Assembly: GCA_035647615.1 (NCBI GenBank)
Contig: DASRND010000007.1
Span: 62,001-126,000 of the forward strand
Direction of reading: 5' to 3'
Length of the DNA: 64,000 nucleotides
Origin: Bacteroidales bacterium
Lineage (GTDB): Bacteria > Bacteroidota > Bacteroidia > Bacteroidales > 4484-276
Shown: piece after piece, positions 1 through 64,000 of the stretch
Numbering within the stretch: position 1 is the stretch's first letter
Layout of the letters: every line of letters starts with the position of its first letter
Translations under genes and position numbers: made by a program
The notes under the pieces: model-generated
The model's database searches: none
Seen by the model: only the letters and a program-made list of their open reading frames with translations
Told to the model about the DNA's origin: nothing

Positions 1-9
1 CCTCAGAAA

Positions 10-52
10 CCTTGTCATTCTGAACGCAACGAAGTGAAGTGAGGAATCTCTT
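10..52. repeat. dispersed intergenic repeat, partial copy
   Basis: The stretch beginning GTCATTCTGA and ending GAGGAATCTC has the same framework (GTCATTCTGA ... GAATCT) as the arms of the inverted-repeat element near 49609-49757. It lies just downstream of the flavodoxin-reductase-like gene. No coding potential is seen. It is probably a copy of a dispersed palindromic repeat; copy number elsewhere in the genome is unknown. Confidence 0.45.
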
Positions 53-85
53 CATTTATTTAGTACTGATTTCAAAAATCAATCC

Positions 86-757
86 TTAAAACTCTTCTTT
101 TACAATCAATTCTTTTTTGATACCCAGATTAGCCAACTGCTTTTCTACGATGTCCATCATAACCTCGGGGCCACACAGATAGATGTAGTCCTTGCGGTTT
201 GAGATGTTTTTCTTCAAAAAGCCTTCTGAAATGTATCCTTTGGCGTAAACGCCCGCTTCCTCATCCGACAGAATATTGACAAAGTTTTTACCCAACATTT
301 CTTCAAACTCGTCGCCATTGATGATATCCGATTTTCGTTTGTTAGCAAAAATGAGTTTGTTGTTTCCAATTTTATTTTTGGAACGGAGGTGCCTAAAGAT
401 GGAGATAAAGGGCGTTACCCCTGCCCCTCCGGCAATGAATGTGCCTTCACCTTTATAATTAATTGTACCCCACGCTTCACTGATGATTAGTTCATCGTCG
501 GGTTTCAGGCTGAGCAACTCGTTGGTTACACCTTTGTGATCGGGATAGGTTTTGATGGTAAATTCCAGATAATCGTCATCGGGAAGGCACGTAAATGTAA
601 ATGGCCTTACTTCACCTTCCCAGCCCTCTTTGTTGATGGCTACCTCGGCAGCCTGCCCCGGAAGGAATGTGAAACCGGGAGGTTTTTCCAACACGATTTG
701 CAACACATCATGCGTGACATGACCCACAGATTTTACTTTTAAAATGTACTTTTCCAT
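86..757 (-). CDS. flavodoxin/ferredoxin reductase-like FAD-NAD(P) oxidoreductase
   Basis: A 223-residue protein of the ferredoxin-NADP+ reductase (FNR) superfamily. The FAD-binding barrel carries RPFTFT at residues 51-56, the NAD(P)-binding half has GGAGVTP at 110-116 and CGPEVM at 195-200. It has no fused ferredoxin or globin domain, so it would need a separate electron partner. It is the last gene of a tight minus-strand run (6 bp after the DUF438 gene) that also holds a small ferredoxin and a RIC protein. I infer that it passes electrons from NAD(P)H to the ferredoxin or the di-iron proteins of this stress cluster. The family call is firm; the physiological partner is inference from context. 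Confidence 0.85.
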   Translation of the reverse strand: MEKYILKVKSVGHVTHDVLQIVLEKPPGFTFLPGQAAEVAINKEGWEGEVRPFTFTCLPDDDYLEFTIKTYPDHKGVTNELLSLKPDDELIISEAWGTINYKGEGTFIAGGAGVTPFISIFRHLRSKNKIGNNKLIFANKRKSDIINGDEFEEMLGKNFVNILSDEEAGVYAKGYISEGFLKKNISNRKDYIYLCGPEVMMDIVEKQLANLGIKKELIVKEEF

Positions 758-762
758 ATTAA

Positions 763-2352
763 TCAGGTTTTACGTTTTATTTCATCTTTGATCATCTGAA
801 TCAAATTATCGACTTCAAATCCTCCAACCTGGCTGATCATGCTGAGACTTGCCACATGTTTCATGGTGTTGAAAATAATCGGATTGTTCAGCTTGTCGTA
901 TTCGGGCGAAAGTGAAACAAGGAATTCCTTGATAAAAGGGTAGCGCTTGATGAGCGAACCCACGATAGTTTTCGGAGTTATTTCCAGCTTCTCTTCAGCT
1001 TGTGCCTCCGATATTTCTTTTATCACTTTTTTGTCGTAATCCTTGTCCCAGTTAAGCAACCGCTGGCTGCCGGTAAGGCTGCGAATGTGGGCAACCTCCT
1101 GCATCGACTCAAGGGTTCCGCGGTAGTTGCCCTCATCATCGCGCAAAGCGGTGAAAAGAATGTAAATGAACTTTTCGCCTTTATCAATCCAAAATTCAGC
1201 TTCATCCTGCTCGCCGCTTCTGAATGCTTTGATGACCGCCTCGACCATGTGCAGGCTCTCGCGCGGATGGCAGTTTTGAACCTTGCGACCAATGACTCCG
1301 GCGCTTCGAGGGAAAATCCTATGCTTGGTGTCGGTGTAAAACCTTACCTCGTCGTTTTCGTCCACAAACGACAAATCGACCTGCATGTGTTTGTAGATCA
1401 AATTTATCTGTTCCAAGGTTATCCGGCCGGTAGTTACATCGAGCATATCTCCTTTGCTGCCACCATTGCCTGCCACCCCGTGCTTTTCGAGTACTGCTTT
1501 CAAATCATCCAACAAAGTGCTGTCGACTGCGGGTGAATTTTTCCCTTGTCCGCGCTCCGTTTTCGTGGCGGTGCCTTTGTATGGCTTTGGCTTTTCAATG
1601 AGGCAATAACCAATTTCGTCGTCGCTGATGCGCATTTCTGCAAATTCTTCATCGGATAAAAGCTTGAGTGAAGTGGGATAAAGGACATCGCGCTCTTTGG
1701 ACAGAATGTCGCGCACCAAATGAATGACGTTAGGCTGAGCTTCAATAAACGATTGATCTTTGTCGGCCTGCAGCAATTCGTACGAATCTTTGATGGCATC
1801 GCGCACGCGGTCGTCGAAGGTCCACATGATTTTTGACGGTCGGTCGAATCCTTTGCGCTCCAGCGCCGAAAACAATTGGTGTTGTTTGCGGCTGAAGTGA
1901 GTGTTGATCTGGCTGAGCTGCGCATACAGTTCAAGCCATTCGTTTTTGATGAATTTGCCCTTAAGCTTTACTTCCATCTGGTGCACAACTTTCTTGATGG
2001 CCGCAGCTTCATCGGCATAGGTCTGGATGGGATGCCCCGACGGGAGATTCAATCTGTTGACCAACAAAACATCGCGGAAGACATCGATGATATCATCCAT
2101 ACCCTCCGCCATGATTTCGTCGGTAATGCCGGCATTGTACAAATGCTGTTCGCCGTAAGCAAACTCTTCGGCCGTGATGTGGTCGAAGGTTTTGTTGACC
2201 AACTCTTTGGCCTCGGCCAGTGTAAACTCCTTGTTGAAGACCTTTAGCTTGATATCAATCATTTTATCAACGCGATCGTTGTCGATATCAAGATGCTTCT
2301 TCATCTCGATGGGATTTTCATCTACATTGATATTTTTAAAAGTTTTCATCAC
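763..2352 (-). CDS. DUF438 / hemerythrin-like / PAS protein
   Basis: A 529-residue soluble protein with the architecture of DUF438 proteins. The N-terminal DUF438 region (about residues 35-110) is followed by a hemerythrin-like helical segment (around 145-215, with THFSRKQHQLF) and a PAS-like region (around 300-430, with NCHPRESLHMVEAV and FTALRDDEGNYRGTL). A short C-terminal helical region (around 460-525) resembles DUF1858. Such proteins are usually thought to bind oxygen, NO or another ligand at a di-iron or haem-like site, but their biochemical role is not settled. It lies 9 bp after the ferredoxin gene and 6 bp before the reductase, so it is probably cotranscribed with ric under Rrf2-type control. 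Domain assignment is confident, function is not. Confidence 0.8.
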   Translation of the reverse strand: MMKTFKNINVDENPIEMKKHLDIDNDRVDKMIDIKLKVFNKEFTLAEAKELVNKTFDHITAEEFAYGEQHLYNAGITDEIMAEGMDDIIDVFRDVLLVNRLNLPSGHPIQTYADEAAAIKKVVHQMEVKLKGKFIKNEWLELYAQLSQINTHFSRKQHQLFSALERKGFDRPSKIMWTFDDRVRDAIKDSYELLQADKDQSFIEAQPNVIHLVRDILSKERDVLYPTSLKLLSDEEFAEMRISDDEIGYCLIEKPKPYKGTATKTERGQGKNSPAVDSTLLDDLKAVLEKHGVAGNGGSKGDMLDVTTGRITLEQINLIYKHMQVDLSFVDENDEVRFYTDTKHRIFPRSAGVIGRKVQNCHPRESLHMVEAVIKAFRSGEQDEAEFWIDKGEKFIYILFTALRDDEGNYRGTLESMQEVAHIRSLTGSQRLLNWDKDYDKKVIKEISEAQAEEKLEITPKTIVGSLIKRYPFIKEFLVSLSPEYDKLNNPIIFNTMKHVASLSMISQVGGFEVDNLIQMIKDEIKRKT

Positions 2353-2360
2353 AATGGTTT

Positions 2361-2549
2361 CTATTCATATTTGATGACCTCTACCGGGCAGCTCTCGGCG
2401 GCTTCGATAATTTCATCCTCGTGCGGACCAAAGTCGGCACCTTCGATTACTGTTGCTTCGTCTTCCACTACAAATACTTCGGGGCAGATGCTCTCGCAAA
2501 GCCCACAGGCTGTACAACCTTCTTCGATCCATACTTTTTTAATTGCCAT
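2361..2549 (-). CDS. [4Fe-4S] ferredoxin, single cluster
   Basis: A 62-residue ferredoxin starting MAIKKVWIEEG. The motif CTACGLCESICP gives the CxxCxxC ligands and a later CP (AESCPVEVI) supplies the fourth, as in monocluster ferredoxins of the Thermotoga type. The internal ATG at 2549 is preferred over upstream starts because everything before it lies outside the ferredoxin fold and would overlap the end of ric. It sits 20 bp after ric and 9 bp before the DUF438 gene. It probably shuttles electrons between the reductase at 86-757 and the di-iron proteins of the cluster. Confidence 0.88.
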   Translation of the reverse strand: MAIKKVWIEEGCTACGLCESICPEVFVVEDEATVIEGADFGPHEDEIIEAAESCPVEVIKYE

Positions 2550-2568
2550 TTTATTTATGTTTTTAAAG

Positions 2569-3297
2569 TTAGTTAATAATAAATTCATTTTCAAGTTCGA
2601 TAGCTTTGGGAAACAGGATATTATTTTCGAGATGGATGTGCAGATGCAGATCATCTTCAAATTCCTTGAGCAGTGCATACGTTACCTTGTAGGTATTGCA
2701 GCCATCCGGCGGCACAGTGTAGTTGTTGCTCAGCGTCGAAATTTTCTTAAACCTGTCGCCTTCCGTGTCGTGCTCATGCATCATATTTTGAATGGGATTT
2801 TGCACCTTCCCAAACGGAGCCTGTGGCAAGGGTTGTCCGGCCGACTTAGCGCGCACCATCTTACCTATAAACGGGAAAAGCATCAGCTCCTCTTTTTTCA
2901 TGTGCATGGCCAACTCGCCGACAGAAATGTCGAATTCTTTTTTTATTTCAAATAATTCGGGATGCCGGTCGCCATGCGCCTGACACACTTTTTCGAGGTA
3001 TTGCTTCAAAATTGGCGATTTTTCTTCTACATACCGGTGGTGTTTTTTCTGTATGTAATCGGCCAGCAGGTCGAGCGGCCACGATTTGAAATCGACCGAG
3101 GTGCCCTGTTGATTGTTGATAATCGCGGCCAGTTTACCGGCAACCTCATCGGTATTTACCGACTTTTGCCGGCAGGCTTCGTCCACGGTTATGTTGCCAC
3201 CGCAGCAAAAGTCGATGCCAAAAGATTCGAAAACGGCTGCTGCACGATAATCCCCGGCAACTATTTCTCCAATTGTTTTTTCTTTGATATCATTCAT
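2569..3297 (-). CDS. ric: iron-sulfur cluster repair di-iron protein (RIC/ScdA/YtfE)
   Basis: A 242-residue repair-of-iron-centres protein. The N-terminal ScdA domain (DUF542) has the characteristic cysteine pair in FGIDFCCGGNIT (C31, C32). The remainder is a four-helix hemerythrin-like domain with many conserved His and Glu residues (HHRYVEE, HMKKEE, MMHEHDTEGD, HLHIHLENNILFP) that build the non-haem di-iron site. Members repair Fe-S clusters damaged by nitric oxide or oxidants. It is the first gene of the cluster after the Rrf2 regulator, with a 133-bp gap that holds a possible promoter of its own. The length is normal for the family. Confidence 0.92.
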   Translation of the reverse strand: MNDIKEKTIGEIVAGDYRAAAVFESFGIDFCCGGNITVDEACRQKSVNTDEVAGKLAAIINNQQGTSVDFKSWPLDLLADYIQKKHHRYVEEKSPILKQYLEKVCQAHGDRHPELFEIKKEFDISVGELAMHMKKEELMLFPFIGKMVRAKSAGQPLPQAPFGKVQNPIQNMMHEHDTEGDRFKKISTLSNNYTVPPDGCNTYKVTYALLKEFEDDLHLHIHLENNILFPKAIELENEFIIN

Positions 3298-3303
3298 GTT
3301 TTA

Positions 3304-3311
3304 CAAAGTTA
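3304..3311 (-). promoter_or_regulatory. possible -7 box of ric
   Basis: Read on the minus strand this is TAACTTTG, matching the Bacteroidota TAnnTTTG box. It ends only 7 bp before the ric start codon, so a transcript from it would be leaderless or nearly so. The best TTG upstream is 17 bp away, short of the usual 19-20 bp, so the call is weak. Confidence 0.3.
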
Positions 3312-3430
3312 TTTAAGAGTAACAAATTCAATATTTAAAAAGTTTAAAACCGAAAACAAACAGGCAAACAATTTTACCAACTCCATGCCTATGTTATAAA
3401 CGTGCGCATGGAGGTATTTTACCTGGGTTA

Positions 3431-3877
3431 TCATAGCACGCTTTTTCTTTTTAGATAAGTTTCGCCTTTACTTATTCCCTCTGCTAATTCGAGGATTGTG
3501 GTGGTTTCGAGCATCTGCTTCAGATCGTTTCTGATCTTTGCAAACTTATGATGCACAGGGCACGGCTGGATTTCAGAACACTCCTCCAGACCCAGTCCAC
3601 ATCCTTTGTAGATTTCGTCGCCATCGATGGCGGAAACAATCTGACTCAGTTTGAGGGTATTCAATTTGGCGGGATCAATTTCGAAACCGCCGGCAGAACC
3701 GCGCACCGAATCGATCACGTTTGCCTTTACCAGAATTTGTAAAATTTTCGCCGTAAAGGCTTCCGGCGCATTAGATGCGCTGGCGATATCTTTTAAACTC
3801 ACACGCCTGGCCTCTTTGGATTGCACGGCAATGTAAATCACCGCTTTTATCCCGTATTCGCAAGCTCTGGAAAACAT
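3431..3877 (-). CDS. Rrf2-family transcriptional regulator (NsrR/IscR-like)
   Basis: A 148-residue winged-helix regulator. The helix-turn-helix lies at about residues 27-50 and the wing at SVRGSAGGFEI (57-67). Three cysteines, C93, C100 and C106 (CGLGLEEC and QPCPVHH), match the Fe-S ligand triad of NsrR- and IscR-type sensors, which respond to NO or cluster status. Its position directly upstream of ric and the ferredoxin suggests that it controls nitrosative-stress repair. A 20-bp near-perfect palindrome overlaps its own promoter, pointing to autoregulation. NsrR-like is preferred over IscR-like because of the RIC neighbour, but the sequence alone does not decide between them. Confidence 0.88.
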   Translation of the reverse strand: MFSRACEYGIKAVIYIAVQSKEARRVSLKDIASASNAPEAFTAKILQILVKANVIDSVRGSAGGFEIDPAKLNTLKLSQIVSAIDGDEIYKGCGLGLEECSEIQPCPVHHKFAKIRNDLKQMLETTTILELAEGISKGETYLKRKSVL

Positions 3878-3911
3878 CCTTTTTTAGTTTTTACTAAATG
3901 ATTTGACAAGG

Positions 3912-3942
3912 CAAAGATAGATAACTTTTTTATATCGGACAA
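3912..3942 (-). promoter_or_regulatory. promoter of the Rrf2 regulator gene
   Basis: On the minus strand a TTG (3940-3942) is followed after exactly 20 bp by TATCTTTG (3912-3919), the Bacteroidota -33/-7 arrangement. Transcription would start near 3905, about 28 bp before the start codon. Confidence 0.6.
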
Positions 3943-3953
3943 TATTATCCGAT
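3934..3953. promoter_or_regulatory. 20-bp palindromic operator overlapping the -33 box
   Basis: The site reads ATCGGA, then an 8-bp AT-rich centre, then TCCGAT. The whole 20 bp is self-complementary except for one position pair (seventh from each end). It covers the -33 TTG of the regulator promoter, where bound repressor would block RNA polymerase. Length and symmetry suit a dimeric Rrf2 protein. The matching site was not found in front of ric. Confidence 0.6.
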
Positions 3954-3989
3954 TTAAAAGCATAAAGAATATTAAAATAGCGGAAGTTC

Positions 3990-4019
3990 TCAAAAAGTGC
4001 ATTCTAGCGCACTTTTTAT
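3990..4019 (-). terminator. rho-independent terminator after the T9SS cargo genes
   Basis: A 9-bp stem (3992-4000 with 4009-4017) built from AAAAAGTGC and GCACTTTTT with an 8-nt loop. On the minus strand it ends in a T run, so it would end transcription coming from the 4119-6128 gene pair before the Rrf2 promoter. Confidence 0.6.
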
Positions 4020-4118
4020 TGTTTGCTATCCGACACAACGATATCAGGATTTATAGTATAAAGAGGAGCCGTTTCGTGCAAACCCAAACTCCGGCTATGA
4101 ATTTTGTGAAAAGATGAA

Positions 4119-5123
4119 TTAGTTATTTACGATTATCTTTTTAGTTATCTTCGTGTCGGTGGTTTGCAGCGTAAGGAGATAAATGCCGCTTTTGAGATGA
4201 AAGTTTTTGAGTGCGAAAGATTGCTTTCCGCAACTTTGGTGGCCCTCTGAAACGATACATAGTTCTTTTCCAGCCACATCAAAAACAGCAATTTGTACCA
4301 CGGAGGGTTCATTGAGATAATACGCAAGCACCGTGTGTTGGGTAACAGGATTGGGGAAGATATTTATGGATGAAATTACTGCCGGAAAGTTTTGGAATCC
4401 GGCACCAGCCTGATGGATAACACCAACAGCATCCAAATCGAAACCTCCGGAAGCAAAAGGAGTATTCCACGGATCGTTGATTTTGTTGCCGTATTGGTCG
4501 TAGCTGGCGTACTCGTTTTGGATACATCCGACCACATCGATAATTTTGACGTGGGTAATGTGCATTACATCCAGTCCACTTTGGCCGGATAGTTCCTGCA
4601 AATCAAACGGCGTCCCGAACAAAGCCCTGTATTTGCCGGCAAGGTTGTCGATTTTTGAGGCATCCACCGAACCAAAGCTTTCTATCTGAACGGTATCCTG
4701 CGTGTAAGAAGTGGCCGGAAAACGATAATAATTCACGCCATCGGAACTCACTTCCACAAAAGCCAATTCCAGAAAGGTATCATCAAATGCGTTTTCAAAA
4801 ACGGCAAAATCCCATCCGGGACCATTGGATATCGGATTTTCAAAGGTGAGAATTGCGGAGCCTCCATCGCCTAAAGAAACCACTCCGCTGGCACCAGCAA
4901 TTCCTAAAGCCATGGAACTGTCGCCTAAGGAGGCAAATCCAAGACCCGGATTTGAAATGTCCTGGTAGCCTCTTTCAACCGTGCACCCCGTGGCCCAGGC
5001 AACAAAAACAGAACTATCACCGGCAATAGCAGTGGTACCCAATTGCCCCGCAGGTGGAGCAAATTGGGCAAAACCACTTAAACCCATTAATGATATTAAA
5101 AAAGAGAGCGTGAAATTTTGCAT
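4119..5123 (-). CDS. secreted surface protein with T9SS type A sorting domain
   Basis: A 334-residue secreted protein. It has a short signal peptide (about residues 1-19, ending GFAQ) and a large beta-rich domain with SNGPGWDFAVFENAF and GGFDLDAVGVIHQ. From about residue 250 it has the T9SS C-terminal signal, starting with INIFPNPV and ending in KITKKIIVNN. The middle domain resembles Bacteroidota proteins usually annotated only as cell-surface protein; I do not know its ligand. The start codon directly abuts the stop codon of the gene at 5124 (TAAATG), so the two are translationally coupled. The partner is a DUF4465 protein; such pairs occur in surface nutrient-capture loci. Confidence 0.8.
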   Translation of the reverse strand: MQNFTLSFLISLMGLSGFAQFAPPAGQLGTTAIAGDSSVFVAWATGCTVERGYQDISNPGLGFASLGDSSMALGIAGASGVVSLGDGGSAILTFENPISNGPGWDFAVFENAFDDTFLELAFVEVSSDGVNYYRFPATSYTQDTVQIESFGSVDASKIDNLAGKYRALFGTPFDLQELSGQSGLDVMHITHVKIIDVVGCIQNEYASYDQYGNKINDPWNTPFASGGFDLDAVGVIHQAGAGFQNFPAVISSINIFPNPVTQHTVLAYYLNEPSVVQIAVFDVAGKELCIVSEGHQSCGKQSFALKNFHLKSGIYLLTLQTTDTKITKKIIVNN

Positions 5124-6128
5124 TTATTCCTTGATCAGTTTCCTAACAATGGAGGTGCGATCTCCGCTGATGGTAACAAAATAAACACCGCCGGGATATT
5201 CATTCAGATTAAATGCAATACGTCGGGGTGAGTCTGTTGCCTTATCAATTAGTACTTGTCCGTTGATGTTGGAAAGTTTCACATGCAGATTCTTATCGGT
5301 GAGTTGCGACAAATCCACGTTTACAATCTCCGCCACCGGGTTAGGATAAATTGAAACAATGGAGTTTTCTGCAACAATATTTGGAACCGATACGCCCGCA
5401 TCCGCAGTTGTGAAGTTATCAATACAAAAGAAAGTGGGCGTATTAATCCCATAAGGTCCTGCATCGCTGGAAGAAATCACAAATTTCAAGCTATCCACAT
5501 TTCCAAGTGGAGATAAGTCGACCCATTGCCAGGTTTTTAAAATATAGTCCTGGTCGTTGTTTTCGAAGCGATAATCGGCAAGATAAAACTCAACGCTGTC
5601 GTCGGTCATCGCACCTCCGTACCATTTGCGAATAGTGAGTTTAAACCAATCAGGGTCATTGCCGGTGGAGCCGCCAAATGCTTTGGCGTAGCCATCGCCA
5701 TCTCTCATGCTTATTGCTGCAAAAGTCCCGTTGGTGATGTAACATCCCAGCATTGTCCGTCCAATGGCTGCTTCGTTAAAATTAATAACTGACCCCTGCT
5801 GTCCGACCAAATAATTAGGCGAATTGTCGTAGCCAATAGCCGGCCTTGCGCTGTACATATTGGTAAAACCTTCGGTGGTGCTATCCTGCATATTGCTGTA
5901 TGCCCAGCCACTTGCCCAATAACCGCCATATTCTGTTTCGTAATAATTGGGGAAGATGGCATTGCCACTGGTAAACGATGTTCCATGTGGTGTATCCGCA
6001 CCATCCCAATACGAATCAGGCGCAAGGGTAAGGTTTTCAAATGTAGAAATGGTTTGTGCGTCAACCGAAAAGCTTTGCGCAACAAAGATCAATGCTGCTA
6101 CTAATAATGCGTGTAAATTGTGTTTCAT
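5124..6128 (-). CDS. DUF4465 protein with T9SS type A sorting domain
   Basis: A 334-residue secreted protein. After a signal peptide (to about residue 24, SVDA) comes a DUF4465 domain with its typical features: SYWDGAD near the start, GYWASGWAYSN, then YLVGQQGS. The C-terminal T9SS signal begins at VSIYPNPVAEIVNVDL and ends RKLIKE. As I recall, some Bacteroides DUF4465 proteins (BtuH) bind cobalamin at the surface. Here no TonB receptor or recognisable B12 riboswitch adjoins, so the ligand stays open. It is the first gene of a two-gene unit with the protein at 4119-5123. Confidence 0.8.
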   Translation of the reverse strand: MKHNLHALLVAALIFVAQSFSVDAQTISTFENLTLAPDSYWDGADTPHGTSFTSGNAIFPNYYETEYGGYWASGWAYSNMQDSTTEGFTNMYSARPAIGYDNSPNYLVGQQGSVINFNEAAIGRTMLGCYITNGTFAAISMRDGDGYAKAFGGSTGNDPDWFKLTIRKWYGGAMTDDSVEFYLADYRFENNDQDYILKTWQWVDLSPLGNVDSLKFVISSSDAGPYGINTPTFFCIDNFTTADAGVSVPNIVAENSIVSIYPNPVAEIVNVDLSQLTDKNLHVKLSNINGQVLIDKATDSPRRIAFNLNEYPGGVYFVTISGDRTSIVRKLIKE

Positions 6129-6305
6129 TAAAATTTATTTGAACTGTTACTGATTTAAAGTCATCGAGCTAATTTTGACGGCAAAGTTCGCCAACTCATT
6201 CGTGACATTCCCAGAACAAGTCCTTACAACTTAAAATCTGAAACGTAAGTTTATGAGAATTTTTGTGGCGTTACCACTCACTTTTTGCGCTACGGGTTTT
6301 GCAAA

Positions 6306-7646
6306 TCAAGGAAGCAGAAGCCAGCTTGCAACGGAAAAGTAAATCAACACTCCGCTGATGTCGGCGATGGAGGTAATCAATGGCGCACTCGCTGTGGCAG
6401 GGTCCAATTTTAACTTTGTAAAGATAAAGGGCAACAGAAGGCCAAGCAGACTTCCGTTCACAACCGTCAAAACCATCGTAATGGCTACCACATAAATTAT
6501 TTCGGGCGCTCTAAAACTGGCGACAGCGGAAACGGCTACCGCCATAGTAATACCAAGCAGCAAAGCAACGAGTGCTTCTTTGCCAATAAGCTTGTACCAA
6601 TCGGATATTTTTACATCTCCGATAGCTAATGAGCGAATCATAAGGGTAGCCGACTGAGAGCCGGCATTGCCGCCGCTGTCGATGAGCAGGGGCAGAAAGA
6701 AAACCAACGAAACTACCGTCTGAATTACATGTTCGAAATGTGATAAAACCGCTCCCGAAAATACATTCATAAATACCAAAGCCACCAGCCAAACGATCCG
6801 GTTTTTGTACAAAGAGCCTATTCGCTCCGTTAATGGGTTGGCTATCGCACTCTGAAACGCACCAAATTTATGGAAGTCTTCCGTTGATTCTTCTTCCACA
6901 ACGTCCAACATATCGTCCACCGAAACAATGCCTATCAGCACGCCCTCGTCATTGACTACGGGCAGCGCCACTCGGTCGTAATCCTGGAATGTTTTAATAG
7001 CAGTTTCCTGGTCCTCCATGGCATTGAGCGCAACAAACCGGCGGTCCATCAGCTCTTCGATTTTCTGCTGCGGAGAAGCCAAAATCAACTCTTTGATCCG
7101 GATGTCATCAACCAGTTTCCATCCGTCGTCGACAATATAGATAACGTTGAGCGTCTCCGAATCCCTGCCGTATTTACGGATGTGCGCAAAGGTTTGCTCG
7201 ACTGTATCCTGGGGTTTAACGGCAACATATTCAGGAGTCATCAACCGGCCGATACTATCCTCGGGATATCCTAACAACTGAATGGCTATGCGACGCTCTT
7301 CGGGCGAAAGGACCTGAATAAGTTGCTGGGTAACCTGCCCGGGTAATTCCTCGAAAAACGCGGTTCTGTCATCCGGCTCCAGGTCGTTAAGCAAATCCGA
7401 CAGCTCCTGAGTATTTTGCGACAGCCCCTCTATGATCTGCTCCTGATTTTCGTAGGAAAGTAGCTGGAAAACTTCCTTAGCCTGCGTCCTGTTGAGTAAT
7501 CTAAAGAGAATTATCTGATCACTTTCGGATGACTCTTCAATGAGATCTGTAATTTGAATTGAATCGTATTCATTCAATGAACTCTTTAGCAATATCCACC
7601 TCTTATTTTTGATAAGCTCAGGGAATTTATCTTTGAAATCATCCAT
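6306..7646 (-). CDS. mgtE: magnesium transporter MgtE
   Basis: A 446-residue inner-membrane Mg2+ channel. The order is the family's own: an N-terminal MgtE domain of helical repeats (to about residue 130, with LEPDDRTAFFEELPG), a tandem CBS pair (about 133-255, with IGRLMTPEYVAV), and five membrane helices from about 280 onward, including the conserved GGNAGSQSATLMIRSLA. Length is normal. It is monocistronic: about 180 bp separate it from the T9SS genes downstream and about 164 bp from the sialidase gene upstream. No Mg2+ riboswitch was recognised in the upstream gap. Confidence 0.95.
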   Translation of the reverse strand: MDDFKDKFPELIKNKRWILLKSSLNEYDSIQITDLIEESSESDQIILFRLLNRTQAKEVFQLLSYENQEQIIEGLSQNTQELSDLLNDLEPDDRTAFFEELPGQVTQQLIQVLSPEERRIAIQLLGYPEDSIGRLMTPEYVAVKPQDTVEQTFAHIRKYGRDSETLNVIYIVDDGWKLVDDIRIKELILASPQQKIEELMDRRFVALNAMEDQETAIKTFQDYDRVALPVVNDEGVLIGIVSVDDMLDVVEEESTEDFHKFGAFQSAIANPLTERIGSLYKNRIVWLVALVFMNVFSGAVLSHFEHVIQTVVSLVFFLPLLIDSGGNAGSQSATLMIRSLAIGDVKISDWYKLIGKEALVALLLGITMAVAVSAVASFRAPEIIYVVAITMVLTVVNGSLLGLLLPFIFTKLKLDPATASAPLITSIADISGVLIYFSVASWLLLP

Positions 7647-7810
7647 TTCATTGTCTCCTATTTTCTAACCCGAAAAAGTATTTTTTACACCTTATTATCG
7701 CTTTGTTTTAAATTCAACATCCCATCCACCGGCTCGCGCGTTTCTTACCACCTCCTGCAATTCTTCCGGTACGCTGTTTTTAGTTGGCTGTGAATTATTT
7801 TTATAATTTT

Positions 7811-8938
7811 CTAATGTTCCTGAATTTCATTGTATTCATCCTTACCATCGGTAAGCCATTCCAACGAAATCCGGACAAACGTATTTTCCTGATAATTATC
7901 TTTTTCAAAGAATAAACCAATATCGCCATTGGAAAGAACAGTCAGGGAAGAATAAGCAGAACCTCTTTCATAAATGGTTTTGCCTACCGTCCAGGTCTTG
8001 CCTTCGTCGTAACTAATTCTCAGAGTCATATTTACGCGATCGTCGGTGGATTTTGCATTTGCAAATAGCAGCCTGTTTTTGTCGGCACCATCATCGGTGC
8101 TGGTGTAGCGGATGATGCTTGCATTACAGCCCGGATCGATGAGCGCCGAATCAGCTGCAGAGTACCAGGTAGCACCCTGGTCTGTTGATGTATGAACGTA
8201 TCGGGTTCCTGAACCATTTACGCGGCTATTGATCATCCAGATGCCGTCGGCCAATTCGACCATTTTGGATTCGTCACCCGGCACAATTGACTTGCTGAAG
8301 AGCTGCCAGCTTTCACCATGGTCGTCACTGCCAAAAAGATGAAGCCCGTTTTCGAGATTCACAAGCGTGTGCAGCAGCTTCCCCGAACGGGTTTGGATGC
8401 CTCTGCCGGAAGTGATAAATTTAAAATCGTTGTGCCATTCGGGTTTAGAGATTTGTGAAGTAATATCAACAGACTCGCTCCAGGTTTTTCCGTTATCACG
8501 GCTTTGGGTAACCCGAAAATAATAGACGTCTTTTTCATTTTCTACATCCATGTAATTAAAAAACAAGAAAATGGTTCCCGTAACACGATCCACAATCATC
8601 GAAGGGTCGGAGGCAGACTGGCCTGCGGGATAATCGACAATGGTTTCGATGTCGGACCAGGACGCTCCGTTGTCGGCGCTGCGCCGCATCACAATGTTTA
8701 TGTCATCATTCCATTTCAGGTCGCCACAGGAAGGAACGCGCTCATCAATAGCCACCACCACATCTCCGTTGGGAGCCGTAACTATGGCCGGTATCCGGTA
8801 ACAGGCCACGCCGGGCTTTGCGTTTGAATCGAATAAATTTACAAATTTCAGGCTATCCTGCTGAGCTATTAGTTCGGCACTTTTTGATAAACTAAAAATG
8901 AAACCCAGGCAGATTAACACAAGGAATTTGTTTTTCAT
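7811..8938 (-). CDS. secreted exo-alpha-sialidase (GH33)
   Basis: A 375-residue sialidase. A signal peptide (about 1-25) is followed by the YRIPAI motif that carries the first arginine of the catalytic triad. At least five Asp-box repeats of the S/T-x-D-x-G-x-T-W type mark a six-bladed propeller (SADNGASWS, SRDNGKTWS, SDDHGESWQ, STDQGATWY, SYDEGKTWT). It would remove terminal sialic acid from glycans in the periplasm or outside the cell. No T9SS tail or carbohydrate-binding module is present. No sialic-acid uptake or catabolic gene lies nearby, so it may feed other organisms or expose underlying sugars for the alpha-galactosidase at 12221. Confidence 0.88.
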   Translation of the reverse strand: MKNKFLVLICLGFIFSLSKSAELIAQQDSLKFVNLFDSNAKPGVACYRIPAIVTAPNGDVVVAIDERVPSCGDLKWNDDINIVMRRSADNGASWSDIETIVDYPAGQSASDPSMIVDRVTGTIFLFFNYMDVENEKDVYYFRVTQSRDNGKTWSESVDITSQISKPEWHNDFKFITSGRGIQTRSGKLLHTLVNLENGLHLFGSDDHGESWQLFSKSIVPGDESKMVELADGIWMINSRVNGSGTRYVHTSTDQGATWYSAADSALIDPGCNASIIRYTSTDDGADKNRLLFANAKSTDDRVNMTLRISYDEGKTWTVGKTIYERGSAYSSLTVLSNGDIGLFFEKDNYQENTFVRISLEWLTDGKDEYNEIQEH

Positions 8939-9029
8939 CTGAAATGTATTTTTAAAAAACTATTTCCTTTCTCATCCCACCCGCCCTCTTTCTTGAGCAG
9001 GTTAAGGGTAGGATAAAAAAGTGAAGTTG

Positions 9030-10736
9030 CTAAAATTTATAAATGGTGCTTCCCTCTTTGATGGTCTCCATCACCTGAATGTTGACGATTTCCTCAGGCG
9101 GAATTTTCAATGGATTTTTATCAAGAATCACCAGATCGGCTAATTTTCCGACTTCTAAAGTTCCCTTGCTCTCCTCCTCAAAATATTGATATGCCGACCA
9201 TTCGGTGAGAGTTTTGAGCGCTATGTAGGGCGAGATGCGTTGATCCGGGCCTATTATATCTCCCGAACGGCTTGTGCGGTTGACGGCGGTATGCAAAATC
9301 ATTATCGAGCTGGCTGTGGCTACGGGGGCATCGTGATGTTCCGTAAAAATCATACCCCGATTGAGTGCCGAAACAGCAGGCGAAATGCGATAGGCGCGCT
9401 CTTTACCCAAGGTTTGGTCGCGGTGCCAGTCGCCCCAATAATAGGTGTGCATACCAAAAAAAGAAGGCATGATTCCTAATACTTTCATCGAATCGAGTTG
9501 ATCTTCCCGCACGGTCTGGGCATGGATCATCACCGTGCGCCGGTCGTCGTTTCCGTAATTGTTGGCGGCATGGCGAACAGCGTGAATAAACTGATCGCTT
9601 GAAGCATCGCCGTTGGTGTGCGCCAGTAGTTGCCAGTTGTATTTGAAAGCGGTATCTGCCAAAGCAAACACCAAATTTTCGTCTTCGTAAGCCGGATAGC
9701 CTCTGTAATCTTTGCTTTCGCCGGCCGGAGGAACTTTGTATGGCTCCGTAAGCCAGGCGGTTTTGCCTTGTGGCGATCCGTCGAGGCACAATTTTACACC
9801 TGCCACCCGATAATGATTGGAATAAGTGCTGCTCACGCCATGGTTTTTCATGTACTCCATTTCAGCCTCCAAATCGACATACGCAGCAACATCCAGAAAC
9901 AGCTCATCTTTTTCGCTGAGGGCTTTCCAGGTTTCCACCACCGATTTTGTAGCGCGTCCCTCCTGTGCGGTGGTAAAGCCAAAGGCAGCGTAATTTTTTA
10001 ATCCGGCTTTGGCAATAGCTTCGTTGGATTCCGGATCGAAATTTTTCAGGAAATTATATGCCGCATTAAAAAACGCAATCTCTTCCAAAACACCATCCGG
10101 CTGCTGGCTTCCGGCTATCCGTCTTATCACCCCGCCGACAGGATTGGGTGTGCCTGCATTGATATTGGCCATCTCCAGCCCTTTGTGATTCATCACGCCC
10201 AAATGCGTGGACTGATGAATCAATAGCACCGGAAACTCTGTGCTAATCTTATCCAGCTCATCAGCCAAAGGATGACGATGCTCGGCCAACTGTGCGTCGT
10301 CGTAGCCAAAGCCAACGATCCAACCCACTTTTCCAATGGCTTTCGGATTATCGTCAGCCCACGCTTTGGCCACCTCGATGAGTGCAGGAATGGAATTTCC
10401 TTCGCCATCGGGGGCAGGCAAAAGATTAGCTGCCAGCGACTGCAAGCCGGAAATCCACAGATGACTGTGAGGATCGATAAAACCAGGCAACAGCGTGCGC
10501 TGATTTAAATCGACAAGTACAGTCGAATCCCCTTTTAGTTTCATCGTCTCCGATTTGGTGCCAACGTAAAGGATTTTGCCATCCTTTGTTGCCATAGCTT
10601 CCATGTACTCGGGCGTTTCGCCACGCATGGTCAGGATGTCGCCTCCGTAATAAATAGCATCTGCTGAATCTTTAGGAGTTTGCTGACAAGCAAAAAACAG
10701 GCTTGCAATTGCAATTAATAAAAACACTTTTTTCAT
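9030..10736 (-). CDS. amidohydrolase lipoprotein (YtcJ family)
   Basis: A 568-residue metal-dependent hydrolase. The N-terminus is a lipoprotein signal (LFFAC, lipid-carrying C17). The amidohydrolase fold begins with DAIYYGGDILTMRG. Metal ligands are visible in GFIDPHSHLW and later in LLAHTNGDAS, MIHAQTV and FTEHHDAPVA, and the C-terminal beta domain has GKLADLVILDKNPL. YtcJ-like proteins are exoenzymes of uncertain substrate (amides, N-acyl compounds). It is flanked by the sialidase gene and a DsrE-like gene on the same strand with gaps of about 90 and 120 bp, so an operon is not clear. Confidence 0.87.
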   Translation of the reverse strand: MKKVFLLIAIASLFFACQQTPKDSADAIYYGGDILTMRGETPEYMEAMATKDGKILYVGTKSETMKLKGDSTVLVDLNQRTLLPGFIDPHSHLWISGLQSLAANLLPAPDGEGNSIPALIEVAKAWADDNPKAIGKVGWIVGFGYDDAQLAEHRHPLADELDKISTEFPVLLIHQSTHLGVMNHKGLEMANINAGTPNPVGGVIRRIAGSQQPDGVLEEIAFFNAAYNFLKNFDPESNEAIAKAGLKNYAAFGFTTAQEGRATKSVVETWKALSEKDELFLDVAAYVDLEAEMEYMKNHGVSSTYSNHYRVAGVKLCLDGSPQGKTAWLTEPYKVPPAGESKDYRGYPAYEDENLVFALADTAFKYNWQLLAHTNGDASSDQFIHAVRHAANNYGNDDRRTVMIHAQTVREDQLDSMKVLGIMPSFFGMHTYYWGDWHRDQTLGKERAYRISPAVSALNRGMIFTEHHDAPVATASSIMILHTAVNRTSRSGDIIGPDQRISPYIALKTLTEWSAYQYFEEESKGTLEVGKLADLVILDKNPLKIPPEEIVNIQVMETIKEGSTIYKF

Positions 10737-10855
10737 ACGCTCTGAAAGTTTATTGATTGATGCTTTACGAATGTTGATGATAATGATTGTAGTTTACGAA
10801 TGGATTAGTTTTTCAATTGTCGACGCGGACACTGCCACACAGAGACGATCTCGGG

Positions 10856-11212
10856 TTAAAATGTCAAGATTTTGTCGCTGTCGATCACCCAATCTGCCAA
10901 TGCTGGCATGGTCGATTTTTCAGCGCCATCGAAGTAGGGATGGTTTTTATAAATGCCACAGCGCGACATGCAAGTTCCGCAAACTTGTACCGCAACACCC
11001 TGCAATATTAAGTCGCGGAGCATTTGCGACAAATCCTGGTCGTATCCTTCGGGAGGTTTACAAACATCTCTGGCCATATCCACGGAATCGTTCATGAGAA
11101 AAATCCTGACCTCGTGTCCATTTTTTCTGAGGGTCTCGGCAAGCCTGAGGCCGTTCCAGGTTACATCGGTGTTGTCGTAAGGTTCTCTGTTAAAAACAAT
11201 TAATACTTTCAT
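10856..11212 (-). CDS. DsrE-family small sulfur-relay-like protein
   Basis: A 118-residue cytoplasmic protein starting MKVLIVFNREPYDNTD. The DsrE/DsrF fold is recognisable by its alternating strands and the cysteine-bearing segment VAVQVCGTCMSRCGI, where C-x2-C-x3-C could hold the active cysteine. Family members carry persulfide sulfur or act as small redox proteins. The start at 11212 was preferred to an ATG eight codons upstream because conserved sequence begins at MKVL. It has its own promoter at 11259-11288 and two operator-like palindromes further upstream, suggesting specific regulation. Confidence 0.82.
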   Translation of the reverse strand: MKVLIVFNREPYDNTDVTWNGLRLAETLRKNGHEVRIFLMNDSVDMARDVCKPPEGYDQDLSQMLRDLILQGVAVQVCGTCMSRCGIYKNHPYFDGAEKSTMPALADWVIDSDKILTF

Positions 11213-11258
11213 TGCTACTCTTTTAAGGATGATCAAATAAACCTATTTTCACTGCCGG

Positions 11259-11288
11259 CAAAACTATACTTTTTAGGCCAGCCAGCAA
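11259..11288 (-). promoter_or_regulatory. promoter of the DsrE-like gene
   Basis: Read on the minus strand, TTG (11286-11288), 19 bp, then TAGTTTTG (11259-11266). This matches the Bacteroidota -33/-7 layout. The leader would be about 40 bases. Confidence 0.55.
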
Positions 11289-11363
11289 CCCGAACGAGGG
11301 CTTTTGGTAGCAATGGATGGGTAACTCATTCATCATGTGGTAAAAAATGAAAAACCCGAATTC

Positions 11364-11379
11364 TTACGGTTGACCGTAA
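11364..11379. promoter_or_regulatory. palindromic operator-like site 1
   Basis: TTACGGT-TG-ACCGTAA, a perfect 7-bp inverted repeat around a two-base centre. It is followed by ATTTT, as is its second copy 32 bp downstream. It lies about 75 bp upstream of the DsrE promoter -33 box. Confidence 0.5.
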
Positions 11380-11395
11380 ATTTTAGCCATAATTC

Positions 11396-11411
11396 TTATG
11401 GTCAACCGTAA
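11396..11411. promoter_or_regulatory. palindromic operator-like site 2
   Basis: TTATGGT-CA-ACCGTAA, the same palindrome with one arm base changed and the centre inverted. Both copies are preceded by AATTC and followed by ATTTT. The 32-bp spacing is close to three helical turns, so both would face the same side of the DNA. Confidence 0.5.
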
Positions 11412-11475
11412 ATTTTCAGGTTTCGAAATCAAATACAACAAGGCGAAATTGGAGCCTCTTTTCTTTTGGGGTTTC

Positions 11476-11514
11476 TTTTTAGACGTTTCGAGGTCCTCCG
11501 GACACTCGAAAGTC
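11476..11514. repeat. dispersed 39-bp repeat, copy 1
   Basis: TTTTTAGA, TTTCGAG, CGGAC, CTCG and AAGTC occur in the same order and spacing as at 12184-12222. The two copies lie at the 3' sides of the minus-strand genes at 11566 and 12221. Confidence 0.5.
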
Positions 11515-11565
11515 TGAGGGCAGGCGGCAACTTTCTATCGTCCGACGAAGGAGGACATAGAAACG

Positions 11566-12120
11566 TTAAAAGTCAAATAAAGCTTCAACCAGATAATACT
11601 CCTTTGTTTCTGAATTCTTTTTGGTGAGTCTGCCCTTTTTATCAAGCTCGGCAATGCGCTCCTTTTCCTGATCGCTGAAGGAGATTTCGGATAACAATGC
11701 ATCCAAAGAAAATTCATGGATTTCAGCTGACAGATCCAAACTAAAATAGAGGATGGTTTTTGTGTCAGGAATAATCATGTCGCCAAGGATGATGGTGTCG
11801 TCTTTTGTGATACAGTAGATGGCTATCCGGTCGTTGGAATAATCCACTTTCATCGGCACATCGCCCCGCACCCGATATAAATCACCCTTCTCGTTCTGGT
11901 ATCCCCAAATTGACGACATCAGTATTCGAGTCCTTTTGTTGGCGTCGTCCTTTACAATAAGATAGTTCTCCAGATTTGGGCCTGCTTCGCCTGTTTTATG
12001 GTAAGCATCGAACACTCCATTAGAATAATCCAGGTAGGAATTAAAAACCTTAACTTGTCCAAAAGCAGAAAATGGATAAGCCAAAGCCAAAAATGAAATG
12101 AGCATTACCACGTTTTTCAT
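11566..12120 (-). CDS. secreted protein of unknown function
   Basis: A 184-residue protein with a signal peptide (about 1-22, ending SAFGQ). The mature part is rich in charged residues and predicted strands (VKVFNSYLDYSNG, NRIAIYCIT-like segments) and has a charged helical end (DQEKERIAELDKKGRLTKKN). I recognise no domain. It is monocistronic on the minus strand between the DsrE-like gene and the alpha-galactosidase gene, and both flanks carry copies of a 39-bp repeat. Confidence 0.6.
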   Translation of the reverse strand: MKNVVMLISFLALAYPFSAFGQVKVFNSYLDYSNGVFDAYHKTGEAGPNLENYLIVKDDANKRTRILMSSIWGYQNEKGDLYRVRGDVPMKVDYSNDRIAIYCITKDDTIILGDMIIPDTKTILYFSLDLSAEIHEFSLDALLSEISFSDQEKERIAELDKKGRLTKKNSETKEYYLVEALFDF

Positions 12121-12183
12121 ACCTGTTGATTTTTTGAGTTGCTGGCGAAGGTAAGAAGTATTTCAAAAAAAAGGTTTTTCTGT

Positions 12184-12222
12184 TTTTTAGATATTTCGAG
12201 ATTCTGCGGACGCTCGCAAGTC
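12184..12222. repeat. dispersed 39-bp repeat, copy 2
   Basis: Second copy of the repeat at 11476-11514, in the same orientation. It overlaps the last two bases of the alpha-galactosidase gene and lies upstream of the secreted-protein gene at 11566. Confidence 0.5.
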
Positions 12223-13390
12223 ACTCCGTTTTTAAAACAACCACCCCATGTGCCGGGATTGTAAATTGTCGTCCCTCCCCTATTTTGCCTAGATTTTCAT
12301 GAAGCCACAAATCTCTTAATTGACAATGGGTTTCTACCCCAATCATTTCGGGAGAAAGATAAAAATCAATTTCCTGCTCCCCACGATTCATCAACGCGAC
12401 AGCTTTCGATTTACCATCAACGCCCAGCGGCTTAAGCCAGATTTCGAGATTATCTTGCGAAAATATCCTGGTTGCTTGCCGGTAGCCGATATCCTGACTG
12501 AGCGCTATCAATTCCTGGTTGGTAAGTATTTCTATCGTTTCCGCTGACATCGATCGCAAGTCGTTTCCGGCCAGAAGCGGCGAATTGAGCATGCACCACA
12601 TCGAAAAATGCGTCTTGTCTTCGTCGTAGCTCATGCCTCTTCCTACCTGTAGCATATCCATGTCGTTGTAATGGCCCGCGGATGCATACTTATAAAGCTC
12701 CACATTCAAATCGATGATGTGTAGGATTGACGAAAACGAAGCATCTATGTCGCCGGATATGCGCCAGGAGTCGGCTTTCTTAGTAACCCATTCTCCCGGA
12801 AACTGCCACCGGCAAACATTAAAAACAATATTTGAATCCAAGCTTTTTACATGGTCGATAATCCGGACGTACTCCGTCTCTTCGTCGAGCTTCATTTGTT
12901 CGGCGCCACACCAATCGACTTTTAAGAAATCAAAGCCCCATTTATTAAAAAAGAGATGGCAATCCTGCTCCAGGTAGCCATAAAGCCCGACGCCAATTCC
13001 ATTTTTATCATCATCCCAAATAGAACCACACGTGTTGCGGCCGGCATCCGAATAAATTCCGGCTTTCAGATTTTTGGAATGAATGTAATCCGCCAGCGAT
13101 TTCATGCCTGACGGAAACTTGGTGCTATCGACGAAAATTTGCCCCGATAAATCGCGTCCGCCAAAATATCCGTCATCGATATTAATAAAGCGATATCCGG
13201 CATCCCAAAGCCCGGAAGTAACCAGCGCATCGGCCTGCTGGCGAATCATCGCTTCATCAATGTTGGTTCTGAAATTATTCCAACTGCTCCACCCCATAAT
13301 CGGGGCTTTGGCCGATTGGCCATAAAGCGCAGCGGCCATTAAAACCAGCAGCGATAAGAATAGGATTTTGATTTGGATGATGTTTTTCAT
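12221..13390 (-). CDS. secreted alpha-galactosidase (GH27)
   Basis: A 389-residue glycoside hydrolase of clan GH-D. A signal peptide ends near ALYGQ; the mature enzyme starts with APIMGWSSWNNF, the GH27 signature. Other conserved parts are NIDDGYFGGRD, GIYSDAGRNTC, and FDFLKVDWCGA, whose Asp is the expected nucleophile. The acid/base Asp is likely in RISGDID. The ATG at 13390 (MKNII) is preferred to one 22 codons upstream because it gives a clean signal peptide. The enzyme would remove terminal alpha-galactose. The C-terminal beta-sandwich ends with TIPAHGVVVLKTE. Confidence 0.9.
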   Translation of the reverse strand: MKNIIQIKILFLSLLVLMAAALYGQSAKAPIMGWSSWNNFRTNIDEAMIRQQADALVTSGLWDAGYRFINIDDGYFGGRDLSGQIFVDSTKFPSGMKSLADYIHSKNLKAGIYSDAGRNTCGSIWDDDKNGIGVGLYGYLEQDCHLFFNKWGFDFLKVDWCGAEQMKLDEETEYVRIIDHVKSLDSNIVFNVCRWQFPGEWVTKKADSWRISGDIDASFSSILHIIDLNVELYKYASAGHYNDMDMLQVGRGMSYDEDKTHFSMWCMLNSPLLAGNDLRSMSAETIEILTNQELIALSQDIGYRQATRIFSQDNLEIWLKPLGVDGKSKAVALMNRGEQEIDFYLSPEMIGVETHCQLRDLWLHENLGKIGEGRQFTIPAHGVVVLKTE

Positions 13391-13412
13391 ACAGTTTTTA
13401 CCAAAATTGTTT

Positions 13413-15230
13413 TTACAAATCTGATTCCTCTTGATAAATTCGGGAAACATCCTCAATGTTGCCTTCGGCCTTACCGTTTTTTTGTAACGATTTCAGCCAT
13501 GACTCGATGAAGATATGACTGGTGGCGCTGCACGCCTGAAGCCCGTATGAATAGGGTCGCAGGCCTGCGGTGTGCGTGAAAGCAATGTCGTGAATGCAGT
13601 TGTTAGGCTCACCATTCGCGTCGATTATTCTATAGCTGGCATCTACACCAACACCATCAAGTTGAAGGAAGTACTGATTGTTTTCTTTAATAATCTGTTG
13701 CTGCTCCGATTCGTCAATCTTTTCGGCGTTTTTTGAATCTGCAAATTTTACTCGTGCCGGACGTATCACACCCTCCTCCTTCAGTCGGCTGAAAGGAAAA
13801 ATATCGTAGTTGACCGGCTTTTGTCCGCCACAATTGATGAACATGCCGTAGCTATAGGTTTTAACATCCTCTCCGTTGCTGACCTTTACTGTAGTAGAAC
13901 CTGGTTTCTGTTTTTCAGAAATCTCTACCCTTCCTTTCACCAACGACAATTTGCCGGCATCGTTCAAAGCCAGCAACAGATTGGCCGACGGAAGCGGCAT
14001 GGCTGCAATTACATTCATCAGAAAAGACCTTAATTCTTTATTAAAAAACAAATGATCCTCGGCAGGCATAAGCTCCGCATGGAAATTGAGTGCATACATC
14101 AGGTCGTCGGTGACTTCTTTCCAATGAATTGGTTTATCTTTTTTAACCGACTTTTCGGCTTTTTGCATTTCAAGGCGCATGCCTTCAAACGGATTATCAT
14201 ATTCATGCTGCCGGCTCATGCAGGTAATAAAATCTTTAAAAACAAAATCCGGCTCCGACATACGGCTCACCATTTCCGGCATCTTATCCTTCTCGAATGC
14301 TTTTATTAACGCGGGTTTGCAAATTTTTTCGAAATAAACATCCAACCTTAAAAAGCCATTTTTATCGATTAAATCAAAAAGGAAATCGCGTTTGAAATGG
14401 CGATAAATTTCCCGCATAGGTTCCTGCTGTTCGTATTGAAGGTGAGGCAACCACCCATGGGCGTCATGCATTATCAAACTAAACTTCTTGGTTCCAGTGC
14501 GCGGAATGTATGTCAGGCCGCCGTCGTCGGAAGCTTCGAAGACACCGTGCCTTCTCGACAGCGACGACACCACATCGAATGCGCTTAGTGACGCGCCTAA
14601 AATCCCGATTTCGAAATTAAAAATCTGATCCTTTTTGGGTAAAATTCTGGCGATGGGCCATGGGGAACAGAAATAACCCTGATCAGGTTTATCCGAATTT
14701 TCCCACCAATGGCCCGTTGAGATAACTACCGTAGATGCGGCGTAGGAGCTGCCGGCGCCATATCGAACGCTGGCTTTATTTTGTTCTGAATCGTAGGAAA
14801 TATCGGTTACCTCGCTTTGCGGAAAGTCTTTAACCGTTATCCCGCCTGCCTTTATTGCATCCACAAGCACACTGTATTGCGCACCCAGATAGCTGCCCAG
14901 CGTCAACCGGCTGTAAATTCCGTACTCACTGATGTCGGCTTTTTGTATGCCAAAACCCTTCAAAATATTGTCGTCCTGCTTTTTGAGCCACTCAGCAAAG
15001 CTTTCGGTAAGTGCAGGTATTTCTTCGGAGGTGATGTTGGCCATGTTAAAATAATCGGTGGTGTGCGGGCTGTAAGGCATGCCCAACCCCATGATTTGCT
15101 CTTTTTCAAAAATGGCAATTTCATCTACGAATTGCTTAAACGCGTCGAGGTTGTCCAAAAAATGTTTTAGCAAAAATACCGTGGAAGCGCCACTTCCGAT
15201 GATTGCCAGGTTTATTTTCTTTGGTTTCAT
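13413..15230 (-). CDS. FAD/NAD(P)-binding protein
   Basis: A 605-residue flavoprotein. The N-terminal dinucleotide-binding motif NLAIIGSGASTVFLLKHF is followed by AIFEKEQIMGLGMPYSPH, typical of the FAD-NAD(P)-binding family (NAD_binding_9) related to ornithine hydroxylases and HI0933-like proteins. A second nucleotide-binding turn is EIGILGASLSAFDVVSSL around residue 210, and IAFTHTAGLRPYSYGLQAC lies near the C-terminus. The substrate is unknown; relatives act as oxidoreductases or monooxygenases. Its stop lies 22 bp before the GH27 start, so the two may be cotranscribed, without an obvious functional link. Confidence 0.78.
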   Translation of the reverse strand: MKPKKINLAIIGSGASTVFLLKHFLDNLDAFKQFVDEIAIFEKEQIMGLGMPYSPHTTDYFNMANITSEEIPALTESFAEWLKKQDDNILKGFGIQKADISEYGIYSRLTLGSYLGAQYSVLVDAIKAGGITVKDFPQSEVTDISYDSEQNKASVRYGAGSSYAASTVVISTGHWWENSDKPDQGYFCSPWPIARILPKKDQIFNFEIGILGASLSAFDVVSSLSRRHGVFEASDDGGLTYIPRTGTKKFSLIMHDAHGWLPHLQYEQQEPMREIYRHFKRDFLFDLIDKNGFLRLDVYFEKICKPALIKAFEKDKMPEMVSRMSEPDFVFKDFITCMSRQHEYDNPFEGMRLEMQKAEKSVKKDKPIHWKEVTDDLMYALNFHAELMPAEDHLFFNKELRSFLMNVIAAMPLPSANLLLALNDAGKLSLVKGRVEISEKQKPGSTTVKVSNGEDVKTYSYGMFINCGGQKPVNYDIFPFSRLKEEGVIRPARVKFADSKNAEKIDESEQQQIIKENNQYFLQLDGVGVDASYRIIDANGEPNNCIHDIAFTHTAGLRPYSYGLQACSATSHIFIESWLKSLQKNGKAEGNIEDVSRIYQEESDL

Positions 15231-15395
15231 AAATTAAAGAATTAAGAATTCTAAAAAGCTTTAAACCACAAATCTCCCAAATCCATTTTTGTTTTTGAAC
15301 TTATTTGAAGTCACCTGCTTGGTCGCTACTTCGTTTTTGACGGTGGCAGATGATATTAGGAGATTCCCCGCTGCACTCAAGTAAAATACTTCCCC

Positions 15396-15839
15396 CTATC
15401 TTTTATTCTCAAAAAACTTACGGAGCAAGGCGGCGCATTGCGCTTCCATTATGCCTCCGGTAATAATCGTTTTGGGATGTGTGGGCGAAGGCTGCAAGCG
15501 CATAAATCCACGTTTGGGATCAGAAGCACCGAAGAAGATTTGTTCTATTTGCGTCCAGAAGGCGGCGCCGGCACACATCACACAAGGCTCCAGGGTTACA
15601 TAAAGGCGGCATCCTTCGAGGTATTTGCTGCCCAAATAATTGCTGGCAGCCGTAAAAGCCTGCATCTCGGCATGGGCCGTTGCATCGGTAAGCTGCTCGG
15701 TGAGGTTGTGCGCCCGTGCGATGATGCGATCGTTGCACACCACCACCGCCCCTACCGGCACCTCGTCTTTGTCGTAAGCCTGCTGCGCCTCTTTCAGCGC
15801 CTCTTTCATAAAAAATTCGTGTGTGTAAAGATCGAGCAT
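15396..15839 (-). CDS. tadA: tRNA-specific adenosine deaminase TadA
   Basis: A 147-residue zinc deaminase. HAE (H56, E58) and PCVMC (C86, C89) supply the zinc ligands and catalytic glutamate, and VPVGAVVV sits in front as in TadA. TadA converts A34 to inosine in the tRNA-Arg(ACG) anticodon. Related cytosine or guanine deaminases share the motif, but length and the ASDPKRGFMRLQPSPTHP loop favour TadA. It is on the minus strand downstream of the symporter gene, separated by a gap that contains heptamer repeats. Confidence 0.85.
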   Translation of the reverse strand: MLDLYTHEFFMKEALKEAQQAYDKDEVPVGAVVVCNDRIIARAHNLTEQLTDATAHAEMQAFTAASNYLGSKYLEGCRLYVTLEPCVMCAGAAFWTQIEQIFFGASDPKRGFMRLQPSPTHPKTIITGGIMEAQCAALLRKFFENKR

Positions 15840-15965
15840 AATGGATAATTGTTAATCGTTCATGGTTCATTGCGATCCGCCGGCTGGCGGAGAAGCAATC
15901 TGTTTACTTCTTTTTTAATCGTTAATCGTTAATCCATTCGACTACACTCAGGGCAGGCAAAATGC

Positions 15966-16005
15966 GCAACCCGCAACCCGCAACCCGCAACCCGTAACCC
16001 GTAAC
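15966..16005. repeat. heptanucleotide tandem array
   Basis: Four units of GCAACCC, one GTAACCC and a partial GTAAC, starting at the base after the symporter stop codon (that gene ends at 16006 on the minus strand). Upstream, around 15914-15932, AATCGTT is repeated as well. The same combination, inverted, follows the PBP1C stop codon at 39610-39660. Confidence 0.75.
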
Positions 16006-17424
16006 TCATTTCTGCCTTCTTCTCTCTATCGTCATTCCCACCAAAAGCACTATCAGCGCCACGAGAAACCCGGGGATGAATGATGCTTTGGCTTCGAACT
16101 GCGCCGGCGCAGCAATGCCCCAGATAAAGAAACCGAGGTTTACTAGAAATCCCGACAAAATACTGTAAAGTGCAGCCATGCGCCAACGATGGACGCTTCG
16201 GTGCGTAAGGGCTGCCACCGTTACCGGAACAAAGATGACGATGGTTCCCAATCCCACCACCATCAAATCGACGATGCGTGGAAATACCAGCGCCATTATC
16301 AGTGCAATGATGCCAAACGCGATCGTCGTGAGGCGTATGCTGCGCCGCACCGTCCCGCTGCTTCTATTGTTGCCACGCCCCGACGCCACAAAGTCTTTCA
16401 CGGCGGATATGGAAATAATATTTAGGAAACTATCCGCCGACGACATGAGCGCCGCAAGCAGTCCGACCACGGCAAATCCAAGCACAAATTCGGTGCTGTG
16501 GCGGTTTATGAAAAGATAGGCCACGTCGCGTGGAGCAGCATCCTGGGTAATGGTGAGACGCACCGCCATCCCTACCAAAGGAAAAATAATGTAAAACGGC
16601 AACATGCCCAGCCCCGAGATAATACTGGTACGGCGCGCGGTGGCCGGGTTGCGGGCAGCAAGCATGCGCTGCCAGATATCCATCCGAACCATTACCGAAG
16701 GCGCCAAAAACAGCGGCAATCCCACCAAAAACAAAATTCCGTAATGGGTACCGTTAAGCATCGTTGCAGGGAGTTCAACCAGCCGTTCGAGGCCATTGGT
16801 GTCGCTCCAGATACCGGGAATAAAAAGCAAAATGATCATTATCAAGATGATCATAAACTGGATCATGTCGGTGAGAATGACGCCCGAAAGCCCCGCCAAT
16901 GCCGTATAAAAAATCACCACCAGACATGAGATTATAGCCGCCGGCACATAGCCGATTTCGAATGCGTAGCGCAGCAATGAAGCCATGCCCACAAACTGCG
17001 CCGCCAGCAGAAAAAAGAAGATGAAAATATTGACGCCGCTCACCACCGCCGCAAACATACGCGCATGTCGTCGGTGGCCGCTGTCGGTGTAGTGAAGATT
17101 GAGATATCCCGGCAAAGAGTAAATCGATTTTTTGGAACCCTCGGCATTTATTTTTCCGGCAAACCGAAATAAAATAAAAAATCCGATGACGTATGCTACG
17201 CCAATACCGACGGCAGCAAAACCCGACTCATAACCCATTGCCATCAATCCGATGGAGGTGCCGCCACCCACAAAAGTTGCCAGCGTGGTAAAAACCAACG
17301 GCAGCGTGCGCGTCTTGCGACTGTTTACCAGATAAGCCTCCGTATCGCCGCCACGCACATGACGCAGCGTTAGATACATCACCAGCAACAGATAAATTAC
17401 AATCCAGAAATACAACCAGACCAT
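16006..17424 (-). CDS. sodium:solute symporter family protein
   Basis: A membrane protein of about 472 residues with some 13 hydrophobic segments. The SSS-family core is visible in SRKTRTLPLVFTTLATFVGGGTSIG near the start, YTALAGLSGVILTDMIQF and LMSSADSFLNIISISAVKD. It would import a solute with Na+. The substrate cannot be read from the sequence; candidates include sugars, amino acids and organic acids. The start at 17424 (MVWLYF) is preferred because the 12 codons before it are basic and poorly conserved in character. A tandem heptamer array begins directly after the stop codon. Confidence 0.87.
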   Translation of the reverse strand: MVWLYFWIVIYLLLVMYLTLRHVRGGDTEAYLVNSRKTRTLPLVFTTLATFVGGGTSIGLMAMGYESGFAAVGIGVAYVIGFFILFRFAGKINAEGSKKSIYSLPGYLNLHYTDSGHRRHARMFAAVVSGVNIFIFFFLLAAQFVGMASLLRYAFEIGYVPAAIISCLVVIFYTALAGLSGVILTDMIQFMIILIMIILLFIPGIWSDTNGLERLVELPATMLNGTHYGILFLVGLPLFLAPSVMVRMDIWQRMLAARNPATARRTSIISGLGMLPFYIIFPLVGMAVRLTITQDAAPRDVAYLFINRHSTEFVLGFAVVGLLAALMSSADSFLNIISISAVKDFVASGRGNNRSSGTVRRSIRLTTIAFGIIALIMALVFPRIVDLMVVGLGTIVIFVPVTVAALTHRSVHRWRMAALYSILSGFLVNLGFFIWGIAAPAQFEAKASFIPGFLVALIVLLVGMTIERRRQK

Positions 17425-17719
17425 GCGATAGATTTTTTTCAAAAATAGTTTTTTTCGCAAAGTCTGATCAACAAGGTCATCGGGAAGATGATTTTAGAAG
17501 AGATTCTCAAAACTCATCTCTACCTTTACCCAACAAGGGGTCTTCTTTTTTAGACACTTCATCAGCCCGGATAGCTTTCTCCTTCTTTCAACAACTCGAC
17601 AACTTCTTATTCCAACAGCTTAACATTTCCGAACCTTCTTCCTAACAATTTTTTTAAAAACATTATCAGCCCTTAGCTGTTATTCGGTCAACAAAACATT
17701 CATTAATAAAATAATAGTT

Positions 17720-18220
17720 ATGATCTCGAAAAATTTAGAAAAAGCCATCAACGAACAGATAAAACTCGAAGAGCAGTCTTCACGCATTTACATGGCCATG
17801 GCCTCGTGGTGCGAGGTAAATGGCCTGCCCGGAGCAGCAGCATTTCTTTACGCAGCCAGCGACGAAGAACGCGAGCATATGCTCAAGCTTGTGCATTTCC
17901 TCAACGATCGTGGTGGCCATGCGCAGCTTCTGAAGCTCGAGGAGCCCAGCCACACCTGGAACTCTCTCGAAGAACTCTTCAAAAGCGTGCTCGACCACGA
18001 ACGCTACGTTACCAGCAAAATCAACAACCTGGTGGATATGTGTCTGACCGAAAAAGACCACACCACCAATAGTTTTCTGCAATGGTTCGTCACCGAACAA
18101 ATTGAAGAAGAAAGCCTGTCGCAGGAAATCGTCGACAAGATAAAGCTGGTTGGCGATAGCAAAAACGGCAACTTCCACCTCGATATGTTCCTCAATGGAC
18201 TGGCCGCAGCTCAAGTGTAA
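17720..18220 (+). CDS. ftnA: non-haem ferritin
   Basis: A 166-residue ferritin. The ferroxidase glutamates and histidine are visible in EQIKLEEQSSRIYMAMASWCE and DEEREHMLKLVHFLNDRGG, and later in EQIEEESLSQEIVDK. The protein stores iron as a mineral in a 24-mer shell. It stands alone on the plus strand, preceded by a 259-bp gap whose plus strand is rich in C and T. A bidirectional terminator follows. Its location in the same window as the NO-stress cluster is probably chance. Confidence 0.93.
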   Translation: MISKNLEKAINEQIKLEEQSSRIYMAMASWCEVNGLPGAAAFLYAASDEEREHMLKLVHFLNDRGGHAQLLKLEEPSHTWNSLEELFKSVLDHERYVTSKINNLVDMCLTEKDHTTNSFLQWFVTEQIEEESLSQEIVDKIKLVGDSKNGNFHLDMFLNGLAAAQV

Positions 18221-18245
18221 TAAAATTGTTTGTGTTATTTAATTG

Positions 18246-18276
18246 AAAAAGGACGACCATGAGTCGTCCTTTTTTT
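18246..18276. terminator. bidirectional rho-independent terminator
   Basis: A perfect 7-bp stem, GGACGAC (18251-18257) with GTCGTCC (18263-18269), a 5-nt loop, an A run before and a T run after. It lies between the convergent ferritin and DUF3109 genes. Confidence 0.8.
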
Positions 18277-18844
18277 ATTCTTTCCCACCGGCTTCAAATT
18301 CTTTTACCAGCGCGTCGTACCACTTTTTACCATAATTCCGCGTGAGCGCTTCTTTCAGGAAAACATAAAGCGGCACGCCGTTGCGTCGCCCATGCACCAG
18401 CGCCGGACGACAGATATGCCATTCCTGGTAGTTCACCGCTTCGAAGGTTTCGTAGTTGGTGATGCGCACCGGGTACAAATGACACGAGATCGGCTTGCGA
18501 AATGAAATTTTCTTTTGCTCCCAGGTGCGTTCGATGGCGCACCAGGCAATGCCGTCGGTAAAGTTGACAAAAGCACATTCGCGCCCGTTCACCAAAGGCG
18601 TTACAAACTGCGCCGACATATCGTATTCATACACCCCGACCTCCTCTATTACACGCAAACCTTCCGGGCGCATGTTGGCTTTCACCTCATCCAGGCAATC
18701 TTCGAGCAGTCCTATCTCTTCGTCGAGCAAAGGAGCGCCTGCGTCACCTTCCACACAACAGATCCCCTTGCATTTCTTGATGTTGCAAACAAACTGCACA
18801 CGGCGCAGATCGTCAGAAACGGTGGTTTTATCCAGTACTATCAT
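18275..18844 (-). CDS. DUF3109 cysteine-rich protein
   Basis: A 189-residue cytoplasmic protein of the DUF3109 family. Cysteines are grouped as in YkgJ-type metal-binding proteins: VCNIKKCKGICCVEGD at 19-34, then GRECAF, WCAI, SCHLYPVR and HICRP. A 4Fe-4S or zinc site is likely, but no function is established. The gene starts about 230 bp from thpR on the opposite strand, and the space between holds an 82-bp palindromic element. Length is typical. Confidence 0.82.
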   Translation of the reverse strand: MIVLDKTTVSDDLRRVQFVCNIKKCKGICCVEGDAGAPLLDEEIGLLEDCLDEVKANMRPEGLRVIEEVGVYEYDMSAQFVTPLVNGRECAFVNFTDGIAWCAIERTWEQKKISFRKPISCHLYPVRITNYETFEAVNYQEWHICRPALVHGRRNGVPLYVFLKEALTRNYGKKWYDALVKEFEAGGKE

Positions 18845-18910
18845 GCTGCAAATTTATCCAATTTACTGACGCATTCGATATTACAAATGTTGGCTTGTGG
18901 AGATATCGAA

Positions 18911-18992
18911 AGTCACACCGTGAATAGCGCCAAACCCTGGAACAAAATCTCAGCAAACTGTTTTATTCTAAAGCAGAATTAACGGTGTGACT
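18911..18992. repeat. 82-bp palindromic element, copy A
   Basis: The ends are AGTCACACCGTGAAT and ATTAACGGTGTGACT, a 15-bp terminal inverted repeat with one mismatch. The total length is 82 bp, as in four other copies. The interior differs from the other four, so this is the most diverged member. It lies in the divergent gap between the DUF3109 and thpR genes. Confidence 0.75.
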
Positions 18993-19049
18993 GTGGAGGG
19001 AAATGCTATTGTGCAGAGCATCGAAATATCAACAACCAGAGGAAAACCT

Positions 19050-19057
19050 TATTTTTG
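19050..19057 (+). promoter_or_regulatory. -7 box of thpR
   Basis: TATTTTTG matches TAnnTTTG and ends 18 bp before the start codon at 19076. No clear -33 TTG at the right distance was seen. Confidence 0.4.
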
Positions 19058-19075
19058 CGCAAAGCAATTTTAGGT

Positions 19076-19639
19076 ATGATGAAAAGAATATTTGCCGCCG
19101 TCAAAATCGCTCCTGACGCCAACTTCAGCAGCATTTACAACCAACTAAAAACCGCTTTGCATCACGACCGCATCAACTGGGTGCCGCTGCACAACATGCA
19201 TCTGACGCTGAAGTTTTTTGGAGAAGTCCACGAGGAACAGATCGAAGCCATCGATGATGCGTTGCAGCACGTAGCCCGGCGACACCAATCATTTGACATA
19301 GAACTCTTCGGCACCGGCATCTTTGGCAGCAGCTACGATCCGCGCGTGGTCTGGTTTGGAATCCGCCACAGCGAAGCCATCAGCGCACTGGCCACCGATG
19401 TGCTCGATACAATGGTGCCTCTTGGCTTTCCGCGCGACCGCCAGAACTTCCGACCACATCTCACCATCGGTCGTGTTAAAAATATCACGGATAAAAAGAT
19501 ATTCCAACAGACAATCCGTCAACACAGCGACTCATTGATTCAGGAAGTAAAAGTGGAATCATTCGAGCTGATCGAAAGCACGCTCCGGCCACAAGGACCT
19601 GTTTACACGGTACTGGAGAGCTATCGGCTGGAAGGGTAG
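19076..19639 (+). CDS. thpR: RNA 2',3'-cyclic phosphodiesterase ThpR (LigT-like)
   Basis: A 187-residue member of the 2H phosphoesterase superfamily. The two HxTx motifs are HLTLKFFG and HLTIGRV, about 85 residues apart, with RVVWFG between them as in ThpR. The enzyme opens 2',3'-cyclic phosphates on RNA ends. The start at 19076 (MMKRIFAAVK) follows a -7 box; an ATG-less extension upstream would overlap the promoter. The region after the stop codon has CAGTCCA-like heptamer repeats. Confidence 0.88.
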   Translation: MMKRIFAAVKIAPDANFSSIYNQLKTALHHDRINWVPLHNMHLTLKFFGEVHEEQIEAIDDALQHVARRHQSFDIELFGTGIFGSSYDPRVVWFGIRHSEAISALATDVLDTMVPLGFPRDRQNFRPHLTIGRVKNITDKKIFQQTIRQHSDSLIQEVKVESFELIESTLRPQGPVYTVLESYRLEG

Positions 19640-19643
19640 CAGA

Positions 19644-19713
19644 AAGTCTTCAGTCCACAGTTCTCAGTCCGAAATCTTAAGAATTGAGTGATTAGAAATG
19701 AGCGGTGAGCGGT
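19644..19713. repeat. degenerate heptamer arrays downstream of thpR
   Basis: Four heptamers of the type CAGTCCN (19644-19671: AAGTCTT, CAGTCCA, CAGTTCT, CAGTCCG) and later two of GAGCGGT (19700-19713), beginning 5 bp after the thpR stop codon. The rest of the 289-bp gap to the prenyl-synthase gene holds nothing recognisable apart from a small hairpin near 19852-19868 (ACGCCCGA/TCGGGTGT). Confidence 0.5.
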
Positions 19714-19928
19714 AAGTTGTGAAACGACCTATTAAAATTTAGAAAACATTTAAATAGGAAAGCCTAATCTGAACCGTCAGATGCCCAAGCTTTTAAAACC
19801 CAACGAAATCTCATGGAATGTTGATTTTAAAGCACAAATCGTACAGACGCCCGAATCGGGTGTCTCTACAAAAAAAGATCTTGGGAAATTGAAATGATGA
19901 AAGAATGGGATTTGAAACTTTCCCGCCT

Positions 19929-20903
19929 CTATTTATTGCGCTCTACCGTAAAACGCACCAGTTGCTCAAACGACTGCCGCATGGGGGTGTCGGGAAAAGT
20001 GAAGAGTAAATCAAAAGCTTTTTGCTGGTATTCGAGCATGCGCTGCCGGGCATAGTCGATGCCACCGCTATGGTTCACTTTTTCGATTACATCATTTACC
20101 TTGTCGGGATTGTTGTTGTGACGCTTCACAACGTTGATCACCTCACGCTTTTCGCTGTTTAGGCTGTGGTTGAGCATGTAAATCAGCGGCAGCGTCATTT
20201 TCTGTTCTTTAATGTCGATACCATCTGGTTTGCCGGTGGCTTTGTCGGCGGTATAATCGAAGAGGTCGTCTTTGATCTGGAAAGCAATGCCCACGTATTC
20301 GCCGATGCGGTGCATTTTTCTAACCGTTTCGGTGTCGGCACCGGTGGATTGTGCTCCGGCAGCACAGCAGGAGGCGATGAGGGAAGCGGTTTTTTTGCGG
20401 ATGATCTCGAAATAAATCTCCTCCTGAATGTCGAGGCGACGCGCCTTTTCTATCTGCATCAGCTCCCCCTCGCTCATTTCGCGGGTGGCCGACGACACGA
20501 TTTTGAGCAGCTCAAATTCGTCGTGTTCGAGCGCCAGCAACAGGCCTTGCGAAAGCAGATAATCGCCCACCAGCACAGCAATTTTGTTTTTCCACAAAGC
20601 ATTGATCGAGAAAAATCCGCGACGCATGTTGGAGTCGTCCACCACGTCGTCATGCACCAGAGTGGCGGTGTGGAGAAGTTCGATGAGCGAAGCCGCGCGA
20701 TAGGTCGATTCGCTGATGGTACCACAGATGCCAGCCGAAAAAAACACAAACATCGGCCGCATCTGTTTGCCTTTGCGGCGGATGATGTAACGCATGATTG
20801 TGTCGAGCAACGCTACATTGCTTTTCATCGACTTGCGGAACCTTTGCTCAAAAAGTGTCAGGTGATTACTAATGGGACTTTTGATTTCTTTCAGATCAGC
20901 CAT
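19929..20903 (-). CDS. polyprenyl diphosphate synthase
   Basis: A 324-residue trans-prenyltransferase. The first Asp-rich motif is LVHDDVVDDSNMRRG (DDVVD at 85-89) and the second is FQIKDDLFDYTAD (212-216); GKQMRP sits at the start of the fold. It elongates farnesyl diphosphate with isopentenyl diphosphate. Length and the short residues before the first motif suggest an octaprenyl-type or longer product for menaquinone, but chain length cannot be fixed by eye. It stands alone on the minus strand, about 130 bp from the divergent radical SAM gene. Confidence 0.92.
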   Translation of the reverse strand: MADLKEIKSPISNHLTLFEQRFRKSMKSNVALLDTIMRYIIRRKGKQMRPMFVFFSAGICGTISESTYRAASLIELLHTATLVHDDVVDDSNMRRGFFSINALWKNKIAVLVGDYLLSQGLLLALEHDEFELLKIVSSATREMSEGELMQIEKARRLDIQEEIYFEIIRKKTASLIASCCAAGAQSTGADTETVRKMHRIGEYVGIAFQIKDDLFDYTADKATGKPDGIDIKEQKMTLPLIYMLNHSLNSEKREVINVVKRHNNNPDKVNDVIEKVNHSGGIDYARQRMLEYQQKAFDLLFTFPDTPMRQSFEQLVRFTVERNK

Positions 20904-21032
20904 TTCATAATTTTAGCTTTCAAAAGTATAGCTTTTCATTGAGAAGCTGTTTATTTGTGATGGGAATAACATTCGGGTATCTGTTTTGTTTGTCAACAAT
21001 GATAGCCGATTTTATCAAAGAAACCAGAAACC

Positions 21033-21812
21033 ATGTCGACTTTTCTTTTTAATAAACTCATATTTGGGCCGGTGCACAGCCGACGTCTGGGCCTTTCGCT
21101 GGGCATCAATCTTTTGCCCGTCAACCGTAAAATGTGCACGTTCGATTGCATCTACTGCGAATGCGGCTTTACGCCCGACGAACAGGGTGAGCCTGCCGTG
21201 TTGCCCACCCGCAGCGAGGTAGCCGACGCACTCGAAGAGAAGCTGATAAAGATGAAAGCTGCCGGAAAAACGCCCGACAGCATCACCTTTGCCGGAAACG
21301 GTGAGCCAACTATTCACCCGGCATTTCCGGGCATTTTAGAAGACACCCTGAAGCTCCGCAGCCTGCACTTTCCGGATGCCGAAGTTACCGTACTTTCCAA
21401 CTCAAGTACGCTGCACAACCCGGAGATTTTTATTGCCCTTAGCCGCGTCGACAACAACATCCTGAAACTCGACGCCGGCTTGGAAGCTACTTTTCAAAAG
21501 ATCAGCAAACCACTCTCTCCGAAGCTTACCCTCGACAGCATCGTGAAAAACCTGATGCGCTTTCGCCAAAAGGTGATCATACAAACTTTGTTCGTACGTG
21601 GTGAGGTAGATGGCGAAAAAATCGACAATACAAAACCTGCCGAGCTGCATGCCTGGATGGGACACATCAAACAGATACAGCCGCGCTATGTGATGCTTTA
21701 TCCCATCGACCGCTCCACACCCACCAATGGTCTGGAGGTAGTTAGCAAAGAGGATTTGTATAAAATAGCAGATATGTTGCGCGCCATGCGCATCAAATAC
21801 AGCGTTTATTAA
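21033..21812 (+). CDS. radical SAM protein
   Basis: A 259-residue radical SAM enzyme. The [4Fe-4S] ligands are CTFDCIYC (C35, C39, C42) and the segment ITFAGNGEPTIHP is the SAM-binding GGE-like strand. The start FGPVHSRRLGLSLGINLLP is typical of the COG0731-like group related to wybutosine-synthesis enzymes. The substrate is unknown. It is followed after about 32 bp by the repeat protein at 21845 on the same strand, so the two are probably cotranscribed. Confidence 0.85.
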   Translation: MSTFLFNKLIFGPVHSRRLGLSLGINLLPVNRKMCTFDCIYCECGFTPDEQGEPAVLPTRSEVADALEEKLIKMKAAGKTPDSITFAGNGEPTIHPAFPGILEDTLKLRSLHFPDAEVTVLSNSSTLHNPEIFIALSRVDNNILKLDAGLEATFQKISKPLSPKLTLDSIVKNLMRFRQKVIIQTLFVRGEVDGEKIDNTKPAELHAWMGHIKQIQPRYVMLYPIDRSTPTNGLEVVSKEDLYKIADMLRAMRIKYSVY

Positions 21813-21844
21813 TGGCTGTCCTGCTGTAAGAACCCAATGAATTG

Positions 21845-22252
21845 ATGAAACAATTGTATGAATATGATATCAAAATCCTGCTGGCTTTAGAGCGAGCCAT
21901 TGCCGGAAAGGAGGATTTTCTTTATTGGCTGCTCAACAACGGCTATCCCGAGCTGGCAGCGCTGGCCAATGCCATCCGTGGCAGCGGCGACGCCATCCGC
22001 TGGCTCATCGGCAATGGCTATAATCATTACGCTGCTTTCGATGCCGCCTCTGTCGACGACGATCGCGCCATGCAGTGGCTCCGGCAGCACCAGCTCGACT
22101 TCTACGTAATGCTGGCACAGGCCGCCCGCAACAACCAGCAAGCCATCGCCTGGTTTCGCAACCAAAAGTTGGAGATTTTTGTCCACATCGCCGAACAGAT
22201 ACGGCACTTTTCAGAAGGACAAACTTTTAATCATCACAAGATGCCGTTCTGA
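21845..22252 (+). CDS. small alpha-helical repeat protein
   Basis: A protein of 135 residues with no known family that I recognise. It is made of four consecutive units of about 25 residues, each starting with an aromatic pair: FLYWLLNNGYPELAAL, IRWLIGNGYNHYAAF, MQWLRQHQLDFYVML and IAWFRNQKLEIFVHI. Between them run alanine-rich helices (ANAIRGSGDA, DAASVDDDRA, AQAARNNQQA). This is an alpha-solenoid-like layout. No signal peptide. It follows the radical SAM gene closely, so it could be its partner or substrate-handling protein; that is inference only. Confidence 0.65.
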   Translation: MKQLYEYDIKILLALERAIAGKEDFLYWLLNNGYPELAALANAIRGSGDAIRWLIGNGYNHYAAFDAASVDDDRAMQWLRQHQLDFYVMLAQAARNNQQAIAWFRNQKLEIFVHIAEQIRHFSEGQTFNHHKMPF

Positions 22253-22271
22253 TTTTTTGCAATCCTTCTAT

Positions 22272-22931
22272 CTAATACCGGATTTTGATGCGCGAGCTGA
22301 TGTTGTTGTCGAGCACGTCGGCCAGCGTGTTGGTGGTGGTAATGGTCATTTGGTCTTTGGAAACAGAGTACTTGCCTTTGCTGCTGATGTTGCGCATAGG
22401 TTTCGGTACGTGATAAATGGAGGTGATATCGATAAATTCTGCGATGGCTTTATCGGGCATCTCGTCGCCGGCTTCTTTTACAAGCAGACGCAGCCATCCG
22501 GTGGTGTTAGTGCGCACAAAATTGCTGTTTCTGGTTTTGTAAATAGCCGGCTGCCAACAGGTTTTTCGGGCACCCGCCGCAGCATACAAGGCGTGGTTTA
22601 AAGCGCGGCTGTCGACGAAGTCGAACGAAAGTTCCAGCGCACCATTGCGACCAAGCTTTCGGACGTTTACTTTGCTAATGCCCGGCTGATAGCGCAGTGT
22701 GGAAGCCACCGATCGCGCTTCCTGCTCCAGATCGTCCAGAAACGACAGATCGACAAAGCGCCCCAGCAGTGTCATCAACGGGTTGCCGCTGCCGGCATCC
22801 AGCCGCAGCGAAACACTGCCCGAGCGATCGGCATGCACCGTTACCTCTTCTACGATATTGATACAGCTCTGCAGCAGCAGGCTCACGGCAATTACTGCAA
22901 CCAGCCATCTCTTTTTCAATAATTTTTGCAT
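22272..22931 (-). CDS. lipoprotein of unknown function
   Basis: A 219-residue lipoprotein. The signal ends SLLLQSCIN, with lipidated C23. The mature part starts with VEEVTVHADRSGSVSLRLDAG and ends KDQMTITTTNTLADVLDNNI; it looks like a beta-rich domain. No catalytic motif is recognised. The ATG at 22931 is preferred over a TTG two codons upstream. It is convergent with the helical repeat gene (19 bp between stops). Confidence 0.65.
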   Translation of the reverse strand: MQKLLKKRWLVAVIAVSLLLQSCINIVEEVTVHADRSGSVSLRLDAGSGNPLMTLLGRFVDLSFLDDLEQEARSVASTLRYQPGISKVNVRKLGRNGALELSFDFVDSRALNHALYAAAGARKTCWQPAIYKTRNSNFVRTNTTGWLRLLVKEAGDEMPDKAIAEFIDITSIYHVPKPMRNISSKGKYSVSKDQMTITTTNTLADVLDNNISSRIKIRY

Positions 22932-23095
22932 AAGCAAATAATCAAATTAAAAAGGAGATTAACGGTGCATGCGCACAAAGATTACCCATGGAAGAAGTTT
23001 TGCGGGAATGACAACAGTTAGTGATAGTCTGTTTGGCCTTATGATTATTAATCAAAAGTTTCTTACCACATTTCTAAAACCAACAACCTTCCACC

Positions 23096-23680
23096 CTACC
23101 CAATCAAATCCCCAAAAGAAACCCCACCGATAGATTCAGCTATTTGCAGCAGCTCGTCAAAGCTGGTGAGTTCTCGAGAGGGTGTGGCGTAGTAAAGCGC
23201 TTTGGCAAAATCGACAAGCGAGGCGGTGACGGGATAGCGCAGATACTTTACCTTAAGGTTGGTTTCGCTGATGCGGATGCGATCGAGGGCGTCGGCATCT
23301 TTGAGCAGCGCTGTAATTTTATAATAAGGATGTCGGGGATGGATCTCCTGGTGCGCCGAGTGGTTGGCCACCGCCACTTCGATGGCGCGCAAACCTTCGT
23401 CATCCACACCCTGCTGCGCAAAGAAATCACGGAAGAGCGGCAGCTTTGTATTAGCAGACCAGGCGCCGTGCCGGGTGCAATAGCCATCGTGCTTGCGCGC
23501 CATATCGTGGATGTAAGCCGCACACCACGCCGGCAGTATCTCGCGGTCAAGGTTCGCCTGTTGCCCGATGTTGAGCACATGCAGCATCACGCGGTAGGTG
23601 TGATTGATGCCATGCAACGTGCTCTGATGATCGAAATAGCTGCGCTGAAGTTCAAATTGCTGATGGTGGACGACGGGCAT
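23096..23680 (-). CDS. HD-domain phosphohydrolase-like protein
   Basis: A protein of 194 residues. The HD metal site is visible as HGINHTYRVM with AAYIHDMARKHDG and later VANHSAHQEIH. Such proteins hydrolyse phosphate esters or nucleotides. The start at 23680 (MPVVHHQQFEL) is preferred because the upstream codons of the longer frame are not typical and the domain starts after it. Substrate unknown. It is on the minus strand next to two small membrane-protein genes. Confidence 0.75.
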   Translation of the reverse strand: MPVVHHQQFELQRSYFDHQSTLHGINHTYRVMLHVLNIGQQANLDREILPAWCAAYIHDMARKHDGYCTRHGAWSANTKLPLFRDFFAQQGVDDEGLRAIEVAVANHSAHQEIHPRHPYYKITALLKDADALDRIRISETNLKVKYLRYPVTASLVDFAKALYYATPSRELTSFDELLQIAESIGGVSFGDLIG

Positions 23681-23732
23681 GGTTGTAATAACTTTTGATG
23701 CAAAAATAATCATTATCGCATTGCGCCCGCCG

Positions 23733-24179
23733 CTACTTCATTCCCCGTGCGTAAATGGCAATGATGAGTATGATAAACGATGCGATGGCGATGTTAATCC
23801 AGTCGTAAGTATGCAGCACAAATACCAGCGTGGATAGGATAGCAATTTGCGAAAGCGCAAAATACCAGATGCCGGTGCGTCGCTGCCGCCACAAAAGGAC
23901 TAGCCCGAATAATGATATTGCGAAAAGCGCTACAGCTCCGGCATTGGCGGCCAACGAAAGCTCGGGTGAGATATAAATCTGCTTGTAATATTGCTGAAGG
24001 ATGTTGAGGACGATGTCGCGGAAAAACAAGCCGGCCACCAGCAGCACCAGCATCAACCCGTTGTAAACAAACGAAAATATCAGTAGGATGGCCAGTCCCA
24101 GAGGCAACGATTTCCTGCGGAGTCGTTTCTTTTCCGCCTTTGGTGTTGGGCTATCTATTTGGTTGTTCTCTTTTTCCAT
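23733..24179 (-). CDS. small four-helix membrane protein, paralogue 1
   Basis: A 148-residue protein beginning with a charged cytoplasmic tail (MEKENNQIDSPTPKAEKKR) and followed by about four membrane helices. The segment SLFGLVLLWRQRRTGIWYF aligns with LIGVALMWRLRKVGFHFY of the neighbour at 24200, so the two are tandem paralogues. The start at 24179 avoids an overlap with that neighbour. The function is unknown. Confidence 0.65.
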   Translation of the reverse strand: MEKENNQIDSPTPKAEKKRLRRKSLPLGLAILLIFSFVYNGLMLVLLVAGLFFRDIVLNILQQYYKQIYISPELSLAANAGAVALFAISLFGLVLLWRQRRTGIWYFALSQIAILSTLVFVLHTYDWINIAIASFIILIIAIYARGMK

Positions 24180-24199
24180 TTTATGCAAATTTGTTTTTA

Positions 24200-24628
24200 T
24201 TAAACAAAGAAAGGATAAAAACGATAATACAAAAAGATGAAAAGTGCCGTGATGATGCCGTCGAGGAAAGGGATGGGAAAGCCCTGGATGTAAAACAACG
24301 GCATGATGAGGATCATCACCTGCGAAGCAGTGTAGAAGTGAAAACCAACTTTGCGCAATCGCCACATCAGCGCCACCCCTATCAGAGAGAGGAAATAAAA
24401 CACTGCTCCGGCCAGAAAGAAGTTGCGCCCTGCGCTAAGATACAGCTCCATGCCAGGCATAGCCAATCCCATCTCTTCGATCATGGGCATGAACTGCGAA
24501 TAGGCCGAAAAGATCATGAAATAGCTGAAAGCACCCATCGAACTGCCAATGTAGCTAAGGATGCAAAGAGTGGTGAGAAGTCGGGGACGGACAGGAGCGG
24601 GTACGGGTGTTTGCAAATATTCGGTCAT
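24200..24628 (-). CDS. small four-helix membrane protein, paralogue 2
   Basis: A 142-residue integral membrane protein with about four hydrophobic segments. It shares the pattern GVxLxWRxRxxGxxxY-xSQ with the downstream gene at 23733, and only 20 bp separate the two, so they form a duplicated pair in one transcript. A proline-rich N-terminus (PVPAPVRPR) probably faces the cytoplasm. Function unknown. Confidence 0.65.
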   Translation of the reverse strand: MTEYLQTPVPAPVRPRLLTTLCILSYIGSSMGAFSYFMIFSAYSQFMPMIEEMGLAMPGMELYLSAGRNFFLAGAVFYFLSLIGVALMWRLRKVGFHFYTASQVMILIMPLFYIQGFPIPFLDGIITALFIFLYYRFYPFFV

Positions 24629-24675
24629 GCTGACAATGTGGATTAAGCCGCAAAACTACACAATTTCTGAGGTAG

Positions 24676-24696
24676 GTGGCAGGCCGCAGGTCGCAG
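24676..24696. repeat. three degenerate heptamers
   Basis: GTGGCAG, GCCGCAG and GTCGCAG stand in tandem about 110 bp downstream of the stop codon of the HD gene at 24805 (minus strand). They resemble the GCAACCC arrays elsewhere in unit length but not in sequence. Confidence 0.4.
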
Positions 24697-24804
24697 TCCA
24701 GTCGGGTCTCTACAAAATGCGGGTTTTAGAATTTAGATTTTTAAAACCAGGAAATTTGAATATCGAATTTTGAAGTTTTCAGACTGAGAATTATGGGCTA
24801 CCGA

Positions 24805-25356
24805 CTACCTAAAAGCGGTAAGGTACATCCGGCGGCGCTCTACCAAATCGCCAAGCTCGATGGCCATCAGGTGGTTTACCTGCTCAGCCATCGGGAAAAT
24901 GTATTTCATGGTCTGTTCGAGATAGTCGGCCATTTTTTCTTCGATCATGATGTCGAGATGCAGGTCGGTAATATTGCTGATGCGATCGGCTACTTTCAGG
25001 ACTTTGGCTTCGGGCGACCCATATTTCAGAATACGTTCCAGATAACCGATTTTGCTCTCTTCAGGGGTCCGTGTCACCTCCTCCACCAGCCGCACCACCT
25101 CGTCGCCGTCCTCGTCGATCCGCCTGATCTCCTCGCGGTTGCTCAGAGGTACATCTTCAAACAAATCGTGGATCAGCGAAGCTTTTAGCAGCACATGATT
25201 GGTGTAGTGATAGTCGAGAAGGATGGCAAAAGTAGCCATCGTGTGCCTGAACTGGTTGCCGCCTACCTTGCGCGCCACGCCTATCAGCGCCGTCGCCTTC
25301 TGTATGTAAGGCGCCGAAATAAGTTGTATCAATTCATCTTTTTCGATATCTTCCAT
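24805..25356 (-). CDS. RelA/SpoT-type HD hydrolase domain protein
   Basis: A protein of 183 residues consisting of one HD domain. FRHTMAT (H38), LIHDLFEDV (HDxxED at 63-68) and KVLKVADRISNITDL match the (p)ppGpp hydrolase domain of SpoT and of small alarmone hydrolases. No synthetase, TGS or ACT domain is present, so it could be a stand-alone alarmone hydrolase. Nucleotide pyrophosphatase on another substrate is possible. The ATG at 25356 (MEDIEKDELIQL) is chosen because the upstream 16 codons are hydrophobic and atypical. Confidence 0.75.
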   Translation of the reverse strand: MEDIEKDELIQLISAPYIQKATALIGVARKVGGNQFRHTMATFAILLDYHYTNHVLLKASLIHDLFEDVPLSNREEIRRIDEDGDEVVRLVEEVTRTPEESKIGYLERILKYGSPEAKVLKVADRISNITDLHLDIMIEEKMADYLEQTMKYIFPMAEQVNHLMAIELGDLVERRRMYLTAFR

Positions 25357-25437
25357 AGTCTTTGTAGTTAATTGTTGCAAATGTATCAGAAAAAAAACCA
25401 CCAACGAAGTTGATTTGTTCGATGGTTCCCATTTCTT

Positions 25438-26925
25438 TTATTCATTCTCATAAATCCCCACCAGCAACCGCTCTATCTTCCGCTGTAACTCCATCCTGGT
25501 GCAAACAAAATTATTAACCATCACCACCACAATTTTGTTTCGGCCGGCGGCATCCGTCAGCAAGCCGGCATGGCCTGTTACACGCGACATGTTGCCCGTC
25601 TTGGCGCGCCACTTCCCTTCAATCGGTGTACCGTCGCCAAAGTAGCGCAACGTGCCTGAACGTCCGGCCAACGGAAGAGAAGTGAGAAATATATCGCCGT
25701 TTTCACTGTTAATCGCTTCGCGCAAAACAAATGCAAACTGGTGCGCGGTGATGCCGTTGGTACGCGAAAGCCCGCTGCCATCTTCCATAAACAATCCGTC
25801 GGTATCCATCCCTTTTTCTTTCCAGAACTTCTTCAGAACTTCGCAGCCCATTTTTATCTCCGGGGCTTTATCGGCACTTATCGCCAGATGGAGCAGCAAG
25901 GTCTCGGCATAAAGATTTATGCTGTTCAGGTTAAGCTCATGGATAATTTCGGTCAACGACGGCGACGCTATCTTTAGCAACACTTGCTCATTTATCGAAT
26001 CCTGTTGTTGATACTCCGATCGCGCAATTCCATTCACAGCAATCCCCGACTTACCAACTGCCGCCCAAAGTTGCGTGGCCGCGACCAATGCCGGATCAGG
26101 CAAAGCACCTCTTATGGTGAACGCCTTCCGGTAAGGGGGCAACGTGCCACGGACCTCACGGATATTGGTAAGATAACTTCCGTAAATATATGCCTCATCA
26201 CCGGAGCCGCCAGCCATTACGCTGTTGCGAAAAGTAATATCCGGCAGTTTCGGTGTGGTCTTAACGATCTCTGCGGCCGTGCCGGCAGCCCTGGTAGCAA
26301 AGGTGATTTCGTAACTATTATCGAGATAATTGAGGCCGCAGGGAGCAGCTCCGTAGTAGTTGCCGATATCTTCCCAAATCCAGGTGCCGGTAAGTTGCGA
26401 CGATCCGAATAAAGAAGCATCGGCTACGATGTTGCCATCCACAAGCGCAATCCCGGCCTGCAAAAGAGCTGCAGCAAGCCGTTGCATCACATCGCCGTAA
26501 TGCGTCGCAAAACGTGAAGAACCAAAGGTGGGATCGCCGCCACCGCGCAAAATCACATCGCCATGCAGCGTACCCGCCGAATCAATTACACCCTGATAAA
26601 GCAACTGCGTTTCGAAAGTATAGCTGGCGGCAAAAGTTTGCAATGCAGCCGCTGAGACGAGCAGTTTTTGTAGCGATGCCGGAACCAAAGTAAGGTCGGG
26701 CTGATGCTCCATCTCCACTTCTCCACTTTCTGCATCTATCACCAGCACTCCCACCGACGCATGTTGTAAGCAGGAGTTATTAATAAATTCATTTAAAAAT
26801 GCCGGCTGTATTCCTGCCGCGGACTGCCCCTGTGCAGTAGATATTTCAGCGAAAGCTGCGAATAAAAACCATAACAGAAATATACCAGCAAAATGAGAGG
26901 CAGATGAGCGAATCGAGGGCTTCAT
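25438..26925 (-). CDS. dacB: D-Ala-D-Ala carboxypeptidase/endopeptidase (PBP4, S13 family)
   Basis: A 495-residue periplasmic penicillin-binding protein of class C. The signal peptide ends near ISTAQG. Motifs are SxxK (PASLQK, S84/K87), SxN (LNSINLYAETLL) and KTG (WRAKTGNMSRVTGHAG). The large insert after SxxK (VILRGGGDPTFGSSRF, NYLDNSYEITF) is characteristic of PBP4. It trims peptide cross-links in peptidoglycan. Full length; monocistronic on the minus strand. Confidence 0.92.
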   Translation of the reverse strand: MKPSIRSSASHFAGIFLLWFLFAAFAEISTAQGQSAAGIQPAFLNEFINNSCLQHASVGVLVIDAESGEVEMEHQPDLTLVPASLQKLLVSAAALQTFAASYTFETQLLYQGVIDSAGTLHGDVILRGGGDPTFGSSRFATHYGDVMQRLAAALLQAGIALVDGNIVADASLFGSSQLTGTWIWEDIGNYYGAAPCGLNYLDNSYEITFATRAAGTAAEIVKTTPKLPDITFRNSVMAGGSGDEAYIYGSYLTNIREVRGTLPPYRKAFTIRGALPDPALVAATQLWAAVGKSGIAVNGIARSEYQQQDSINEQVLLKIASPSLTEIIHELNLNSINLYAETLLLHLAISADKAPEIKMGCEVLKKFWKEKGMDTDGLFMEDGSGLSRTNGITAHQFAFVLREAINSENGDIFLTSLPLAGRSGTLRYFGDGTPIEGKWRAKTGNMSRVTGHAGLLTDAAGRNKIVVVMVNNFVCTRMELQRKIERLLVGIYENE

Positions 26926-27134
26926 GAAAGACGTATGAGTAGGTAATTAACTCTTGTTTAAAATTAAATGATCGCGGAGCAAAATACTTCTTTTTTGCTT
27001 CAACCCCGACCCCTCTCCAATTGGAGATGGGAGCTCTTCTGCCTGGCTATATGAGAGTTCGTTGAACGAAGCGCTTCGATGGGGCATTGGTGATAGAAAA
27101 ACTGTAGTTTATTGTAAACACCAAATTGTTCCAT

Positions 27135-28556
27135 TTACTTTGTGTATTGATCAATCACCTGCGAGATGGCGCGGCGGCAAGCAGGGCAAAACTCCTGCTT
27201 GTTGCGCGTAAACATGATGCAGTCGATGGCCGAGCGATACATGCCGTGCTGCATGTAGTTGGCTCCCTCAAAGGCGCCGGTAGTGTTTTTATATTCCATC
27301 CTGTCGATCATATTCAGCATCTCCTGCCTTTCGCGGGCAAAGAGCGCTTCCACGCGTGCTTCGGGCACTTTGGCGGCGCGCAGCTCGCGTCGCTCCTTTT
27401 GTATCTCATAGCTGAAAGCATCAAAAGCTTCTTTGTCCCACGGCGTGGGGATAGGCGTTTCAGGCTCGACAAGTTCCTGCCATTTCAAAGCTGACGGATC
27501 GAGCAATGCCGTAACATTTGGCTCATAAGGCTCCACGGTAATTTCGGCCATTTCATAGCTTACGTCGGCGGTGTAATATTCGTCGGCCAGCCCGGCAAAA
27601 GAATGCCCAAACTCATGCACAAAGATGTAATCCGAAAACTTGTTGTCGACGGCCACGGTGGAGTAGAGATTATAAATACCGCCACCGCCGTAGGTCTGCT
27701 CGTTGATAAGGATAAACATGGCGTCGTAAGGCACGTTGGCGGCAGCATCGCGGATGGCGCGGTTGTCGGTGGCCAGGGCATAACGCTCCGAATCGAAAGC
27801 ACTGTAAGAAACCGACAGTGGCGTGCGCCGGAAACTGCCGGGGTGTGGTTTGTTGACGCCACTTTCGGCAGCAGGTGTTTCCACCAACCGCACATTAAAA
27901 TCTGCTTTGCGCGATTTGTAAGGCTCTACATCAAACATCGCCTGGATGAGCCGACGGGCGTCGCCATTGAATTTCTCCATCTCGCCGGCGCTGTAGCCGT
28001 CGCCCAGAATCACCAGATCGACATGCGTGGCCGGGTCGCCGTTTTCGAAAAGGGTTTGTGTGGTTAATTCCGATTGCAGCGGAGCAGGATTTACGTTGCG
28101 CGCCGCCGGATCGATGGTGGTATTCCACAGCGGTACAAACTTGTTGGTGGCATCCCGCTTCGAGATGGTGAGCACCACAGGATGCTGCGGCCAGGGAAAC
28201 CGCACCGACTCATGAAAAGTGCCCCAGTTTATTTTTGCTTCCGCAATGCTCTGCCATTCGCCAAAGATGCTGGCAAAACCCCGGCTGTAAAGCAAGGCTC
28301 CTGTGGCGGCATCGGTAACTTCGTAAAAATACAATCCCCTGTTCAACGTATCCAGAAGCACCGTTTGGCTGCCGGCCCACGCGCCGTCATTCAGGATGCG
28401 ATCCACCGAGAAATGCTCCTCGCTTGCCGTACCTGTATGGAAATAATCTACCCGCATGGTGTTGCCGGTAAAAGTCTTATCGAAATCAACCGCCGCCTGC
28501 GGCCTTGCCTGCGTAGCTGCCACGAACAACAACAATAGTAAAATCCTGGTTTTCAT
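27135..28556 (-). CDS. M64-family (IgA peptidase-like) metallopeptidase
   Basis: A 473-residue secreted peptidase. The signal peptide ends near ATQARPQ. The N-terminal half is a beta-rich domain. The zinc motif is VHEFGHSFAGLADEYYT (H314, E315, H318), as in M64, preceded by VILGDGYSAGEMEKF, another family hallmark. The C-terminus has FCPACRRAISQVIDQY. Substrates are likely host or environmental proteins; the IgA specificity of the name-giving enzyme should not be assumed. Confidence 0.88.
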   Translation of the reverse strand: MKTRILLLLLFVAATQARPQAAVDFDKTFTGNTMRVDYFHTGTASEEHFSVDRILNDGAWAGSQTVLLDTLNRGLYFYEVTDAATGALLYSRGFASIFGEWQSIAEAKINWGTFHESVRFPWPQHPVVLTISKRDATNKFVPLWNTTIDPAARNVNPAPLQSELTTQTLFENGDPATHVDLVILGDGYSAGEMEKFNGDARRLIQAMFDVEPYKSRKADFNVRLVETPAAESGVNKPHPGSFRRTPLSVSYSAFDSERYALATDNRAIRDAAANVPYDAMFILINEQTYGGGGIYNLYSTVAVDNKFSDYIFVHEFGHSFAGLADEYYTADVSYEMAEITVEPYEPNVTALLDPSALKWQELVEPETPIPTPWDKEAFDAFSYEIQKERRELRAAKVPEARVEALFARERQEMLNMIDRMEYKNTTGAFEGANYMQHGMYRSAIDCIMFTRNKQEFCPACRRAISQVIDQYTK

Positions 28557-28736
28557 ATCTCTTATTTTTATGATAAATGCTCTTGTAACAAAGCTTCAAA
28601 ACTATAAAAAATAGAGATGGCGGAGGAAAATCTACTGTCCACGAATTTCAACTGTCCATGAATTACCACCAATTAAGCTAGTTACCGCGAATTAATTTAT
28701 TGTAATTCAATGCGGGCATCAGTCGCCCCAAGCAGC

Positions 28737-28818
28737 AGTCACACCGTGAATTCTGCCTAAGCCTAAAACAACAGCCCGAACATTTATTGGTTGGCCTGGC
28801 GTTATTCACGGGGGAACT
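28737..28818. repeat. 82-bp palindromic element, copy B
   Basis: Starts AGTCACACCGTGAAT and ends ATTCACGGGGGAACT. Interior GCCTAAGCC and GGCCTGGC form an inner stem. Same length and orientation as copies C and D. It marks the left edge of the restriction-modification segment. Confidence 0.8.
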
Positions 28819-28869
28819 TTTAAAACCGGATTGGAGGTTTTTCGTATTCTCCCTCATCTAGGGAAAGCC

Positions 28870-29050
28870 ATTCAAGTTCGCACAGGATTCTTTATTCATC
28901 ATGGTTCTAAAAAGCAACGGGATGTTTTTCCGTTCAAAATACTTTTTAACTTTGGCAACTTTTAAGAATTAATCTTTGGCTCATGGAAAACTCTGAAAAT
29001 AGCTTGGCTTACAATAACCACCCCAGAAATCTGGTGGGCAGCCTGGATTT
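28870..29050 (+). repeat. duplicated leader block, copy 1
   Basis: From TTTATTCA (28891) through TTCTAAAAAG, CAAAAT and the micro-ORF start at 28983, this stretch runs in parallel with 34265-34450. The distance from TTTATTCA to the ATG is 92 bp here and 93 bp there. Both copies follow an 82-bp element. Confidence 0.6.
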
Positions 29051-29168
29051 TGGAAAGTGTTATGTAAACATCATAAGAGTGAAAAGCCTACAAGAAACCA
29101 CTTGGAGCCAAATCGGATTACGCCGATTTGCTGGAGTATGTTCACAAATCATGAAAAGACATAAATGA
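28983..29168 (+). CDS. micro-ORF with NSENSL start, copy 1
   Basis: A possible 61-codon frame starting MENSENSLAYNNHPRN. Its first 15 residues match the frame at 34379 (MRNSENSLTCDNHHGN), after which the two diverge. No domain or signal peptide is recognised. Either the conserved part is a leader or the remains of a mobile gene, or it is a real small protein. Confidence 0.3.
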   Translation: MENSENSLAYNNHPRNLVGSLDFGKCYVNIIRVKSLQETTWSQIGLRRFAGVCSQIMKRHK

Positions 29169-29228
29169 AATAAAATCTCAGGTTAACCAATAACTTTGGG
29201 CAACATGCTAAAAAGTCAACAGAACAAG

Positions 29229-29236
29229 TATCTTTG
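29229..29236 (+). promoter_or_regulatory. -7 box of the restriction-modification operon
   Basis: TATCTTTG, a perfect TAnnTTTG box, ends 16 bp before the start codon of the restriction gene. No TTG at the expected -33 position. Confidence 0.45.
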
Positions 29237-29252
29237 TAAAAAACATAAATAA

Positions 29253-30389
29253 ATGGCATACGATTCAGTAGATAAATTACAAAACGCTCTTGTAGAGAAA
29301 GTTTTTCATTACACTCAAGACAAGAAAAAGGCAGCTGGCAGGGCACTTGGGACGATGGTTGAAATCATAACATACTACTTGCTCAAAACTTGGGGCTTCA
29401 ATAACTCAACTTCAATAGAGAGAGGTCTTGTGGAATATGGAAATGAAGATATCTGCCACAATGTTGAATACTCTCTACACCCTATAATCAAAGAACATGA
29501 AGTAACTATTGACAGATGCAGCAATTCCATAACAGCTACGAGGATATTAAAAGCATTAGCAGAAAACGTAGATATTACCAAGTTCAAAAAAAGGAATAAC
29601 AACCTTCTCGACAAGCATAATATTCTCCGCAACGCTTGCACTATTGGCGAGTCCGAAGACTCCTTCCTGCTTACCAGCTTTAAATCAATAGGACAAGATA
29701 AATATGAACTGTTCGTCTTCGAACAAAAGCAAAAGCCATATGCAATCTTTGAATGCAAGCGAGTTGGAGTTGAGGAAGGAAATAAAAAAGGACCACAGAC
29801 AATTGAGAAAGCAAAGCAGGGAGCATATGTTGCAAGAACTGCATCATCACTTCAAAAAATCAGAACAGATACTGGTGAAAAGTATGGGCTTATTTACCGT
29901 TCAAACAATGAGCCGTACATAAAACCATATATTGATTTGATGGAGGAAGTAATTTACTCAGATGATACCGAACTACTTAAAAAATTCATTTTAACTGTAG
30001 GCGTTGTCAGCAACCATGGAAATTGGTTTACAGCAGAAAACCATAATAAAGAATTAAAGGTTTTAGCTCATTCATATGATTGGTTAATATTCTTAACAGA
30101 CAATGGGTTGGCTCAATTTATTGAAGAATTAATTCTGAATCCGATACCGGAATACTCTAAAGTTCAAGAAGCCTTTAAAAGCAGTTATACTGCTGATAAA
30201 AAGAGAAACGTTTTCACAAAAGTCAAAATGGATTTTGAGGCAGATGCTATTTTGCTGAAATATTTCTCTGACAAATTGAATGAAATAGAAGGTTGGTTCA
30301 ATATCATTGCGCCAGCGGAAAAAAGCATTACTGAATTAAAGAACGAAATTATTGAGTTGCGTTCAAAAAATTGGAAAGAAATTTTATGA
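29253..30389 (+). CDS. putative type II restriction endonuclease
   Basis: A 378-residue AT-rich gene. The identification rests on a PD-(D/E)XK-like core: ELFVFEQ followed by KPYAIFECKRVGVEEG, where E167-x-K169 would be catalytic, and on the methyltransferase gene that overlaps its end by 4 bp (ATGA). I do not recognise the exact subfamily or recognition site. A helical C-terminus (KSITELKNEIIELRSKNW) could serve dimerisation. Codon use is more AT-rich than in the flanking M64 and M81 genes, consistent with transfer. Confidence 0.65.
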   Translation: MAYDSVDKLQNALVEKVFHYTQDKKKAAGRALGTMVEIITYYLLKTWGFNNSTSIERGLVEYGNEDICHNVEYSLHPIIKEHEVTIDRCSNSITATRILKALAENVDITKFKKRNNNLLDKHNILRNACTIGESEDSFLLTSFKSIGQDKYELFVFEQKQKPYAIFECKRVGVEEGNKKGPQTIEKAKQGAYVARTASSLQKIRTDTGEKYGLIYRSNNEPYIKPYIDLMEEVIYSDDTELLKKFILTVGVVSNHGNWFTAENHNKELKVLAHSYDWLIFLTDNGLAQFIEELILNPIPEYSKVQEAFKSSYTADKKRNVFTKVKMDFEADAILLKYFSDKLNEIEGWFNIIAPAEKSITELKNEIIELRSKNWKEIL

Positions 30390-30973
30390 GTGCGGGTAGA
30401 ACAGTAAATTCAAAAAGTCAAAGTTGGGGAACTCCTCCCAAATATGTAAATGTCATCAGGCGTTTTTTTGGAGGCTTAATTTCATTAGATCCGTGCTCAA
30501 ATGAATACTCAATAGTCCATGCTGAAAAGGAGTTTATGCTACCCAAAAATGATGGACTAAAAGAAGAATGGAACTATCCAACTATTTATATGAATCCCCC
30601 ATACGGTGCTGATAGAGATAGGGGAACAACCATTAAAAACTGGTTAGCAAAATGTGCCTTGACACATAATAAATTTGATTCAGAAATATTAGCTTTAGTA
30701 CCAGTTGCTACGAATACCGGACATTGGAAACAAAGTATTTTTGGACAAGCCAAAGCTATATGCTTTCTCTATGATACTAGATTGAAATTCCTTGAAAATG
30801 GTTCTGGTGCCGGAAAAGGCGCGCCAATGGCATGCGCAATGATTTATTGGGGACATGACTATGACAAGTTCTTTGATGTATTTATAGAATTTGGTGCTGT
30901 CATTGACATCTCAAATCTTCAAGATTCGGAAATAGGAGCAACAAGGAATTATTTGAAATTTGAATTTCAATAA
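30386..30973 (+). CDS. DNA N6-adenine methyltransferase (phage Dam-like)
   Basis: A 195-residue methyltransferase of the DNA_N-6-adenine-MTase family. SQSWGTPPKYVNVIRRFFGG leads into ISLDPCSNEYS (motif I-like) and YMNPPYGAD (catalytic NPPY at 70-73). These are the hallmarks of phage-type Dam enzymes. The start overlaps the endonuclease stop by 4 bp, and the ATG at 30386 gives MSAGRTVNSK. In this context it should protect host DNA from the upstream endonuclease. AT-rich like its partner. Confidence 0.85.
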   Translation: MSAGRTVNSKSQSWGTPPKYVNVIRRFFGGLISLDPCSNEYSIVHAEKEFMLPKNDGLKEEWNYPTIYMNPPYGADRDRGTTIKNWLAKCALTHNKFDSEILALVPVATNTGHWKQSIFGQAKAICFLYDTRLKFLENGSGAGKGAPMACAMIYWGHDYDKFFDVFIEFGAVIDISNLQDSEIGATRNYLKFEFQ

Positions 30974-31237
30974 AATATAATTGCCCAACCATGGCTATCC
31001 TTAATGCAGAGTTTGGCTTTAGAATGAAAGTAATACCATTTAATAAACTTGTTTAGTAGGTGGCTAGTGAAGTGCTCTGAAAACCACCCAAACGCTAACA
31101 GCAGTCTGGCACAATAGCAGAATCAATTTTCATTTGGAAGCTTGAGAACTTTCTTTAAATTTGCAGCAGTTCGACAGGGGAGTCTCCCAAACCACCACCT
31201 TCGGATAGCTGAAAAACGTTGTATTAAATTTATCAAT
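30974..31237. other. 264-bp gap with a strong promoter
   Basis: Apart from the promoter at 31133-31163 the stretch holds no frame or repeat I recognise. Confidence 0.5.
31133..31163 (+). promoter_or_regulatory. promoter of the GNAT gene
   Basis: TTTG (31133-31136), 19 bp, TAAATTTG (31156-31163). It fits the Bacteroidota -33/-7 consensus fully. The leader would be about 68 bases. Confidence 0.65.
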
Positions 31238-31720
31238 ATGAAAATAAGAAAAGCAAAACTGCAAGACATAGAACAAGTGACGAATTATGGCCTGATTTTA
31301 TTAAAGCAACATTCCGATCTCGATCCATATTTTGTTCCCACCGACGCCGTAGAAGAAGTGTATCGAGATTTTATGGAGCGAAGTCTGCTTTCGGAGGATA
31401 GGCTTCTTCTGGTTGCGGAAATTGACGGGAAAATAGTTGGATATGCTGCAGCAGAAATTCAGGCGAGGTCGCCAATATTCAGGATTGCTAAAAATGGATA
31501 CATAAACGATGTGTTTGTAGAAGAAGAATTCAGGAAACTCGGCATTGCCAGGGAGTTTTTGACAGAGCTTAAAAAATGGTTTGAAAGTAAGGGCATCAAA
31601 CACGTCGAACTATCAGTTCTTGCCGACAACGAGGTTGGTAAAAAGACCTGGGCTAAGTTTGGATTTGAGACTTACGAAATTAAAAAAAGAGTAAGTATTG
31701 GGAAATTTAAAATCGAATGA
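31238..31720 (+). CDS. GNAT-family N-acetyltransferase
   Basis: A 160-residue acetyltransferase. The acetyl-CoA-binding core is INDVFVEEEFRKLGIAREFLTELKKW, with R-K-L-G-I-A as motif A, followed by VELSVLADNEVGKKTWAKFGFE. The start at 31238 (MKIRKAKLQDIEQV) is the normal GNAT beginning; a longer frame upstream would include the leader. Substrate unknown. The gene lies in the accessory segment between two 82-bp elements. Confidence 0.85.
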   Translation: MKIRKAKLQDIEQVTNYGLILLKQHSDLDPYFVPTDAVEEVYRDFMERSLLSEDRLLLVAEIDGKIVGYAAAEIQARSPIFRIAKNGYINDVFVEEEFRKLGIAREFLTELKKWFESKGIKHVELSVLADNEVGKKTWAKFGFETYEIKKRVSIGKFKIE

Positions 31721-31797
31721 TAACCGGCAATAAAAACACACCTCCAATCCCTTAGTCCCAAGCATAAAAAGGGACTGCAAACAGACAATAACAGAAT

Positions 31798-32376
31798 ATG
31801 GAACAAGCATACATCGTAGAAAAAACGTTTGACAAAATTGACTTCACAGACAAACCTTTGACAAAAGGGGAGTATGAAAATTGCCGGTTTCTCAATTGCG
31901 ACTTTTCAAATAGTGACCTGGCCGACTATAAGTTTGCCGATTGTGAGTTTTCGGGATGTAATTTGAGTTTGGCCAAACTTACAAAGACAGCATTTCGGGG
32001 CATAAAATTCAAGGAGTGCAAAATGTTGGGATTGAACTTTGACAATTGCAACGCATTTGGACTTTCCTTCAGCTTCGAAAATTGCATTTTAAATCACTCT
32101 TCGTTTTACAAGACAAAAATCAAAAAAACATCTTTCAAAAACACCCAATTGCAGGAAGTCGATTTTACATCCTGCGACCTGACAAATTCGCTGTTTGATG
32201 ATTGCGACCTGACCAGAGCAACTTTTGACAATACAATTATTGAAAAAGCAGATTTTCGGACTTCCTTCAACTACTCGATCGACCCGGAAATTAACCGAAT
32301 TAAGAAAGCGAAATTTTCTATCCATGGGATTCCGGGGCTTCTAGGCAAATACGATATAGAAATCGAAAACACGTAA
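31798..32376 (+). CDS. pentapeptide-repeat protein
   Basis: A 192-residue protein built from A(D/N)LxX-type pentapeptides: CRFLNCDFSNSDLADYKFADCEFSGCNL is the clearest run, and a second block starts near residue 96 (NCILNHSSFYKTKIKKTSFKNT). The fold is a right-handed quadrilateral beta-helix that can mimic DNA. Relatives include Qnr and McbG, which protect gyrase from quinolones or microcins, but function cannot be inferred from the fold alone. It may protect against a toxin. It sits just upstream of 82-bp copy C. Confidence 0.85.
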   Translation: MEQAYIVEKTFDKIDFTDKPLTKGEYENCRFLNCDFSNSDLADYKFADCEFSGCNLSLAKLTKTAFRGIKFKECKMLGLNFDNCNAFGLSFSFENCILNHSSFYKTKIKKTSFKNTQLQEVDFTSCDLTNSLFDDCDLTRATFDNTIIEKADFRTSFNYSIDPEINRIKKAKFSIHGIPGLLGKYDIEIENT

Positions 32377-32406
32377 TAATATGCACCCAGGAACAAAAAC
32401 GGCTAT

Positions 32407-32488
32407 AGTCACCCTGTGAATTCCACCTAAGCCTGAAACATTAGCCAGATCATTAGTTTGTTGGCCTGGCGTTATTCACGAGGTGACT
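32407..32488. repeat. 82-bp palindromic element, copy C
   Basis: Starts AGTCACCCTGTGAAT and ends ATTCACGAGGTGACT; interior CCTAAGCC and GGCCTGGC as in copy B. It stands between the pentapeptide gene and the M81 gene, at the point where base composition changes from AT-rich back to core-like. Confidence 0.8.
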
Positions 32489-32535
32489 TTCAAAGGAGGG
32501 ATTATGATTTGGAAGTGCCTTTTCAGAAATTTACC

Positions 32536-32543
32536 TATTTTTG
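32536..32543 (+). promoter_or_regulatory. -7 box of the M81 gene
   Basis: TATTTTTG, 41 bp before the start codon. The nearest TTTG upstream is 25 bp away, too far for a standard -33 box. Confidence 0.35.
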
Positions 32544-32584
32544 AAGCATTCTGAAAAACAGAAATAAATCACAAAATAACCGCT

Positions 32585-34150
32585 ATGAATTTTAAACAAA
32601 TACTGATCGCAGCAATAATCCTAATCGGCTTGTCAGCTTGCCAATCGCAAAAGGAAAAGGCAATAAGTAACCCGCGCATCGCCATTGCCGGACTGGCCAT
32701 TGAGTGCAGCACCTTTTCGCCGGCACAAAGCAATGCCGAAGATTTCCGCGTCCGTCGTGGCGAAGAGATATTCTCGTACTACCCGTTTATGCATGAAGAT
32801 TCGGCCACACGCCAGCGGGCGCAATACTTCCCGGCGATGAGAGGCCATGCAATCCCCGGCGGAATCGTTACCCGCGCAGCCTACGATACTTTGATGACAG
32901 AAATGCTGCAACGGCTCAAAGAGAACCTCCCCTACGACGGCGTGTTTTTCGACATCCACGGCGCTATGAGCGTGGTTGGACTTGACGACCCCGAAGGCGA
33001 TATGATTCAGCGCGTGCGCGATGTCGTTGGTAAAGATGCCTTGATTTCCACCTCTATGGATTTGCATGGAAACGTGTCGTGGCGACTGGCCCATCAGACC
33101 GATCTGATCACCTGCTACCGACTGGCACCCCACGAAGATGCCATCGAATCGAAAAAGCGGACGTTGGTAAACCTGCTCGATCGTCTGGAATCCGGGAAAG
33201 GAAAGCCCGCCTATAAGGCATGGATTCCCATTCCCATTCTGCTGCCGGGCGAAAAAACCAGCACACGCATCGAACCGGCCAAAAGCCTTTATGCACAAGT
33301 CGATCCGATTACAAAACTGGAAGGTGTGCTGGACGCCGCCATTTGGGTAGGCTACGCGTGGGCCGATGAACCGCGCAACATAGCGGTAGTAATGGTTACC
33401 GGCGACGACAAGCAAGAGGTAAAACGTTCGGCCGAAACGCTGGCGCAGTCATTTTGGGATGTCCGCGAACAATTTGAATTTGTAGCTCCCGTGGCTCCGC
33501 TGGACGAATGTCTGGAAATGGCCCTCCACAGCGACAAAAAACCTTTTATCATCAGCGATATGGGCGACAACCCCACGGCAGGTGGTGCCGGCGACGTTAC
33601 CTGGACGCTAAAGCAAATACTCGACAACGATACTTTCAAAAATCCTGACGGCCCATCGCTGATTTACGCTTCACTTCCCGGCCCCAAGCTCATCGATAAA
33701 GCCATCGAAGCAGGCGTGGGTGGAAAAGTAGAAGCCTTTGCCGGAGCAGATATCGACAACCGCTACGAAGGCCCCGTCATGCTGAAGGGCACGGTAGAAG
33801 CCATTCGCCAAAGCGACGACAACGCCCAAACCGAAGTGGTGGTTCGCGTGGGCAGCGTGCGGGTTATCGTCACCAAAAAACGGAAACCATACCACTACGA
33901 ATCGGATTTTACCAACTTAGGGCTCGATCCGCGCAAAGCGGATATTGTGGTCGTAAAAATTGGCTACCTCGTACCCGAGTTGTACGACATGCGCGGCGAT
34001 TGGATCATGGCACTCACGCCCGGTGGTGTGGATCAGGACTTGCATCGGCTGCCCTACCAGAGAATCGACCGCCCCATGTACCCGCTGGACGAAGAGATGG
34101 CCGACCCGGATCTAACCGCTCGTTTTGTCCCGCTTTCGGACGAAAAGTAG
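32585..34150 (+). CDS. M81-family metallopeptidase lipoprotein (MlrC-like)
   Basis: A 521-residue lipoprotein (IGLSAC, C19) with the M81/microcystinase C fold. The start RIAIAGLAIECSTFSPAQ, the metal-site stretch GVFFDIHGAMSV, MDLHGNVSW and DMGDNPTAGGAGDVTW are typical. Members have been linked to cleavage of the linear tetrapeptide of microcystin, but the usual substrate in Bacteroidota is unknown. GC content and codon use resemble the core genes, unlike the neighbours on both sides. An 82-bp element lies on each side. Confidence 0.85.
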   Translation: MNFKQILIAAIILIGLSACQSQKEKAISNPRIAIAGLAIECSTFSPAQSNAEDFRVRRGEEIFSYYPFMHEDSATRQRAQYFPAMRGHAIPGGIVTRAAYDTLMTEMLQRLKENLPYDGVFFDIHGAMSVVGLDDPEGDMIQRVRDVVGKDALISTSMDLHGNVSWRLAHQTDLITCYRLAPHEDAIESKKRTLVNLLDRLESGKGKPAYKAWIPIPILLPGEKTSTRIEPAKSLYAQVDPITKLEGVLDAAIWVGYAWADEPRNIAVVMVTGDDKQEVKRSAETLAQSFWDVREQFEFVAPVAPLDECLEMALHSDKKPFIISDMGDNPTAGGAGDVTWTLKQILDNDTFKNPDGPSLIYASLPGPKLIDKAIEAGVGGKVEAFAGADIDNRYEGPVMLKGTVEAIRQSDDNAQTEVVVRVGSVRVIVTKKRKPYHYESDFTNLGLDPRKADIVVVKIGYLVPELYDMRGDWIMALTPGGVDQDLHRLPYQRIDRPMYPLDEEMADPDLTARFVPLSDEK

Positions 34151-34162
34151 AACACAGACAGC

Positions 34163-34244
34163 AGTCACCCCGTGAATGCTGCCTAAGCCAGAAACATTCG
34201 CCCGAAGATTTGTAGGCTTGTCTGGCGTAATTCACGGGGTGACT
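34163..34244. repeat. 82-bp palindromic element, copy D
   Basis: Perfect 15-bp terminal inverted repeats AGTCACCCCGTGAAT / ATTCACGGGGTGACT, interior GCCTAAGCC paired with GGCTTGTCTGGC. It begins 12 bp after the stop codon of the M81 gene and marks the start of the next AT-rich segment. Confidence 0.85.
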
Positions 34245-34264
34245 TTCTATCTTCGCCAATAAGG

Positions 34265-34450
34265 CACTTGGTTTGCACAGTCCCATTTATTCAGAATCAT
34301 TCTAAAAAGGCAATGTGATGTATTTCTAATCAAAATCTTCTTTAGATTTGCCGCTTTGAATTATGTAATATTTGTTGCATGAGAAATTCTGAAAATAGTT
34401 TGACTTGCGATAACCACCATGGAAATCCTTTGTACAGATTGGGCTCTGTA
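34265..34450 (+). repeat. duplicated leader block, copy 2
   Basis: Counterpart of 28870-29050. Shared runs include TTTATTCA (34286), TTCTAAAAAG, GATGT, CAAAAT and the micro-ORF start TCTGAAAATAG. It follows copy D of the 82-bp element just as block 1 follows copy B. Confidence 0.6.
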
Positions 34451-34675
34451 AAGGAGCCCTGCCCCAAAGGCAAAGTGAAAGGTCTTCCACACGTAACCCA
34501 TAGTCAAAGCCAGGGGATTTGGGACATTGCTAACAGTGATTTTAAAATGAGGGGTGTTTTTGCCCCAGTTTGGCAAATGGTGAGAGATAAAAGCAGCACA
34601 GTCACCGTAATATACACACTTGCTTCCAAGAAAGAATTAAGTAAAATCGTAAACCCACCGAATGATTACGGATAA
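34379..34675 (+). CDS. micro-ORF with NSENSL start, copy 2
   Basis: A possible 98-residue protein starting MRNSENSLTCDNHHGN. After this shared start the sequence (including GIWDIANSDFKMRG) resembles nothing I know. It may be a real but unknown small gene, or the start of a decayed gene whose leader is duplicated. No signal peptide or membrane segment. Confidence 0.3.
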   Translation: MRNSENSLTCDNHHGNPLYRLGSVKEPCPKGKVKGLPHVTHSQSQGIWDIANSDFKMRGVFAPVWQMVRDKSSTVTVIYTLASKKELSKIVNPPNDYG

Positions 34676-35010
34676 GGATGCAAAAGGTGCAAATTTGCAA
34701 CCTAACCTTGGGTGTGTAAAATGTACTTTTTGCAAATTGGAATGAAGAAATTAACCTAAAAATGCATTTACACAGATTTTATGAGCAATTACATAAAATA
34801 CAATAGGTTAGCAAGAGGACTAGCGAAACTTGACTTTTATAGCTCTAAAAAGTTACGACTTCAAAAATTGAAATAAAAAGTGGAAATCAGAAGCCTCTTG
34901 AAGAAACGGTGCGGAAATGAAAAGCCATGGTATTAGGATCTGAAAGTGAAGTAATATGGATTGAAATAATTTGCAATTAAATCTTATAAGAACATGTTAA
35001 ATTTAAACTT
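34676..35010. other. 335-bp AT-rich gap
   Basis: No gene or repeat recognised. A near-palindrome GGTGCAAATTTGCAACC lies at about 34689-34705. Confidence 0.4.
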
Positions 35011-35559
35011 ATGACAAACTCAGAGATATCAAAAGAAATTCTAAAACGATTAGAAGAAATTGAAAAGCAATTAGATAATATTTATATTGCCAACAATACG
35101 ACACTTGACATCTTAATAAGATGCATTGGACAGAACAACACATTACATTTCCAAAAAGATGTGCAAAATAAGAATGATTTTAAACGTGCAGTATATACTC
35201 TTGTTGGGCTTTTAGCCTTAAATAAGATGTACAGTGAAAAGATAGATGTTTCTACAAAAGAAGTCTGTACAATATTTAGAAATATCGGCACAACAGAACA
35301 AATAATAGAAGGTATTTATTCAAAATTAGCAGGCCCGTTTTTTGATGATATTGATGCTGAAAGCTTATATTATTTTACCTGCACTTTTGCTGATACGAAT
35401 TCAGAGCGTTTTATGGAAATTTACGAAAGTAATCGTTATGAACCCAATGGGACGAAATATTTAGGAACGCTTTGGGGTTTAATGAACGATTACTCTCGTG
35501 CATGCGATGTTGTTCAAGGGCATTTAGATTTTCTGAGGCCTACTATAGAGAAATTTTAA
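35011..35559 (+). CDS. unknown cytoplasmic protein
   Basis: A 182-residue protein in an AT-rich block. The first 40 residues form a coiled coil (EISKEILKRLEEIEKQLDNI), the rest looks mostly helical (RAVYTLVGLLALNKMYSEKI, NIGTTEQIIEGIYSKLAG). No signal peptide, catalytic motif or known domain. Next downstream is the unknown protein at 35657. The setting near the truncated phosphatase suggests a signalling or defence module, without proof. Confidence 0.5.
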   Translation: MTNSEISKEILKRLEEIEKQLDNIYIANNTTLDILIRCIGQNNTLHFQKDVQNKNDFKRAVYTLVGLLALNKMYSEKIDVSTKEVCTIFRNIGTTEQIIEGIYSKLAGPFFDDIDAESLYYFTCTFADTNSERFMEIYESNRYEPNGTKYLGTLWGLMNDYSRACDVVQGHLDFLRPTIEKF

Positions 35560-35656
35560 AAACACAATTATTTATAAAATGCCACATAAAAATTGACTAT
35601 TTTACTCAAAATTTTCAAAATGAGACAAAACATAGACAAAAATAAAACTACACATC

Positions 35657-36160
35657 ATGGAAGAAGAAATCAGAACAAAAAAGTTAGTCATTGTTGATAA
35701 TGATGGCAATCCTAAGATTGAATTGCGCACCATTTCTAATGGTGATCCTCAGATCATTCTTCGAGATAAAAAAGGTGTTCCGGCTATTAGAATTTCTATA
35801 GATGATAATGAGAGGCCAATCATACAACTTGTTGATGCAGATGACATATTTGTTGAAGGTGAATTAGAAAATGGTATGGTAACGAGCATGAATATATTAT
35901 CCCTTAGTAAGGAGGGTAATGGAATGATGAGTTTAAGTATACACAATGCATTTTATGGCAGCAGAGTTATGCTAGGTGTTGATAAGAATAATCGGTCAGT
36001 TTTATTACTATCTGATAAGCATAATAATCTAAAATCTGTTGTCACAAGCGGCGAAGAAAAAGAATATGGCGACATGCATATATATACACATGATGATAGT
36101 GGACAAAGCGGTTATAATTTCAAAGAATTAATTGATTGGGCCAAACGACAAAATGGATAA
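35657..36160 (+). CDS. unknown beta-repeat protein
   Basis: A 167-residue protein starting MEEEIRTKKLVIVDNDGNP. It shows repeated short strand-turn units: VIVDNDGNPKIEL, QIILRDKKGVPAIRI, ISIDDNERPIIQL, MLGVDKNNRSVLLL. The pattern (x-V-x-D-x-x-G-x-P-x-I-x-L) is shared with uncharacterised bacterial proteins that carry a strand-rich repeat of this type. I assign no function. Its C-terminus NFKELIDWAKRQNG is helical. Confidence 0.5.
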   Translation: MEEEIRTKKLVIVDNDGNPKIELRTISNGDPQIILRDKKGVPAIRISIDDNERPIIQLVDADDIFVEGELENGMVTSMNILSLSKEGNGMMSLSIHNAFYGSRVMLGVDKNNRSVLLLSDKHNNLKSVVTSGEEKEYGDMHIYTHDDSGQSGYNFKELIDWAKRQNG

Positions 36161-36320
36161 TAAAAGTGCAGTCTAATGCTGTACAACCTCTAATACATTG
36201 TTAATTTGCTTGAACTGTCAAATTATTGTTCAAAACTCATCATGGCAAAAAACTTGGATATAAAAGTAATAAAAAAACAATTTTCAATATTCGTATTAAC
36301 TAAAAAAGGAGAAGTAAGTT

Positions 36321-36500
36321 ATGGCAGCAGAAAAAATTGGGACAGTTAAATCTCCCAAAACGCAGAAATCATATGATGTAAAGTGGGACCAATCAAATCG
36401 TGACGTTTATGTTAGCTATGCTGGTTGGACCAGTGTTGGCAAAGCAAGTTCGGCTACAGAGGCAATGAACAAAGCAGAAGCTTACGTTTACAACAAATGA
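36321..36500 (+). CDS. 59-residue small protein
   Basis: Starts MAAEKIGTVKSPKTQKSYDV and ends EAYVYNK. A strong Shine-Dalgarno (AAAAAAGGAG) lies 8 bp upstream. The order, strands SYDVKWDQSNRDVYVSYAGW then a helix ATEAMNKAEAYVY, resembles small DUF2188-like proteins (two or three strands, then a helix), but I cannot assign it firmly. It lies between the beta-repeat protein and the PP2C fragment, followed by a perfect hairpin. Confidence 0.55.
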   Translation: MAAEKIGTVKSPKTQKSYDVKWDQSNRDVYVSYAGWTSVGKASSATEAMNKAEAYVYNK

Positions 36501-36508
36501 TAGTATTT

Positions 36509-36538
36509 ATGAGGATGTCACGGTAGTGACATCCTCAT
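36509..36538. terminator. perfect hairpin after the 59-residue gene
   Basis: 13-bp perfect stem ATGAGGATGTCAC / GTGACATCCTCAT with loop GGTA. No T run follows, so it may be a terminator, an RNA stabiliser or a binding site. Confidence 0.45.
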
Positions 36539-36558
36539 AAAATCCTAAAGAATTGGAT

Positions 36559-36858
36559 ATGCGGGTTGAATTTAACATTTCGGCGTTTACACATATTGGA
36601 ACGATTCGTGAATTGAACCAAGACCATATTCTTGTCAATGGAATGGTATTAAATGAAGGAGAAATTCATTTAATTGGACAAGACAGTTGCTTTTGTTTTG
36701 TTGCAGACGGAGTTGGAGGTAACAAAGCAGGTGAATTTGCTTCTCACTTCGTTCTTGAAAAACTAAAATTGGAAGCTGATTTTAGCTCACCATATATTGA
36801 GCAAAGCTTTCGCGAATTAAATGAACAACTACTCTCTGCTTCTACCCGTTTTTTGTAA
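36559..36858 (+). pseudogene. truncated PP2C-family protein phosphatase
   Basis: Only 99 residues remain of a Ser/Thr phosphatase that normally needs about 230 or more. The N-terminal motifs are present: AFTHIGTIRELNQDH and CFVADGVGGNKAGEFAS (metal-binding DGxGG). The frame stops at STRFL before the second and third metal-binding Asp motifs. Either it is a remnant or a frameshift has occurred; the following 370 bp contain no continuation in another frame that I can identify. Confidence 0.7.
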
Positions 36859-37232
36859 ACTCTTACCAAATATCTGAAAACCAAAGCTAAAAGTAATATT
36901 ATCTATAATAATTTGTCAACTTTAAAGAATTAACAAACACTTACACACGAGTTGACACAGACAAGAAATAAAAAGGACAATGACACAGAAGTTCAATATT
37001 TACAATGGATTAAAATGCTTGAGTAAAGAACATCATATTTTGATATAACAGTGCCTCAAAATCGGCAACTAACCATATACGTAACACCCCACCTCCACAT
37101 TCTATTTCTCCAATAAGCAAACCCTGTCCAAACAAATCTAAATGACGAAAAGTTTTCATTAACGCTTTGCGCATTTAACCTCACCCATCCATCTCCCACC
37201 ATAACCCTACTTTTGCCTCTCAAAGCAGCCTG
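36859..37232. other. 374-bp gap with a gene fragment
   Basis: Contains a 22-codon frame (36980-37048, MTQKFNIYNGLKCLSKEHHI) preceded by an AAAAGGA ribosome-binding site, possibly the beginning of a deleted gene. The rest shows nothing. A -7 box for pbpC lies at 37208-37215. Confidence 0.4.
37208..37215 (+). promoter_or_regulatory. -7 box of pbpC
   Basis: TACTTTTG, 17 bp before the start codon. No -33 TTG at the right place. Confidence 0.4.
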
Positions 37233-39602
37233 ATGAAATTGAAGAACCAAATCCGCACCCTTCTTATAAAAACCCCACGGCTCGTGCGCTGGCTGGCGGC
37301 GGGGCTTGTGGTGCTGGTGGTGGTTTTTTATTTCTCGCTGCCGCGCCATCTCTTCCGCGATCCTACCGGCACGGTGGTGGTGGCTGCTGACGGGCAGATG
37401 CTGGGCGCACGCATCGCCGACGACGGCCAATGGCGCTTTCCAGCCACGGCGCAGGTTCCGGAGAAGTTTGCCGTTTGTATCACCCATTTCGAAGACCGTT
37501 ATTTCTATCGTCATCCCGGCGTCAATCCGCTGGCGTTGGCCAGGGCGCTAAAGCAAAATCTGGCTGGTGGCCACGTGGTGAGCGGCGGCTCCACCCTCTC
37601 CATGCAGACCATCCGGCTGATGCGCAAAGGAAAGCCGCGCACTGTTGTAGAAAAGTTTTATGAGATATGGCTGGCGCTTCGGCTGGAGTGCCGCTACAGC
37701 AAAAACGAAATCCTGGCTTTGCATGCCTCGCACGCTCCTTTTGGTGGCAATGTGGTGGGGCTGGACGCTGCCGCATGGCGCTATTATGGTCGTAGCGCCG
37801 ACAACCTGAGCTGGGCCGAAACGGCGGCGCTGGCAGTGCTGCCCAACGCTCCGGCATTGATATTTCCGGGAAGGAATGCACAGCTTCTGCTTCAAAAACG
37901 AAACATGCTCCTCGACCGGTTAGAAAGTCGCGGCATCATCAGCGCCACCACCTGCACGCTGGCCAAAGCGGAGCCGTTGCCACAAAAGCCCAAGCCGCTG
38001 CCCGACCTGGCTTTTCATCTCACCGAAAGGATAAATGCTGCGGCGCACGGACAGATCATCAAAACCACGCTCGACGCTCCTTTGCAACAGAACTGCAACG
38101 AAGTCCTCAGCCGCCACCAGCGACTGCTGGCCGCCAACGGAATCCACAACATCGCCGCGATGATCGTCGAAAACAGTACCGCTGATGTGCTGGCGTATGT
38201 GGGTAATATCGCCACTCCTTCGGAGGAAGGAAGCCACGGCGATCAGGTGGATGTGATCACCAGCGCGCGCAGCAGCGGCAGCATCCTCAAGCCTTTCCTC
38301 TATGCCGCCATGCTCGACGCCGGCGAGCTGCTGCCCGGCACTTTGGTTGCCGACATCCCCACCACCATCAGCAACTATTCGCCGCGCAACTTCGAGGTGG
38401 CCTACGATGGCGCAGTGCATGCCGACGAGGCGCTGATTCGTTCGCTGAATGTGCCGGCGGTGCGTCTGCTCAACCAATACGGACAGCCACGGTTTTACCA
38501 CCAGTTGCAGCAGGCCGGACTGTCGTCGCTTACTTTTCCGGCAGGGCATTATGGCTTGTCGTTGATATTGGGAGGCGCCGAAGCAAAAGCGGAAGACCTG
38601 GCGCTGATGTACCGCAACATGGCCGTCACGCTGCTGCACTATCCCGACCTTCAGCCGGAACTTGCGACAAAGCTCAATTTCATTTCTGAAACTGATGATC
38701 ATCTTAAAAAACAAACGCCGGTTTTTGGTGCCGGCGCCGTCTATCTTACTTTCGATGCCATGCAGCAGGTGCGGCGTCCGGCGGCGGAGGCAGGATGGGA
38801 AGCCTTTCTTTCGTCCACACCCGTCGCCTGGAAAACGGGAACCAGCTTTGGCTTCCGCGATGCGTGGGCTGTTGGCGTAACTCCCGGCTACACGGTGGTG
38901 GTGTGGGCCGGCAATGCCGATGGCGAAGGACGTCCCGGCCTCACGGGTTTGCTGGCTGCTGCTCCCGTGATGTTCGATCTTTTCGATCTGCTGCCCGCCA
39001 CCGGATGGTTTGTTACGCCGTGGGATGCGCTGGCCGAGGTGCCGGTGTGCCACGAGAGCGGAATGCGCCCCTCTCCATTTTGCAACCACATCGACAGCGT
39101 GCTCATCCCGCTAAACGGACTTAATAGCGCCGCCTGTCCGTGGCACCATCTGCTGCATCTGGACACAGAAGAAAAACACCAGGTGAACGCCCAGTGCTAT
39201 CCTATCGGTCAGATTCAAAGCCAACCGTGGTTTATCCTTCCGGCGGCGATGGCGTGGTATTATCGCAACAAAAACCCTTTTTACAAAAATCCGCCACCGT
39301 GGCTTCCCGGTTGTCAGCAGGAGCCGACGCAGGTGATGCAGATCATCCGGCCGGATAAGCCGGGAAAGATTTTCCTGCCACGCGAAACCGACGGAAACCT
39401 CCAGGCAACCGTTTTTGAGGCGGCGCATCAAGATGCCGGCGCCACCATCTTCTGGTACCTCGACGAAACCTTTGCCGGACAAACCAGCACCTTTCACACG
39501 TTATCGCTGCAGCCGGCGCCCGGAAAACATATCCTCACCCTGCTCGACGGTGACGGCAATCTGCTGCGGGTTCCTTTTGAAATTGTGGGAAAACAGAGGT
39601 GA
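37233..39602 (+). CDS. pbpC: penicillin-binding protein 1C
   Basis: A 789-residue bifunctional cell-wall enzyme. One N-terminal membrane helix (about 19-35) is followed by the glycosyltransferase domain (FEDRYFYRHPGVNPLALARA, GGSTLSMQTIRLMR) and the transpeptidase domain (SSGSILKPFLYAAML with SxxK-like SILK, SLNVPAVRLLN, KTGTSFGFRDAWAVG). A C-terminal PBP1C-specific domain starts near residue 700. No alpha-2-macroglobulin gene, the frequent partner, is in the window. GC-rich, core-like, followed directly by a heptamer array. Confidence 0.93.
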   Translation: MKLKNQIRTLLIKTPRLVRWLAAGLVVLVVVFYFSLPRHLFRDPTGTVVVAADGQMLGARIADDGQWRFPATAQVPEKFAVCITHFEDRYFYRHPGVNPLALARALKQNLAGGHVVSGGSTLSMQTIRLMRKGKPRTVVEKFYEIWLALRLECRYSKNEILALHASHAPFGGNVVGLDAAAWRYYGRSADNLSWAETAALAVLPNAPALIFPGRNAQLLLQKRNMLLDRLESRGIISATTCTLAKAEPLPQKPKPLPDLAFHLTERINAAAHGQIIKTTLDAPLQQNCNEVLSRHQRLLAANGIHNIAAMIVENSTADVLAYVGNIATPSEEGSHGDQVDVITSARSSGSILKPFLYAAMLDAGELLPGTLVADIPTTISNYSPRNFEVAYDGAVHADEALIRSLNVPAVRLLNQYGQPRFYHQLQQAGLSSLTFPAGHYGLSLILGGAEAKAEDLALMYRNMAVTLLHYPDLQPELATKLNFISETDDHLKKQTPVFGAGAVYLTFDAMQQVRRPAAEAGWEAFLSSTPVAWKTGTSFGFRDAWAVGVTPGYTVVVWAGNADGEGRPGLTGLLAAAPVMFDLFDLLPATGWFVTPWDALAEVPVCHESGMRPSPFCNHIDSVLIPLNGLNSAACPWHHLLHLDTEEKHQVNAQCYPIGQIQSQPWFILPAAMAWYYRNKNPFYKNPPPWLPGCQQEPTQVMQIIRPDKPGKIFLPRETDGNLQATVFEAAHQDAGATIFWYLDETFAGQTSTFHTLSLQPAPGKHILTLLDGDGNLLRVPFEIVGKQR

Positions 39603-39609
39603 GATTGAC

Positions 39610-39644
39610 GGGTTGCGAGTTGCGAGTTGCGGGTGGCGGGTTGC
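39610..39644. repeat. heptanucleotide tandem array after pbpC
   Basis: Five tandem heptamers of GGGTTGC type (GGGTTGC, GAGTTGC, GAGTTGC, GGGTGGC, GGGTTGC), starting 8 bp after the pbpC stop codon and followed by GATTAACGATT. This is the reverse complement of the array at 15966-16005, so both lie in the same orientation relative to the gene in front. Confidence 0.75.
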
Positions 39645-39995
39645 AAATTACGATTAACGATTGTGGTTGTGGTGGTTTCGACTACGCTCAACCACCGTCA
39701 ACTGTGGCGGCTGAGCGGAGTCGAAGCCAGCGTTGGTTGGTGAGCGGAGTCGAACCAAGCCGAACCAAGTCGAAGCCAGCTTGCCGAAACCAGCCTTATC
39801 GAAGGGAAAGACGCTTATAAACAATAGTTACACAGAGTAACACTGTGTAAAACTCTGTGTTACACTGTGACACTCCGGATAAATAACTTCTTTCTCATTT
39901 CTGAAAGTTCATTTCTTCCGGCTGAAGACTGCCAAAAGCCGACTGCGACTGATCAATTTTTATATCTTTGTCCCAATTTTTTTAAACCGTTTCAA
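39645..39995. other. intergenic repeats upstream of guaB
   Basis: Holds copies of a GAGCGGAGTCGAA / TTCGACTACGCTC type dispersed repeat (about 39676-39780) and a hairpin of GTTACACAGAGT with ACTCTGTGTTAC (39827-39863) whose loop and flank repeat ACACTGTG. The guaB -7 box TATCTTTG lies at 39963-39970. Confidence 0.5.
39963..39970 (+). promoter_or_regulatory. -7 box of guaB
   Basis: TATCTTTG, 25 bp before the start codon. No clear -33 box. Confidence 0.45.
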
Positions 39996-41468
39996 ATGCT
40001 TCAAAATCAAGATAAATTCACTGGCGAAGGACTTACTTACGATGATGTTTTATTGTTGCCGGGCTACAGCGAAGTACTTCCGCGGGAGGTCGACCTTTCG
40101 ACGTCATTCACTTCGGGCATCAGCATGAAGATACCCATTGTGTCGGCGGCCATGGATACTGTGACCGAGCACAAGCTCGCCATCGCCATGGCGCAGGAAG
40201 GCGGCATAGGTGTTTTGCACAAAAATATGAGCATCTACAAGCAAGCCAACGAAGTGCGCCGTGTGAAGCGTGCGGAGAACGGAATGATTCTGGAGCCTAT
40301 CACGCTCAACAAAACAGCAAAAGTAGGTGACGCGCTTGCGCTGATGAAAGAGTACAGCATCGGCGGTATCCCGGTGATAACTCCCGACAATACGCTGGTA
40401 GGCATCGTCACCAACCGCGACCTGCGCTTTGAGCGCAACCACGGGCGTCCGGTGGAAGAGGTGATGACAAGCGAAAACCTGATTACCACCACCGAGTTTA
40501 CTGATTTTGAAAGAGCTGCCGACATCCTGCAGGAATTTAAAATAGAAAAGCTGCCGGTGGTCGATAAAGATTATAAGTTGGTGGGATTGATTACCTACAA
40601 AGACATTATAAAGATAAGAGAGCGCCCCAACGCTTGCAAAGACGAGCGTGGCCGCCTGCGTGTAGCCGCTGCCGTAGGTGTGAGTGGCGACATGATGGAT
40701 CGCGTGGATGAGCTGATTGCTGTGGACGTGGATGCCATCATCATCGACACGGCGCATGGCCACAGCAAAGGTGTGATGGAAGCCGCCCGCGTCATCCGGC
40801 GCAAATATCCCAACCTGCAACTGATAGTCGGAAATATCGGTACCGCCGAGGCTGCCCTCGACCTGGCGCGCATCGGTGTGAATGGCGTGAAAGTGGGCAT
40901 TGGCCCCGGTTCTATCTGCACCACGCGCATCATTGCCGGCATAGGCATCCCGCAACTCAGCGCCGTGTATAATGTGGCGCGTGCGCTGAAAGATACCGGC
41001 ATCCCTGTGATAGCCGATGGCGGTATCCGCTATTCGGGCGACATCGTAAAAGCTATTGCCGCCGGCGCCCACAGCATCATGGCCGGGTCGTTGTTTGCCG
41101 GCGTTGACGAATCGCCCGGCGACACCATCATCTTCGAAGGCCGCAAATACAAGGCCTACCGTGGCATGGGCTCTATCGAAGCTATGCAACATGGCTCCAA
41201 AGACCGCTACTTTCAGGACATGGAAGAAGACATCAAAAAACTGGTTCCCGAAGGCATCGTTGGGCGGGTACCTTTTAAAGGATCGCTGAGCGAAGTGATC
41301 CATCAGATGGTGGGCGGACTGCGCGCAGGCATGGGCTACACCGGATCGCAAAACATTGAACAACTGCAGCAGGCGCGCTTCATCAAAATAAGCCCTGCCG
41401 GCGTTGCCGAGAGTCATCCGCACGACATCACTATTACGCGTGAAGCGCCCAACTACAGCAAATTTTAA
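39996..41468 (+). CDS. guaB: IMP dehydrogenase
   Basis: A 490-residue enzyme that oxidises IMP to XMP, the first step of GTP synthesis. The start [27 protein letters not shown] is the conserved N-terminus, so the internal ATG at 39996 is chosen over a much longer frame. Two CBS domains occupy about residues 95-210. The catalytic cysteine is in [15 protein letters not shown], and the flap has [12 protein letters not shown]. Full length, monocistronic. Confidence 0.96.
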
Positions 41469-41567
41469 TCATGCTTTTTATTTGAACATATAATAATTAC
41501 AGTGTTTATTCGTAACAGATAACACTTTATTGACAAGCAATAAACTATCTTAAATTTTAAATCAAAG

Positions 41568-43586
41568 ATGACACAGATTTTTACTACAAAAGGTTTCCAG
41601 CGGCGGTGTGCAGTAGCTGCTATCATGGTTTTTTCGATTATGTTTTTGAGCCTGAACGCTCAAAATGCAAGCGAAAAAGTTTTGCTGACCATTGGCAACG
41701 ATAAAATTAGCTCCAACGAGTTTATGGCGATTTACCAAAAAAACAACGTGGACGGAGAGGTGCTCGACAAGAAATCTCTCGAAGAGTATCTTGAACTCTT
41801 CATCAACTTCAAGCTGAAAGTGAAAGAAGCTGAAACACTGGGACTGGATACAGCAGCATCATTCAAAAACGAACTGAAAGGCTATCGCGACCAGCTTGCA
41901 AAGCCTTATTTTGTTGATGAAGAAGTAAACGCCCATCTGCTGCAGCAGGCTTACAACCGCAAGTTGAAAGATGTACGCGTAAGTCATATTCTGGTGCGTG
42001 CCGACAAGTACGCCACGCCCGAAGATACCCTGGCTGCCTACAACAAAATTGTGGAGATACGCAGCCGGATTATCAACGGCGAAAACTTTAACGAAGTAGC
42101 TGCCGAGGTTTCGGAAGACCCGTCGGCTCGTGACATGCCGGCACAGGGTTTTCAGCCCCCACGCAAAGGAAACGGCGGCGACATTGGCTACTTTACGGTT
42201 TTTGATATGGTGCTGCCTTTTGAAGAAGCAGCCTTTTCGATGAAAGAAGGCGAAGTGTCGCAGCCGGTGCGCACCGACTTTGGATATCATCTGCTCATGT
42301 TGCAGAGCATCCGCCCAGCCTTGGGCAGCGTGCAGGTAGCACACCTTTTCCTGAAGATGCCCGACGAAGCAACCCCTGCCGATTCGGCAAACCTGGCCGT
42401 ACGTGCCGATTCCATTTATAAAGCTTTAAATGCTGGTGCCCTGTGGGATTATATGGTAAAAGAGCTCTCCGACGATAAAAGCTCCTCCGAAAATGGCGGC
42501 AAACTCCCGTGGTTTGGCTCCAACCGCATGGTACCTTCCTTTATTGACGGCATCCGCAGCATCTCCGACACCGGCGGCATTTCCAAACCTGTGATGACCT
42601 CTTACGGCTGGCACATCATCAAGCTGGTGGATAAAAAACCCATCCGCTCTTTCGAGGATGAAAAAGCCGACCTGAAACAAAGCCTTTCCAAAGACACGCG
42701 CTCGAACAAAAGCAAAGAATCCATCATCCGCAGGATAAAACAGGAAGCCAATTACCAGCCCAATCAAAAAGCGCTCGAAGAGTTTTATGCTGTCATCGAC
42801 TCGTCGGTGTATAAACGCAAGTGGGAAACCGACAAAGCTGCCGGAATGAATAAAACACTTTTTACATTGGGCAACCAAAATTATAACCAGCAGGAGTTTG
42901 CCACTTATCTGGCCAAACATCAATCCATCAACAGCAAGGAAACCATTCCTTTTTTCGTAGAGAAAGCCTACAACGAATGGGTGGATGAGCAGGCAATTGC
43001 TTACGAAGACGAGCGGCTTGAGGAGAAACATCCCGAATTTAAAGCACTGGTAAAAGAGTACCGCGACGGCATCTTGCTTTTCGATCTTACCGACAAAATG
43101 GTATGGAGCAAAGCCATTAGCGACACCACCGGTTTGAAGAATTTTTATGAAAATAATAAAGAAAACTACGTGTGGGGCAAGCGCCTGAAAGCTACCGTAA
43201 TTACATCTGTTAAAAACGACGATGCCGACAAAGCATTAGAACTGATCAACAACGGTATGTCGCCCGAAGAGATGAAGGAGGTTCTCGTAAATGATAAGCC
43301 ACTCGACGTGATGGTTGTCAACAAAAAATTCAGCAAAGGCGATAACGAATTTGTGGATAAAGTGGAATGGAAAGCAGGCACTTCGCGGGTCTATTCAGGT
43401 ACAGGCAACTTCGGTTTTGTAATCGTTGAGGAAACTGTTGCACCGGAGAATAAAACGCTGGGGGAAGCCCGCGGCCTCATCACCGCCGATTATCAGAACT
43501 ATCTAGAAGCACAATGGATCAAAGAGCTACGCGGCAAATACCCCGTGGTAGTAAACGAAAATGTACTGAACGATCTGCAAAAGTAA
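41568..43586 (+). CDS. parvulin-type peptidyl-prolyl isomerase/chaperone
   Basis: A 672-residue periplasmic folding factor. After a signal peptide (to about LNAQN) a SurA-like N-terminal domain (KISSNEFMAIYQKN) precedes two parvulin domains, recognised by VRVSHILVRADKYAT ... GGDIGYFTVFDMVLPFEEAAFS and by GSVQVAHLFLKMPD ... GGKLPWFGSNRMVPSFIDGI. A third segment near residue 420-670 looks like a degenerate repeat. It is the first of three genes (9 bp and 39 bp gaps) that all encode SurA-like proteins, probably for outer-membrane protein biogenesis. Confidence 0.88.
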   Translation: MTQIFTTKGFQRRCAVAAIMVFSIMFLSLNAQNASEKVLLTIGNDKISSNEFMAIYQKNNVDGEVLDKKSLEEYLELFINFKLKVKEAETLGLDTAASFKNELKGYRDQLAKPYFVDEEVNAHLLQQAYNRKLKDVRVSHILVRADKYATPEDTLAAYNKIVEIRSRIINGENFNEVAAEVSEDPSARDMPAQGFQPPRKGNGGDIGYFTVFDMVLPFEEAAFSMKEGEVSQPVRTDFGYHLLMLQSIRPALGSVQVAHLFLKMPDEATPADSANLAVRADSIYKALNAGALWDYMVKELSDDKSSSENGGKLPWFGSNRMVPSFIDGIRSISDTGGISKPVMTSYGWHIIKLVDKKPIRSFEDEKADLKQSLSKDTRSNKSKESIIRRIKQEANYQPNQKALEEFYAVIDSSVYKRKWETDKAAGMNKTLFTLGNQNYNQQEFATYLAKHQSINSKETIPFFVEKAYNEWVDEQAIAYEDERLEEKHPEFKALVKEYRDGILLFDLTDKMVWSKAISDTTGLKNFYENNKENYVWGKRLKATVITSVKNDDADKALELINNGMSPEEMKEVLVNDKPLDVMVVNKKFSKGDNEFVDKVEWKAGTSRVYSGTGNFGFVIVEETVAPENKTLGEARGLITADYQNYLEAQWIKELRGKYPVVVNENVLNDLQK

Positions 43587-43595
43587 TCTGCGAAT

Positions 43596-44444
43596 TTGAA
43601 AAACCTTTTAGTCATCATATCCCTGCTTATTATCAACGGCATGGCGTGCCAGAATGAGGCTTTCAGAGATTCTGACCGCATCCTGGCACGCGCATATGAT
43701 GCCTATCTTTACGAATCAGATCTCAATAATATCGTGCCGGAAGGCACCAGCCCCACCGACAGCCTGAGCATTGCGCAAAACTTTATTAATAATTGGATAA
43801 AAAGCCAGTTGATCCTCTACAAAGCCGAGAAAAACCTTAGCAGCGAACAGAAGGATTTCAGCAAGCTCATTCAGGACTACCGCAACTCGCTGGTGATCTA
43901 CGAATACGAGACACAGCTTATCAACCAAAAACTCGATACCCTAGTTCGTGATTCAGAAATAGAGGCTTATTACAACGAGAATCAAAGTAATTTCAAACTC
44001 AACGAAAACATTGTTCAGGCCGTTTACGTAAAGATTGACGAAAAGTCGAAATATCTCAACAAGATAAAAAAGCTTACCCGCAGCAACGACGAACAAGACC
44101 GCGACTCGCTGGCGTATTATTGCATTCGCTATGCAGAGGATTTCGACCTTATCGACCGCGAGTGGATCACCTTTGACGATCTGCTTTTACGGGTGCCGAT
44201 ACCTGCAGGCAATCCCGAGACGTTTTTGACAAAAAATGCGTTTGTTCAGCATTATGAGAAACCTTATTGGTATTTTGTAAATTTCTTGGATTATGGTCTC
44301 AGCGAGAGCCTCTCGCCCTTGTCGCTTGAGCGCGAAAACATCCGCTCAATATTGCTCAACAAGCGCAAGAAATTGCTCATCAAAAAGATGCAGGATGAAA
44401 CTTACCAACAGGCTTTAAAAGGCAATAATTTCGAACTTTTTTAA
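43596..44444 (+). CDS. SurA-like lipoprotein without a clear PPIase domain
   Basis: A 282-residue lipoprotein (INGMAC, C18). The helical chaperone part matches SurA-type N-domains (YESDLNNIVPEGTSPTDSLSIAQNFINNWIKSQLILYKAEK), but the region where parvulin should be (150-250) lacks the usual HILV and GGDLG motifs. It uses a TTG start at 43596; the first in-frame ATG would remove the lipoprotein signal. It lies 9 bp after the large PPIase gene and 39 bp before surA. Confidence 0.75.
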   Translation: MKNLLVIISLLIINGMACQNEAFRDSDRILARAYDAYLYESDLNNIVPEGTSPTDSLSIAQNFINNWIKSQLILYKAEKNLSSEQKDFSKLIQDYRNSLVIYEYETQLINQKLDTLVRDSEIEAYYNENQSNFKLNENIVQAVYVKIDEKSKYLNKIKKLTRSNDEQDRDSLAYYCIRYAEDFDLIDREWITFDDLLLRVPIPAGNPETFLTKNAFVQHYEKPYWYFVNFLDYGLSESLSPLSLERENIRSILLNKRKKLLIKKMQDETYQQALKGNNFELF

Positions 44445-44483
44445 TTTATCAACTATCTGCATCACCATACACCGGCAACTGCG

Positions 44484-45845
44484 ATGAAATATTTTATTTG
44501 GATAACCAGCGTCATTTTTCTTTTAACCTTTGTTCCTGCTGTAGCGCAGGATCAGGAGGGCACGCCCGAAGGCGCCACCATCGATGAAGTGGTAGCGGTG
44601 ATAGGCAAAAACTACATCCTGCGCTCCGACGTGGAAAGCCAATACTTGCAAATGCGCATGCAGGGCACCATAAAAGGCGCCGCTGAAACAGTAAAATGCC
44701 AGATATTCGAAAACCTGATGTTTGAGAAATTGTTGCTGCACCAGGCCGCACTCGACAGCATCGTCGTTACTCCCGATCAGGTGAGCTCAGAACAAGAGCG
44801 GCGCATGCGTTATTTTATCCAGCAGTTTGGAACACAGGAAAAACTGGAGAAATATTACAACAAAACGATATTAGAATTTAAACAAGAGCTGTACGATGTT
44901 ATCGCTGACCAGATGATGATAAACCGGGTACAGGAAAACATTACGACCAACACCAACGTAACTCCTTCGGAGGTGCGGCGCTTTTATAAGGAAATCCCGC
45001 GCGACAGCGTTCCGCTCATCAGTTCTGTGGTAGAAGTGATGCAACTGGTGAAAAAACCGCCCATTTCGTACGAAGAAAAACATGAGGTGAAAGAGCGGCT
45101 AAACACGCTGCGCGAACGCATCCTGAAAGGTGAAAGCTTTGAAGCCCTGGCGGTACTCTACAGCGAAGACCTCGGCTCTGCCAAGCAGGGTGGCGACATC
45201 GGACTGCACAGCCGAGGCGAGTTGTACCCCGAATTTGAAGCTGTAGCTTTTAAACTCGAACCCGGCGCTATGTCGGAAATAGTTGAAACCGAAGCCGGTT
45301 TTCACATCATTCAGGGAATTGAGAAAAGAGGAGAATTTTCACGTGTGCGCCACATCCTTATCCGCCCCAAGGTTTCGCCGGTAGCGCTGGCAGAGGCACG
45401 ATCGTTTCTCGACAGCATCGGACAGCTTATCCGTAATGATTCGCTGACTTTTGAAAATGCTGTACGACTTTATTCCACTGATCCTTCCAAAAATAACGGA
45501 GGCATCATGATCAACCCCAACACTGGCAGCGCCCAGTGGTCGGTAGAAGAGCTCGATCCAAAGGTGTTTTTTGTAGTCGACAAACTCGAACCCCGCGAAG
45601 TGTCAACCCCCGTGCTGATGGAAGACGATAAAGGCGAAGAAGCGTATCGCCTGCTGATGCTTAGCAAACGTACACAGCCCCACCGCGCCAACCTAGAAGA
45701 TGATTACAACCAGATACAGGACTGGGCATTACAACAAAAAAGACAAGATGCCATCTTCGTGTGGATCAAGAAAAACGCCCACAAAACCTACATCAAAGTT
45801 TATGGTGAATTCCTGCAATGCAAATTTGCCCAAAAATGGTTTTAG
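44484..45845 (+). CDS. surA: SurA-type peptidyl-prolyl isomerase
   Basis: A 453-residue periplasmic chaperone. The signal peptide ends VAQDQ. The SurA N-domain begins EVVAVIGKNYILRSDVESQYLQM. Two parvulin domains follow, the first with VVEVMQLVKKPP ... GGDIGLHSRGELYPEFEAVAFKL, the second starting at FSRVRHILIRPKVSP. Length and order fit canonical SurA. Third gene of the folding cluster; its stop lies 87 bp before the MoxR gene. Confidence 0.92.
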   Translation: MKYFIWITSVIFLLTFVPAVAQDQEGTPEGATIDEVVAVIGKNYILRSDVESQYLQMRMQGTIKGAAETVKCQIFENLMFEKLLLHQAALDSIVVTPDQVSSEQERRMRYFIQQFGTQEKLEKYYNKTILEFKQELYDVIADQMMINRVQENITTNTNVTPSEVRRFYKEIPRDSVPLISSVVEVMQLVKKPPISYEEKHEVKERLNTLRERILKGESFEALAVLYSEDLGSAKQGGDIGLHSRGELYPEFEAVAFKLEPGAMSEIVETEAGFHIIQGIEKRGEFSRVRHILIRPKVSPVALAEARSFLDSIGQLIRNDSLTFENAVRLYSTDPSKNNGGIMINPNTGSAQWSVEELDPKVFFVVDKLEPREVSTPVLMEDDKGEEAYRLLMLSKRTQPHRANLEDDYNQIQDWALQQKRQDAIFVWIKKNAHKTYIKVYGEFLQCKFAQKWF

Positions 45846-45932
45846 GGTTATTGGAATTTGGTGTTGATAGGACGGGATTGATTTAGAAATATTAATTAGA
45901 TTGGTTTACACAAAAAATTTAAAAGAAATTTC

Positions 45933-46907
45933 ATGGAACAATATAAAACGGATGTAGAAGCTCTTGATGCTTTTGTAGAAAAGGTAAAAATTTTTCGTGC
46001 CGAAATAGCGAAAGTCATAGTAGGTCAGGACGATGTGATTGAAAATGTGATCATCTCCATTTTTTCACACGGACACGTGCTGCTCGTGGGCGTGCCCGGC
46101 CTGGCCAAAACGCTGCTGGTGAACACTATTTCGAGGGTGCTGGGGCTTAGCTACAGCCGTATTCAGTTTACCCCCGACCTAATGCCCAGCGACATCATCG
46201 GCACGGAGATACTCGACCAGAGCCGCAGCTTCAAATTCAATAAAGGCCCCGTATTTGCCAACATCATCCTGGCCGACGAGATCAACCGTACGCCCCCAAA
46301 AACACAAAGTGCGCTGCTGGAGGCCATGCAGGAAAAAGCAATCACCGTGGCAGGACGCTCCTACAAACTGGATGAGCCTTTCTTTGTGCTGGCCACCCAA
46401 AACCCCATCGAGCAGGAGGGCACCTATCCCCTACCTGAGGCCCAGCTCGACCGTTTCATGTTCAACATCTGGCTCGACTATCCCAGCTTTGAAGAAGAAG
46501 TGAATGTGGTAAAAAGTACTACGACCACCTACGTGCCCGAACTCAAAGTGGTGCTTAGCGATCGGGAGATTCTTTATTTCCAGAATCTGATTCGCAAAAT
46601 TCCGGTACCAGATAATGTTTATGAATATGCTGTGAGGCTGGCATCGAAAACTCGCGCCAACCGCCCCGACTCGCACCCGTGGGCCAACGAATACCTCACC
46701 TGGGGCGCTGGTCCGCGTGCATCGCAATACCTGGTGATAGGAGCCAAATGCCATGCTGCTATCCACGGCAAATATTCCCCCGACATCGAAGACGTGCGCA
46801 AAGTAGCTGTCGCCATCCTGCGCCACCGTATCGTGCGCAACTACAAAGCGGAAGCCGCCGGCATCTCTATCGAGAATATCATCGATGAATTTCTCAAAGA
46901 AGAATAG
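45933..46907 (+). CDS. MoxR-family AAA+ ATPase
   Basis: A 324-residue AAA+ protein. Walker A is LLVGVPGLAKT, Walker B is NIILADEINRTPPKTQSALLEAMQE, the sensor stretch FFVLATQNPIEQEGTYPLPEAQLDRF. MoxR ATPases act with von Willebrand-factor and DUF58 proteins as chaperones in assembly of complexes or the cell envelope. None of these partners lies next to it here: upstream is SurA, downstream an HlyD-type adaptor after 29 bp. Partners may lie elsewhere. Confidence 0.93.
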   Translation: MEQYKTDVEALDAFVEKVKIFRAEIAKVIVGQDDVIENVIISIFSHGHVLLVGVPGLAKTLLVNTISRVLGLSYSRIQFTPDLMPSDIIGTEILDQSRSFKFNKGPVFANIILADEINRTPPKTQSALLEAMQEKAITVAGRSYKLDEPFFVLATQNPIEQEGTYPLPEAQLDRFMFNIWLDYPSFEEEVNVVKSTTTTYVPELKVVLSDREILYFQNLIRKIPVPDNVYEYAVRLASKTRANRPDSHPWANEYLTWGAGPRASQYLVIGAKCHAAIHGKYSPDIEDVRKVAVAILRHRIVRNYKAEAAGISIENIIDEFLKEE

Positions 46908-46936
46908 ATCAGCATAAATATTAGCTACAGCTTGTA

Positions 46937-48181
46937 ATGAAAAAGAAACTTCTTATCACCCTGGGTGTAGCCGTGCTGCTATTGGCGGCTACCTGGTATT
47001 TTGCGCGAACCAAAACTGCTGCAACAGATACGCTGAGTGTTCCTGTGCGGCAGGGACTTTTTGAGGTGGCGGTGGTAACCACCGGCGAGCTTGAAGCAAA
47101 GCAATCCGAGAACATCTATGGCCCCGAAAACCTGCGCAGCATCCAGATATGGGGTGAGATTAAGATTAATGAATTGATACCCGAAGGAACCGTGGTGGAC
47201 TCGGGCGATTTTGTTGCTTCACTCGATCAAACTGAGGTGATAAGCAAGCTCAAAGACCTGGAGAATGAGCTTGATAAACTTGAGTCGCAATACACCAAGA
47301 CGATGCTTGACACCTCGCTGAACATGCGCAGCGCACGCAACGAGCTGGTAAACCTGAAGTTTGCCATGGAAGAGGCGCAGATTGCTGTGGATCAGTCGCA
47401 GTTTGAGCCGCCGGCCACACAACGCCAGGCAGTGATCAACCGCGACAAGTCGCAGCGCACTTACGACCAGGCAGTAGAGAATTATGTATTAAAACAGGAA
47501 AAAGCACAGGCCGAAATGCAGGAGGTGTCTGCCACACTGGATCAGGCACATCGCAAAAAAGACCGCATGGTGGCGATTCTGAGTAGTTTTATGGTGTATG
47601 CTCCCAAGCCGGGAATGGTAATTTATCAACGCGACTGGCGCGGAAAAAAAACACAAACCGGTTCCTCCATCGACCCCTGGAACAATACCGTGGCGGTACT
47701 TCCCGATTTGAGCAAGATGATCTCCAAAACGTACGTCAATGAAATCGACATTTCTAAAGTGCAGAAAGGACAACCTGTGCGCATTACCATCGATGCTTTT
47801 CCCGAAAGGCAATACTCCGGCATCGTGGACGAGGTGGCCAATATCGGTCAGCAATTGCAGGGATCGGACGCCAAAGTGTTTGAGGTGGTCATCAACGTGA
47901 ACCAATCCGACACCATCATGCGCCCCTCCATGACCACCAAAAACGAGATCATCACCGCCGCTTTCGACAATGTGCTGGCGCTCCCCATCGATGCCGTGCA
48001 CAGCAACGACACGCTCACTTTTGTATTTATTAATAAAGGAAGTCATGTAGTTCGTAAAGAGATAAAAACCGCCGCCAGCAACGAAAACGAAATCATCATT
48101 ACCGATGGCCTCGAAGCCAACGAGGAGGTGTTGCTGTCGATCCCTGAAAACCCCGACGACACCAGATTGATAACATTATAA
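46937..48181 (+). CDS. HlyD-type periplasmic adaptor (MacA-like)
   Basis: A 414-residue membrane-fusion protein. One N-terminal membrane anchor (LLITLGVAVLLLAATWYFA) is followed by the lipoyl-type half (VVTTGELEAKQSENIYGPEN), a coiled-coil hairpin (about residues 105-200) and a beta-barrel part (MISKTYVNEIDISKVQKGQPV). It would link an inner-membrane permease with an outer-membrane TolC protein. It sits 4 bp before the FtsX-type permease, as in MacA-MacB sets. Confidence 0.88.
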   Translation: MKKKLLITLGVAVLLLAATWYFARTKTAATDTLSVPVRQGLFEVAVVTTGELEAKQSENIYGPENLRSIQIWGEIKINELIPEGTVVDSGDFVASLDQTEVISKLKDLENELDKLESQYTKTMLDTSLNMRSARNELVNLKFAMEEAQIAVDQSQFEPPATQRQAVINRDKSQRTYDQAVENYVLKQEKAQAEMQEVSATLDQAHRKKDRMVAILSSFMVYAPKPGMVIYQRDWRGKKTQTGSSIDPWNNTVAVLPDLSKMISKTYVNEIDISKVQKGQPVRITIDAFPERQYSGIVDEVANIGQQLQGSDAKVFEVVINVNQSDTIMRPSMTTKNEIITAAFDNVLALPIDAVHSNDTLTFVFINKGSHVVRKEIKTAASNENEIIITDGLEANEEVLLSIPENPDDTRLITL

Positions 48182-48185
48182 ATCA

Positions 48186-49529
48186 TTGCCACCCCCGATC
48201 GTGAAACGCCACCTGCACAATCTCAACTCCGCCATAGAGGCAGTATTTGCCAACAAATTCCGCTCGATACTCACAGCATTGGGAATCATCTTTGGAGTGG
48301 CTGCTGTTATTGCTATGATGGCTATCGGCAACGGAGCGCAGCAGGAAATTCTGGATCAGATGAAGATGGTCGGCGTTAATAATATCGTAATTACGCCCAT
48401 CCTGGAGAAAGATGAAGATGGCGATAAGACCAGCGGAGAAAGTGATAACGGCAGCGGAACGACCCGGAAGAAGTTTATCCCTGGCCTCACTTTGCAGGAT
48501 GCCTACAGCCTCAGTCAGGTGATCCCCGACATCCGGCTGGTAAGCCCCGAAGTAATTTACAACGCTTTTGCAGTGACGGCAGGAACGCGCAGCCAGGTGA
48601 AATTTTCGGGCGTCACCCCCGCATTTTTCGAGGTTTTCAATCTGGATCTGATGCAGGGAGAAATGTTCAGCCATTATCAAATAGAAAACGGACAGCCGGT
48701 GTGCATCATCGGGCCGGAGGTGCGGGCAAAGTTTTTTAAAAAAGAAAGTCCCCTTGGCAAACGACTAAAATGCGGCGATGTGTGGCTGGAAGTAATCGGT
48801 GTGCTCAAGAGTCGCGAAGTTTCGCAAAGCGCCTCCAAAGAACTGGGCGTAAGTGAATTTAACAATTCGGTATTCGTACCTGTAAAAACCATCCTGATGC
48901 GCTACCGCGACAGGTCGTTGATAACCCAGGCCATGCTGATGAATGCCGGCAACGACCAGGCCACCACCAACCAAAACCGTAACCAGCTCGACAAAATCAT
49001 CCTGCAGGTTACCGACAGCGAAAAAATGACCGTCACCGCCTCGGTGATAAAACGAATACTGAAACGCCGCCACGCCGGGGAAGAGAATTTTGAAATTAAG
49101 ATTCCAGAGCTTCTGCTCCGGCAGGAACAGCGCACCAAAGACATTTTTAACATCGTGCTAGGTGCCATCGCCAGCATCTCGCTCATTGTGGGCGGCATCG
49201 GCATTATGAACATCATGCTGGCCTCGGTGATGGAACGCATCCGCGAGATCGGCGTGCGCATGGCCATGGGCGCACGCCGCACCGACATCATCTTCCAGTT
49301 TATCGCCGAGGCAACCCTCATCAGCATCACCGGCGGATTTATCGGAGTAATCCTGGGAGTTATTCTGGCCAAAGTCATCATGCAGCTCACCGGAATTTTG
49401 ACCATCATTTCGATGCTTTCGATAGTGGTTTCCTTTGGCGTTTCTGCCACGGTGGGCATTGTATTCGGATTGATGCCTGCGCGCAAGGCTGCCCACCAGG
49501 ATCCGGTGACGTCGCTGCGACACGATTAG
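48186..49529 (+). CDS. FtsX-type ABC transporter permease (MacB-like)
   Basis: A 447-residue permease. Four membrane helices (about 26-48 and three near the C-terminus) flank a large periplasmic domain. The starts NKFRSILTALGIIFGVAAVIAMMAIGNGAQ and VERIREIGVRMAMGARR-like MERIREIGVRMAMGARRTDI are typical of MacB/LolC-type permeases. It has no ATPase domain. The start is uncertain: TTG at 48186 or GTG at 48201; there is no suitable ATG. Neither neighbour encodes the ATP-binding subunit. Confidence 0.88.
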   Translation: MPPPIVKRHLHNLNSAIEAVFANKFRSILTALGIIFGVAAVIAMMAIGNGAQQEILDQMKMVGVNNIVITPILEKDEDGDKTSGESDNGSGTTRKKFIPGLTLQDAYSLSQVIPDIRLVSPEVIYNAFAVTAGTRSQVKFSGVTPAFFEVFNLDLMQGEMFSHYQIENGQPVCIIGPEVRAKFFKKESPLGKRLKCGDVWLEVIGVLKSREVSQSASKELGVSEFNNSVFVPVKTILMRYRDRSLITQAMLMNAGNDQATTNQNRNQLDKIILQVTDSEKMTVTASVIKRILKRRHAGEENFEIKIPELLLRQEQRTKDIFNIVLGAIASISLIVGGIGIMNIMLASVMERIREIGVRMAMGARRTDIIFQFIAEATLISITGGFIGVILGVILAKVIMQLTGILTIISMLSIVVSFGVSATVGIVFGLMPARKAAHQDPVTSLRHD

Positions 49530-49877
49530 TGAAGTCAGATGTGAATAGAATATTTTATAAATGAATATTGGTTTTAATAAAAAAATCACTGGTGTCCGGT
49601 TAAAAACAATAGATTCTTCGCTGCGCTCAGAATGACATCGGTTTGCGATGAATTTGGGGAGGGAGGGCTTAGTCGGCGGCTGCGCCGCCGACTAAGCCCT
49701 CCCAAGAACCCTAACAGCCTGTCATTCTGATCCGCCAACCGGCGGATCAGAATCTATTTATGGAAAATGATGTTTACCGGACAACAATGAAAATAAAAAA
49801 AGGAAATTCATTTTTACGAATATCAATAAATAAAAAATTAAAACATAAACCCATCGGGGAAATGGGCTAGCAGAGCA
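49530..49877. other. 348-bp gap between permease and TolC genes
   Basis: Filled mostly by the nested inverted-repeat element at 49590-49786. No frame of interest. Confidence 0.5.
49590..49786. mobile_element. nested inverted-repeat element, MITE-like
   Basis: Outer ends GGTGTCCGGTTAAA and TTTACCGGACAACA are inverted repeats. Next come ATAGATTCT (49609) and AGAATCTAT (to 49757), then TCAGAATGAC and GTCATTCTGA. In the centre is a perfect 19-bp stem (49661-49679 with 49685-49703, loop CTGCG), and a 12-bp stem TTCTGATCCGCC / GGCGGATCAGAA lies in the right part. No transposase. It separates the permease and the TolC gene. Confidence 0.55.
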
Positions 49878-51359
49878 ATGATAAAAAAAAGGAACATTCT
49901 TATTGTATTAATGGTGCTGGCGCTCCAGGCCGCATTGTCAGCACAGGTGGCTGAGCGCAGCTTCACGCTCGATCAGGTGATCGAAATCGCTCAGGAGCAG
50001 TCGCCCGACGCGCTGCTGGCCAAGAATCGGTTTTTGAAAGCCTTCTGGGAGCTGCGCACCTCCGAAGCGCGCCTGTTGCCACAATTGTCGCTTAATGCAA
50101 CGGTTCCCAATTTCAACCGCAGCATTATAAAAGTGACGCAACCCGACGGCTCTGATGCTTTTCGCGAAATATCCCAAATGACAACGTCAGCAGCGCTGGG
50201 TATTTCTAAAAATGTAGGACTGACGGGCGGCAGCATTTTCATGCAATCGCGTTTGGAACGCATCGACTATCTGGCTGCCGACTCCTCGGCCTGGGCCAGC
50301 GACCCCTTGGTGATAGGCTATCAGCAAAATATTTTCACATTCAACCCTTACAAATGGTCGAAGCGAATCGACCCGATAAAATACCGCGAAGCCAAGCGGC
50401 AATATCTGGAAGAGGTGGAACAAATCGCCGTAACGGCCACCAACTATTTCTTTAACCTACTGGTAAGCCAGGTGCGTCAAAACATAGAAGAGCAAAAAGA
50501 AGCCAACTACGACACGCTTTACAAGATCGGCGTTGGCCGGTTTAATCTTGGGAAAATCCCTGAGAATGATCTCCTGCAACTTGAGCTGAGTTTGTTGCAG
50601 GCGCAGGCTGCTGTGGAGAGCAACCAGATAGAAACGGAGAACCGGATGTTTAAACTCAAATCGTATTTGCGGCTGCAGGACGACGCACCCATATCGCTGC
50701 AGTTGCCGGTAGAGGAGATTAAATTTTTTGATATCGCCGTGCAGGAGGCCACCCTGTTGGCGCAAACCAACAGCTCGACATCACTGGCTTTTGAACGACG
50801 CCTGCTTGAAGCTGACCGCGAGGTAAACCGCGCCCAGACTACCGACCGATTCAGTGCAGCACTTTTTGCCCAGTACGGCCTAACGCAAAGTGCCGAAAAT
50901 TTTGAAGATGCATTCCGCTCACCACAGGACCAGCAGGTGGTTTCGCTTGGCTTGTCGATACCCATCGTTGACTGGGGTTTGGCCAAAGGACGCATCAAAA
51001 TTGCACAGTCAGACAGAGAGATCGTGAACACATCCATCGAGCAGGAGCGCATCGACTTTGAACAAGATGTATATTTGAAGGTGCAGAATTTTATGATGCA
51101 GCAACGGCAGCTCGCCATTGCCGCCAAGGCCGACACAGTGGCACGCAAAGGTTTTGATATTGCCAAACAACGTTACCTGATCGGTAAAATCGACATCATC
51201 AATTTGCGCGATGCACAGTCGAGCAACGACAACGCCACCATCAGCTTTATCCGAAGCCTTCAGGATTACTGGATCAACTATTACCAACTGCGCAAGCTCA
51301 CGCTCTTCGACTTTAAAGATAACAACGAAATCTCTATCGACTTCGAGAAGCTGCGGTAA
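49878..51359 (+). CDS. TolC-family outer-membrane efflux protein
   Basis: A 493-residue outer-membrane protein. A signal peptide (ending LSAQVAE) is followed by two repeats of long amphipathic helices and short strand segments. Recognisable spots are RSFTLDQVIEIAQEQSPDALLAKNRF near the start and VVSLGLSIPIVDWGLAKGRI about residue 355, both typical of TolC repeats. With the HlyD adaptor and FtsX permease upstream it completes an export path across both membranes, although a 348-bp gap with a repeat element separates it. Confidence 0.88.
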   Translation: MIKKRNILIVLMVLALQAALSAQVAERSFTLDQVIEIAQEQSPDALLAKNRFLKAFWELRTSEARLLPQLSLNATVPNFNRSIIKVTQPDGSDAFREISQMTTSAALGISKNVGLTGGSIFMQSRLERIDYLAADSSAWASDPLVIGYQQNIFTFNPYKWSKRIDPIKYREAKRQYLEEVEQIAVTATNYFFNLLVSQVRQNIEEQKEANYDTLYKIGVGRFNLGKIPENDLLQLELSLLQAQAAVESNQIETENRMFKLKSYLRLQDDAPISLQLPVEEIKFFDIAVQEATLLAQTNSSTSLAFERRLLEADREVNRAQTTDRFSAALFAQYGLTQSAENFEDAFRSPQDQQVVSLGLSIPIVDWGLAKGRIKIAQSDREIVNTSIEQERIDFEQDVYLKVQNFMMQQRQLAIAAKADTVARKGFDIAKQRYLIGKIDIINLRDAQSSNDNATISFIRSLQDYWINYYQLRKLTLFDFKDNNEISIDFEKLR

Positions 51360-51413
51360 ACTTTTGCAAGCCAACCCATTCTATCCGCGTAAGCGAAAAG
51401 CAAGAAATTATCT

Positions 51414-59827: not shown

Positions 59828-62035
59828 CTACTCCAGATGCCCCATCAGGAAACTCGTGATCTTTTTGTAAAGATGCATGCGCGTGTTTTTTCCGGTGTAG
59901 ATGCCGTGGTTGGAGTTGGGATAAAACATCAAATCAAAATCCTTGTCGGCGGCCACCAGTGCCGTTATCAGGTCGATGCTGTTTTGCGGATGCACGTTGT
60001 CGTCGGACATTCCGTGGATGAGCAGGAAATCGCCCTGCAGTTTCTCCACGTGATTGATGGGCGAGTTGTCGTCGTAACCTTCGGGGTTTTCCTGTGGCGT
60101 GCGCATAAACCGTTCGGTGTAAATATTATCATAATAACGCCAATTGGTAACGGGCGCCACGGCCACACCCACATCAAACACGCCGGCACCTTTGGTCAAT
60201 AGCAGTGTCGACATAAACCCGCCGTAGCTCCAGCCAAACACAGCAATGCGGTTGCTGTCGATGTAGGGCAACTGTCCCAGATAGCGGGCAGCTTCAATCT
60301 GATCGATGGTTTCGTATTTTCCCAACTGCCGGTAGGTCATCTTTTTGAAAGCCTCGCCACGGGCGCCCGTTCCGCGATTGTCCACCGACACCACCATGAT
60401 GCCGTGCTTCGCCAGATATTGGTTGTAAAGTTCGCCGCCGCGGTAGTTGTTGGTAACGGTTTGCGATCCCGGCCCACCATAAATATCAAAGAGAACCGGA
60501 TATTGCCGGGTGCTGTCGAAGTCGAAAGGCAAAATTTTCCATGCGTTGAGTGTAACGCCTTCGGGCGTGGTGATGGTAAAAAAGGTACGCGGCTGCAAGT
60601 TGTATTTGGCACGGGTAGCCAGCAGCTCCTGGTTGTCTTCGAGGATGCGGATGGTCTCTCCGTTTTTGCCTTTATTAACCGAATACACCGGCGGTGTGTT
60701 AGCGTCCGACCAGGTTTGGATAAAATATTTGTTGTCGGCGCTAAAGCGGGCGCTGTTGGTGCCTTTGCGAGGGGTGAGCAATGTCTTGTTTTTTCCATTA
60801 AAGCTTACGCTAAAAACCTGCCGATCCATCGGCGTGGGGATCGCAGCCTGATAAAAGACCTTTTCATTTTTCTCGTCCACAGCTATCAGCTCGGTCACGT
60901 CGAAGTCGCCGCTGGTGATCGCTTTCATTTCTTGTTTTTTAATATCAAAAAGATAAATATGGTTGAAGCCGCTGCGTTCGCTGGTGATGATAAACCGGCT
61001 GCCATCGCCAAGAAACGAAATATTGTCATAGTTGCTGTCGTCGATATAAAACTCGTTGTCCTCGCTGTAAACAGTTCGTGTGGCGCCACCGGCAAGATTG
61101 GCATAAAGCACGTCGAGATGGTTTTGCAGCCGGTTGACGCGTAAAACAGCCAGCACCTGCGGGTCGGGCGTAAAGAAGATGCGCGGGATGTACTGGTCAG
61201 TTTCCTCACCCACATCCACCGGCATAATCTTGCCTGTATTAACATCGTAAACCTGAACCGTTACCAGGGAATTGTCTTCGCCGGCTTTGGGATATTTGTA
61301 TTCGTCCCTTTCGGGATACAACTCGCCGTAAGTGGTAAGCTGCCATTGTTTTACGTTGGATTCGTCGAAACGCATAAACGCCAGATAACGGCTGTCGGGC
61401 GACCAGTCGAAACCCTTCACCACAGCAAACTCCTCTTCGTACACCCAGTCGGTGGTACCATTGATGATACTGCCCGGCTTTCCATCACGAGTTATCTGAT
61501 GCTCCTCGTTGGTGGTCAGATCTTTTATAAAAAGATTGTTGTCGCGCACAAAAGCTACTTTTTCTCCATCGGGCGAAAACGTGGCCAGTTGTTGTTTTCC
61601 GTTTCCGGAAAGGGGTTTTAGGTTTTTGGTTTTCAAATCAAAAATATAATAATCCGAGCGCGAAGAGCGGCGGTAGATAGGCTCGGTGTTGGTGCCGAAA
61701 AGGATTTTGGTTTCGTCGTCGCTGAATTCATAATTGTACAACGCAATGGGCTGCGTTTCTCCTTCGGGGGTCAGCTGATCGGAGGTAACGATCACGTCGG
61801 TGAGGAGGCCGGTTTGGTAGCTGTAGGCGTTTATCGAATCGCGCTTGATCTGGGTGTAGCGCTCTCCTCCGTTCATCGGGCGGATGCCGCGCACCGACTT
61901 TGGAGCAAAAGTGCGGGTGTTAAAGATCAGGTCGAGGCTCAGTGTGTCGGCGGCTTGCTGCGCCATTGCCGTAAGGCCTAAAAACATAGCGGTAATCGCG
62001 AAAAGCACAATTCGGAAATTCTTATTCATCATCAT
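59828..62035 (-). CDS. dipeptidyl peptidase IV (S9B)
   Basis: A 735-residue secreted serine peptidase. A signal peptide (to about LTAMAQQ) precedes an eight-bladed propeller and the alpha/beta hydrolase domain at the C-terminus. The catalytic Ser is in FGWSYGGFMS, the Asp in MSDDNVHPQNS and the His in NSNHGIYTG. The Glu pair that binds the substrate N-terminus is probably in NGTTDWVYEEEFAVVKG. It removes X-Pro dipeptides. The start is one of three consecutive ATGs at 62035, the longest of which is given; an upstream extension lacks a signal peptide. Confidence 0.93.
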   Translation of the reverse strand: MMMNKNFRIVLFAITAMFLGLTAMAQQAADTLSLDLIFNTRTFAPKSVRGIRPMNGGERYTQIKRDSINAYSYQTGLLTDVIVTSDQLTPEGETQPIALYNYEFSDDETKILFGTNTEPIYRRSSRSDYYIFDLKTKNLKPLSGNGKQQLATFSPDGEKVAFVRDNNLFIKDLTTNEEHQITRDGKPGSIINGTTDWVYEEEFAVVKGFDWSPDSRYLAFMRFDESNVKQWQLTTYGELYPERDEYKYPKAGEDNSLVTVQVYDVNTGKIMPVDVGEETDQYIPRIFFTPDPQVLAVLRVNRLQNHLDVLYANLAGGATRTVYSEDNEFYIDDSNYDNISFLGDGSRFIITSERSGFNHIYLFDIKKQEMKAITSGDFDVTELIAVDEKNEKVFYQAAIPTPMDRQVFSVSFNGKNKTLLTPRKGTNSARFSADNKYFIQTWSDANTPPVYSVNKGKNGETIRILEDNQELLATRAKYNLQPRTFFTITTPEGVTLNAWKILPFDFDSTRQYPVLFDIYGGPGSQTVTNNYRGGELYNQYLAKHGIMVVSVDNRGTGARGEAFKKMTYRQLGKYETIDQIEAARYLGQLPYIDSNRIAVFGWSYGGFMSTLLLTKGAGVFDVGVAVAPVTNWRYYDNIYTERFMRTPQENPEGYDDNSPINHVEKLQGDFLLIHGMSDDNVHPQNSIDLITALVAADKDFDLMFYPNSNHGIYTGKNTRMHLYKKITSFLMGHLE

Positions 62036-62115
62036 TATTTTTAGTTGATTAATACACGATACAAATTGTAAACGGCCAAAATTAAAAATTCTCCGCGTAA
62101 GAACAGGGTTTTTAT

Positions 62116-62123
62116 TATTTTTG
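62116..62123 (+). promoter_or_regulatory. -7 box of tRNA-Val
   Basis: TATTTTTG, 17 bp before the mature tRNA. It reads away from the dipeptidyl-peptidase gene. Confidence 0.45.
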
Positions 62124-62140
62124 CCGCAACATTGCAAAAC

Positions 62141-62215
62141 GGGACGTTAGCTCAGTTGGTTTAGAGCGCTTGCTTGACAGGCAAGAGGTCACTGGTTCGA
62201 TTCCAGTACGCCCCA
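62141..62215 (+). tRNA. tRNA-Val (GAC)
   Basis: Cloverleaf: acceptor GGGACGT with ACGCCCC, D stem GCTC/GAGC, anticodon stem CTTGC/GCAAG with loop TTGACAG (anticodon GAC), variable loop AGGTC, T stem ACTGG/CCAGT with loop TTCGATT, discriminator A. The CCA end is not encoded. The acceptor has one A-C mismatch at the fourth pair. Confidence 0.95.
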
Positions 62216-62223
62216 CAATGAAG

Positions 62224-62260
62224 GACAGGGAGTTAGAGTAAAATCTGACTCCCTGTTTTC
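62224..62260 (+). terminator. terminator after tRNA-Val
   Basis: ACAGGGAGT pairs with ACTCCCTGT and is followed by TTTTC. Confidence 0.7.
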
Positions 62261-62945
62261 TTTTGAGTTTAAACATAGTTTAAACAGATGCCTGGTGGCC
62301 TCTTTGGAGTGGCGAGAAAACTAACAGTACACCTGAGAATTACTTATTGTCCTCTAGAAATTACCCCTTTCCAGGTGCCTTTTAAATAGGGAATTACATA
62401 AGGTAATCATCATCAGGCGGCAAGGCTTAGTTTATTTCGGTTTGTTTATTCTGCTTGACAAACTGGACCGTCCCGCCCTGAATTGTAAATGCAGCTGCAC
62501 CGCTAACTTTTCAAGGGATGTGACCGATCTTTACAAATTGTACCCAAAAAAATACTTCTTGAAACGATTTTTAGACAGAAAATGGGCGAGTTACTGTTCA
62601 AAAAGGGCGACTTTCGTATGAAAAAAGTCATTTCATTTAATCTACCTCGCTGGAAATCTGCATTTTAACCTTTGTCAAACTTTTTCAAAGTTTGCCTTCG
62701 GAGAATAACTAACGACCCGCCCTGCTTCGTAAGTGAAATTGCACTTACCGTTTTTAAACGGAAATATGACGCAAGCCGCTCGCACAGGGCAAAAGAAAGC
62801 CACCAACGGTTGAGTATGGAAGCAGCATTTGAAAGCTCAAGTTTTGGTGTTTTGAGTGAAAGATTTATCTGGCAGTAAATCGACGAGAATTGCAATTGCA
62901 ATTACAAGTAACGGATAGTGACATCAGAACTAAGTATCGCCTACA
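62261..62945. other. 685-bp gap between tRNA and the BREX gene
   Basis: No convincing gene. It holds two related motifs: CCCGCCCTG followed by a small palindrome at 62466-62502 (TGCAGCTGCA) and at 62713-62750 (GTAAGTG/CACTTAC). A perfect 8-bp hairpin CAAACTTT/AAAGTTTG lies at 62676-62694. Confidence 0.45.
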
Positions 62946-64000
62946 TTACTTTTCAAAATCCCGCAAAATTGTAACCTCACAAGCTTTGCACTGCCGTTTT
63001 TCCTGATAGTATTCTGCAATGTCGTACCAGCCACCAGTCTTTTGAAAGATATCAAGTCCTCGGCCCAAAATGATCTTCCAACCGTTATTAGGTTCAATAG
63101 ACCGGTCGTGTGCATTTTCGTCAAATTCGTAGGTGAAGAGAATTCCTAGAGGTTCAAGAGACTCTGTTATGTTCCTGAATGCTTCCTTTACATTTTCAAT
63201 GTAATCTTCACTATTGTATGTGACCAAGTGGAATTTGACCTCCTCTACTTCTCCTTTCTGTTCAGCAACTAGCTTCGTTAACTCCATCAGGTTCCTAAGC
63301 TGATAAGGCAACCTGACGTAAGGATCAACAACTTTAATCTCTGTGGCACCGATCAGATAATCGCCAAATAGGTTTTTATATGAAATCCCCGTTTGATTGT
63401 CGCGGATTATCCGATGGCAAGCCTCTAAATTATTAAAGTTTATTTCTTTCTTTTCTTCCTTTTGCTCTTCTACGGCTTTCTTCTTACCGAAAAGCTCTTC
63501 TATTTCAAGAGTTTCTATGTCAACCTTTTTACCGCTGGATTTAATAACGTAACTAAAATCCACTTCCTCGAAGGTCTCATCCATTTTGATAAGCTGCTGC
63601 TTCACTCGTTTGCGGTTCTCAATAGCCAGATCCAGCAATTCTTTGGCTTCATCTTCATTGTATTCATTATTCGGATAAATGACTTTCAACAAACCAGAAA
63701 ATGTTTTTGAAATCGAATTTTTATCCCTTGTTGTGATAGAATCTGATAGCTGAAAGTACTTACTATACGCATGCATGTGATCCTCTTTGCGCAGCTCCTT
63801 TAGGACCTCAGCCAGATAGTCCACTATGAACCCATAGCTATCTGTGAACATTTCATTCCGTAGCTTTTGCACCTCCCACCCTGGTATGTATGCATGGATT
63901 CTATCGAGAAATGCTGCATCATTATAATCCTGTGGAAGTGCTTCAAATAAATTGGAGTGTTTGAGCATGTAGGGAACGGAGTGATCTGTATTGCCAACAA
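62946..64000 (-). CDS. brxL: BREX BrxL-type AAA+ protein with MITD1-C-like tail, partial
   Basis: The gene runs off the right edge; 351 codons are visible. The first Met in frame (63968) is internal, since the frame stays open to the edge and encodes VGNTDHSVPY before it, part of the conserved BrxL VGN motif. Then come LFEALP, AFLDRIHAYIPGWEVQKLR, the sensor/lid part of BrxL-type AAA+ proteins, TTRDKNSISKTFSGLLKV and VDFSYV. Instead of a Lon-type protease domain the C-terminus (from about SYKNLFGDYL to DFEK) has ATEIKVVDPYVRLPYQLRN and GWKIILGRGLDIFQK, matching the MITD1 C-terminal (MIT_C) domain. Phage defence by BREX is likely; no other BREX gene is visible. Confidence 0.8.
   Translation of the reverse strand, partial: VGNTDHSVPYMLKHSNLFEALPQDYNDAAFLDRIHAYIPGWEVQKLRNEMFTDSYGFIVDYLAEVLKELRKEDHMHAYSKYFQLSDSITTRDKNSISKTFSGLLKVIYPNNEYNEDEAKELLDLAIENRKRVKQQLIKMDETFEEVDFSYVIKSSGKKVDIETLEIEELFGKKKAVEEQKEEKKEINFNNLEACHRIIRDNQTGISYKNLFGDYLIGATEIKVVDPYVRLPYQLRNLMELTKLVAEQKGEVEEVKFHLVTYNSEDYIENVKEAFRNITESLEPLGILFTYEFDENAHDRSIEPNNGWKIILGRGLDIFQKTGGWYDIAEYYQEKRQCKACEVTILRDFEK

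Follow-up and report, generated by a model that had tools for sequence, protein, structure and literature searches.

The brxL gene at the end of the window (the whole stretch of 64,000 nucleotides analysed, positions 62001-126000 of contig C7, G000:C7) belongs to a complete type I BREX operon, with all six genes together, and its product ends in a MIT_C domain, the phospholipase D (PLD)-like domain of human MITD1. BrxL proteins with a MIT_C tail are common and already published as an architecture. What appears to be new, as far as we searched, is that human MITD1 has the site of this tail intact and is closely akin to it, a relationship which is apparently unreported; in the literature searched we found no link of MITD1 with BREX, or of BrxL with MIT. 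The near-invariant residues of the tail favour a phosphodiesterase or phosphate-binding site, probably for DNA cleavage, over mere membrane docking, since an active or phosphate site would call for a polar set conserved in this way.

A complete type I BREX operon on an island

Within the window, brxL is an ORF of 350 aa on the minus strand (62946-63998) which runs open at the window edge (Table 1). Extending the contig past the window gave the complete BrxL, of 665 aa, with an ATG start and no internal stops. Both domains on which membership in BrxL rests, BrxL_N (PF20442; aa 11-141, 1.3e-48) and the AAA+ domain BrxL_ATPase (PF13337; aa 152-464, 1.9e-131), were found by Pfam in the full protein, confirming the BrxL AAA+ end and linker that the first-pass annotation had read from the partial ORF. 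The NCBIfam model TIGR02688 also assigns the protein to BrxL (598 bits against a cut-off of 329). TIGR02653, the model for long-form BrxL, is matched just at positions 2-473 of 675 and scores 611 bits, below its cut-off of 628, which weakens the label of canonical long BrxL and leaves that of BrxL itself unaffected; the NCBIfam matches stop at aa 472. The N-terminal part and AAA+ core are like those of Acinetobacter BrxL (8emc/8emh; 1.5e-146 over aa 2-468).

Table 1 Features of the tRNA-Val(GAC) and brxL region in window coordinates.
Feature	Coordinates	Strand	Evidence and remarks
tRNA-Val(GAC)	62141..62216	+	ARAGORN, Rfam; probable island integration site
tRNA-Val(GAC) 3' end, 48 bp	62170..62217	+	Perfect repeat 33.4 kb downstream; probable attL
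brxL, C-terminal 350 of 665 residues	62946..64000	-	5' part past the window, contig C7 up to 126943
MIT_C / MITD1-type PLD-like domain, aa 519-661	62961..63389	-	PF16565, AF2 + Foldseek
G627-R-G-L-D631, second conserved tail motif	63051..63065	-	R628 59/60, G629 60/60, D631 60/60 BrxL tails
H612-x-R614, HxK-like motif of PLD fold	63102..63110	-	H 59/60, R 60/60 BrxL tails; also in human MITD1
Linker, aa 465-518	63390..63551	-	pLDDT 48-64 over most of the linker, low model confidence
BrxL AAA+ (MCM-like) ATPase domain, C-terminal part	63552..64000	-	PF13337, alignment to 8emc

Profile matches for each gene give the order brxA-brxB-brxC-pglX-pglZ-brxL on one strand, with a type A PglZ and a BREX-1 PglX. 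The neighbours beyond position 64000 are thus pglZ, pglX, brxC, brxB and brxA, as a BREX locus should have, and not genes unrelated to BREX. Between brxC and pglX lies a gene for a 121-aa four-helix protein of the S23/23S-rRNA-IVP type (L002:8524-9033, gene 8594-8959 minus), bordered by the 7-bp repeats TTGGTGA / CCAATCC; proteins of this type give 8 matches in the genome. Repeats of the same kind, 7 bp and 21 bp long and in frame, are carried by pglX (L002:5588-5732, NGDWRLENGDRRMENGDRRMENGDWG...), where they make up an insert of low complexity within the methyltransferase's C-terminal half.

The operon sits on a 33.4-kb island, probably integrated at tRNA-Val(GAC), a location that is likewise new as far as we searched. 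The distal copy of the 48-bp perfect direct repeat lies at C7 157611-157658 (= L003:12811-12858) and is adjoined by a tyrosine integrase (L003:11434-12687(-)), which has an arm-binding, a SAM-like and a catalytic domain; the G+C content of the island is 40%, against 47% in the preceding sequence. Toprim-like and DUF927-like genes stand next to the integrase. MIT_C was absent from 3 genomes of the same genus and 8 of the same family, some of them incomplete, as is expected of a mobile locus.

MIT_C replaces the Lon-like domain as the tail of BrxL

The MITD1-type C-terminal domain claimed from the partial ORF is borne out by Pfam, in which MIT_C (PF16565) covers aa 519-661 with an E-value of 4.9e-42 and 143.6 bits against a cut-off of 25, over 142/142 profile positions. 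The tail motifs ATEIKVVDPYVR and GWKIILGRGLDIFQK fall inside this domain and align to human MITD1 (4a5z), the sole significant match by sequence search (4.5e-22). An AlphaFold2 model built from the window tail and 28 relatives has a pLDDT >90 over most of the domain, and its top Foldseek match in the PDB is again MITD1 4a5z (E 1.1e-16, TM 0.90 by target, rmsd 1.7 A), so the structure prediction agrees with the MITD1 assignment. Behind it come PLD catalytic domains, those of human PLD1 and PLD2, of PLD3 and of bacterial enzymes. The E-value and the pLDDT of the model rule out a chance match or pseudo-domain. The full-length AlphaFold2 model of a homologue was left unused (AAA+ core pLDDT ~30, shallow alignment).

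Ordinary BrxL (8EMC/8EMH) is a DNA-binding double ring, paired tail to tail by its Lon-like C-terminal domain (PMC10164562). Acinetobacter BrxL has such a Lon/RadA-like, catalytically dead, ring-pairing tail, whereas the tail in the window is MIT_C. A hidden or diverged Lon-like domain is ruled out by hhalign and Foldseek: profile-profile comparison of Lon-like with MIT_C BrxL tails gave a probability of 0.1% (hhalign; positive control 100%), and since the two show no similarity we regard MIT_C as a replacement and not as a diverged Lon-like domain. As in the BrxL-HKD variant, a PLD-fold domain stands where the Lon-like tail would be. A Pfam scan of the 665 aa found no Lon protease Ser-Lys domain and no MIT domain, the latter being expected of a MITD1 / ESCRT-III cofactor. 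That a Lon protease was missing, as the first-pass annotation put it, therefore holds only for the Lon-like domain itself, because in canonical BrxL this domain already has neither catalytic residues nor protease motif (PMC10164562; PMC12839542), and no proteolytic function was lost by the tail swap.

MIT_C tails are widespread among BrxL proteins

Tabulating BrxL homologues in 297 Bacteroidota genomes gave 17 with a MIT_C tail, 10 with a Lon-like tail and a few that are tailless. A scan of GTDB found at least 528 encoded relatives, and the best 80 of these are BrxL-sized except for a few. The tail also occurs on plasmids of Proteobacteria and Actinobacteria, with 25 records in all; MIT_C was not found in deposited phage genomes. 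The tail is already included in the BrxL model PDLC02508 of PADLOC 2023.

PMC12839542 (NAR 2026 gkag035) describes an HKD-endoDNase with an HRD motif that replaces the Lon-like domain in 1030/2913 type-1 BrxL proteins, credits its first report to the Menshen paper (NAR 2025 gkaf357) and gives its DNA endonuclease activity as a prediction. We infer that this published tail is the MIT_C tail, as position and motif agree and our sample holds no tail of another kind in such abundance; the Lon-like replacement, the H-x-R motif and the type I operon match here as well. MITD1 is unnamed in the main text of that paper. Together, the Bacteroidota survey and the literature rule out a rare architecture, and the distinctiveness which had been claimed for this protein does not stand.

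The tail carries a near-invariant site

We aligned 60 BrxL tails from Bacteroidota, Proteobacteria and Actinobacteria, and also compared a second, larger set. Ten residues are present in 60/60 tails (D540, R544, Q548, T575, R614, G621, W622, G629, D631 and R650), and H612 and R628 in 59/60 each. Phospholipase D enzymes carry an HxK(x)4D motif, and we take H612-x-R614 followed by D/N619 to stand at the expected place of this motif, with R replacing K. Position 619, 7 residues after H612, is N in the window protein; among the 60 tails it is D in 43 and N in 17. With the PLD superfamily (PLD1, PLD2, PLD3 and Streptomyces PLD) the tail has the fold and the position of the HxK-like motif in common, but it differs in having one motif per chain and R for K, at 6-16% identity.

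From the PLD fold, the near-invariant H-x-R with D/R/Q/R/D/R, the published reading as a probable DNase and the fact that the replaced domain was no protease, it follows that the earlier proposal of docking instead of proteolysis is not a consequence of the tail swap. Because the conserved set resembles an active or phosphate-binding site, the membrane docking of MITD1 cannot automatically be transferred to BrxL. The observation behind the first-pass annotation was thus confirmed, and its interpretation partly supported.

Kinship with human MITD1

The C-terminal PLD-like domain of human MITD1 (4a5z/2ymb) has all the key residues of the BrxL tail, at a TM of 0.90. Outside this domain the proteins differ: MITD1 has an N-terminal MIT domain binding ESCRT-III and no AAA+ core, and BrxL has the AAA+ core. 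Identity to human MITD1 is 32-33% for the window tail and up to 49% for other BrxL tails. The closest form one clade, whose tails are 46-49% identical to MITD1 (one with E 1.9e-38 vs 4a5z) and which comprises a Thioflavicoccus plasmid, several contigs of the viral collection and one Bacteroidota genome. In an unrooted tree with one eukaryotic sequence, which is blind to polarity, human MITD1 joins this clade with a support of 98/93. When distant MIT_C-like outgroups were added, one of them on a very long branch, the grouping received 90/57 and the alternative was unrejected (AU p 0.078).

The PLD-fold domain of MITD1 binds membranes (PMC6015221), an activity reported solely for the eukaryotic protein. 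It is possible, although we hold it tentatively, that the membrane domain of MITD1, a eukaryotic ESCRT-III factor of cytokinesis, and the BrxL tail are one and the same domain, its site intact in both, which passed between prokaryotes and eukaryotes. In that case, either MITD1 would derive from a BrxL-type defence tail and be an overlooked phosphodiesterase, or the BrxL tail would bind lipid or phosphate and not be a DNase.

Evolution of the tail and type-4-like exceptions

Few changes are needed to map MIT_C onto the tree of BrxL cores. That the tail was swapped more than once, independently, within type I is unsupported; a single MIT_C clade among these cores is unrejected (AU p 0.58). We dismissed tail loss for one tailless BrxL within the MIT_C clade (G213, L138), since its ORF reaches the contig end and it is no evidence of such loss.

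Two loci, L174 (G140:C10) and L181 (G345:C269), combine a type-4-like core with MIT_C, their whole BrxL proteins being 66% identical. Both encode DUF4007, a small AAA-like protein, a BrxC/SspC-like protein and a PglZ-like protein along with BrxL with MIT_C, and PADLOC scored an SspC-like BrxC for L174. In one of these type-4-like loci, an Eco57I-type methylase gene takes the position immediately upstream that PAPS reductase would hold in type 4; in L174 and L177 an Eco57I-type methylase gene lies upstream and an AIPR gene downstream. These cores look like a second, separate acquisition of MIT_C, their exact placement being unsure owing to long branches. PMC12839542 calls HKD tails type-1 specific and type-4 BrxL devoid of a C-terminal extension; unlike that type-4 BrxL, the BrxL of our two loci has a tail, which makes L174 and L181 either exceptions or a hybrid type. 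MIT_C at the end of BrxL in such type-4-like hybrid loci appears to be new as far as we searched.

MIT_C in other proteins

MIT_C also ends or begins proteins of other kinds, in fusions which seem to be new within the literature searched. A 947-aa protein from a Candidatus Thiodictyon syntrophicum plasmid joins a Dynamin_N GTPase to a C-terminal MIT_C (L156:4631-7474), and an AbiEii nucleotidyltransferase is fused to MIT_C in Kaistella treverensis (L096:9362-10474), its tail being nearest to that of Empedobacter BrxL. An IF2_N protein ends in MIT_C (L157), and in L018 and L175 MIT_C stands ahead of Sel1 repeats; a Sel1-MIT_C fusion lies near an Mrr-type nuclease gene. This variety suggests that MIT_C is a portable module, several times found in defence-like settings.

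A 201-aa ORF precedes and overlaps the start of the AbiEii-MIT_C gene. On a Rhodococcus opacus plasmid (L161:1-2968), genes for AbiEi and AbiEii are directly upstream of brxL-MIT_C, so that AbiE and BrxL are neighbours there, and AbiEii and MIT_C are fused elsewhere. A Hymenobacter plasmid (L155:4180-7435) has a brxL-MIT_C broken into short ORFs beside a short PglZ ORF, which looks like a decaying BREX locus. In a distant family whose members measure 250-316 aa, the C-terminal MIT_C-like domain keeps HDR...GRGLD-like motifs (L183, L184, L021).

Possible functions of the tail

We give even chances to the reading of the tail as a predicted DNA-cutting effector end of BrxL. Its nearest folds are MITD1 and then the catalytic domains of PLD1, PLD2, PLD3 and bacterial PLDs, its polar set is near-invariant across the BrxL tails of three phyla, and the AbiEii and Sel1 fusions, the latter near the Mrr-type nuclease gene, place it in other defence-like proteins. 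The independent published HKD-endoDNase reading, with its HRD motif in 1030/2913 proteins (PMC12839542), agrees with DNA cutting, as does the fact that the swapped-out Lon-like tail is what pairs the rings in the structure solved (PMC10164562). However, the PglZ of type I BREX is itself reported to be a nuclease (PMC12839542), which would make a second one unneeded. The catalytic lysine is replaced by R and the expected D is N here and in 17/60 tails, and the nearest solved folds beyond MITD1 are mostly lipases. Moreover, the site residues are intact in MITD1, described as a membrane-binding factor, so their conservation may reflect ligand binding and not DNA cutting.

PLD-fold domains often dimerise, and a non-catalytic tail, a dimerisation module inheriting the pairing of rings while PglZ and other subunits restrict, would account for the K-to-R and D-to-N changes. 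The canonical tail itself is non-catalytic and pairs rings (PMC10164562), and PglZ would supply the nuclease (PMC12839542). We nevertheless consider this unlikely, as the near-invariance of H, R, D, Q and R in deeply diverged tails and in unrelated fusions goes beyond the needs of a dimer surface. Docking of BrxL to membrane phospholipids in the manner of MITD1, for example where phage DNA enters, would fit the membrane binding of the nearest solved relative through its PLD-fold domain (PMC6015221), the sharing of every conserved residue with human MITD1 and the one bacterial MIT_C on a dynamin-like GTPase, a membrane-acting family; it is quite improbable given that BrxL has no ESCRT or MIT domain in Pfam, that the AbiEii, IF2_N and Sel1 fusions give no membrane hint and that DNA is the target of BrxL (PMC10164562). 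Cleavage or binding of another phosphodiester ligand (a nucleotide signal, RNA or phospholipid) instead of phage DNA would suit a PLD fold and site common to proteins with very different partners, with lipid-acting PLDs as well as the exonuclease PLD3 among the nearest catalytic folds, but seems more improbable still, as DNA is the substrate to expect of a domain fused to an AAA+ ring that encircles DNA.

If the tail does cut DNA, BrxL in its HKD/PLD-tailed form would act as a ring on unmarked DNA whose paired tails make composite phosphodiesterase centres, a scheme that we would as readily believe as doubt. Going by 8EMC/8EMH, the core would assemble as a ring on DNA, and going by BREX biology, this ring would load on DNA without the PglX methyl mark. 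The MIT_C tail, with one H-x-R half-site per chain, would occupy the ring-pairing place of the Lon-like domain, so that in paired tails two half-sites could form phosphodiesterase centres, by which foreign DNA, once threaded, may be nicked or cut. BREX would keep its recognition part as it is, the effector end alone being swapped.

The architecture is an ordinary one, with the tail on roughly one in three type I BrxL proteins, and H612/R614 offer a handle for distinguishing a tail that cuts DNA from one that only assembles rings in the arrest of phages by BREX. Through the kinship with MITD1, a defence effector is linked to a human cell-division protein, which implies either a possible enzyme activity of MITD1 or a re-examination of the DNase reading of BrxL.
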